Part shown: positions 1-39,800 of the stretch, in pieces
Layout: the number at the start of each line of letters is the position of its first letter
Numbering within the stretch: the stretch's first letter is position 1
Assembly (NCBI GenBank): GCA_007694115.1
Contig: RECJ01000112.1
Location: 1 to 39,800, forward strand
DNA length: 39,800 nt
Reading direction: 5' to 3'
Source of the DNA: Leptolyngbya sp. DLM2.Bin27
GTDB taxonomy: Bacteria; Cyanobacteriota; Cyanobacteriia; Phormidesmidales; Phormidesmidaceae
The notes under the pieces: model-generated
What the model was told of the DNA's origin: nothing
Database searches by the model: none
Seen by the model: the letters and a program-made list of their open reading frames with translations, nothing else
Program-made: the position numbers and the translations under genes

Positions 1-45
1 GTCGTTGATCAGGTCAACCTGGTAGGGGCGGAGTTGGGGGGGCAT
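1..45 (-). CDS. 5' end of a gene running off the window; N-terminus MPPQLRPYQVDLIND, resembling SF2 DEAD/DEAH-type helicases (LRPYQ motif)
   Basis: Reverse complement of 1..45 is an open 15-codon frame starting at ATG (cat at 43-45); LRPYQxxLI is typical of SF2 helicase N-termini. Only 15 codons are visible. Confidence 0.5.
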   Translation of the reverse strand, partial: MPPQLRPYQVDLIND

Positions 46-53
46 TGGGCAGG

Positions 54-109
54 GGTTTTGGGTTTTGGGTTTTGGGTTTTGGGTTTTGGGTTGCGGTTTG
101 CGGTTTGCG
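54..109. repeat. Heptanucleotide tandem repeat: GGTTTTG x5, degenerating into GGTTGCG/GTTTGCG x3
   Basis: Direct reading; 7-bp period through the whole tract. Confidence 0.95.
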
Positions 110-264
110 GTGCAAGGTAGGGCCGTAAACCCTCTTCTCTTAACACCTAAGACCTGAGACCTAACACCCCACTCACAATCAACAAGTACTATCTTCTAGC
201 CCATTCATCAAGGGTTACTGGGCCTGTGGCGTTATTATGCAGTTACGTAAACCACGGGTCTGCT

Positions 265-960
265 ATGACCACTTTTCCCCGCACTCCCCTAACGCTGCCG
301 CCGCTGGAAAATGGCGATCGCCTTAGCCGCGCCGAATTTGAGCGCCGCTATGCCGCCATGCCGCAGATGAAAAAGGCAGAATTAATTGAAGGAATTGTAC
401 ATGTGGCCGCAGCCCTGCGGTTTGGTAGTCATGCAGAACCCCACAGCTTCTTGATGGCTTGGCTAGTGTTGTATGTTGCAGCTACTTCTGGGGTGCGGGT
501 GGGCGATAATCCCACCGTAAGGCTTGATCCAGACAACCTGCCGCAGCCAGATGGCATTTTGCGGCTAGAGCCAGAGTTGGGCGGGCGATCGCGCATCAGC
601 AGCGATGACTATGTAGAAGGCCCCCCTGAGCTAGTGGTAGAGGTCTCGGCCAGCACCGCAACGGTTGATCTGCAAGACAAGAAAGCTGTTTACAGACGCA
701 ATGGCATCCAAGAATATCTCGTCTGGCAGGTGTTTGACCGCAAGATCGACTGGTTTTATTTAGATGCAGATCGCTACGTTGATCTAGAGCCGGGTGACGA
801 TGGCCTCTGTCGCAGTCGGGTATTTCCTGGCCTGTGGCTCGACCGAGGGGCGATGGTGCAGGGCAACTTGGCTCAGGTGTTAGCGGTGGTGCAGCAGGGG
901 CTACAATCCTCAGAACACCAGGCATTTGTAGAAAGATTACAGTCTATTCAGGGCGCTTAG
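265..960 (+). CDS. Uma2 family (DUF820) endonuclease-like protein
   Basis: ORF 226..960, internal start MTTFPRTPLTLPP preferred; Uma2-like pattern PDGILRL...PELVVEVSAST...DKKAVYRRNGIQEYLVW. Confidence 0.85.
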   Translation: MTTFPRTPLTLPPLENGDRLSRAEFERRYAAMPQMKKAELIEGIVHVAAALRFGSHAEPHSFLMAWLVLYVAATSGVRVGDNPTVRLDPDNLPQPDGILRLEPELGGRSRISSDDYVEGPPELVVEVSASTATVDLQDKKAVYRRNGIQEYLVWQVFDRKIDWFYLDADRYVDLEPGDDGLCRSRVFPGLWLDRGAMVQGNLAQVLAVVQQGLQSSEHQAFVERLQSIQGA

Positions 961-965
961 GCACG

Positions 966-1925
966 ATGGAAATGCGCAAACTAGGCAACACCGAGATTGA
1001 GATTACGCCGCTGATCTTTGGCACCTGGCAGGCGGGTAAGCGGGGCTGGGTCGGCGTAGAAGATGCCGAGGTGATCGAGGCCATGCGGGCGGCGCTGGAT
1101 GCGGGGATCACCACCTTTGATACCGCTGAGGTTTACGGCGAGGGCTACTCAGAAGATCTGGTGGGCAAGGCCCTAGGAGACCGACGCGATGAGGTGGTGT
1201 TGGCCACCAAGGTGTTTGCCAACCACCTAAAGCACGACCAGGTGATCGAGGCCTGCGAGCAATCGCTCCAGCGCCTTAGAACCGAGGTGATTGACCTGTA
1301 CCAGATCCACTGGCCGTCGGGGGCCTTTGGCAGCGAGGTGGTGCCCCTAGGCGAGACCATGGGGGCGCTCAATGCGCTCAAGGATCAGGGCAAGATTCGG
1401 GCGATTGGGGTATCGAATTTCTCTAAAGCACAGCTGGAAGAGGCCATGACCTACGGGCGCATCGACAGCCTGCAACCGCCCTACTCGCTGTTTTGGCGCG
1501 GGGTCGAGCAAGACCTTTTGCCCTACTGCATCGAGCACAATCTGACGATTTTGGCCTATTCCTCCCTGGCCCAGGGGCTGCTGACCGGCAAGTTTGGCCC
1601 CGACCACCAGTTCCCCAAAGCAGACAACCGCAGCAAAAACAAACTCTTTCTGCCGCCCCTCTACGCCAAAGCCCAGGCGGCTCTGGCCCAGCTCAAGCCC
1701 ATGGCTGAGGCCCACCACATCACCCTGGGCAACCTGGCCCTGGCCTGGCTGATCGCCCAGCCCCAGACCACGGCCATCGTCGGAGCGCGCAATGTTGAAC
1801 AGGCGGTTGAAAATGCGAAGGCCGCTGAGGTGGTGCTGGCTGAAGCAGATCTGGCAGAAATCGACAGTATCAGCCGCACCGTCACCGACCACCTGCCCGC
1901 CGACCCAGTGATGTGGGCCTTTTAA
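966..1925 (+). CDS. Aldo/keto reductase
   Basis: MEMRKLGNTEIEITPLIFGTWQ...FDTAEVYGEGYSE...IDLYQIHWP...AIGVSNF are AKR motifs; start moved to ATG 966. Confidence 0.93.
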   Translation: MEMRKLGNTEIEITPLIFGTWQAGKRGWVGVEDAEVIEAMRAALDAGITTFDTAEVYGEGYSEDLVGKALGDRRDEVVLATKVFANHLKHDQVIEACEQSLQRLRTEVIDLYQIHWPSGAFGSEVVPLGETMGALNALKDQGKIRAIGVSNFSKAQLEEAMTYGRIDSLQPPYSLFWRGVEQDLLPYCIEHNLTILAYSSLAQGLLTGKFGPDHQFPKADNRSKNKLFLPPLYAKAQAALAQLKPMAEAHHITLGNLALAWLIAQPQTTAIVGARNVEQAVENAKAAEVVLAEADLAEIDSISRTVTDHLPADPVMWAF

Positions 1926-1987
1926 CCCCACCTGGGCAGCCAAAACCGATAATCTTACCGCTAGCGTTGCTTTAGTCCCTTGCCCCC

Positions 1988-2317
1988 ATGAAAATTCCTT
2001 TTTTTGGCCGCATCTACAGTAGTTTGTTGAAGCATCCCCGCTATCGCTGGCTGGTGATGGGGGCATCGCTGCTGTACCTGGTGAGCCCGATCGACGTTTC
2101 CCCCGATGTGATTCCCATTCTGGGCTGGATCGACGATGGCTTGGTGGCCACCCTGCTGGCTACAAGCATTACCCAGGTGCTGCTCGACCGTCGTCAGGCC
2201 GTAAAAGACCAGAAAACCCCGGCCCCAGACGACGAGCTAGAGGCGATCGCAGCTACCGATGTCGCCACCCTACCCGCCGCCGCCAAACCTTCTAAACCTG
2301 CCAAATCATCAGAATAA
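1988..2317 (+). CDS. DUF1232 / YkvA-type small membrane protein
   Basis: KHPRYRWLVMGASLLYLVSPIDVSPDVIPILGWIDDGLVATLL is the DUF1232 signature. Confidence 0.85.
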   Translation: MKIPFFGRIYSSLLKHPRYRWLVMGASLLYLVSPIDVSPDVIPILGWIDDGLVATLLATSITQVLLDRRQAVKDQKTPAPDDELEAIAATDVATLPAAAKPSKPAKSSE

Positions 2318-3156
2318 TGGACTGGCTGCTTGACCCGCTCAACTACGACTTTATGCGCCAGGCGCTGGTGGCCAGTTTGCTGGTGGGCATTCTCTGCCCC
2401 ATTGTGGGCACCTACCTAATTGTGCAGCGCCTGGCCATGCTGGGGGATGTGGTGGCCCACGGGGTGCTGCCGGGGCTGGCAATCGCCAACTTTCTCAATC
2501 TGCCGATTTTGCTGGGGGCCTTTACCATGGGCCTGTTTAGCACTGCTGTGATCGCCTGGATACGCACCCAGTCGCGAATTACCGTCGATACGGCGATGGC
2601 GATTACCTTTTCCACCTTCTTTTCGCTGGGCATTACCCTGCTGACGGTGTTTCGCAGTCGGGTGTCGCTGGAGCAGCTGCTGTTTGGCGATATTCTCAGC
2701 ATTAACTCGGGCGATGTTTGGCAAATTACTGCGATCGCAGCCCTGGTGCTGCTCGGGGTCAAGCTGTTTTACAAAGAGCTGCTGTTTTTTACCTTTGACC
2801 CCCTGGGGGCCGAGGCCCTGGGTCTGCCCGTCAACACAATTAACTTTGGCCTGATGGCGGCCATCACCCTGGCGATTATTGCCGGGATCAAGACCGTGGG
2901 CGTGATTTTGGTGGTGGCGCTGATGGTTGGCCCCGCCGCCACCGCATACCTGCTGGTCAAAGAGCTGCACTGGATGATGCTGCTGGGTGCGGTGCTGGGG
3001 GTGCTGTTTGGGGTGGTGGGTATGTACGGTAGCTACTACTTAGATATTCCCTCGGGGCCAGCGATCGGCCTGACGGTGTTTGGCGGGTTTTTGCTGGCGC
3101 TGCTGTTTAGCCCCCGCCAGGGCATTGTCAGCCGCTGGGTCAAGCACCGGATTTAA
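2317..3156 (+). CDS. Metal ABC transporter permease (ZnuB/MntB/ABC-3 family)
   Basis: Polytopic protein; LVGILCPIVGTYLIVQRLAMLGDVVAHGVLPGLAIA and IKTVGVILVVALMVGPAATAYLL; starts within the upstream stop codon. Confidence 0.9.
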   Translation: MDWLLDPLNYDFMRQALVASLLVGILCPIVGTYLIVQRLAMLGDVVAHGVLPGLAIANFLNLPILLGAFTMGLFSTAVIAWIRTQSRITVDTAMAITFSTFFSLGITLLTVFRSRVSLEQLLFGDILSINSGDVWQITAIAALVLLGVKLFYKELLFFTFDPLGAEALGLPVNTINFGLMAAITLAIIAGIKTVGVILVVALMVGPAATAYLLVKELHWMMLLGAVLGVLFGVVGMYGSYYLDIPSGPAIGLTVFGGFLLALLFSPRQGIVSRWVKHRI

Positions 3157-3192
3157 GGGGTTAGGCGACTTCTGGAACATGGTTTCCCAACT

Positions 3193-3453
3193 GGTGGGCA
3201 GTGCTCCCCCAGCCCTGTCAAGGTGGGGCGGATTTAGGGGTCGATCCTTCAGATTGGCCCCGAGCCAAGGACTAAAAGTCCTTGGCTCAAAGCCGAAATC
3301 CTCTGAAGAGGATTGGCAGCTGAGTTCCCCAGTCTGCTTTAGCAGACTTTAGCTATGAGCCAGAGAGTTCACTCCCTGGTGGTTGTGGCCGGAGTCCTTA
3401 GCCTATGGGCATTTCGGGAATAGTTAGGCTTGACAGGGCTGGCAGTGCCCACC
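3193..3453. mobile_element. Candidate MITE-like / REP-like element: inverted ends flanking a cluster of short hairpins
   Basis: AGCCCTGTCAAG (3211-3222) is the perfect complement of CTTGACAGGGCT (3429-3440); GGTGGGCA (3193-3200) of TGCCCACC (3446-3453). Internal perfect hairpins at 3262-3288, 3297-3314 and 3331-3348. Confidence 0.5.
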
Positions 3454-3489
3454 CTACAGCGGCTACAGTCTTCTTGCCTAGAAATCTCC

Positions 3490-3840
3490 TTAGGCCATGG
3501 GCAGTTCTTGTACCTGGGCCTGAAGCCAGGTCAAGTAATCGGGTAGCCCAGCCACAATCGGCAGGGCAATGATCTCGGGCACCGCGTAGCTGTGGAGCTG
3601 GGTAATGGCCTGGGCGATCGCATCAAACCGCCCCAGGTCGGTCTTGACCGTCAGCTGCCACTCGGGCTCAACGTTCACCTCACCCTGCCAGCGGTACACC
3701 GACTTAATGGGGGTGATGCTGACGCAGGCGGCCAGCCGCTGGTCAACGAGGTGGCGGGCCAGGCGGTCGGCCTCGGCCTCTGAGCTAGCGGTGATTAAGA
3801 CCACGCCTAGGGAGGCAAAGGGGGGTGGGAGAGCAGACAT
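3490..3840 (-). CDS. cutA: Divalent-cation tolerance protein CutA
   Basis: VLITASSEAEADRLARHLVDQRLAACVSITPIKSVYRWQGEV...EWQLTVKTDLGRF...HSYAVPEIIALPI is the CutA signature. Confidence 0.95.
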   Translation of the reverse strand: MSALPPPFASLGVVLITASSEAEADRLARHLVDQRLAACVSITPIKSVYRWQGEVNVEPEWQLTVKTDLGRFDAIAQAITQLHSYAVPEIIALPIVAGLPDYLTWLQAQVQELPMA

Positions 3841-3842
3841 GA

Positions 3843-4829
3843 CTAGGGCAGGTGGTCAACAAACTGCGACAGGTTGAGGGTTTCTCGCGCCGGGCGATGG
3901 GTCCAGCGGGTTTCGCCCTGCACGGCCTCGTAGAGGTAGGCTCGCGCCTCGGTGGGTAGCACCGACTCGGTAAACTCGGTGCCGACCACCACCGCCGCCT
4001 TCAGCGACGCCTCTCCCAGATGGGCGCGGGTGAGGTCGGCACGCGATAGGTCAACGCCGTCGAGCATGGCGTTCCACAGCACGGCCCCGGTGAGGTCAGA
4101 GCCGCTGAGGTCAGCCCCGACCATACTTACCCCGCGCATGGTGGTGTCGGTTAGATTGGCGGCGCTGAGGTTGGCGTGGTCGAGGTTGGCCCCGTTGAGC
4201 TTGGCCTCCTTGAGGTTGACCCCGGCCAGGTTCATGCCGTGCAGGTCGACACCGTTGAGCCAGGCCCCCTCCAGGTTGGTAGATTCCATGCGGGTGCGCT
4301 CTAGATCGGCCCCGCTGAGCCTGGCCCCGGTCAGATGCGCCCAAGACAGGTTGGCCCCACTCAGATTAGCGCCGCGCAAATTGGCCCCGGTCAGGTTGGC
4401 CCCGCAGAGGTTGGCCCCGCGCAGATCGGCCTGGCGCAGGTTGGCGTGGCACAGGTCGCAGCCGCTGAGCTGGGCGTTGCGCAGGTCGGCCCGCACCAAG
4501 AATGCGCCGCGCAGGTTGGCCTTGGTGAGATCGGCCTGGGCCAGGTGGGCCTCGCTCATTTTAGCGAAGCTGAGGTTGGCCCAGTTGAGGTGGGCGGAGT
4601 CGAGATGGGCCTGGGTGAGAAACGACCGGCTGAGGTCGGCCCCTTGGAGATTGGCGCGGCTGAGGTCGACCTCAACTAAAATGTGGTGGCTGAAGTCGGC
4701 CCCAGCCAGGCTAATGCCGGCGAAGTTGCGGTAGCCGGCCTCGTAAAGCTCTAGAAAGTACTTAATGTGCATAATGCTACGGTGGTGAGCTGGGGGAATG
4801 GCAGACTCACGGGGGGCTATTAATGGCAC
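3843..4829 (-). CDS. Pentapeptide repeat protein
   Basis: Long A(D/N)LxxA(D/N)L pentapeptide arrays. Confidence 0.95.
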   Translation of the reverse strand: MPLIAPRESAIPPAHHRSIMHIKYFLELYEAGYRNFAGISLAGADFSHHILVEVDLSRANLQGADLSRSFLTQAHLDSAHLNWANLSFAKMSEAHLAQADLTKANLRGAFLVRADLRNAQLSGCDLCHANLRQADLRGANLCGANLTGANLRGANLSGANLSWAHLTGARLSGADLERTRMESTNLEGAWLNGVDLHGMNLAGVNLKEAKLNGANLDHANLSAANLTDTTMRGVSMVGADLSGSDLTGAVLWNAMLDGVDLSRADLTRAHLGEASLKAAVVVGTEFTESVLPTEARAYLYEAVQGETRWTHRPARETLNLSQFVDHLP

Positions 4830-5095
4830 GACGGGTTCCCTGAGAGGGTCAGTGGATTTATGAAATAAGTATGAAATATGACCTGTAAAGCTAGATTTAT
4901 GAGTGTGAGTAACGCTTCTTTAACTAAGGATCAGGAACATAAGTTAACGAATCAAAATGTGATTAATTATTTTTTAACAATTGCCACCGCCGGGGGCTAT
5001 GTGGCTTGAAAACAGCTTATTTGCTTTTCCCCAGGCTGATCGTCTTCGTTGCTTTTGTTTGATAATTTGGTGAGAAACTTAGCACTTGAGCGCCC

Positions 5096-5767
5096 ATGAA
5101 TCGATTTATTTTTTGGGGTCTATGGCTGGGGTTTGTTCTGTATGCGTTTATACTTGCGCCCCCGGATCGGCCCGATACCACTGACCTAATTTTGCGGCTC
5201 TCCACGGGCGCGTGGGAGGGTATCAACCCTGCCATTGTGGCGCTATTTAACGCCATGGGCCTCTGGCCAATGGTCTATGCTGCGATCGCCCTAGTGGATG
5301 GCCATGGTCAGCCGCGACCGGCCTGGCCGTTTGTAGTTGCCTCGTTTGCCGTGGGGGCCTTTGCCCTGCTGCCCTACCTGGGGCTGCGGCAGCCCAACCC
5401 CAGCTTTAGTGGCCCCAGCTTCAGCGGTGCTCAAGGCCTGCTGCTGCGGCTGCTGGAGTCGCGCTGGCTGGGGGCATTGCTGGGCGCTGGGGCGATCGCC
5501 CTGGCCGCCTTTGCCTTATCTAAGGGCGACTGGCCCGATTTTTGGCAGCAGTGGCAGACCAGCCGCTTTATTCACGTCATGTCCCTCGATTTTGTCGCCC
5601 TATGGCTGCTGTTTCCGGCCCTGCTCAAAGATGATATGGCCCGCCGAGGGCTGTCTCAGCCCTGGGTGCCAGGGGCGGTGTTAGCGCTGCCCCTGGTGGG
5701 TGCCTGCCTATACTTAGCCCTCAGGCCCAGTTTGAGCGTGGCGGCAGATGAGTGGGTGAGTGGGTGA
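5096..5767 (+). CDS. Conserved cyanobacterial membrane protein, function unknown
   Basis: Several hydrophobic segments; codon usage and GC consistent with coding; HIP1 site inside. Confidence 0.75.
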   Translation: MNRFIFWGLWLGFVLYAFILAPPDRPDTTDLILRLSTGAWEGINPAIVALFNAMGLWPMVYAAIALVDGHGQPRPAWPFVVASFAVGAFALLPYLGLRQPNPSFSGPSFSGAQGLLLRLLESRWLGALLGAGAIALAAFALSKGDWPDFWQQWQTSRFIHVMSLDFVALWLLFPALLKDDMARRGLSQPWVPGAVLALPLVGACLYLALRPSLSVAADEWVSG

Positions 5768-5779
5768 GTGGGTGGGTAG

Positions 5780-5815
5780 GTGAGTGGGTGGAAATTTGAA
5801 TCTCCACCCACTCAC
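5780..5815. terminator. Probable bidirectional terminator hairpin between convergent genes
   Basis: GTGAGTGGGTGG (5780-5791) pairs with CCACCCACTCAC (5804-5815), 12-bp stem, 12-nt loop. Confidence 0.55.
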
Positions 5816-5817
5816 CC

Positions 5818-8148
5818 CTACCTGACTGCCATACTTTGCAACCGCCCTAGGGTGCGCTGCACCGACGATAGCCCCTGCTGATCGCCCTGGGCCTTTAGGT
5901 AGGCGCTGGCCCGCTCCAGGTCGGCGATCGCCCGCTGCTGGTCGCCCTGGCTCTGGTAGGCGGCGCTGCGATAGCAGTAGGGCAGGGCAATCGGGTCACC
6001 GCAGGCGATCGCATCGCTGTAGTCGCTGACGGCCCCCTTGAGGTCGCCCAGCTTTTGCAGGGCGCTGCCGCGATAGACGTAGGCCATGGGCAGGTGGGGC
6101 TTGAGGGCAATCGCCTGGGTAAAGTCTGCGATCGCAGCGGCGTAACGGCGCTGCTCTAGGCGCAGCCAGCCCCGGTTGCAGTGGGGGGCAAACAGCTTGC
6201 CATTGTGCACAATGGCCTCGCTGAGGTCGGCCTCAGCCTCATTCATCTGGTTGAGTTCGAGCCGTGCCACCCCTCGGTTGTTGAGGGCGATGGCGTGGTC
6301 GGGTTGCAGGGCGATCACCTGGTTGTAGTCGTTGATGGCCCCTGGCTGGTCGCGCAGGTCGTGGCGGGTGGTGCCCCGGTTAAAGAATGCCACCGCATCC
6401 CCGGCGGGAATCACTGGGTCGTGGAAGCGCTGCACCAGCGCCTGCACCACCGTCGGGTCACTGGTGCGCAGTTTAGCCTCCAGATTGGGGATGGCGGCAC
6501 TCTGGGTGGGCAGCGCCTTGAGGCTGACAATGGCGTAGGTGTGATCTGGCGGTGCGCCGCTGCCGCTGTCACACACCAGGTAGCTCTCAGCGGTGCCCAT
6601 GATTTTGAACTTAAAGCGGTTGGGGTAGTTTTGCCGCAGGGGCAAGAGCTGGGTGAGGGCGGTTTTGAGCAGCGGGAGCTGGCTCGACTCGGTGCCCCAG
6701 CGCTGGCTAATGCGCCAGGCCAGGCGGCCATCGTGCTGATCGCCCTGGTGGCACCAGCCAATTTCAAGCTGACCGCCCCGGTCGAGCAGCTGGCAAAACT
6801 GCTGGAGCAGCGCCTCATCAATGGCCAGGTAGCTGGCCCAGGGCCACACCAGCAGCACCCGGTGGGTGGCGGTGGCCAAGGCCGCATCTAGGGCCTGGCG
6901 GCTGGCCAGGGCCTGGGGCTGGGGGGCGACGGTCACGGGCAGGTCAATGATCCAGTCGGGGGGGGCGGGCTGGGGCGGCTGGGCCGAGGTCTCTTGGCGG
7001 GAGGCTTTGAGTTCGACTTCGGTTTGCTGTACCCGTCGCGCCAGCTGCACTAGCGCTTTGCGGGTGGCCGCGTCCGCCGGGGCGGTGGCCCACTGGGTGG
7101 CGATCTGCTGCTGCCGTTCAGCGAGCGATCGCGTCACGCCTTCTAGCTGGGCCAGCTGGGCCTTGACCTGGCCAACATACTGCGACACCACTTGCTGCAC
7201 CTGCTCCTGGGTGTGGCCAGCGGTCTCCTGGCGGCTCACCTGCTGCTGGAGCTGCTGCACCTCGGCGGTGAGCTGCTCTAGCTCGACGGTGCTGGGTGGG
7301 GTTGAGGGGGCAGTCAGGTCGTGGCCGATCCCCACCGGAATTTTAGCCAACGCCTGCTCTAGGGAGGTTTGCTGGCGGGCCAAGTCTTTGACATGGTCAA
7401 CCAGGCGGCCAAATTCTGACTGGGGCACCAGTTCGGCCATGGCCTTGATCACCTCGCCCATTGGGTTGCGAAAGGGGCCTGGGGGAGTTTGGGAGGGCAG
7501 CTCGTGCCAGCGGCGCTCCATTTGGCCGAGGCTGTCTTGGATCTGGGCCACTAAGGTGCGGGTTTCTAGGCGCAGGTTTTCGATGCTGACCCGCGTTTGC
7601 ATGACGTCGGTTTTGACCTGGGAAAGCTTGGTTTCAGCCGCCTCTAGCCGAGGGGTACTGGCGAGTCGCTGGCTGTAGGCAGATAGATTTTCAAGGCTAG
7701 TCTGGGTCGCAGCATACTGATCTTGCAGCTGGGTGATTTGCTGATTGATGGCGCTGAGGTCTGGGGTTTTCAGCATCTCCAGATGCTGATTGACGTGGGC
7801 GTTGAGTTCCTTGATTTCCTTTGAGAAGCGGATAAAGGCGCAGTTGTTGCGCTCCATCACCGCCCGCTGAAAATTGGTCAATGCCTCGGGTGAGGGCATG
7901 GCCATCACCTGTTTGCTCAAGTTGGTGAGGCGGCGGCTGGTCTGGCGGTGCTGGCGGGCGAGTTTTTCCTGGGCGTCTTCGAGCTGTCCTTCAACCCGGT
8001 TGCGGTTGAGCAACCCCACCGCCGCCAGCACCGTCAGCGGGGCCGAGGCCAGGGCAATATTTTGGGCCGCGACCGAGGCCACAGCCCCCACGCCAGACCC
8101 GACGACCAAAGCGCGTTCGGCCCTCGTCAACCAATGATTATCAGCCAC
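5818..8148 (-). CDS. Large coiled-coil protein with a central PLD-like domain and C-terminal TPRs
   Basis: N-terminal hydrophobic segment, long Q-rich coiled coil, central HRVLLVWPWASYLAIDEALLQQFCQLLDRGGQLEIGW, then repeats such as AFFNRGTTRHDLRDQPGAINDYNQVIALQPDHAIALNNRG. Confidence 0.85.
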   Translation of the reverse strand: MADNHWLTRAERALVVGSGVGAVASVAAQNIALASAPLTVLAAVGLLNRNRVEGQLEDAQEKLARQHRQTSRRLTNLSKQVMAMPSPEALTNFQRAVMERNNCAFIRFSKEIKELNAHVNQHLEMLKTPDLSAINQQITQLQDQYAATQTSLENLSAYSQRLASTPRLEAAETKLSQVKTDVMQTRVSIENLRLETRTLVAQIQDSLGQMERRWHELPSQTPPGPFRNPMGEVIKAMAELVPQSEFGRLVDHVKDLARQQTSLEQALAKIPVGIGHDLTAPSTPPSTVELEQLTAEVQQLQQQVSRQETAGHTQEQVQQVVSQYVGQVKAQLAQLEGVTRSLAERQQQIATQWATAPADAATRKALVQLARRVQQTEVELKASRQETSAQPPQPAPPDWIIDLPVTVAPQPQALASRQALDAALATATHRVLLVWPWASYLAIDEALLQQFCQLLDRGGQLEIGWCHQGDQHDGRLAWRISQRWGTESSQLPLLKTALTQLLPLRQNYPNRFKFKIMGTAESYLVCDSGSGAPPDHTYAIVSLKALPTQSAAIPNLEAKLRTSDPTVVQALVQRFHDPVIPAGDAVAFFNRGTTRHDLRDQPGAINDYNQVIALQPDHAIALNNRGVARLELNQMNEAEADLSEAIVHNGKLFAPHCNRGWLRLEQRRYAAAIADFTQAIALKPHLPMAYVYRGSALQKLGDLKGAVSDYSDAIACGDPIALPYCYRSAAYQSQGDQQRAIADLERASAYLKAQGDQQGLSSVQRTLGRLQSMAVR

Positions 8149-8313
8149 GTTAGTAACCCTGATGATGAAAAGATGCTGAGATGAATCAATCTGCCTAGGT
8201 GTGGCGGTGACTGAGGGGGCATCAGGGGCTACACCGCTACTGTTTTAGTATTCGCGGTGCGATCGCGCCATCAGGATAATTTGAGGCTGGAGCACAGGCC
8301 GCTGCCAAACCCG

Positions 8314-8772
8314 CTAGATCAGGTTCCAGAGTTCTCTCGGCACCAGCGGATGAGGGCCAGAGAGCAATGCTTCCGGCGATCGCCACACCGCCGTAAACTG
8401 CCGCTTTCCCTCCACTGCCGTGAGCTGCTCTGTTTCATAGAGCGACTGATCGACAAATCGCCCGTCGTAGACAAACACAATCTCATGGCCCGGCTCGCCC
8501 TCGTAGACAAAGATATTCTCCACGGTGCCCAGCAGGGTCACGTCGGTAATGTTGGCCCCTAGCTCTTCTTTGATTTCGCGAATCGCCGCCTCGGCGCTGG
8601 TTTCGCCAAAGTCAATGCCGCCCCCTAGGGGCCGGGCAAAGCCCTGCTGCTTGGCCGAGTCGTAGGCCTCATGCACCAAAATTTCTTGGCCTCGCCGCAG
8701 GAGACAGAGCGAAAGTGCCCGAATCCGCTGTTTTTTACCCATGGGCATCCTGCTAAATCCAATCTGAATCAA
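8314..8772 (-). CDS. NUDIX hydrolase
   Basis: Nudix box GGGIDFGETSAEAAIREIKEELGA. Confidence 0.93.
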   Translation of the reverse strand: MIQIGFSRMPMGKKQRIRALSLCLLRRGQEILVHEAYDSAKQQGFARPLGGGIDFGETSAEAAIREIKEELGANITDVTLLGTVENIFVYEGEPGHEIVFVYDGRFVDQSLYETEQLTAVEGKRQFTAVWRSPEALLSGPHPLVPRELWNLI

Positions 8773-8825
8773 AGCATACTGAGTTTACAGGGTGATTTTT
8801 TTGAATATGATAAACCGCTACACCA

Positions 8826-9911
8826 TTGGCTCCCCCTATGACCCCACCCTGGGCAAGACCAGCGCATGCGATTGCATCCCTGGCTCAAAACGTTCAAACC
8901 TTGTCGCTGCTGGGGTTATTAATCCTGGCCACCGGCTGTTCGAGCCTGCCTAGCTCTGTCACGGGCGACGCCACGGGGCCAGAAACAGCAGCCGATACTA
9001 GTCTAGAAACCCAAAGCTCTGCCCCAGCAGTCGTGCAAGCCCCAGATGACCCCTGGCCGCAGCGCTACAGCCGGGCCTTAGACCAGGGCATGGCGGCGGC
9101 GGTGGCGACCCAAACCGCCCAGTCGGCCAGCGATTGGCGGCAGGTACAGGGGCAGTGGCAAGCGGCGATTGCAACCCTGGCTACGATTCCCACCACCAGC
9201 GACCTGTTTGCCACCGCCCAGCAAAAACGCCAGGAATATGAAAAAAACCTGGCCTACGCCGCCCAGGTGGCCGAGGCTAAAACCCTGCCCACCGCCACGG
9301 TGGTTTCGGTGGGCGACGGCGACACCCTGCGGCTTCAGGGCCAGGGCGGCCCCGTCACCATTCGAGTCGCCTGCATTGACGCGCCCGAGGCTAACCAGGC
9401 CTTTGGCCCCGAGGCTGGGCTGCGGCTGCGGCAGCTGCTCTCGGTGGGGCAGGCGGTAGAAGTGCGGGCGATTGAGCGCGATCGCTACGATCGCACCGTG
9501 GCCGAAATCTACAGCGGCGGTCAGTCGGTCGGTTTGCAGCTGGTGCGCGAGGGCTATGCTGTGGTCTATACCCAGTACCTCGTTGGCTGCGCCGCCACCG
9601 CCAACGACTACCGCCAGGCCGAGGCCGAGGCCCGCACCGCCCGCCGCAATTTTTGGAGCCAGGCCAACCCCACCATGCCCTGGGATTTTCGCCGGGGCGG
9701 CTCATCAAGTGCTCCTGCGACCCCTCCCCCAGCCGCTACGCCAGTTCCAGCCGTTGACCCGAGCAGTTTTCCTGCCTGTGTCGCCACCGACTGCAATTGC
9801 AGCGACTTTGCCACGTGGGAGCAAGCCCAGGCGGTGTTAGACGCGTTCCCCGGCGACCCCCACCGGCTGGATGGCGACAATGACGGCATTGCCTGCGAGA
9901 GACTGCGCTAG
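8826..9911 (+). CDS. Thermonuclease-family (SNase-like) lipoprotein with C-terminal Excalibur domain
   Basis: [10 protein letters not shown] lipobox; [30 protein letters not shown]...; C-terminal [37 protein letters not shown]. Start 8826 or 8838. Confidence 0.9.
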
Positions 9912-9969
9912 GGGGCGGGCAAGCCCAATTTTGTTGGCTGTGGGGTGCGATCGCACCACCCAGAAAGGC

Positions 9970-10239
9970 TCACTGTTGCACCCACCGGGTGAGCACTCGC
10001 ATGAGTTTGCCAGAGCTGTGGGGCATGGGGCGGCTCCACTCGTTGATGTGGGCAAAGCCGCGCAGGTGCAGGTTTTGGATGATTGTTTCAATGCCCTGGG
10101 CGCTGCCAATCACCATGAGTTGCACGGGTTCGCGGCTGGCGGCGGTGGGCTCGGTGGGTTCGGTGGGCTGGGGCATGGTAGTAGCGGGGAGAAAGGCGGA
10201 GTGGCGAAGGTGGATGGAAGCAGGATCAGGTTGAGACAT
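9970..10239 (-). CDS. Small conserved cyanobacterial hypothetical protein
   Basis: EPVQLMVIGSAQGIETIIQNLHLRGFAHINEWSRPMPHSSGKLMRVLTRW has a globular, coding-like composition. Confidence 0.7.
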   Translation of the reverse strand: MSQPDPASIHLRHSAFLPATTMPQPTEPTEPTAASREPVQLMVIGSAQGIETIIQNLHLRGFAHINEWSRPMPHSSGKLMRVLTRWVQQ

Positions 10240-10331
10240 AGGGTAGAGTATGTTGACGCTCTGGCAGCATAACTCAATGCTGACAGGTTGGCAACATAGA
10301 CGAGCCTAGCTCTCTCTGCCAAAATTTGGCC

Positions 10332-10553
10332 ATGGGAAGGGCAGGCAGCGCACTACGGCAGGTTTTGGAGACTTACGGCATTAGCCAAAACAAGTTGGCG
10401 GTGACGATGGGCACAGACCGCTCTAATGTGAACCGCTGGGTGAAAGAGCTACGCGACCCAGCCGGGGACGTGATTTTTGAGATTAAGGAGGCTCTAAAGC
10501 AGATCAATCAAGACGCCGCTGATGAGTTTGTTCGTTTATATATGTGCAACTAG
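10332..10553 (+). CDS. Small HTH (XRE/Cro-like) DNA-binding protein
   Basis: LRQVLETYGISQNKLAVTMGTDRSNVNRWVKELRDPAGDVIFEIKEALKQI. Confidence 0.85.
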   Translation: MGRAGSALRQVLETYGISQNKLAVTMGTDRSNVNRWVKELRDPAGDVIFEIKEALKQINQDAADEFVRLYMCN

Positions 10554-10888
10554 GAACATGCGCTTTAGCAATCCAAGACAAAGTACTTAAAGTCTTAATT
10601 CGAAAATTAGATGGTGAATATTGCTGAGTATTTGAGCTTACTCGTCGACTCTAATTATCTTGTCCAAAAGGCAGTTGGAAGTCTAATATTTTAGTTAAGC
10701 TAATTTCTTTATTTGATCACATAAGCAGGTGCTGCGGCGAAGATTTTAAAATTTTTTAGCAGGCGAACTATGGAAATGTGGAAGAAAAGTAATGCTTGAG
10801 CCTTATTAATTAAAGATTAAATAATTATCAGAACCAGCGCCTAGTTCAACGTGTTATTAGCTATCATATTAACCAAAGAATCTTCAAA

Positions 10889-11821
10889 ATGTCCATAATA
10901 TCTTTCATAACAACCATAGCAAGTTTAATTTCTATTCCTTTAGCCATATATTTTTACGTCAAGCCAAGGTCGAGGAAAAAGAGAATTGTGTATGGATTTA
11001 GGTCAGTTGGTCTGCTCCCGAGTCCACCAAGTTTTACAGATCTCCAGATCACCTACAAAGGTCAAGAAATAAAATCCCTTTATATGACTAGAGTGGCCCT
11101 TTGGAATGCTGGCGATGATGTTATAAAGGGGAAAGATGATATTTATCCAGAAGATCAACTAAGAATTACTTTTGAGAACCCAACTCTAAACATTGAATGT
11201 AAGCTCCTATATGTTTCTGGTAAGGGAGAAAGGATACGTCCTAGCTTTTATCCAAAAAATAATGGTTCGCTGCCAGAAGGTATTTTAATTGAGTTTGATT
11301 TTCTAGATCAAAGGGAAGGATTGGTGCTTCAAATAATGCACCAAAGTTCCCGGCAAAATCTTGTTATTGAAGGTAAAATGATAAGCCCCCACCAAAATAA
11401 AATCAGCGAATTAAAAATGGGGGATGAAGACTTTAGGGGAAATGCCTTAACTTCCACTGTAGGTGCATTTAGTGTGCCACTAGTCTTCCTGCTTGGTATT
11501 ATTTCCCTGGCAGTTTTTGGAAGTACTTCCATGTTTTTTTTGGGCCACTTGTCTAGTTTTTTGGGACTTATTTCGGCAGAAGATTTCGCCTTAATAATGA
11601 ATGGAGATGATTCTGTCGTGAGTCGAGAAAGAGATACTTTGGTTGCGGCCTCTATAATAACTGCTTCGTTATTCACTGTATTTATGGCATCTAAAGCTTT
11701 CGATTATTTTGCAAGGAAAACTCGGGATATTGTGAAGGCATCTTTGAGTGTAGAGTCTGAGCTGCTAGAAGTTTTTCAGGATTCTACTTGGTCTTTAAAT
11801 GGTCAAGATATCTTGAGATGA
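10889..11821 (+). CDS. Hypothetical membrane protein in an AT-rich segment
   Basis: 310-aa ORF; N-terminal TM segment and two further C-terminal hydrophobic segments; composition differs from neighbours. Confidence 0.75.
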   Translation: MSIISFITTIASLISIPLAIYFYVKPRSRKKRIVYGFRSVGLLPSPPSFTDLQITYKGQEIKSLYMTRVALWNAGDDVIKGKDDIYPEDQLRITFENPTLNIECKLLYVSGKGERIRPSFYPKNNGSLPEGILIEFDFLDQREGLVLQIMHQSSRQNLVIEGKMISPHQNKISELKMGDEDFRGNALTSTVGAFSVPLVFLLGIISLAVFGSTSMFFLGHLSSFLGLISAEDFALIMNGDDSVVSRERDTLVAASIITASLFTVFMASKAFDYFARKTRDIVKASLSVESELLEVFQDSTWSLNGQDILR

Positions 11822-12074
11822 ATATGGCGGCATCAGGGTTGACGAGGATATCTCGCTGCGGCTCTCCTGAGCTATAACTTAATGACCAGTTTGCCTGAGT
11901 TGTAGCTGAGAAGAGCATCTTTCCGGGCAGCTGTTTCGAGTCAGCCGCCCTGTTTAATTGAGATTGGTCATAGACATAGATTAAAGCCGCGATCGCAAAT
12001 ACCTCGGCAACCCAGCCGTAAACACAGTCTCCGCACTCAGCACCCTCTACCCGAGAGATACAGCGTCAACAGAG

Positions 12075-12761
12075 CTATGGCTGCTCTGCGATCGCAGCTT
12101 CAGAACTCCCAAAAAACTTTGGCAACAGCAACCCCGATCGCGCCTTGTAGTCGGCAAACTCAGGATAACGCGACAGAGACTTGTCTTTTTTCAACATATT
12201 GGGCACAAACACCACCGCCCCAAACAGTCCCAAAAAAGCAAAGGGCAACCAGTGCATCGCCAGCATGGCAAAAGACAAATAGATCAAGATTTCGCCCAGG
12301 TAGTTGGTATTGCGGCAGCGGGCAAAAAAACCTTCGGTAATTAGCCCTGCCTGATACTTGAGGGTGAAATATTTTTGGGCATCGCTGGCGTAGTGCAGAA
12401 AAATGCCCAGCAGGTTGAGGGCGATCGCCGCTGCCACCAGCGGTAGCGGCGGCTCTACCCCCCGGCTAATCAGCAAAAAGGGAGCCATCCAGTACAGACC
12501 GAGCATGCCAAAGGTCAACAGCCCTGTCGCGATGGGCAGGGTTTGCTCCCACTGCTTGTCGGGGTACAGGCGATCTTTTAGCAGCCACAGCAGGCCGTAG
12601 GTGCCGTGGAGTGACAGATAGACCCATGGCCCCAGGCCAAAATTTTGGTAAACCACCATCAGGGCCACGATAAAAAAGGCCGTAGTGCCCTTATGGAGGT
12701 TGATAACGTGCTTTAGTTTCATCGTCGTGCCCTGGAATACCTCACTATCGTAGCGATTCAA
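12075..12761 (-). CDS. DUF1295 / steroid-reductase-like or isoprenylcysteine carboxyl methyltransferase-like membrane protein
   Basis: TM segments followed by RCRNTNYLGEILIYLSFA...YPEFADYKARSGLLLPKFF, typical of the ICMT/DUF1295 superfamily. Confidence 0.8.
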   Translation of the reverse strand: MNRYDSEVFQGTTMKLKHVINLHKGTTAFFIVALMVVYQNFGLGPWVYLSLHGTYGLLWLLKDRLYPDKQWEQTLPIATGLLTFGMLGLYWMAPFLLISRGVEPPLPLVAAAIALNLLGIFLHYASDAQKYFTLKYQAGLITEGFFARCRNTNYLGEILIYLSFAMLAMHWLPFAFLGLFGAVVFVPNMLKKDKSLSRYPEFADYKARSGLLLPKFFGSSEAAIAEQP

Positions 12762-12765
12762 GCGA

Positions 12766-14166
12766 TCAAAATCTTCGCCGTCGGGTGCGCCGCCAGTTAA
12801 ACCAATTTTCGGCCCAGTCGCGTCGCCAGGTGCCCTGGTGCCAGCGCTGCCGCTGCCAACTATCCACCATAGCGGGAACCATAGCCGCCAGGCTAGGCGC
12901 TAGGCTAGGCACCCGCTCAAGCCGCTGCAGCGGAAGGCGCTGTTGGACGGCCAACGCCACCGTGTGCATTAGCTCGCTGGCCCCAGGGCCGCAGATCTGC
13001 GCCCCCAGAATCTGGCCATCATCCCCCACCACCCAGCGGCAAAAGCCGGTAATGTCGTCGCCGTAGTGGGCCTTAAGCACCTGGCCAAAGGGCACCTGCA
13101 CCACAGTGGCGGTGCTGCCATACCAGCGGCGGGCCTGGGCGGCGGTGAGGCCCAGCCGCGCATACTCTGGCGTGGTGTGCAGCAGGGCCGGGCGGTTGAG
13201 CGGCGAAAACTTGCGCCAGGGCAGGTAGAGCAGGTTGCGCAGGGCGATCGCCACATCTTGGTGATCGCTGGTCTCGGCCCAGTCGCCCCCCAGCACCGGG
13301 CCGCAGGCAAACACACGGGGGTGGGCAGTGGCCAAGCGGTCATCCACCGGCACCAGGGTGGTGTTGCCGTGGCTGGTGTGGGGCTGAATGCCGACGCGGC
13401 TGAGGTTTAACCCCTCTAGGCTGGGGTGGGTAGCGGTAGCCAGCACCAGCGCTGCTGCCCTGAGCGGCTCTCCACTGGCTAGTGCCAGGTCAAAGCCGCC
13501 TTTGTAGTGAATGGCGTCGAGTCGAGTGCCGAGTTGCAGCGTTACCCCGGCGGCTTCGAGCAGGGCGGCAACAAAGGCGGCCAGATCGACATCTTCGGTG
13601 GGCAGCAGTCGGTCGCCTCGGCTCACCAGCGTGGTGGCGGTGCCGAGGTGGGCCAGGGCTTGGGCTAGTGCGATCGCAGTGCCGCTGCGCCCCAGCACAA
13701 TTGCCGACTCAGGCAGAGCCTCTAGCTTCAGCAGCGTATCGAGGGTGCAGTAGGGCGTCTCGGCTAACCCTGGAATGTCGGGGATAGTCACCTCGGTGCC
13801 GGGGGCCAGCAGGTAGCCGCGCGATCGCAGCCGACGAGTCAAGGTTGTCACCGCCAGTTGGGGGCGTGGGCTAAACTGCCCCGGCTCCAGCACCACATCC
13901 ACCCCCCGGATGGCCAAGCCATCGAGGCCGAGGTGGGGATAAGCCACCGCTTTGAGGGCGCTGATCTGATTGCTCAAGCTGCCCCAGCCAGACGTATTTG
14001 CCGCCCCAGCCAAAGCTGTCAGCCCAACCTGACGGCCAATTTGCCGATCCACCGCTCCCGGTGGCTCAACTAGGGCTACCCGTGCCCCCTCTCGGGCCGC
14101 CAGGGCCGCCGCCGCCCGCCCCTGCACCGTACCGCCGAGCACCACTGCATCATAGTCAACGGTCAT
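12766..14166 (-). CDS. FAD-dependent pyridine nucleotide-disulfide oxidoreductase (mercuric reductase/lipoamide dehydrogenase-like)
   Basis: MTVDYDAVVLGGTVQGRAAAALAAREGARVALVEP; SAIVLGRSGTAIALAQALAHLGTATTLVSRGDRLL; C-terminal dimerisation domain. Upstream extension of the ORF is repeat DNA. Confidence 0.85.
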   Translation of the reverse strand: MTVDYDAVVLGGTVQGRAAAALAAREGARVALVEPPGAVDRQIGRQVGLTALAGAANTSGWGSLSNQISALKAVAYPHLGLDGLAIRGVDVVLEPGQFSPRPQLAVTTLTRRLRSRGYLLAPGTEVTIPDIPGLAETPYCTLDTLLKLEALPESAIVLGRSGTAIALAQALAHLGTATTLVSRGDRLLPTEDVDLAAFVAALLEAAGVTLQLGTRLDAIHYKGGFDLALASGEPLRAAALVLATATHPSLEGLNLSRVGIQPHTSHGNTTLVPVDDRLATAHPRVFACGPVLGGDWAETSDHQDVAIALRNLLYLPWRKFSPLNRPALLHTTPEYARLGLTAAQARRWYGSTATVVQVPFGQVLKAHYGDDITGFCRWVVGDDGQILGAQICGPGASELMHTVALAVQQRLPLQRLERVPSLAPSLAAMVPAMVDSWQRQRWHQGTWRRDWAENWFNWRRTRRRRF

Positions 14167-14376
14167 GGGTTCCCTGTCGCCTGTTTCCCATGAGTGTAGC
14201 GGAGTCGGTGATTGGGTGGGTGGGTGAGTGAGTGGGTGGGTGAGGGAAGGAAAATTTTCTTCTTTACCCACCCCATCTACCCACCTAGCCCCTTTATCTA
14301 GATGAAAATTTCTCCCCCACCCCGATGAGCCGTAGCCTTGCAGGTAAGATCGAAGGCAAAGCAGTATGGGCGCGCC

Positions 14377-16032
14377 ATGACAGCCAGCACCTCGACTCCC
14401 GAGTTGAGTCCACCAATTACCGACTTCTCAGACTTTGCTCCGACCGAAATCACTCGCGATCGCATCTTGGCCGCCATTGACGTGGGCACCAACTCAATTC
14501 ACATGGTGGTGGTCAAAATTCAGCCCGATCTGCCCGCCTTCACCATTGTGGACCGTGAAAAAGAGACCGTGCGCCTGGGCGACTTCAACGAGACCACCGG
14601 CGGCCTGTCCGAGGCGGCCATGGATCGGGCGATCAAGGCGCTGAAGCGCTGCTGTGCGATCGCCAGCAGCCTCAAGGCCGAAGACGTCGTGGCCGTCGCC
14701 ACCAGCGCCGTGCGCGAGGCCAGCAACGGCAGCGAGTTTATCGATCGGGTCTACAAAGAAGTGGGCCTAGCGATCAACTTGATCTCAGGTGCCGAAGAGG
14801 CCCGCCGCATCTACCTGGGCGTGCTCTCGGGCGTGGAGTTTAACGGTCAGCCCCACGCCATCATCGACATCGGCGGCGGCTCCACCGAGCTGATTTTGGG
14901 CACGGGCGAGCCCCACCGCTTTCTCAGCAGCACCAAGGTCGGGGCCGTGCGCCTCACCGCCCAGATGGTCTCCACCGACCCGATCTCAGACATCGAATTT
15001 ACCGCCCTGCGGGCCTACGTGCGGGGCATGCTTGAGTCAAACACCACCGGGTTAAAGGGGCACCTCACCGACGCCGAGCCGATGCAGCTGATGGGCACCT
15101 CGGGCACCATCGAGTGCCTGGCGGCTCAGATCGCCACCGAGCGTCTGGGTCTGGTGCCCGACCCGCTCAACGGGTTTCAAATGACCTACGACGAGATCTC
15201 GCGGCTGGTAGAGACCCTGCGGCAGTCAACCTACGCCGAGCGGCTAGACATGCCCGAGATGTCGCCCCGACGGGCCGAGATCATTGTGGCGGGGGCGGTG
15301 ATTTTGCATGAGGCCATGGGGTTGCTCAACGCTGAGAGCATCACCATTTGCGAACGCGCCCTGCGAGAAGGGGTCGTCGTCGACTGGATGCTGATCCACG
15401 GTCTGATCGAAGACCGCATGCAGTTTCAAAAGTCGGTGCGCCAGCGCAATGTGCTCAAAACCGCCAAAAAGTATAAAGTGCACCTCGACCGCTCCCAGCG
15501 GGTGGCCCAGTTTGCCATGGATCTGTTTGAGCAAACCCGAGACAGTCTGCACACCTGGGGCAATTTAGAAAAAGAGCTGCTCTGGGCGGCGGCCATTCTC
15601 CACAACTGCGGCCACTTTATTAGCCATTCGTCGCACCACAAGCATTCTTACTATCTGATCCGCCACGGAGAGCTGCTGGGCTACACCGAAACCGAGCTAG
15701 AGACCATCGCCAACATCGCCCGCTACCACCGCAAGAGCGCCCCCAAGAAAAAACACGACAACTACAGCAACCTGCCCACCCGCTACCATCGGCAGATGGT
15801 CACCCACCTCAGCGCCCTGCTGCGCCTGGCGGTGGCCCTCGACCGCCGGGGCATCGGGGCGGTCAAAAGTGTTCACTGTCACTTTGATGCCGACGCCCAC
15901 GTGCTCAACATGGAGGTCAAAGCCGCCAACGCCAGCGACGACTGCGCCTCTGAGCTGTGGAATTTAGACTACAAAAAAGACTATTTCGAGCAGGTGTTTG
16001 AGGTGCAGCTCTCAGCCCGACTAGTCACCTAA
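14377..16032 (+). CDS. Ppx/GppA phosphatase (exopolyphosphatase / pppGpp phosphatase)
   Basis: AAIDVGTNSIHMVVVKI...HAIIDIGGGSTELILG...MGTSGTIECLA; C-terminal HD-like region. Confidence 0.95.
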   Translation: MTASTSTPELSPPITDFSDFAPTEITRDRILAAIDVGTNSIHMVVVKIQPDLPAFTIVDREKETVRLGDFNETTGGLSEAAMDRAIKALKRCCAIASSLKAEDVVAVATSAVREASNGSEFIDRVYKEVGLAINLISGAEEARRIYLGVLSGVEFNGQPHAIIDIGGGSTELILGTGEPHRFLSSTKVGAVRLTAQMVSTDPISDIEFTALRAYVRGMLESNTTGLKGHLTDAEPMQLMGTSGTIECLAAQIATERLGLVPDPLNGFQMTYDEISRLVETLRQSTYAERLDMPEMSPRRAEIIVAGAVILHEAMGLLNAESITICERALREGVVVDWMLIHGLIEDRMQFQKSVRQRNVLKTAKKYKVHLDRSQRVAQFAMDLFEQTRDSLHTWGNLEKELLWAAAILHNCGHFISHSSHHKHSYYLIRHGELLGYTETELETIANIARYHRKSAPKKKHDNYSNLPTRYHRQMVTHLSALLRLAVALDRRGIGAVKSVHCHFDADAHVLNMEVKAANASDDCASELWNLDYKKDYFEQVFEVQLSARLVT

Positions 16033-16109
16033 TTCCCAATCCGATTTGGTCAACCCCAGTTCAGCAGCAGCCAACCCGTAGGGGCCAAACATGCTACGCC
16101 CTCAGGTAG

Positions 16110-16129
16110 GGGCGAACGGCGGTTCGCCC
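16110..16129. terminator. Stem-loop between convergent genes, terminator or dispersed repeat
   Basis: GGGCGAAC-GGCG-GTTCGCCC, 8-bp perfect stem. Confidence 0.4.
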
Positions 16130-16190
16130 AGGGGGATCGGGGGCAGTCAAGCAGGATTCGGTATAAACCAGCTATTCCCAAGGCTTGGGG

Positions 16191-16940
16191 CTAGTCCAGT
16201 TGTTGCTGGGGGGGTGGCTCCACCCAGCGCTCAGCCGCTGGGGCGCTGTCGGCTCGACTGCTCGCCTCCTCCAGGGTGAGATCGGGTGTGGCGGTATAAA
16301 AAGGATCTTCTCCCCGAGGCCGCTGGGCATGGCTGTCTTGGGCAGAAGCGTTGGGTTTGGGGCCGATCGCGCTGGCAGAGAAAGCCCCGGTTTCTAGCCC
16401 GTTTGTCGATTCAAGACCGGCTGGGGGGCGTGATCCGGCGGCGGGTTGGCCCGCGATTGTGTCTTCGGTCGCTCGTTGGGTTGGGGCGGGGAGCGGGTTA
16501 CGACTGGCAGCAGGTGCCGTTTTAAGGCGGCGGGGGTCGCCGCTGGGCTTGTCCCGCTGGCGCTGCCGGGGGGGTGAGTCTTTGGTCCAGGCTCGCCAGG
16601 CGGCTCCGGCTCCGGCCAAAAGGCTTTTGGTGCCTGTGTTGAGGGTTTTGGCCTTAGACTGCGCCGAGGTCAGGCTTTGGTTGACCTGCTGCACCACCTG
16701 CCCGGCACCCTGCACCCCTTCGGTGACATCGTCGGTGAGTTCGGTGATCTCTAGCCCGGTGAGGCGAATGGCCTCCAGGGTGGGGGGCAACTCTCGGCCT
16801 AGAGTGTCAAAGAATTTTTCTGCACTGCGGGCGGCTCGCCCCAGCTCGCGCAGGGCGGGGATGGCCACCACTAACACAGCTGTCAAACTGGCGACCACCA
16901 GCAAAAACGATAGGGCTAGCCAAAACAGCGGGTCAGCCAA
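16191..16940 (-). CDS. DUF948-like membrane-anchored protein
   Basis: N-terminal TM, then ALRELGRAARSAEKFFDTLGRELPPTLEAIRLTGLEITELTDDVTEGVQGAGQVVQQVNQSL. Confidence 0.7.
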   Translation of the reverse strand: MADPLFWLALSFLLVVASLTAVLVVAIPALRELGRAARSAEKFFDTLGRELPPTLEAIRLTGLEITELTDDVTEGVQGAGQVVQQVNQSLTSAQSKAKTLNTGTKSLLAGAGAAWRAWTKDSPPRQRQRDKPSGDPRRLKTAPAASRNPLPAPTQRATEDTIAGQPAAGSRPPAGLESTNGLETGAFSASAIGPKPNASAQDSHAQRPRGEDPFYTATPDLTLEEASSRADSAPAAERWVEPPPQQQLD

Positions 16941-16951
16941 AATTAATCCTC

Positions 16952-17287
16952 CTACTCTTGGGCAGACCCATTGCTGGCCAAGGAAGACGACTGGCTCAGG
17001 TTCTCGTACTCTTGGCGACTGGCCTCTTGGCCAGCGGCGATCGCATCGCGCAGCCGATCGAGGGTGTGTTCCCAGTTTACCAAGGCGGTCTCAGATAGGC
17101 GATCGGCCTGAAGGTATACTGACGTGGACAGATCTTCTACCAGCTCAGGTAGGGCATCAGCCGATTTTCTTAAAATTCGGCGGGTCTCACGTCCGGTGCG
17201 AGGAGCCACGAGCAGGCCCGCCACCGCCCCCATGGCCGCCCCCAGTACTAGGCCACCGACGAACCCTCCCGATTGCTTGTCGCTCAT
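16952..17287 (-). CDS. YtxH domain protein
   Basis: FVGGLVLGAAMGAVAGLLVAPRTGRETRRILRKSADALPELVEDL. Confidence 0.85.
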   Translation of the reverse strand: MSDKQSGGFVGGLVLGAAMGAVAGLLVAPRTGRETRRILRKSADALPELVEDLSTSVYLQADRLSETALVNWEHTLDRLRDAIAAGQEASRQEYENLSQSSSLASNGSAQE

Positions 17288-17368
17288 GGTGTTGACTTCT
17301 CTATGGGTATCCGAGCTGGACTAGGTGTCTGAACCGCGATGGCTGGCGAATCGGCGGTTAGAGCCATA

Positions 17369-17710
17369 CTACCGTCTTTTAGTGCGCCCCAGCCGTCGCC
17401 GCTGCCCTCCGACTCCGAGCCAGCGGCCCGCCATCGGTAGGTAGCCAACCACCGCCATGATCTGTTCTAGGCGCTGGAGCTGAAGCTGAAGCTGGCCGTA
17501 GCGCAGGCGCAGGGAGGCAGTGCCCGTCTGTCCCCGTAAAATCGCCGGGGGCACTACGTCTTGGTTTAAAATTTTGAAGGCTTTGTGATCCCAGTTGGTG
17601 AGGGCATCGGCGGCGGCCCCCAGGCTTTTGCTCAGCCGCCACAGCCGCCAGGCCACAAAAAAGCAAAACAGCGCAATGACCAGATTGAGGGTAACGGCAA
17701 CCGCGATCAC
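17369..17710 (-). CDS. Hypothetical protein with N-terminal TM segment
   Basis: MIAVAVTLNLVIALFCFFVAWRLWRLSKSL; same strand and spacing as the YtxH/DUF948 genes. Confidence 0.7.
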   Translation of the reverse strand: MIAVAVTLNLVIALFCFFVAWRLWRLSKSLGAAADALTNWDHKAFKILNQDVVPPAILRGQTGTASLRLRYGQLQLQLQRLEQIMAVVGYLPMAGRWLGVGGQRRRLGRTKRR

Positions 17711-17743
17711 AATTTTCGCCCTATTCTTTTAACTTGGCTCAAT

Positions 17744-17791
17744 GATAACGATATTTCGGGATAACGATATTTTGGGATAACGATATTTTGG
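17744..17791. repeat. Three tandem 16-bp repeats, GATAACGATATTTYGG
   Basis: Units at 17744-17759, 17760-17775, 17776-17791; one substitution in unit 1. Confidence 0.97.
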
Positions 17792-17849
17792 CCTGGCGAC
17801 ATTCTCAATCCACTGTGATCTCTCCCGCTGCCCTAAGGATGCTCTGCCG

Positions 17850-20009
17850 TTGGATACTCTGGCTAAAACCCTAGATGTTGACCCCAGCCGGGGGGTAGAC
17901 GAACCCTCGGGCCGCCCTCACCTGCCCTACAAAACCCTCACTGCCGCCCTGGGGGTGGCCCTGGGTGACAGTTTGATCAAGCTGGCCCCTGGCACCTACA
18001 GTGTCGCCACGGGCGAGCGCTTCCCCATCACTCTGCCCGATGGGGTGATGGTGGCTGGGTCAGAGACTACCCAGGGGCAGGGCATTGTGGTCACCGGGGG
18101 TGGCCCGGGGCCGGGGGGGCTGTCGGTAGGGCTGGTGATCCGAGGCCAGAGCCAGCTGCGGGGGGTGACGGTGCAAAATTCCCAGGGGGTGGGCATTTTG
18201 ATCGACGGCGGGGCACCGCTGGTGCAGGCCTGCCGCCTCACCCAGTGCGCGGTCGGGCTACAGGTGAGCGGTGCGGCGCGGCCTCTGGTGATCTACAGTC
18301 GAGTAGACGAAAACCGCGATCGCGGCCTCAGTTTTATCGACCAGGCCCGAGGTGACGTGCAAGACTGTGTGGTTGAACGCTGCGGCCTCGGCATGTATAT
18401 CGGCCAAACTGCCGCGCCGCTGATTCGCAACTGCCAGTGCGCCAGCAACCAGGTGGGAATGCAGGTGGCGGGCCAGGCCAGCCCGGTGCTGCGGCAAACG
18501 CGCCTGGTGCAAAACCAAACTGCGGGCCTGGTGGTGCAAGACACCGCCCGCCCCGACCTGGGCCAGCCCGACGACCCGGCGGGCAACATTTTGCGCTACA
18601 ACCGCCAGGCCGATCTGCGCAACGACAGCCGCCAGGCGCTGGTGCTGGTGGGCAACGATGTGCTGCCCCAGGGGCTGGTGGGGGCCGTCACCCTGGCCGC
18701 CAGCACCCGCCCCGACCCCGCCGCTGTACCCGCCCCCCTGCTCGACCGCCCCAATTTGCCTGCGCCCGCGCCGCCCGAGGGCACAACCCCCAGCCCGCCT
18801 GGGGTCACCGCCCCGCCCGCGCCCCTGCCCAGTCGGTTTGGCGATCTAGGTGGCCACTGGGCCACTGCCTACATTGAGGCCCTGGCCGATCGCGATCTGG
18901 TGAAGGGCTACCCCGACGGCACCTACCGCCCCCAAGCCACGATCAATCGGGCTCAGTTTGCCGCCCTGGTGGCCGCTAGCTACAGCGACCTGCCCCCGGT
19001 GCGCGGGGCGGCTACCTTTGTGGATGTGCCCCCCACCCAGTGGGCTGCCCGCGCCATTGACCAGGCCCAGCGCCAGGGCTTTCTGGGTGGCTACCCCGAC
19101 GGCACGTTTCGCCCCGACCAGGGCATGGTGCGGGTGCAGGCGATGGTGGCGGTGGCCACGGGGCTCAAGCTGCCCCCCGCCCCCGCCAGCGGGCTGGGGG
19201 TCTACCGCGATCGCGCCCAGATTCCCAGCTACGCCATTGACGCCCTGGCCAGCGCCACCCAGGCGGGCCTGGTGATCAACCACCCCACCCCTGAGCTGCT
19301 GCGCCCGCTGGAAACGATGACTCGCGCTGAGGTGGCGGTGCTAATCTACCAGGGGCTAGTTGCCCTGGGCAAAGCCCCTCGTCTCTCTGTTGTCACTCCC
19401 CCACCCCCCACTATGGCCCGAGGCTCATTTCCCGATATTCAGACCCACTGGGCCTTAGATTTTATCCAGGGATTGCTCAACCTGGGCCTGGTGCAGGGCG
19501 ACGATGCAGGGCAATTTAACCCCAACCAGCCCATGACCCGCGCCCAGTTTTCGGCCCTGGTGAGCCGCACCTTTGCCCCGCCCCCCCGGCGACCGGCCCT
19601 GCTGTTTCGCGATGTGCCCGCCGGCCACTGGGCCGCCAGCGCCATTCAAACCGCCTACCGGGGTGGGTTTCTCTCGGGCTACCCCGACTCGACCTTTGGC
19701 CCCGACACGCCGCTGCTGCGCGCCCAGATGTGGGTGGCGCTGGTGTCGGGGCTGGCGCTGTTGCCCAACCAGCCGGGCAATTTGGCGCTGCTGAGTCGCT
19801 ACCGCGATCGCAGCACGATCCCCGACTACGCCACCAATGCGATCGCCAAGGCCACCCAGCTGGCCCTGGTGGTCAACGTGCCCGACATCGCCCAACTCAA
19901 CCCCAACCGAGTCGCCACCCGCGCCGATGTCAGTGCAGCGGTCTACCAGGTGCTGGTGCTACAGCTGCGGGCCAGGCGGATTGACAACCCGTTTATTGTG
20001 CGACCCTAG
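17850..20009 (+). CDS. DUF1565/parallel beta-helix protein with C-terminal SLH (S-layer homology) domains
   Basis: DPSRGVDEPSGRPHLPYKTLTAAL; beta-helix repeats; FGDLGGHWATAYIEALADRDLVKGYPDGTYRPQATINRAQFAALV and further SLH repeats. TTG start assumed. Confidence 0.9.
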   Translation: MDTLAKTLDVDPSRGVDEPSGRPHLPYKTLTAALGVALGDSLIKLAPGTYSVATGERFPITLPDGVMVAGSETTQGQGIVVTGGGPGPGGLSVGLVIRGQSQLRGVTVQNSQGVGILIDGGAPLVQACRLTQCAVGLQVSGAARPLVIYSRVDENRDRGLSFIDQARGDVQDCVVERCGLGMYIGQTAAPLIRNCQCASNQVGMQVAGQASPVLRQTRLVQNQTAGLVVQDTARPDLGQPDDPAGNILRYNRQADLRNDSRQALVLVGNDVLPQGLVGAVTLAASTRPDPAAVPAPLLDRPNLPAPAPPEGTTPSPPGVTAPPAPLPSRFGDLGGHWATAYIEALADRDLVKGYPDGTYRPQATINRAQFAALVAASYSDLPPVRGAATFVDVPPTQWAARAIDQAQRQGFLGGYPDGTFRPDQGMVRVQAMVAVATGLKLPPAPASGLGVYRDRAQIPSYAIDALASATQAGLVINHPTPELLRPLETMTRAEVAVLIYQGLVALGKAPRLSVVTPPPPTMARGSFPDIQTHWALDFIQGLLNLGLVQGDDAGQFNPNQPMTRAQFSALVSRTFAPPPRRPALLFRDVPAGHWAASAIQTAYRGGFLSGYPDSTFGPDTPLLRAQMWVALVSGLALLPNQPGNLALLSRYRDRSTIPDYATNAIAKATQLALVVNVPDIAQLNPNRVATRADVSAAVYQVLVLQLRARRIDNPFIVRP

Positions 20010-20018
20010 ATTGCTGCT

Positions 20019-21713
20019 ATGTCAGACTCAGCTCGCTTGCCCAAATTCTCTGCCCTCGCTCAGCAATCTAGCTGGCTACCTTACGCTTTGCTGGGGTTTT
20101 GGCAGGGGCTGCTCTTGGCTGCCAGCAATGTCGAGACCAGCTTAATGGCCCATGACGAGGGCTGGTATGCCACCCTGGCTCTGGGGCTAGTGCGATCGCA
20201 AGACTGGCTCAGCCCGACTTGGTGGGGGCAGCTCACCTACGATAAGACTTCCGGGGTGCATTGGCTGATAGCCACTGCCTACACCCTCTTTGGGGTGAGT
20301 GAGACCGCCGCCCGGGTGCCCTCCGGGATTGCCTGCTTGATCAGCATTTTTTTGCTCTACGCCATCGGCTCTACACTGCTCAATCGGCGGGCTGCCTTTT
20401 TGGGGGCGATGTGTCTCAGCACGATCATCCTATGGACCCAATATGGTCAGCTGGCCACCCAAGATATGCCCCTGGTCGCCCTTGAACTTGCCGTCATCTG
20501 GGCGCTTTTGCGGGCAGAGCAGCATCCCCAGCAGCGAATCGGCTGGGGCCTACTGGCGGGTCTGGGCTTTGGTCTGGGCTTCTTCATCAAAGGTTTTATG
20601 GTGGCTTTACCCACTGTGTCCCTATTGCCCTACCTATTGCTCAACCACAAGCACCATCGACACCTGTTTAACCCCGGCCTGTATCTTGGCTTTGGGCTTG
20701 GTCTGGGGCTGGTGGCCTACTGGTTCCTGCGCCTCTGGCAGGTTCACGGCAGAGAACCCTTTAATCAGCTGTTTGGCATTTTGGTGCTGGCTGCGTCGGA
20801 AGACTACCACGGGGTTGGCCCCTGGTATTACCTATGGAATATTCCGGCAAACGTCTTACCCTGGACACCCTTAGTATTCCTTGGGCTGTTTTATCTGATT
20901 AAATCACCGCCTATGAAAGCATCACCTCACAGCCGTGTCCTGTTGACCCTGGGCTATCCGGCGGTGCTGTTGCTGCTGCTTCAGCTGTTTAGCACCAAAA
21001 CCATTTATTACCCGCTTCAGATCTACCCCTTTCTGGGGCTTTACAGCGGCTATGCCCTCCACACCCTGCTGACGGTTTGGCAGGTGACAGATCGGCGACC
21101 GACGATCGCCAAAGTGTTGAGCGGTTTCTACGGCTTCATCGCCCTGCTGGCTTTGGTGCTCAGTCTCGGGTTATTGACCGGAACCTGGCTGCGGCTGGGC
21201 CTCTTTAATGCGGCCCTCAACCAAGACCTCTACGTCTACAGCATTCCGGCCCTGGTACTAGGCGGGTTTTGGCTAGTTCATGCCGCTAGCGGGCTGGGTG
21301 GGGGGCGATCGCAGCCCCACTTGTGGCTCGGTAGCTTGCTGATCGGCCCTTGGCTGGCCATCGGCCTGGCGGGCACCGCTGGGCTAGTTGGCAACTACAG
21401 CAGCGACGTTGCTGCCTTTTGTCGCCAGGCCCATGTTGCCCCTGTTCTAGCCCAGCACCCTGTCAATGTGGTGATCGACAACCCGGTGAGCGGGGTTGAC
21501 CACCAGACCTGGATATTGCTGTCTTTTTGCTCGTCCCAGTGGGCAGAGCGGCGGTTTTCGGTAGAAGAATTAGAGGCCGGTCAGTATGCCTGGGTTAGCC
21601 CTCCCATCGCCGCAGATATCGAGGCCACCAGCCCCGAAAACTATGAGCAACTAGGCGAGATCCGGGGCTGGGCCTTAGTGCAGAAGCTAACGTCTGCCGT
21701 AGATTTGCAGTGA
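20019..21713 (+). CDS. Glycosyltransferase family 39 / ArnT-like membrane protein
   Basis: MAHDEGWYATLALGLVRSQDWLSPTWWGQLTYDKTSGVHWLIATAYTLFGVSETAARVPS is typical of ArnT/PMT_2 proteins; multi-TM. Confidence 0.88.
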   Translation: MSDSARLPKFSALAQQSSWLPYALLGFWQGLLLAASNVETSLMAHDEGWYATLALGLVRSQDWLSPTWWGQLTYDKTSGVHWLIATAYTLFGVSETAARVPSGIACLISIFLLYAIGSTLLNRRAAFLGAMCLSTIILWTQYGQLATQDMPLVALELAVIWALLRAEQHPQQRIGWGLLAGLGFGLGFFIKGFMVALPTVSLLPYLLLNHKHHRHLFNPGLYLGFGLGLGLVAYWFLRLWQVHGREPFNQLFGILVLAASEDYHGVGPWYYLWNIPANVLPWTPLVFLGLFYLIKSPPMKASPHSRVLLTLGYPAVLLLLLQLFSTKTIYYPLQIYPFLGLYSGYALHTLLTVWQVTDRRPTIAKVLSGFYGFIALLALVLSLGLLTGTWLRLGLFNAALNQDLYVYSIPALVLGGFWLVHAASGLGGGRSQPHLWLGSLLIGPWLAIGLAGTAGLVGNYSSDVAAFCRQAHVAPVLAQHPVNVVIDNPVSGVDHQTWILLSFCSSQWAERRFSVEELEAGQYAWVSPPIAADIEATSPENYEQLGEIRGWALVQKLTSAVDLQ

Positions 21714-22421
21714 TCCGCCAATTTCTTGAATGATGGGTGTGTGGCTGAGAAGATTGCTCAACCTGCGCACCACCGGAATCCAGCCTGCAGGAATGCCAGG
21801 GTGAAGAAAGTCGAAGGGCTGAGCCCGCAGGTCTTGAAACCCGTAGCCTCGCAGACGGCGGGTGATTCTCCAGCGAAAGAAAGCTGTTTCATCGGGAGAA
21901 TTTTGCAGCTTTCGGCCAATAAATTTAATGTTTTTCTCAATGGCAATCTGGGGATTGAGCATATTGGGCTCGGTAAAAAAGAAGTGCCCTCCAGGCTTCA
22001 GCACCCGGTATAGCTCTGGCAGCGTTGCGTCGAGATCAAAATGGTGCAGCACAGCGTTACCCACCACCGCATCAAAGCTTTCGTCGGCAAAGGGCAGCTG
22101 AGTGACATCACCCACCTTAAGGGTGACGTTGGCAAAACTTGCCAGCCGCTGTTGTGCAATCTCCACCTGCCGGGGCGAAATCTCTAAGCCAACGATGTCT
22201 GCGCCCGATTTTGCTAATCGCAGAGTAAATTCACCATTGCCTGCCCCAGGTTCTAGCACCCGCCGGCCAGGGGCCAAGCCACCCTGCACGATGGCGAGAT
22301 CACCGCGCTCATCGATGCGCAGTTGCCCGGCTTTGGTCACAGATCCCCACCACACCGACCCGAGTTCGTCGGCCAGTTGATCAAAATGCTCTCGCTCTCG
22401 ATCGCTGCGAGACTTTACCAT
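21687..22421 (-). CDS. Class I SAM-dependent methyltransferase
   Basis: VLEPGAGNGEFTLRLAKSGADIVGLEIS...LPFADESFDAVVGNAVLHHFD; tail-to-tail 27-bp overlap with the GT39 gene. Confidence 0.92.
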   Translation of the reverse strand: MVKSRSDREREHFDQLADELGSVWWGSVTKAGQLRIDERGDLAIVQGGLAPGRRVLEPGAGNGEFTLRLAKSGADIVGLEISPRQVEIAQQRLASFANVTLKVGDVTQLPFADESFDAVVGNAVLHHFDLDATLPELYRVLKPGGHFFFTEPNMLNPQIAIEKNIKFIGRKLQNSPDETAFFRWRITRRLRGYGFQDLRAQPFDFLHPGIPAGWIPVVRRLSNLLSHTPIIQEIGGSLQIYGRR

Positions 22422-22687
22422 AGCCCTCTCTCACCAATAATCTCCATGAGCATATCAGACCATAAACCACCAGATGATACGCAGCGGCCGACGCGATCGC
22501 CGCGTTAGCTAAACCATTACCTTCCCCTCTTCTCAGCGAAGATACGATTGCAGAGCAGTCTGGCGCGAGTTCCGTGTTTTCCTGATGATCACTGTTTCAT
22601 TGGCTACCAGGCTGGGCAGGCTACCTGTAGAGTCAAAGGCAGAGCGATCTGTCTCAGCTCTAATTCTTTTACCCAGAGAAAAACCCT

Positions 22688-22891
22688 ATGGCTCAGCGTG
22701 GATTTAAGACAGCGGTGGCCTTTATGCTTGGTGCGATCGCAGTGGTCAGCAGTGCGGCCATTGCCCAGGCCCAATCTCGCATCGACTGGCTCAACAGCGG
22801 CGACAGCATTACCTATGACGGATATCTCTATGCTGGGGAGGCCGTACAGGCCATCTGTGACTGCCGTTTACCTACTCAAAAGGGAGCGTGA
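22688..22891 (+). CDS. Small secreted protein, possibly truncated
   Basis: Sec signal peptide with AxA site (AIAQAQ), mature part about 39 aa; stop falls inside the hairpin stem. Confidence 0.55.
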   Translation: MAQRGFKTAVAFMLGAIAVVSSAAIAQAQSRIDWLNSGDSITYDGYLYAGEAVQAICDCRLPTQKGA

Positions 22892-22919
22892 GTACCAGCA
22901 ATCTGGACTCACGCTCCCT
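22881..22919. terminator. Strong stem-loop, likely transcription terminator
   Basis: GGGAGCGTGAGT (22882-22893) / ACTCACGCTCCC (22907-22918), outer A-T pair, inner CCAG/CTGG pairing after a 1-nt bulge. Confidence 0.75.
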
Positions 22920-22958
22920 GTTTAATTTGCACCAAGAGGGCCGTATGCTGCCCAGGGG

Positions 22959-24050
22959 CTACAGCATGCGCTCGGCTTGGGGGGGCAGGACACTGTCGTC
23001 AAACACCTGCTGGGGGCTGGGGGTGCTGGCTAGGTCAAAGCCCTCCACCACCTGGTCAATAGTGATGGCTAGGCGGTCAAAATCGACCGTCCCCAGGCCC
23101 ACGGTGTCATTTTCGGGGCTAGTGAAAAGCAGATCCAGGGCAATCTGCAAACGCTCGGCCTCCACTTCCCGGTCAAACAGCTCATCATCCGCCACGCGCA
23201 CCACCGTTTCTAGGGCCGCTTCTGGGTCCGCCAGGGTGGCTTCGAGCCCCCGCAGGTAGGCGGCCACAAACCCCCGCACCACCTCTGGGTTAGCCTCTAA
23301 AAAGTCTCGGCGCACAATGAGAGCGTTGCCGTAGAGGTCGAGGCCATGGTCGTTGTAGTAGAACACATTGAGGGTGTCGGGGCCAAAGCCCAGATTTTGG
23401 TGGAGCACCGGCAGGCAGGAAGTGGCAAAACAGGAGATACCGTCGACGTTGCCCTGGGCCAGCAGGCTCTCTCGCAGCTGAGGCTCAACGTTGGTCCACT
23501 CGACGCTGTCGGGGTCTGCCCCCACCTGATTGGCCAAGACCGGCCACAGTCGCCGGGGGCCATCCCCCGCCGGGGCTGCTAGGTTAGCCCCCTCTAGCTC
23601 AGCGGGGTCGTCAATGCCAGAGTCAACCCGGGTGACAATGGCAAAGGGAGAGCGGTTGAACTTGATCGCCACCGCCACGAGCTGGTCGTCGGGGTTGTTG
23701 TCGTTGAACTCCATCATGGCGTACATATCGCCTTCGGCGATGTCGTACTGCCCGGCGGCCACTTTAGTAATTGAGTCGGCGGAGCCAAAACCGCGTTCGA
23801 AGGTAACGTCTAAGCCTTCTTCGGCAAAGTAGCCTTGGTCTAGGGCGATCGCCAGGGGCGCATCTACCCCCTGAAACAGCCAGGATAGGGTGAACCGCAC
23901 TGGGGTGAGATCAGCGGTGTCGGGGGCGGCAGCCGTAGATTCGGCGGCGGGGGGCTCGGAAGTGGCCACATCGGTGGCACCGCCGCAGGCCACCAGGCCT
24001 AGGCTAGCGGCCAGCAGCAAAGAACCAAAAAGGGAACGCAGGGGCTTCAT
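22959..24050 (-). CDS. NitT/TauT (NMT1/THI5-like) ABC transporter substrate-binding lipoprotein
   Basis: LAASLGLVACGG lipobox; PVRFTLSWLFQGVDAPLAIALDQGYFAEEGLDVTFERG. Confidence 0.9.
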   Translation of the reverse strand: MKPLRSLFGSLLLAASLGLVACGGATDVATSEPPAAESTAAAPDTADLTPVRFTLSWLFQGVDAPLAIALDQGYFAEEGLDVTFERGFGSADSITKVAAGQYDIAEGDMYAMMEFNDNNPDDQLVAVAIKFNRSPFAIVTRVDSGIDDPAELEGANLAAPAGDGPRRLWPVLANQVGADPDSVEWTNVEPQLRESLLAQGNVDGISCFATSCLPVLHQNLGFGPDTLNVFYYNDHGLDLYGNALIVRRDFLEANPEVVRGFVAAYLRGLEATLADPEAALETVVRVADDELFDREVEAERLQIALDLLFTSPENDTVGLGTVDFDRLAITIDQVVEGFDLASTPSPQQVFDDSVLPPQAERML

Positions 24051-24214
24051 AAGTTAAAACTACTCCGGTGCCAAATCATCAAACCGTAGAAATTTTCCAG
24101 ATTATAGATATAGTTGCTATGTAACGGGAACTTAGTAGCCTGCAATACTAGGTTGTGAAGTTTGTTGGGCCTTAATAAAACCTAGTAGGTAAATCAGGGA
24201 ATAGCCGAGGTACC

Positions 24215-24976
24215 GTGAAAAAGTTTTTGAACACCAAGCTGGCCGCCTATCTGCTGCCCACCATCGCCGTGGTGATCTTGCTGATCGTTTGGGAGGCGGC
24301 GACCCATCTGTGGCAGGTGCCCACGTTTATATTGCCTGCCCCCAGCGATATCTGGGCCGCCGCCCAAAACTTTGGTACCACCGTCTGGCGCAACGGTATC
24401 CACACCCTCAACACTACCCTGATGGGGTTTTTCTTGGGTCTGGTAAGCGGTGTACTGCTGGGGTTTTTAATCGGCTACTCGCGGCTGGCCTATATAATTT
24501 TGTACCCGCTGCTGGTGGGGTTTAACACCATTCCCAAGGTAGCGCTGGTGCCGCTGCTGGCGATCTGGTTTGGTATTGGCACTATTCCGGCAGTAATCAC
24601 GGCCTTTACCCTGGCCTTTTTTCCCATTGCGGTCAATGTGGCGGCGGGGCTGGCGACGGTGGAGCCCGAAATGCAGGATGTGCTGCGATCGCTGGGGGCT
24701 TCCCCCTGGGAAGTGTTTCAAAAGGTGGGCTTGCCCCACTCCCTGCCCTACCTGTTTGCCTCCCTCAAGGTGGCGATCTCCCTGGCCTTCATTGGCTCGG
24801 TGATCTCCGAAACCGTGGCCTCGAATCGGGGCATCGGCTTTGTAATTGTCAGCGCCAGTGCCAGCTTTAACGTGCCCCTGGCGTTTTTGGCCATTCTGGC
24901 TTTGGCGGCTATGGGTATCGTGCTCTACGGCGTCTTTGCCCTGGTCGAACAGCGCACCATCCATTGGGCGCGATAG
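24215..24976 (+). CDS. ABC transporter permease (SsuC/TauC-like)
   Basis: BPD_transp_1 pattern: GFNTIPKVALVPLLAIWFGIGTIPAVITAFTLAFFPIAVNVAAGL...LRSLGASPWEVFQKVGLPHSLPYLFASLKVAISLAFIGSVISE. Start codon is GTG. Confidence 0.92.
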   Translation: MKKFLNTKLAAYLLPTIAVVILLIVWEAATHLWQVPTFILPAPSDIWAAAQNFGTTVWRNGIHTLNTTLMGFFLGLVSGVLLGFLIGYSRLAYIILYPLLVGFNTIPKVALVPLLAIWFGIGTIPAVITAFTLAFFPIAVNVAAGLATVEPEMQDVLRSLGASPWEVFQKVGLPHSLPYLFASLKVAISLAFIGSVISETVASNRGIGFVIVSASASFNVPLAFLAILALAAMGIVLYGVFALVEQRTIHWAR

Positions 24977-25013
24977 GGTGGGCTCGATAGGGTGGGGCTC
25001 GATAGGGTGGGCT
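24971..25013. repeat. Three near-identical tandem 14/15-bp repeats, CGATAGGGTGGG(G)CT
   Basis: 24971-24984, 24985-24999, 25000-25013; overlaps the permease 3' end. Confidence 0.9.
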
Positions 25014-25035
25014 CGTTAGAACCCGCCACAGCCGG

Positions 25036-25884
25036 CTAGCTCCGCTGAATGTGGCGGCGCAGCTCGGTGTACATGTGGTGAAAGTTGTCGGTAAAACACA
25101 TGTCGAGGGTGCGGGGTCGGGGCAGATCGACCTTGAGGGTGTAAACAATGGTGCTGGGGCGGGGGCCGAGCACATAAATGGTATCGGAGAGGAACAGCGC
25201 TTCCCGCAGGTCGTGGGTGACCAACAGCGCCGTACAGCCGGTTTGCTGCCAGAGGTTTTGGGTTAGCCCCCACATCTCTTCGCGGGTAAAGGCGTCGAGG
25301 GCGGCAAAGGGCTCATCGAGCAGCAAGATCTCGGGTTGGTGAATCAGTGCCCGGCATAAAGAAGCTCGCTGGCGCATACCGCCGGACAGCTGCCAGGGAT
25401 AGTTTTGATGAAAGCCGCTCAACCCCACCGTGGCCAGCAGCTGCTTGGCCGCTTCGACATACTGGGCTTTGTTTTGGCGAAACCGGCGCTTGTGGGGCTG
25501 CACCACCTCTAGCGGCAGCAGTACGTTGTTGAGGGTGTTGCGCCAGGGCAGCAGCACCGGGTTTTGAAAGGCAATGCCGATGTTTTTTAGCGGCCCGGTG
25601 ATCGGCTGACCGTGAAAGTACACGGTGCCTTCTTCCGTCGGGTTGAGGCCCGACACCATGCGCAGCAGAGTGGTTTTGCCGCAGCCGCTGGGCCCCACCA
25701 GCGACACAAACTCGCCCTGGGCCACTTGAAAGGAAATCTGCTCGATCACCGTTAGCGGCGCACCTTTGCCAGGATAGGTGAGACGAATATCGCGAAAGTC
25801 TAGAGCTGAGGTGTCATGGGTGGTGGGGGATGCGATCGCGTGGGTTTTGACCATGGCAGCGCCAGCTAAATACACTTCATTCAA
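25036..25884 (-). CDS. ABC transporter ATP-binding protein (SsuB/TauB-like)
   Basis: Walker A LVGPSGCGKTTLLRMVSG, signature LSGGMRQRASLCRAL, Walker B ILLLDEPFAALDAFTRE. Confidence 0.95.
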   Translation of the reverse strand: MNEVYLAGAAMVKTHAIASPTTHDTSALDFRDIRLTYPGKGAPLTVIEQISFQVAQGEFVSLVGPSGCGKTTLLRMVSGLNPTEEGTVYFHGQPITGPLKNIGIAFQNPVLLPWRNTLNNVLLPLEVVQPHKRRFRQNKAQYVEAAKQLLATVGLSGFHQNYPWQLSGGMRQRASLCRALIHQPEILLLDEPFAALDAFTREEMWGLTQNLWQQTGCTALLVTHDLREALFLSDTIYVLGPRPSTIVYTLKVDLPRPRTLDMCFTDNFHHMYTELRRHIQRS

Positions 25885-25982
25885 CGCTAATGGCCCCCCA
25901 GAGAGAGTGACGTAGCATTAGATACATTTGGGTGGTGATCTCAGGGTTGTATCTTTCAGGCTAGGGAAAGCCCGCTCTCGGA

Positions 25983-26792
25983 TCAGGGGCGGTCGCCGCT
26001 TCTGGCCGGTAGTGCTACCGCCGGGGTGAGCATCACTACCTCTTGGCTATCGACAATAAAACCAGGAATATTGAGGCTGGTGAGCACCGCCAGGGTAGAG
26101 GCCGCCCCCTCGACGTTGGGGCTGTGGGCAATCAGCAGGTAAGACCGCTGCCGGTGAACCGCCAGGCCGACGGCCTGACCCACCTGGCGCTGAATGGTGA
26201 TTGCCGACTCAGGCTCAAACTGGTAGTCAACTAGCACCGCAAAACCTGCCCCCAGGGGCTGGGGGGCGTAGGTGGTGCGCACCGGCTGAGTTGGCACCGG
26301 GGTGTTGGCAGGCGCATTGTTTAACGTTGGGGGCGTGGTGGCGCTGGCGGTGGGGCTGCTGGCAGGCGGGCTGTTGATAGGCGGTGTGGGCTGCGCGGCG
26401 ATGCTGGCCGGGCGGGCTACAAAAGCCTGAAAGCCCTCGACTTCAGTCATGTACTGGGCCCAGGCATTGGCGTTCTCTAAGTTGGTAAAGCCGCCCGCCC
26501 GCACAACGGTGTCGTTGAGGTATTCGCAGACCATGACGGTGCTGTTGGAGGGCAGCAGGTTTTGAACCCGGTTGCGCTCGGCCTCGGCATTGCTGCGCAC
26601 CAGCAGCAAATATTCATTGGCCGCAGGTGGCGGGCAGGGCGGAAACTGAGCCTGGGCCGCACTCCAGACTCCGACCAGGGGAGCCAGCAGCAAACCCAGG
26701 ACAGCTCCCCCTGCTCGTTGCCGATCAACCAGCCATACTCGCGTTTTGCGGCTCCGTGTCAAACCCTGTGCCATTGGTTTATTAATTACCAT
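25983..26792 (-). CDS. Secreted/anchored hypothetical protein, SPOR-like cyanobacterial type
   Basis: Signal segment, then EYLLLVRSNAEAERNRVQNLLPSNSTVMVCEYLNDTVVRAGGFTNLENANAWAQYM; Pro/Thr linker; second similar domain. Confidence 0.65.
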   Translation of the reverse strand: MVINKPMAQGLTRSRKTRVWLVDRQRAGGAVLGLLLAPLVGVWSAAQAQFPPCPPPAANEYLLLVRSNAEAERNRVQNLLPSNSTVMVCEYLNDTVVRAGGFTNLENANAWAQYMTEVEGFQAFVARPASIAAQPTPPINSPPASSPTASATTPPTLNNAPANTPVPTQPVRTTYAPQPLGAGFAVLVDYQFEPESAITIQRQVGQAVGLAVHRQRSYLLIAHSPNVEGAASTLAVLTSLNIPGFIVDSQEVVMLTPAVALPARSGDRP

Positions 26793-26901
26793 AATCTGCC
26801 AGCGATTCTAGCCTAAACCAACCGCCTCAGTGTGCAGATTTCAGGTTTTGATCCAATGTTTTGAGCCAGTTCTAAACCCATCAAACGGGCGCGAACAGAG
26901 G

Positions 26902-27234
26902 CTAAGAGGCCACCACATCGAGTGACGCCAAGGGGTCGGGGATGCTTTCTGAGGGGGCCTCAAACTCGCCGGTGCCCACGTACTCAAACCGCAGTTTGAC
27001 CCAGGTGATAAATTGCTTGCTGGTGGAAACCAGCGCCACAGCGGGCTGGGGGCAGGCGGCCTTAGCGCTGGCTAGCGCTGGCGCATCTAGAAAGGCCGGA
27101 GACTTCACCAGCCAAAAATTCACCTCCTGCTCTTGCTCCTGGTAGTAGCGGCGACGCTCCTTCAGCACTTCCTCTAGGGGCTCTTCTTCGAGCAAAAATT
27201 TTTGGCTGGCAACGGCGTAGTAGTAGGTGGTCAT
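26902..27234 (-). CDS. ycf54: Ycf54-family protein (Mg-protoporphyrin IX monomethyl ester cyclase complex)
   Basis: MTTYYYAVASQKFLLEEEPLEEVLKERRRYYQEQEQEVNFWLVKSPAFLDAP...CPQPAVALVSTSKQFITWVKLRFEYVGTGEFEAPS. Confidence 0.93.
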   Translation of the reverse strand: MTTYYYAVASQKFLLEEEPLEEVLKERRRYYQEQEQEVNFWLVKSPAFLDAPALASAKAACPQPAVALVSTSKQFITWVKLRFEYVGTGEFEAPSESIPDPLASLDVVAS

Positions 27235-27358
27235 GGGTATCTCCTTTAGATAGATCTAGATTAGATAGATAGATCAGAGTATTGAGCTAGGGCGCACAGC
27301 GGTGCGTCCGTACATTTGGGGGATGGGTGGGGGTGGTTTACACCTTGGCCCCTGCCCC

Positions 27359-28108
27359 TCATCCCCCGCTCTGGATTAGCGCTTTCATCTCGCGGACGGC
27401 GCGCTCTAGGCCGACTAAGACGGCGCGGCTGATGATGCTGTGGCCGATGTTGAGTTCTTCCATGCCGGGAATGCGGGCGACGGGGGCGGCATTCCAGTAG
27501 GTGAGGCCGTGGCCCGCGTTGACCCGCAGGTCGAGGGCTAGGGCCTGGGCGGTGCCCTGGGCAAGAATGTCGAGTTCCAGCAGCTGGTCTTGCGCCAGTT
27601 TGGCCTCGGCATAGGGGCCGGTGTGCAGCTCGATGAACTGCGCTCGGGTTTGGGCTGAGGCCTCGATCTGGTCTGGGGCCGCATCAATGAACAGGCTGAC
27701 CGGAATCTCGGCGTTCTGGAGGGTATTGACCACAGATTTGATCCGGTCGAGCTGACCGGCGATATCGAGACCACCCTCGGTGGTCACCTCTTCGCGCCGC
27801 TCGGGCACTAGGGTGACGTAGTCGGGCTTGAGATCCAGGGCAATGCCGACCATTTCGTCGGTGGCGGCCATCTCCAGGTTGAGGTGGCTGCGCACGGTCT
27901 GCCGCAGCAAACGCACGTCGCGGTCTTGCATGTGGCGGCGGTCTTCGCGCAGGTGCACGGTAATGCCGTCGGCACCGGCTAGCTCGGCCAGCACCGCCGC
28001 CGCCACCGGGTCGGGCTCAACGGTGCGGCGGGCCTGGCGCAGGGTGGCTATGTGGTCAATGTTGACTCCCAGGGTAGGCAAGCGATCACTCCCAAACGAC
28101 AACAGCAT
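27359..28108 (-). CDS. pdxJ: Pyridoxine 5'-phosphate synthase PdxJ
   Basis: [53 protein letters not shown]. Confidence 0.97.
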
Positions 28109-28169
28109 CTCCAGCCTATGATCCTATCCTAAGGACTTGCCCAAGGGAATTGATCAGCTCAAAGTTTGG

Positions 28170-30332
28170 CTAAAAGTCGATGGATCGAATCAGCGGCTGG
28201 GGTGCCGGGGCCGGGGTGGTGGTCGGGGCCGGGGCGGGCAATCCATCGACGGCGTTGATCATCGCCCCCAGCACAGGCAGGTCTTCGTTGTCGATCAGCT
28301 GCTCAAGTAGAGCTTCGAGCACCGCCTTGTCGGTGACGCCGGGGCGGGCCACCAGCAGCAGGCCATCGCCAGCGGCCCCGAGCAGCAGCGCATCGTTGCT
28401 GCTGCCCAGGGGCGGAGCGTCGATCAGCACCAGGTCAAAGCGGGCGCGGGCGTCGGTCAAAAACTGATCCATCTCGCTCGATTCTAGAATGGCGGCGGGG
28501 TGGGGCTGGGGGCCGGGGCTGGGAGCCAGGTAGAGGTTTTCGACCCAGGGGGCCAGCTGAATGGGCGACTGCTGGCGACCGGCGTAGTAGTGTAGCGGCT
28601 CGGCCTTGGCCTCTGGCCCCAGACCCACCCCCAACCAGTGGCCGCAGGAGGCCTGGCGCAAATCGGCCTCGATCACCAGGGTGCGCCGCCCGGCGCGGGC
28701 GGCGGCGATGCCCAGGTTAAAGGCACTGGTGGTTTTGCCCTCCCCGGCGCGGCTGCTGACCACCAGCACTACCCGAGGGGCGACTCCAGCCTCGGAGAGG
28801 CTGCCCGCCTGGCGCAGGCTGCTGCGCAGGCGTTCGTAGATCTCTAGGTCTGGGTTGTGGGGCTGGTAGAGCATCGGCCAGCCCTGGGTAGACGAGGCCG
28901 TCAGCGTCGGCACCAGCGCCAGCATCGGCACCGCTTGGTCGGCGAAAATGCCCTGGAGGTCTTCGGGGGTGCGGGCGGTGCTGTCGAGCAGATCGAGCAA
29001 AAAGACCACGGCCCCGGCGGCGACGATCCCTAGCAGCCCGCCCACGGCCATGACGGCGATGGGGTTGGGCGGCGGGTCGGCCTGCACAATTACCGTGGGT
29101 GGCTCGGCGACGGTCAAACTGCTGACGGTTTCGGCGGCGGCGGCCTCGGCATCGATGCGTTTGGCCTGAATCTGGTCGTAGAGGGCCTGGTTGAGGGCCA
29201 CCTGCTGGGCCAGGCGATCGCGCTCGAGCTGCTTGTTGGGTAGGCTGGCGTACTGCTGCCGCAGCTGCCCGTCGGCCTGGGCCAGCACCTGCTGCTGGCT
29301 GGCCAGGGCGGCCCGCTCGGCGCTGAGGGCCACCAGCTGGTTGGCCAGGGCGGCGCGGGCGGGGTCGAGGGCGCTGTTTTGGCGCACTTCGCTGACGCTG
29401 GGCAGGGCGGCGAGGTCTTGGCCACCCACCACCTCCTGGGCGCGCTCGGTCAGCAGGGTATTGTAGGCGGCCAGGTTTTGGCGCAGGCTCTGGATGGTGG
29501 GGTGCGACTCGCGCAGGCTGGGCGACAGCAGCCGCAGCTGGGTTTCGGTGTCGAGAATCTGCGATCGCAGCTGGGCAATGATCGGGTCGGCGCTCAGGGC
29601 CGAGGCGGTAAACGCCTGCCCCGGCGACAGCCCCAGCCGTTGTTGCAGGCTCTGAATCTGCGAATCTAGCCCCGCTAGGGCAATTTGATTTTGGCGCTGC
29701 TGCTGCTGCCCGCCCGAGATCGACCCCAGTAGACTGCCGTCGAGGGCGGCCTGAATGGCGGGGCCTTCGGTGCGATCGTAGGCTTCGAGGGCCTGCTCGG
29801 CGGCGCGCAGGTCATCTTCCACCGCTGGCAGGCGATCATCGAGGGCCGTGATGATCGCCTGGAGCCGGGCGCGGTTGGTGACCCGGCTGAGTTCGACCAT
29901 GGCCTCAAACATCAGGCTCAGCACCAGCTGGGCCTGATCTTCGTCGGCCCCGCGAAAGACCACCGCCACCCGCTGCACTTGGTTTTCTTCCCCCTCTAGG
30001 CGCACCGTGGTGCGGTTGCGCAGGGTGTCAGGGGCGATAGCCATGCCCCGCCGATCTAGCTCCTGGGCCACCTGTTGCAGCAGCACATCGGCCAGCAAAA
30101 AATTCTCAGAGATAATTCCCTGGCCCCGCTGCTGCACCTCGGTACCCGTGGCGGTGAGGGCAATAATTGGCGCATTTTGCACCAGCACCCCCTCGGCCCG
30201 GTACTGGGGCGGCGGCGGCGGCTGGAGCGCCACCACCGTCGAGAGGCCCAAAATGCCCAGCAGGGTAGCCAAGCTTGGCCACTTGTAGCGGTCTAGGGCC
30301 AGCAGATAGCGCTTGATCATCGGAGAAGCCAT
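28170..30332 (-). CDS. Wzc-like polysaccharide co-polymerase / BY-kinase-like ATPase
   Basis: Wzz-like N-terminus, long coiled coil, VVSSRAGEGKTTSAFNLGIAAARAGRRTLVIEADLRQ, FDLVLIDAPPL. Confidence 0.9.
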   Translation of the reverse strand: MASPMIKRYLLALDRYKWPSLATLLGILGLSTVVALQPPPPPQYRAEGVLVQNAPIIALTATGTEVQQRGQGIISENFLLADVLLQQVAQELDRRGMAIAPDTLRNRTTVRLEGEENQVQRVAVVFRGADEDQAQLVLSLMFEAMVELSRVTNRARLQAIITALDDRLPAVEDDLRAAEQALEAYDRTEGPAIQAALDGSLLGSISGGQQQQRQNQIALAGLDSQIQSLQQRLGLSPGQAFTASALSADPIIAQLRSQILDTETQLRLLSPSLRESHPTIQSLRQNLAAYNTLLTERAQEVVGGQDLAALPSVSEVRQNSALDPARAALANQLVALSAERAALASQQQVLAQADGQLRQQYASLPNKQLERDRLAQQVALNQALYDQIQAKRIDAEAAAAETVSSLTVAEPPTVIVQADPPPNPIAVMAVGGLLGIVAAGAVVFLLDLLDSTARTPEDLQGIFADQAVPMLALVPTLTASSTQGWPMLYQPHNPDLEIYERLRSSLRQAGSLSEAGVAPRVVLVVSSRAGEGKTTSAFNLGIAAARAGRRTLVIEADLRQASCGHWLGVGLGPEAKAEPLHYYAGRQQSPIQLAPWVENLYLAPSPGPQPHPAAILESSEMDQFLTDARARFDLVLIDAPPLGSSNDALLLGAAGDGLLLVARPGVTDKAVLEALLEQLIDNEDLPVLGAMINAVDGLPAPAPTTTPAPAPQPLIRSIDF

Positions 30333-30343
30333 TGCCGTTTTCC

Positions 30344-31564
30344 CTAGGGCCTAAATAACGAGTCTGCCGCGTTGGTCAGTGAGTCAAAGAACAGCAAAAA
30401 ACCCAGCACGTCGCGGAAGGGCTGGGTAAAGATATTGAGGGCGTAGCTTACCCGCGCCAGCAGGTTGCGATCGACTACCAAAATGTCGTTTTCTTGCAGG
30501 GGAATATTTTGGGCCAGGTCGCCGCTGACCGCCGCCGCCGCATCGACCATGATGGTGTCGGCGGCCCCGGTTTCGGGGTTAAAGCGCAGCACCGCGATGC
30601 GGTTGTAGGCGGCTAGGTCGGGGTTGACCCCCGCCACCGCCAGGGCATCGAGAAAGCGGCTGCCGTTGCGCAGGCTGATCGCCCCAAATCGGGCCTCGGT
30701 GCCCCGCCCCCCGGTGGCCCGGTTGAGGAGCCGCACGGTGATTTCAGGTCGAGCCAGGGTGGAAGTCGCCACCAGATCGCGATCATATCCCTCCACCGCC
30801 TTCGGGGTCAGGCGGGGTACCGTCACCACATCGCCATCCTGCAAGCGCACCTGGGGGATGGGCTGGCCCTGGAACAGCGGGGTAAAGAGGTCGACCGTGC
30901 GCGACATCACGGCCCCGGTTACTAGGGGCCGGTCGACCTGCACCAGCCGCAAATCGGCTAGGGTGCTGGCCCCGCCGGCGGTCAACAGCGCCACCCCCAG
31001 CTGGGGCGCTGGTAGCGGGTACAGCCCCGGACGCGGCACCTCGCCGACGACGGTGACCTGCACCGGGCGCTGGGCGGTGAGAATCAGCGATACGTCTGGC
31101 TCCACTACGTACTGGTTGTAGAGGTCGTAGATGGCGGCGCGGGCCTGGTCTAGGGTGAGCCCCGTCAGGTTGAGGGTGCCCGCCAGGGGCACCACCACAT
31201 TGCCCTGAATGTCTAGGGTGGCCGGAAAGCTCAAATCCGGAAACCGCTGCACGCCGACAAAGATGCCGTCTCCCGGCCCCAGGCGGTAGTCGTCAAAGGC
31301 GGAACTAGGGGATAGCGGAGCTAGCCCTGGCTCTGGCCTCAGAACTGGGCCTGCCGGGCTTTCTGCCCCAGGGGGAGGCTCAAGGGGCAGCGAGGTTTGG
31401 GCCACAGCCGATGCCCCCAGACCGCTCAGGCTTAGGGCGCTCAGGCTTAGAAGGCCCAGACTCAGGGCGCTCAGGCTACCCCTTACCCCCAGAGGTCGAG
31501 CGGCCCCTAGGCCCTTGGGCAAGATTGAACCAGCTAAACCCATAATGCCTGTGGTAGTGGTCAA
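30344..31564 (-). CDS. Polysaccharide export protein (Wza-like, SLBB domains)
   Basis: YRLGPGDGIFVGVQRFPDLSFPATLDIQGNVVVPLAGTLNLTGLTLDQARAAIYDLYNQYVVEPDVSLILTAQRPVQVTVVGEVPRPGLYPL. Confidence 0.93.
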   Translation of the reverse strand: MTTTTGIMGLAGSILPKGLGAARPLGVRGSLSALSLGLLSLSALSLSGLGASAVAQTSLPLEPPPGAESPAGPVLRPEPGLAPLSPSSAFDDYRLGPGDGIFVGVQRFPDLSFPATLDIQGNVVVPLAGTLNLTGLTLDQARAAIYDLYNQYVVEPDVSLILTAQRPVQVTVVGEVPRPGLYPLPAPQLGVALLTAGGASTLADLRLVQVDRPLVTGAVMSRTVDLFTPLFQGQPIPQVRLQDGDVVTVPRLTPKAVEGYDRDLVATSTLARPEITVRLLNRATGGRGTEARFGAISLRNGSRFLDALAVAGVNPDLAAYNRIAVLRFNPETGAADTIMVDAAAAVSGDLAQNIPLQENDILVVDRNLLARVSYALNIFTQPFRDVLGFLLFFDSLTNAADSLFRP

Positions 31565-31710
31565 CTACCGATGGATGACATCCCTCATACTGCCCCATTT
31601 CGCTGGTGGTGAGACAGCGGCTTCATCGATTCAGCTGCCCCAGGGTTTTGGTTGTAACCGTCTGGGAGTCAAATTTAGGGGGATCAAGTGCCGGGAAATT
31701 ATTGTTGTCA

Positions 31711-31752
31711 GCACCCGTTTGTCGGCACCTGTTTGTCGGCACCCGTTTGTCG
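31711..31752. repeat. Three tandem 14-bp repeats, GCACCYGTTTGTCG
   Basis: 31711-31724, 31725-31738, 31739-31752, plus partial GCACC. Confidence 0.97.
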
Positions 31753-31786
31753 GCACCAGCTCTAACCAGCCAGGATAATTTTTTTG

Positions 31787-31818
31787 ATCGCGCAATATTT
31801 ATATCGCGCAATATTTAT
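31787..31818. repeat. Two tandem 16-bp repeats, ATCGCGCAATATTTAT
   Basis: 31787-31802 and 31803-31818, identical; 20 bp upstream of the ATG at 31839. Confidence 0.95.
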
Positions 31819-31838
31819 ATCGTTTTTGAGGAACCGCC

Positions 31839-32102
31839 ATGGGCATGCCCTGCGAAATCAACAGTATTCTCAAGCTCACCCCGGCCCAGGGCTACCCTGA
31901 GCCGCTCACCGTCGGCGATCGCCACCGGGTGACCAAAACCGGCTACCGGATTTTTCCCCTCGACGTGCCCCTGGGTCTGGTGGATGAAGCCTGGCTGGCC
32001 CACGCCGATATTGTGATCGAAAAGCTCACCTGGGAGCACCAGACTACCCACCTAGAATTCAAGGTGACTCGTCTCTACCCGGCTCCCTTCGCTGTTCAAT
32101 AA
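31839..32102 (+). CDS. DUF2584 family cyanobacterial protein
   Basis: MGMPCEINSILKLTPAQGYPEPLTVGDRHRVTKTGYRIFPLDVPLGLVDEAWLAHADIVIEKLTWE. Confidence 0.88.
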   Translation: MGMPCEINSILKLTPAQGYPEPLTVGDRHRVTKTGYRIFPLDVPLGLVDEAWLAHADIVIEKLTWEHQTTHLEFKVTRLYPAPFAVQ

Positions 32103-32126
32103 GCTTGAGGCCACACCTACCCTGGC

Positions 32127-34454
32127 TCATTCAAACCGCTGGGCGGCCTCTGACCAAGTCAGCAGCTCATACCCACCGGGCCTGTGTACCACCAGCCCCA
32201 CGGGCAGGCCATGCTGGGGGTTGGTCAGAGCCATCAGAGTTTGGGGCAAAAACACATCGCTGTAGATCACGCGATGGTCTGGGCCGAGGATGACGACCTT
32301 GGGCGCGGTAGCTTCGACTGGAACCCCCCACTGTCTCAGCTGGCCCAGGGCGGATTGATCCCAGGTCAGCACTCGCTCTAGCTGGCCGTCACCGGTCAGG
32401 TCGAGGCTTTGCTCCGCCAGGTTGGCGAGCTCTTGCTTAAACCCAGCCGGGGCCGTCTGGCCAGGAAACAATGCAGTGGTGAGGGGGGCTGCGATCGCAC
32501 TCCCATCGGGCCGCTGCCGCTGGCTGGCATCGAGCCACATCAGCGCCCCCTGAGAAAACACCAGCGGCGGCGGCGACGAGGGCATCACCCCCGGCCCAGT
32601 GGCCAGCAGCGTCGGGATGCCGTTGGTCAGCCTCAGCCCTCGCACCGTGAGGGGGGCAGGCACCCCCGTGGTGGGGCTAACCCAGCGCAAGATCTGGGGG
32701 GCCGCCTGGGCCGCTGGCTGTACCGCAGGCCACAGCGCCGCCGGAGTAACATTGGCGGCCAGCCCCAGGCGGCCCCACCCCTGGGGCTGGCGCACGGCCC
32801 GCAGGTCAATGGCATACCACTGCCCCAACGCAGCATCTAGGGACTGGCCTGGGGCCGCATAACCGGCGGTGGGGGCGGGGATGGGGGTAGCCTGACCGAT
32901 CAAGGCACTGGCAGGGGGCAGGGCCAGGGCAGGGCCAGGCTGGGCTTGACCCTGGGCCGCTGCGTCTGGCTGTGAGGTGGCGACGGTTTGCCCGGTGCTG
33001 GCCTCGGGCAGACTGACTACCGGCGCGGTCGCCGCCGTGAGCATGGTCGCCAGCCGCTGGCGGGCGGCGGCGGGCACGGGCTGACGATCGAGCCAGTCTT
33101 GGGTGGCCCCGTCGACGAAGGTTGACTGATTTTGCAGGGCTTTTAGGGCCAGCCCGCCCCACACATAGACCGCAGGCTCGGGGTTGGGCAGGGCGGCAGC
33201 GGCGCTGATGCGACGCCACATGTGGCCCTGGTCGGCCCCCAGCCGAGTGATCATGGCGGGCACCAGCCTGGGAGAGGTTTCGAGCTGCGTCAGGGCTGTC
33301 TCCCAGCGACCATCGATCAGCAGCGCCAGGATGGCTTGGGTCGGCGTTGACCAGTCTTGCTCCGCCTGTTGATGGGTAATCATCGCGTGGCGCTCTATCA
33401 GCCTGAGCTGGGCCTCAGCGGCTGGGTTCCACCCCTGGCCCAGAGCCGTTTTGAGCTGGCCCAGGTGGGTCTGGGCCTTGGGCCACAGCCCGCCTCGGGC
33501 CAATCGCAGCGCCTGCTGGTAGGCCCCCGCCTGGCCCCCGGCATCCACCGGCACCCGCACCCACGACACCGACTGCATGTGCGGCGTCGCCCCCGCCCGC
33601 CCCCCAGAAAACACCTGCCAGCCCTGCAGGGCAGGCTCTAGACCTACGGTTTCGTCAATGATCAAATCGCTGGGGCCATCGCCATCGAGATCGACCCACT
33701 GGGGCGGTTTGTTGGCTGGGCTGCTCCAGGGTTCGAGCAGGGTTAGCTGCTGGTTTTGGTGCTGGTTTTGGTGCTGGTTTTGGTGCTGGTTTTGGTGCTG
33801 GTTTTGGTGATTGACGTGCAGCAGCTGCCCGTAGCGCAGGGTTAGCCCCTGCTGTTGCCAGGTGCCCTCAAGGGTGAGCCAGGTGCCGGCGGTGGCCACG
33901 GGGGCGGCGGGCAGCGGCACTACCCGCGTTAGGGCAAAGCTGGCGGGCATCGCCGTAGGGGGCTGGGATCGATGGCGCAGGGGGGCGATGACGGCGTCTT
34001 TGGGCAGGGGGTCAATGTCGAGGGTTGCGATCGCCCGCAGCTCGTCCCCATCGGCTTGAAACAGGGCCAAAGACACCACCGCCCCCGAATCGATCAACAG
34101 CGGCACGAGCACGAGCCCAGCGGTGTCGGTGCCTTCTAGGTACAGGGGGTCGCCCAGCCGCTGCTGGGCCGCCGCCGCCTGATCTCGCAGATCGTCCAGG
34201 CTGGCCGCTGGGGCTAGGGCCAAAGGCCGCCGCTGCCACTGCGCCCAGCCCTGGGGCACTACCTCCGGGTCGAGCATCAGCCGCAGCCCCAGGCGAAAAC
34301 TCAGCCCCAGCAGCAGCAGCCCCACCCCCAGCCCGGCAGCCACCAGCCCGAGCCCCAGCAGCGAGCGCCAAAGGCGGCGGCGCGGCCTCACCCATACCTG
34401 CACCACACCCGGGGCGCTGGGCGGCTTGGAGCCAAGAGAAGCACGAAAACCCAT
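32127..34454 (-). CDS. Large membrane-anchored cyanobacterial hypothetical protein with a QNQH tandem repeat
   Basis: N-terminal Arg-rich region then TM (LLGLGLVAAGLGVGLLLLGLSF); start moved to MGFRASLG at 34454, removing overlap with ilvA. Confidence 0.8.
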   Translation of the reverse strand: MGFRASLGSKPPSAPGVVQVWVRPRRRLWRSLLGLGLVAAGLGVGLLLLGLSFRLGLRLMLDPEVVPQGWAQWQRRPLALAPAASLDDLRDQAAAAQQRLGDPLYLEGTDTAGLVLVPLLIDSGAVVSLALFQADGDELRAIATLDIDPLPKDAVIAPLRHRSQPPTAMPASFALTRVVPLPAAPVATAGTWLTLEGTWQQQGLTLRYGQLLHVNHQNQHQNQHQNQHQNQHQNQQLTLLEPWSSPANKPPQWVDLDGDGPSDLIIDETVGLEPALQGWQVFSGGRAGATPHMQSVSWVRVPVDAGGQAGAYQQALRLARGGLWPKAQTHLGQLKTALGQGWNPAAEAQLRLIERHAMITHQQAEQDWSTPTQAILALLIDGRWETALTQLETSPRLVPAMITRLGADQGHMWRRISAAAALPNPEPAVYVWGGLALKALQNQSTFVDGATQDWLDRQPVPAAARQRLATMLTAATAPVVSLPEASTGQTVATSQPDAAAQGQAQPGPALALPPASALIGQATPIPAPTAGYAAPGQSLDAALGQWYAIDLRAVRQPQGWGRLGLAANVTPAALWPAVQPAAQAAPQILRWVSPTTGVPAPLTVRGLRLTNGIPTLLATGPGVMPSSPPPLVFSQGALMWLDASQRQRPDGSAIAAPLTTALFPGQTAPAGFKQELANLAEQSLDLTGDGQLERVLTWDQSALGQLRQWGVPVEATAPKVVILGPDHRVIYSDVFLPQTLMALTNPQHGLPVGLVVHRPGGYELLTWSEAAQRFE
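33749..33808. repeat. Five perfect in-frame 12-bp repeats, GCTGGTTTTGGT (encode QNQH on the minus strand)
   Basis: Units at 33749, 33761, 33773, 33785 and 33797. Confidence 0.98.
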
Positions 34455-34641
34455 AGACAGAGACACTACACCAGTGTTACCTGCAACTCTACCGCAGGAT
34501 GCTGAGGTCAGAGCCCCATTCTCCCGATCGTTGAACGTACGGGACAGATCTACGGGGCAGAACTCAAACCCTCCACGCTCAACTTGCCATGACCACCCTC
34601 GCCCTAGAATAAAGGCTGATTCCTTCGCCACCGCTGCCACA

Positions 34642-36153
34642 ATGTCTACCGACTACCTCGAACGCATTCTCACCGCCCGGGTCTACGATGTGGCGCAGGA
34701 GACGCCCCTAGAGGTGGCCCCTAACCTGTCGGCGCGGCTGCAAAATCGGCTGCTGCTCAAGCGCGAAGACATGCAGTCGGTGTTTTCGTTCAAGCTGCGG
34801 GGGGCCTACAACAAAATGGCCCACCTGTCGCCAGAGCAATTGGCGGCGGGGGTGGTGGCGTCGTCGGCGGGCAACCACGCCCAGGGGGTGGCCCTGGGGG
34901 CCAAGCATCTGGGCACCCGTGCCATCATCGTCATGCCCACGACGACTCCGGCGATGAAGGTCAACGCGGTCAGGGCGCGGGGCGGCGAGGTGGTGCTCCA
35001 CGGTGAGACCTACGACGATGCCTACGCCCACGCTCGCCAGCTCTCAGACGAAAAGGGCCTGACCTTTGTGCACCCCTTTGACGACCCCGACGTGATCGCG
35101 GGCCAGGGCACGATTGGCATGGAGATCCTGCGTCAGCAGCCTCGGGCAATCCACGCGATCTTTGTGGCGATCGGGGGCGGCGGGCTGATCTCGGGCATTG
35201 CAGCCTACGTCAAGCGGCTGCGACCCGAGATCAAAATCATCGGCGTCGAGCCGATTGAAGCCGATGCCATGGCGCGATCGCTCCAAGCTGGCGAGCGGGT
35301 AAAGCTATCCCAAGTGGGCCTGTTTGCCGACGGGGTCGCCGTGCGCCAGGTGGGCGAAGAGACCTTTCGCCTCTGTCAGCAGTACGTAGATGAGGTGATC
35401 TTGGTCAGCACCGACGACATCTGCGCCGCCATCAAAGACGTGTTTGAAGACACCCGCTCGATTTTAGAACCCGCCGGAGCCTTGGCCATTGCCGGGGCCA
35501 AGGCCTACGTCGAGCGCCAGGGCATCACCGAGCAAACCCTGGTGGCCGTGGCCTGTGGGGCCAACATGAACTTTGATCGGCTGCGGTTTGTGGCCGAGCG
35601 GGCCGAGATCGGCGAACACCGCGAGGCCATTTTTGCCGTCACCATTCCCGAAACGCCGGGCAGCCTCAAGGCCTTTTGCGAATGCCTGGGCACCCGCAAC
35701 CTGACCGAGTTTAACTACCGCATTGCCGACAACCACGAGGCCCATATCTTCGTTGGCCTAGAGGTGCAGGGCCGGGCCGATGCCCAGAAGATGGCGCGAC
35801 TGTTTGAGTCTGAGGGGCTAAAAACGCTCGATCTGACCGACGACGAGCTGTCTAAAATGCACCTGCGCCACATGGTCGGCGGCAAGTCGCCCCTGGCCAA
35901 CGACGAGCTGCTGTATCGCTTCGAGTTTCCCGAGCGCCCCGGCGCGCTGATGAAGTTTGTCAATGCCATGAGCCCCGACTGGAATATCAGCCTGTTCCAC
36001 TACCGCAACAATGGCTCTGACTATGGCCGCATTGTCACCGGCATTCAGGTGCCGCCCCACGAGATGCCCCAGTGGCAGCAGTTCTTAGACGGTTTAGGCT
36101 ACCAGTATTGGGACGAAAACCAAAACCCCGCCTACAAACTGTTTTTGGGTTAG
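34642..36153 (+). CDS. ilvA: Threonine ammonia-lyase, biosynthetic
   Basis: MSTDYLERILTARVYDVAQETPLEVAPNLSARLQNRLLLKREDMQSVFSFKLRGAYNKM; two C-terminal ACT-like domains. Confidence 0.96.
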   Translation: MSTDYLERILTARVYDVAQETPLEVAPNLSARLQNRLLLKREDMQSVFSFKLRGAYNKMAHLSPEQLAAGVVASSAGNHAQGVALGAKHLGTRAIIVMPTTTPAMKVNAVRARGGEVVLHGETYDDAYAHARQLSDEKGLTFVHPFDDPDVIAGQGTIGMEILRQQPRAIHAIFVAIGGGGLISGIAAYVKRLRPEIKIIGVEPIEADAMARSLQAGERVKLSQVGLFADGVAVRQVGEETFRLCQQYVDEVILVSTDDICAAIKDVFEDTRSILEPAGALAIAGAKAYVERQGITEQTLVAVACGANMNFDRLRFVAERAEIGEHREAIFAVTIPETPGSLKAFCECLGTRNLTEFNYRIADNHEAHIFVGLEVQGRADAQKMARLFESEGLKTLDLTDDELSKMHLRHMVGGKSPLANDELLYRFEFPERPGALMKFVNAMSPDWNISLFHYRNNGSDYGRIVTGIQVPPHEMPQWQQFLDGLGYQYWDENQNPAYKLFLG

Positions 36154-36319
36154 GTTGCCAGGGCCAGTCTTGCGCTCGGGCCGTATTACCAGCGGCGGCT
36201 TTATGGTTAACTCTCCCGAGCTGGTGCGCGCCACCACCAATCTGCTGCATGTGCTGCACTGCGCCGAGCAGAGAATGTGAGCTTTCATAAATGCCACAAT
36301 AGCGGTAGGAGGTATTGCC

Positions 36320-36940
36320 ATGGTGCAGACATTACCCATTGAGCAGTTGACCCTGTATGACCTGGAACAACGGCTTGGGCTTCAGGAGGTTGCTGATGGT
36401 TCTTTTTTCCCAGAGTGGCAAGAAGATTTGCCTGCGCTCAACTCAGCAGAACAGGAACGATTGGCCCGAGTAGAGGCCGCCTATGCCAACCTGGAGCGGC
36501 GATCGCTACTAGAAAATACCGTCAAGCTGGCCGTGGTCGCGCCCCTACTCGATTTAGCTGGGCTGTTTTTGCCGCCGTTTTACGTCACCACCGAGAAAAC
36601 GGTAGAAATCACCGCCCAAACCGATGAACTTACCCTACGGGGACGACTAGATGTGTTGGTGCTGAAAGACCAACTCTGGGTGCTGGTGATTGAGTCGAAG
36701 CGGGCTGAGTTTTCGCTCAAGGTGGGTATTCCCCAGGTGTTGGGCTATATGATGGCTGCCCCAGACTCACCGCTACCGCTGTATGGCCTGGTGACCAATG
36801 GCAGTAGTTTTGTGTTTGTAAAGCTAGCAGGTCGGCAATATGCTCGCTCTAAAGAGCTGATTTTGGATCAAGATCAGGGGCTGGCGCAGACGCTACAGAT
36901 CATGAAGGCGCTAGCAAAAATTGTGGCGGACGCTTACTAG
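36320..36940 (+). CDS. Stand-alone type I restriction R-subunit N-terminal-like (HsdR_N/PD-(D/E)XK-type) protein
   Basis: LRGRLDVLVLKDQLWVLVIESKRAEFSLKVGIPQVLGYMMAAP (D...ExK arrangement); AGGAGG upstream of the ATG; 206 aa with no helicase domain. Confidence 0.8.
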   Translation: MVQTLPIEQLTLYDLEQRLGLQEVADGSFFPEWQEDLPALNSAEQERLARVEAAYANLERRSLLENTVKLAVVAPLLDLAGLFLPPFYVTTEKTVEITAQTDELTLRGRLDVLVLKDQLWVLVIESKRAEFSLKVGIPQVLGYMMAAPDSPLPLYGLVTNGSSFVFVKLAGRQYARSKELILDQDQGLAQTLQIMKALAKIVADAY

Positions 36941-36968
36941 TGCCGAGAGGCCGATCGATGGCTTCATG

Positions 36969-38585
36969 TCATTGTGGTGGGTCATTGAGTTGGGCACGAA
37001 CTTGGTCGGCATACTGGCAGAATAGCTCGAAGCCGATTTCCTGGCCAATGGCTGTGGCCTCGTCCAGGGATTGGTGTGCCCTTGTCAGGTCGTTGAGCTG
37101 CACCTGGGCCTGGACAATGAACATGAGCAGATTGCGGCCCTGGCTGTAGCGATCGCCAATAGCCCCAAAAATCTCCTGCGCTTGCAAAAAATATCCCATT
37201 GCCTGCTGGGGATCGTCTTGCAAACTGCCCACGCCCTGCACAGCGTTGGCTTCGCCGAGCCGATCGCCCACCTCGCGATAAATCGTCAACGCCTGCTCGT
37301 AGTTCGCCAGCGCCTCTCGACTTTGTTTGAGGAATTGCAGCACGTCGCCCTGCGCTTTCAGCGTATTGGCTACTAAATTCCGCTCATAGGCCGTTTGCGG
37401 TTGCCACTCGGTCACCAGGCGACCATAAAAGTCGCTCTGTAGCAGCCGGTCGGCCCCACTGCCCTGAAACTGCAAAAACATCTCGGGGCTGCTATAGCGA
37501 CCGACCTGCTCATCGGCCACAGTGCGCTGCTGCATCAAGCGCCACGCCGCCGCATATTCCCCTAGCTCGCAGGCGTGGTAAAACAGCTCAAAATAGTCGC
37601 CCAGGGCTGCCGGGGGCGTGCCCACCGCCAGCGGCACCAGACGCTCCTGGTAGTAGGTGGCTGCCGCCTGGTGGGCCGGGGCCAGGTCTGTGGCCCACTG
37701 CCGCGCAAACCGCTGTACCAGCGGCAAAAACTCAAACTGCTGCTGGGGCAGCTCTTGCAGCAGTGACCGATCCACCAGCCCATAGAGGACATCGACTGTA
37801 GTGGTAGCTGCCATTGCCTGGGCCGCTGCCACATCAAAGGCACGGTTATACACACTCAGGCCATACCACAGGGTTTGCAGCGGTGCCGCCAAGCGAGCCA
37901 AGGTCTCTTGCAGCACCGTGGCTACGCTGGCCTCTTTGTCACCCCGGTGCAACCCTACAATTTGCCCTAGCCGTACCAGGTCGTCGGCCCCCAGGGCATA
38001 TTTCACTTTTGGGGCAGAATTTTGGCGCGGGTTCTTCAACCAACCCACAGTCAAGTTCAGCAGCAGTGGGTGGCCATCGGCTAGCTCTACAAATTGTGCC
38101 AGGTCGGCCTCGCTCCCCGAAATCCCCCGTTGCTTTAGCAGCGCCACCCCGGCGGCGGTGGTCAGCCCGCCCAGGTCGCGCCAGCGGCTGCGCTCGGCGG
38201 GCAGGGCAGGCTTTTCGCGGCTGGTCAGCAGCAGCACCGTCTGCCGCCCCCACTCTAGCCACCGCAGCAAAAACGCTTCATAGGCAGGGTCTTGCCAGGT
38301 AATGTCAGGGTGCAGCAAACTTTCCAAGTTGTCCATCACCACCAAATAGCGCTTTTGGCTCAGGTAGTTAAGTGCAAAAGTGGTCACCTGGTCGTTGCTC
38401 AGGGTAGCCTCTAGGTCGCCTGCCCCCAATAGGCGTAGCACCTCCCGGCTCCACACCCCAAAGGGTTGCGTCTGGTTAAAGGCCACCCATAGCACTTGGT
38501 CGAACCCGGTTTGGGTTTCGCACAGCTTGGCCCCTAGAGCCGACTTGCCATAGCCCCCCGCCGCCCGCAACCCCACCAGCCGCAC
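36969..38585 (-). CDS. STAND/NB-ARC ATPase with C-terminal TPRs; the same frame is open to 38723 and continues past a TGA into 38724..39194
   Basis: P-loop GLRAAGGYGKSALGAKL, Walker B-like YLVVMDNLESLL, TSREKP, DGHPLLLNLTVGWL; C-terminal TPR-like repeats. First standard start (GTG 38585) lies inside the conserved region. Confidence 0.85.
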   Translation of the reverse strand: MRLVGLRAAGGYGKSALGAKLCETQTGFDQVLWVAFNQTQPFGVWSREVLRLLGAGDLEATLSNDQVTTFALNYLSQKRYLVVMDNLESLLHPDITWQDPAYEAFLLRWLEWGRQTVLLLTSREKPALPAERSRWRDLGGLTTAAGVALLKQRGISGSEADLAQFVELADGHPLLLNLTVGWLKNPRQNSAPKVKYALGADDLVRLGQIVGLHRGDKEASVATVLQETLARLAAPLQTLWYGLSVYNRAFDVAAAQAMAATTTVDVLYGLVDRSLLQELPQQQFEFLPLVQRFARQWATDLAPAHQAAATYYQERLVPLAVGTPPAALGDYFELFYHACELGEYAAAWRLMQQRTVADEQVGRYSSPEMFLQFQGSGADRLLQSDFYGRLVTEWQPQTAYERNLVANTLKAQGDVLQFLKQSREALANYEQALTIYREVGDRLGEANAVQGVGSLQDDPQQAMGYFLQAQEIFGAIGDRYSQGRNLLMFIVQAQVQLNDLTRAHQSLDEATAIGQEIGFELFCQYADQVRAQLNDPPQ

Positions 38586-38723
38586 CCCAGGGTCTTGCAG
38601 CCAGCCGCCAATTTCGGCCAGTTCTTCTGTGCGCCCCTGCCAGTAGTCGGTAGAGGGCGGCTGAGTATAGAGTAGGTAGCTGGCGAGGGTTACTTCGTCG
38701 GCCCTCTGTACCGACGACTGTAG

Positions 38724-39194
38724 TCAATCGTTGGGCTGTGCCCCAAAGTAAAACCGGGCATTTTCCCCGGCTTGGATCACCTGCGATTTAGGGTCATTCA
38801 CCTGTAGCCCCTGCCCCCCGGTCACGGTCTGCACATTGCGAGCCCCGCTGGCGTCGATCTGCACTAGCACCTGCTGGAGTTCGCGGGCCAGGGGTTCAAC
38901 TTCTGTAGCCAGTTCTGAATTTTCCAGCGCTTTGCTCAAATACTCTTGCAGCCGTTCCTGCGCCTTGGGCTCTCCCTTTGCGGCCTGCTCCAGCAACTTA
39001 TCGGTATCGGGCTTGCCCTTCAACAGGCGATCCCACACCAGTTGACCCAGCTTTTTAATCGGCGCTGCGGCCAGGGTAACGACCTCGCCGCCCAGCTTGC
39101 TGCCCAGCCCTTCATAAAACTTGTTGAGCACCACCGCCGCAATGGGGGTTGCCAGGGCCAGAGAAATAGTTTCTAGCATAGAAATAGCAGCCAA
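38724..39194 (-). CDS. 156-aa N-terminal module, probably the first part of the STAND protein
   Basis: MLETISLALATPIAAVVLNKFYEGLGSKLGG... ending NVQTVTGGQGLQVNDPKSQVIQAGENARFYFGAQPND-stop; same frame as the NB-ARC ORF (39194-38585 = 609 = 3x203). Confidence 0.8.
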   Translation of the reverse strand: MAAISMLETISLALATPIAAVVLNKFYEGLGSKLGGEVVTLAAAPIKKLGQLVWDRLLKGKPDTDKLLEQAAKGEPKAQERLQEYLSKALENSELATEVEPLARELQQVLVQIDASGARNVQTVTGGQGLQVNDPKSQVIQAGENARFYFGAQPND

Positions 39195-39255
39195 TAAATG
39201 CCGTTCACTCAGTTTTAGCCTAGATTGCCCAAATCCGTTCCTTTGCTCCTATTGA

Positions 39256-39800
39256 CTACAGGAACCGTGCTTGACAGAGCTGGCGGAAGTGCTCACCTCG
39301 CTGCTCGAAGTTGGGGTACTGGTCGAAGCTGGCGCAGGCGGGGGAGAGCAGCACCACGGTGGCCCCCAGGGCAGGGGCTAGTTCGGCCCCCCGTGCCACC
39401 GCTCGATCCATGGTTTCGACGATCTCGTAGGCGCTATACCCGGCGGCATCTAGCCGCTGGGCAAACTGGGGGGCGGCGTCGCCAATTAGCAGCACGGTGG
39501 CGGCGCGCTCTCGAATGCGCTCGACCCAGGCGGTGTCGTCGCCTTGCTTGGCTTCGCCGCCGGCAATTAGCACCGCCGGGGCGGCCACCGATCGCAGCCC
39601 CACCTCGGCGGCATCGTAGTTGGTGGCTTTTGAGTCGTTGATTAAGTCGATGCCCTGCCAGGTGCAGATGTGCTCTAGGCGGTGGGGCACACCGGGGAAA
39701 GAGGCGACCCCGGCTGCGATCGCAGCTCCGTCTAGCCCTGCCAGACAGGCCGCCGTCACCGCCAGCAGCAGGTTTTGCTGGTTGTGGTCGCCCACCATCC
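39256..39800 (-). CDS. murD: UDP-N-acetylmuramoylalanine--D-glutamate ligase, C-terminal part (5' end beyond window)
   Basis: [21 protein letters not shown]...[37 protein letters not shown]...[27 protein letters not shown]. Confidence 0.96.

What the first reader, a model, noticed from the sequence alone, without database searches (positions are those of the whole stretch)
36969..39194. STAND/NB-ARC ATPase interrupted by a single in-frame TGA (TGA CTA) between its N-terminal module and ATPase
On the minus strand the upstream 156-aa ORF ends ...FYFGAQPND-TGA. The same frame then continues LQSSVQRADEVTLASYLLYTQPPSTDYWQGRTEELAEIGGWLQDPGVRLVGLRAAGGYGKSAL. YWQGRTEELAEIGGWL looks like the conserved GR-x-EL segment just before the P-loop in NB-ARC/STAND ATPases. 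No ATG, GTG or TTG lies in frame between the TGA and GTG 38585, which is only about 9 codons before the P-loop. The ATPase therefore seems to need residues that can only be translated through the TGA. Options are a recent nonsense mutation (phase-variable or inactivated defence gene), a sequencing error, or genuine readthrough. UGA-CUA is a known leaky context in viral and eukaryotic readthrough; its relevance in cyanobacteria is unproven.
Basis: partly seen in the sequence, partly recalled or inferred. Interest (0 to 1): 0.72.

Follow-up and report, generated by a model that had tools for sequence, protein, structure and literature searches.

The report
Programmed stop-codon readthrough in bacterial NLRs
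A stop codon in the middle of a cyanobacterial immune-receptor-like gene is not a mutation: it is conserved in over a hundred related genes together with a specific RNA structure just after it, which points to bacteria deliberately reading through a stop codon to make both a short effector protein and a rarer, longer effector-plus-sensor protein.

Summary
The in-frame TGA (38726-38724, minus strand) is real, and it is neither decay nor a sequencing accident. It belongs to a conserved recoding element: TGA or TAG, then an 8-nt spacer, a 5-6 bp hairpin with strong compensatory change, and a likely H-type pseudoknot. A covariance model found 88 analysed copies in 67 of 391 cyanobacterial genomes (44 genera). 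In 119 unique loci the stop is TGA 111, TAG 8, TAA 0. A model built without the stop codon finds the same places, and no sense-codon variant turned up. The frame after the stop is open for at least 300 nt in 111 of 115 loci, against 0 and 3 for the other two frames. Codons between the element and the first possible start codon are under protein-level selection (dN/dS about 0.37). The element joins varied upstream modules (helical plus amyloid-like tail, TIR, hydrolase) to varied STAND sensors (NB-ARC or NACHT with TPR, WD40 or HEAT). Related loci without the element are two-gene pairs in which both proteins carry the same tail motif. Best explanation: pseudoknot-stimulated programmed readthrough, giving much short effector and little effector-sensor fusion from one gene. 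Readthrough itself was not measured.

The parts
38724..39179 (-). Short ORF (151 aa, ATG 39179 to TGA): effector-like helical domain (residues about 1-111) with a C-terminal amyloid-like tail
   Evidence: Homologues start at the same ATG. AlphaFold2: six helices with pLDDT about 80, tail below 50. No Pfam, NCBIfam or PADLOC match.
38727..38846 (-). C-terminal tail of the short ORF (residues about 112-151); low-complexity beta/amyloid-like motif
   Evidence: Conserved tail in alignment A3. Other readthrough loci have other tails, one of which is of the same type as the N-terminal motif of two-gene sensors.
38724..38726 (-). Recoded stop codon TGA
   Evidence: TGA/TAG at this place in all 119 unique loci.
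38716..38723 (-). 8-nt spacer CTACAGTC between stop and stem 1
   Evidence: Stem 1 starts at exactly this distance in 103 of 104 loci with a perfect stem.
38711..38715 (-). Stem 1, 5' strand (GTCGG)
   Evidence: Covariation on 17 and 88 sequences.
38697..38701 (-). Stem 1, 3' strand (CCGAC)
   Evidence: Covariation on 17 and 88 sequences.
38702..38706 (-). Stem 2 of the proposed pseudoknot, 5' strand in the hairpin loop (GAGGG)
   Evidence: Partner-permutation test on 104 loci: 10.83 observed, 9.56 +/- 0.27 permuted, maximum 10.36 of 500.
38685..38689 (-). Stem 2 of the proposed pseudoknot, 3' strand (CCCTC)
   Evidence: GAGGG/CCCUC also appears in the single-sequence fold.
36969..38723 (-). 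Readthrough extension, 584 aa: linker, NB-ARC STAND ATPase, TPR repeats
   Evidence: Pfam NB-ARC 4.1e-7 and TPR_12 1.2e-10. Homologues in 50 of 147 related genomes.
38678..38726 (-). Whole recoding element as matched by covariance model R1
   Evidence: 43.8 bits, E 5.5e-8 in the window; the only copy in this genome.
38583..38585 (-). First in-frame canonical start codon after the stop (GTG), 7 codons before the P-loop: a fallback internal start that would delete the GR-x-EL segment

Best explanation
The gene is expressed by programmed readthrough of UGA. Most ribosomes stop and make a 151-aa effector-like protein (helical domain plus an amyloid-like tail). A minority, helped by the leaky UGA-C context and a compact hairpin/pseudoknot that starts exactly 8 nt after the stop, decode the UGA with a near-cognate tRNA (probably tRNA-Trp). 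They continue in frame to make a roughly 736-aa fusion in which the same effector and tail carry an NB-ARC ATPase and TPR sensor. Inferred function: the rare fusion is the sensor. When triggered, it oligomerises through its STAND ATPase, and its tail templates the abundant short effector, probably causing abortive cell death or defence. One gene thus sets the effector:sensor ratio, as retroviral gag/gag-pol does. Shown by sequence: the conserved stop, the element, its covariation, the open frame, protein-level selection upstream of any canonical start codon, and the domain make-up. Inferred: readthrough itself, its level, the amino acid inserted, tail templating and defence. My confidence is about 0.9 for readthrough and about 0.5 for the seed/substrate role; the figure below is for readthrough as the way the long product is made.
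For: (1) Stop-plus-motif in frame between two modules in 88 hits over 67 of 391 genomes, 44 of 159 genera, plus 39 pattern hits in named cyanobacteria including isolates and complete genomes. (2) TGA 111, TAG 8, TAA 0, although long open frames in the same loci end TAA 37, TAG 31, TGA 30. (3) A model without the stop codon (R2) finds the same places: all hits at E below 0.0035 follow TGA/TAG, with no sense variant. (4) Stem 1 covariation on 88 sequences: 0.513 against 0.168 in shuffles (0 of 500), 5 of 5 pairs with double changes; spacer exactly 8 nt in 103 of 104; stem 2 permutation test. (5) The +4 base is C in 112 of 119, a known leaky context; 3' structures about 8 nt after the stop are typical of viral readthrough (PMC3542737). 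(6) In-frame openness of at least 300 nt: 111 of 115, against 0 and 3 in the other frames. (7) dN/dS 0.37 in codons after the element and before the first possible start (Fisher p 9e-7, treating counts as independent), and suppressed synonymous change inside the element (0.15 against 0.39). (8) 55 of 110 loci have no ATG/GTG/TTG before the GR motif, and first-start positions are scattered. (9) Two-gene relatives (L017, L022, L024) put the same tail motif on both effector and sensor, which is what readthrough achieves with one copy.
Against: No readthrough product has been measured. The window's own 71 nt do not fold better than shuffles (z -0.96) and prefer an alternative fold, so the structure rests on comparison, and stem 2 is less well supported than stem 1. 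13 of 117 loci lack a perfect 5-bp stem 1, several by one mismatch. A few copies are damaged downstream (L125, L166, L171, L222). Programmed readthrough with standard amino acids in ordinary bacterial genes is barely documented to my knowledge; I found no precedent.
Confidence: 0.88

Rival explanations
1. Two separate proteins: the sensor is made by termination-reinitiation or internal initiation after the stop, at a canonical or unusual start codon, with the hairpin aiding coupling.
For: Public annotation does this (Nostoc UHCC 0870 plasmid: sensor CDS called 38 codons after the stop). Many loci do have some ATG/GTG/TTG before the P-loop.
Against: No conserved start position; 55 of 110 loci have none before the GR motif and only 12 have an ATG there. 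The codon after the stop is mostly CTG/CTA, also CTC, CCA, ATC, GAG, AAG. Codons before the first possible start are under protein-level selection. Avoidance of TAA, C at +4 and the 8-nt spacer are readthrough features.
Confidence: 0.07
2. Selenocysteine, a suppressor tRNA or a changed genetic code reads the UGA.
For: UGA followed by a hairpin resembles a bacterial SECIS element.
Against: UAG is also used (8 loci). No tRNA-Sec above the Rfam cut-off in 17 of 18 motif genomes; the one exception is borderline (47.2 against 47), and control genomes ring below cut-off too. No UCA or CUA anticodon among the tRNAs located in this incomplete genome; tRNA-Trp CCA is present. UGA ends other long open frames in the same loci.
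Confidence: 0.02
3. The motif is a DNA or RNA joint for exchanging effector and sensor modules, and the stop truly separates two genes.
For: Unrelated upstream and downstream modules share the element.
Against: Exact frame maintenance, stop-type bias, RNA-type compensatory changes including G-U pairs, and protein-level selection after the stop. Module shuffling around it can be true as well.
Confidence: 0.02
4. Recent nonsense mutation, pseudogene, phase variation or assembly error in this genome.
For: A single stop in an otherwise long frame; the source is an incomplete multi-contig assembly.
Against: The same stop and element occur in 119 unique loci from many genera, including isolates.
Confidence: 0.01

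Closest known systems
Murine leukaemia virus gag-pol readthrough (type III, compact pseudoknot) and alphavirus-type UGA-CUA readthrough (type II)
   Same: Leaky stop, 8-nt spacer, compact 3' hairpin/pseudoknot; short and long products sharing an N-terminus (PMC3542737).
   Different: In bacterial chromosomes and plasmids, not eukaryotic viruses; UGA-CUR with a non-purine spacer (MLV is UAG-G with a purine-rich spacer); stems of 4-6 bp; joins an immune-type effector to a sensor.
Bacterial selenocysteine insertion (UGA plus SECIS hairpin)
   Same: Stop codon followed directly by a structured element in bacterial coding sequence.
   Different: UAG also used; no convincing tRNA-Sec; the position is a linker between modules, not a catalytic site.
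BASS/BELL amyloid NLR signalosomes of filamentous bacteria (PMC7889193)
   Same: Helical, TIR or other effector with a C-terminal amyloid-like motif next to an NLR; known in cyanobacteria as adjacent or overlapping two-gene clusters.
   Different: Here one copy of the motif serves both proteins through stop-codon readthrough instead of two genes with two copies.
NB-ARC/NACHT STAND ATPases with TPR, WD40 or HEAT sensors
   Same: Domain make-up of the downstream product.
   Different: The effector is encoded ahead of a stop codon rather than in a continuous reading frame.

Membership tests
Programmed stop-codon readthrough | Conserved stop, in frame, between two conserved coding regions | tested here: met
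   88 model hits plus 39 pattern hits; 119 unique loci; in-frame open 111 of 115
Programmed stop-codon readthrough | Leaky stop identity and 3' context | tested here: met
   TGA 111, TAG 8, TAA 0; +4 C in 112 of 119; background usage differs
Programmed stop-codon readthrough | Stimulatory 3' structure about 8 nt downstream | tested here: met
   A conserved structure is there: 103 of 104 at exactly 8 nt; covariation above 500 of 500 shuffles. That it stimulates readthrough was not tested
Programmed stop-codon readthrough | Region after the stop under protein-level selection before any start codon | tested here: met
   dN/dS 0.37 over 22 independent pairs
Programmed stop-codon readthrough | Extended protein detected in cells | not testable with these tools
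   Needs a reporter, Western blot or mass spectrometry
MLV-type pseudoknot readthrough | H-type pseudoknot (loop pairs with sequence 3' of the stem) | tested here: met
   Partner-permutation test z about 4.7, 0 of 500 permutations reach it; weaker than stem 1, and some loci show no contiguous stem 2
MLV-type pseudoknot readthrough | UAG followed by G and a purine-rich spacer | tested here: not met
   UGA-CUR and a mixed spacer; so it looks to work like MLV, but is not that class
Selenocysteine recoding | tRNA-Sec present | tested here: not met
   17 of 18 motif genomes below cut-off, one borderline
BASS/BELL amyloid NLR signalosome | Effector C-terminal motif shared with the NLR N-terminus | tested here: met
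   L017 effector ends AEKIGVVNQGTIVNQTNNLSF and NLR starts AEKIGVVNQGTVYNQTNNITI; readthrough locus L092 has AEKIGVVNLGTVQNQTNNINI before the stop. Shown for this tail family, not for the window's own tail
BASS/BELL amyloid NLR signalosome | Match to a published BASS profile or BELL domain; amyloid formation | not tested
   No BASS or BELL library on hand; no Pfam match for the short ORF; Foldseek against PDB gave nothing
NB-ARC STAND ATPase | NB-ARC domain with P-loop | tested here: met
   Pfam NB-ARC over gathering score; P-loop AAGGYGKS

The most novel reading that the evidence does not exclude
Cyanobacteria carry a dedicated, modular RNA recoding cassette (stop + spacer + pseudoknot) that evolution has fitted between many different immune effectors and many different NLR-like sensors. 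Readthrough through it is regulated, for example by release-factor or ribosome state during phage attack, so that the recoding step is itself part of threat sensing.
Probability: 0.2. Interest if true: 0.97.

Novelty: new variant of a known kind. Interest (0 to 1): 0.92.

Why it matters
Pseudoknot-driven stop-codon readthrough is known from eukaryotic viruses; apart from selenocysteine and pyrrolysine, I know of no family of ordinary bacterial genes built on it, and the papers searched here name none. This would be a large family spread across cyanobacteria. It would show how bacterial NLR systems can set effector-to-sensor stoichiometry from one gene. It would also mean that public annotation, which at such a locus calls a hypothetical protein and a truncated TPR/NB-ARC protein, is systematically wrong there. 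It gives a ready comparative set (119 loci, plus two-gene counterparts) for testing how bacterial ribosomes read through stops and how NLR amyloid-type signalling is seeded.

Tried and rejected
Rfam: no family matches the element. The search for related loci with the ATPase found nothing in genome contigs; the genome search worked instead. Single-sequence folding of the window: not significant. Terminator or promoter at the junction: none found. Viral contigs with the strict pattern: none. The Planctomycete pattern hit L263 has no reading frames around it and is chance. R2 hits weaker than E 0.0035 that were new lie outside such genes, except L222 (TGA). PDB fold search for the short ORF: nothing. 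Ribosome bypassing was rejected because the codon before the stop is variable and does not match a landing codon; -1/+1 frameshifting because both sides are in the same frame. Literature searches found no prior report, but only open-licence papers are held.

Full report
OBSERVATION. On the minus strand a 151-aa ORF (ATG 39179) ends at TGA 38726-38724. The same frame runs on for 584 codons to 36969, encoding NB-ARC and TPR. The first canonical start after the TGA is GTG 38585, 7 codons before the P-loop and after the GR-x-EL segment. The window is contig C311 of an incomplete assembly in 322 contigs.

FIRST CLUE. Searching 147 related genomes with the post-stop protein and with the short protein separately gave adjacent pairs in which the short ORF ends in a stop, and the sensor follows in the same frame with [LI]-[QEK]-[SP]-[SP] right after the stop: PND*LQSS (window), TINL*IQSS, PPNP*LESS, PPTP*LEPP, NITF*LQPS and others. 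The nucleotides are strikingly alike: TGA/TAG CTN SAG YCG NCG G... C.G.CAAAG, followed by C-rich sequence.

THE ELEMENT. In 17 sequences the alignment shows, exactly 8 nt after the stop, a 5-bp stem with compensatory changes (GTCGG/CCGAC, GGCGG/CCGCC, GCCCG/CGGGC, GGAGG/CCTCC, GTCCG/CGGAC): covariation score 0.524 against 0.130 in shuffles (0 of 500), and all slid controls far lower. A covariance model (R1) searched against 391 cyanobacterial genomes found 88 analysed copies (plus one cut by a contig end) in 67 genomes and 44 of 159 genera. I fetched all 88. Every one has TGA (80) or TAG (8) at the model's first three positions, most with an upstream frame of about 120-200 codons and a long downstream frame.

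STOP-FREE CONTROL. Because R1 contains the stop, I built R2 from the nucleotides after the stop only. R2 finds the same places: all hits with E below 0.0035 follow TGA or TAG. Weaker new hits are not in such genes, except one further TGA copy, L222, which is frameshifted. So the stop is part of the element and I saw no sense-codon version. On 88 sequences aligned with R2, stem 1 pairs in 97.3% of cells, all five pairs show double changes, and the covariation score is 0.513 against 0.168 (0 of 500). Pooling with 39 pattern hits in named cyanobacteria gives 119 unique loci: TGA 111, TAG 8, TAA 0; C at +4 in 112. Long open frames in the same loci end TAA 37, TAG 31, TGA 30.

GEOMETRY AND PSEUDOKNOT. 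Stem 1 is perfect in 104 of 117 loci (mean 11.8 in mononucleotide shuffles), and starts at the same offset in 103 of 104. The hairpin loop is G-rich and pairs with a C-rich run 7-10 nt after the stem (GGGGGU/ACCCCC, GAGGG/CCCUC, GGGAG/CUCCC, AGGA/UCCU, GGAU/AUCC): observed mean score 10.83, against 9.56 +/- 0.27 with partners permuted among loci (maximum 10.36 of 500). This supports an H-type pseudoknot, less strongly than stem 1. The window sequence alone does not fold significantly, so the structure rests on comparison.

IS THE REGION AFTER THE STOP TRANSLATED FROM THE UPSTREAM START? The frame after the stop is open for at least 300 nt in 111 of 115 loci, against 0 and 3 for the other two frames. 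In 55 of 110 loci no ATG, GTG or TTG occurs before the GR motif, only 12 have an ATG there, and first-start positions are scattered. In 22 independent pairs, codons after the element and before the first possible start in either sequence show pS 0.31 and pN 0.14 (dN/dS 0.37, p 9e-7 on counts treated as independent). Within the element synonymous change is suppressed (0.15 against 0.39 in the domain), as expected of an overlapping RNA signal. These codons can be reached only through the stop or by an unusual start, and the codon after the stop (CTG, CTA, CTC, CCA, ATC, GAG, AAG...) is not a consistent start.

WHAT IT JOINS. Upstream modules: helical domains with short beta/amyloid-like tails (window; AlphaFold2 six helices pLDDT about 80, tail disordered), TIR_2 domains (L100, L139 with EAD9; others by eye), and a DUF676/alpha-beta hydrolase (L154). 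Downstream modules: NB-ARC with TPR, NACHT with HEAT, a WD40 protein with a NACHT-associated domain, and NACHT alone. These are the parts of NLR-like effector/sensor systems. The element is therefore a shared joint between many effectors and many sensors.

WHY READTHROUGH. Some related loci without the element are two-gene pairs. In L017 the effector ends TKLAEKIGVVNQGTIVNQTNNLSF-stop, and the separate sensor gene begins MTEPIAEKIGVVNQGTVYNQTNNITI...ALIYSDPVPDLRLFQGR; L022 and L024 are alike. In the readthrough locus L092 the effector ends TKLAEKIGVVNLGTVQNQTNNINI and is followed by the element, and the readthrough sensor L013 (LIYSDPVPDLRVFQGR) closely resembles the L017 sensor. Published work describes such two-gene clusters in cyanobacteria, with shared amyloid motifs (BASS) at the effector C-terminus and NLR N-terminus, on BELL, TIR and CHAT effectors (PMC7889193). 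Readthrough puts one motif on both proteins from one gene and fixes a high effector:sensor ratio. That is my preferred function; it is inference, and the window's own tail was not tested against BASS profiles.

ALTERNATIVES. Nonsense mutation, assembly error and pseudogene are excluded by the homologues. Selenocysteine is disfavoured by UAG use and the lack of a convincing tRNA-Sec. No suppressor anticodon was seen among the tRNAs located in this incomplete genome. Reinitiation is disfavoured as above. Damaged copies exist: L125 and L222 are frameshifted, L171 has a second stop, L166 lacks a sensor.

KNOWN OR NEW. The architecture (UGA-CUA, 8-nt spacer, compact structure) combines viral type II and type III readthrough (PMC3542737), but the purine-rich UAG-G context of MLV is not met. 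Rfam has no such family, and literature searches found no report. Plasmid annotation splits such a locus into a hypothetical protein and a truncated TPR protein whose start is called 38 codons after the stop. I rate it a new variant of a known kind, with readthrough confidence about 0.9 and the seed/substrate role about 0.5.

Noticed in passing
L009 (G027:C4), L007, L008, L025: The last 130 residues of the window sensor (TPR end, residues 452-582) are 91% identical to part of a different protein in G027, which holds several diverged copies of that segment, while the N-terminal parts differ: the TPR end seems to be shuffled between sensors.
   Followed up: no
L264 (NZ_CP091916.1, Nostoc sp. UHCC 0870 plasmid): The readthrough system is plasmid-borne here, and the annotated sensor start is called 38 codons after the stop; public gene calls at such loci are likely truncated.
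   Followed up: partly
L125, L166, L171, L222: Damaged copies of the system: one-base loop deletion shifting the frame, missing sensor, second in-frame stop, frameshift.
   Followed up: partly
L005 (G038:C115): A sensor homologue is fused in one continuous frame to a sequence that looks like a trypsin-like serine protease upstream, with no stop: a natural fused design of an effector and this sensor.
   Followed up: no
L047, L048, L058: Short-protein homologues ending in TAG followed by repeats of CAGATCCCCGATTTGCC in place of the element; in L058 the frame then runs into what looks like another tail and a sensor start. Possibly another way of joining the modules.
   Followed up: no
window 32127-34640: ORF with an (HQNQ)n run, a simple repeat in the coding sequence of a large protein.
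   Followed up: no
window 36320-36940: Plus-strand ORF of 206 aa that looks, by eye, like a restriction-enzyme-type nuclease fragment next to the readthrough gene; possible defence neighbourhood.
   Followed up: no
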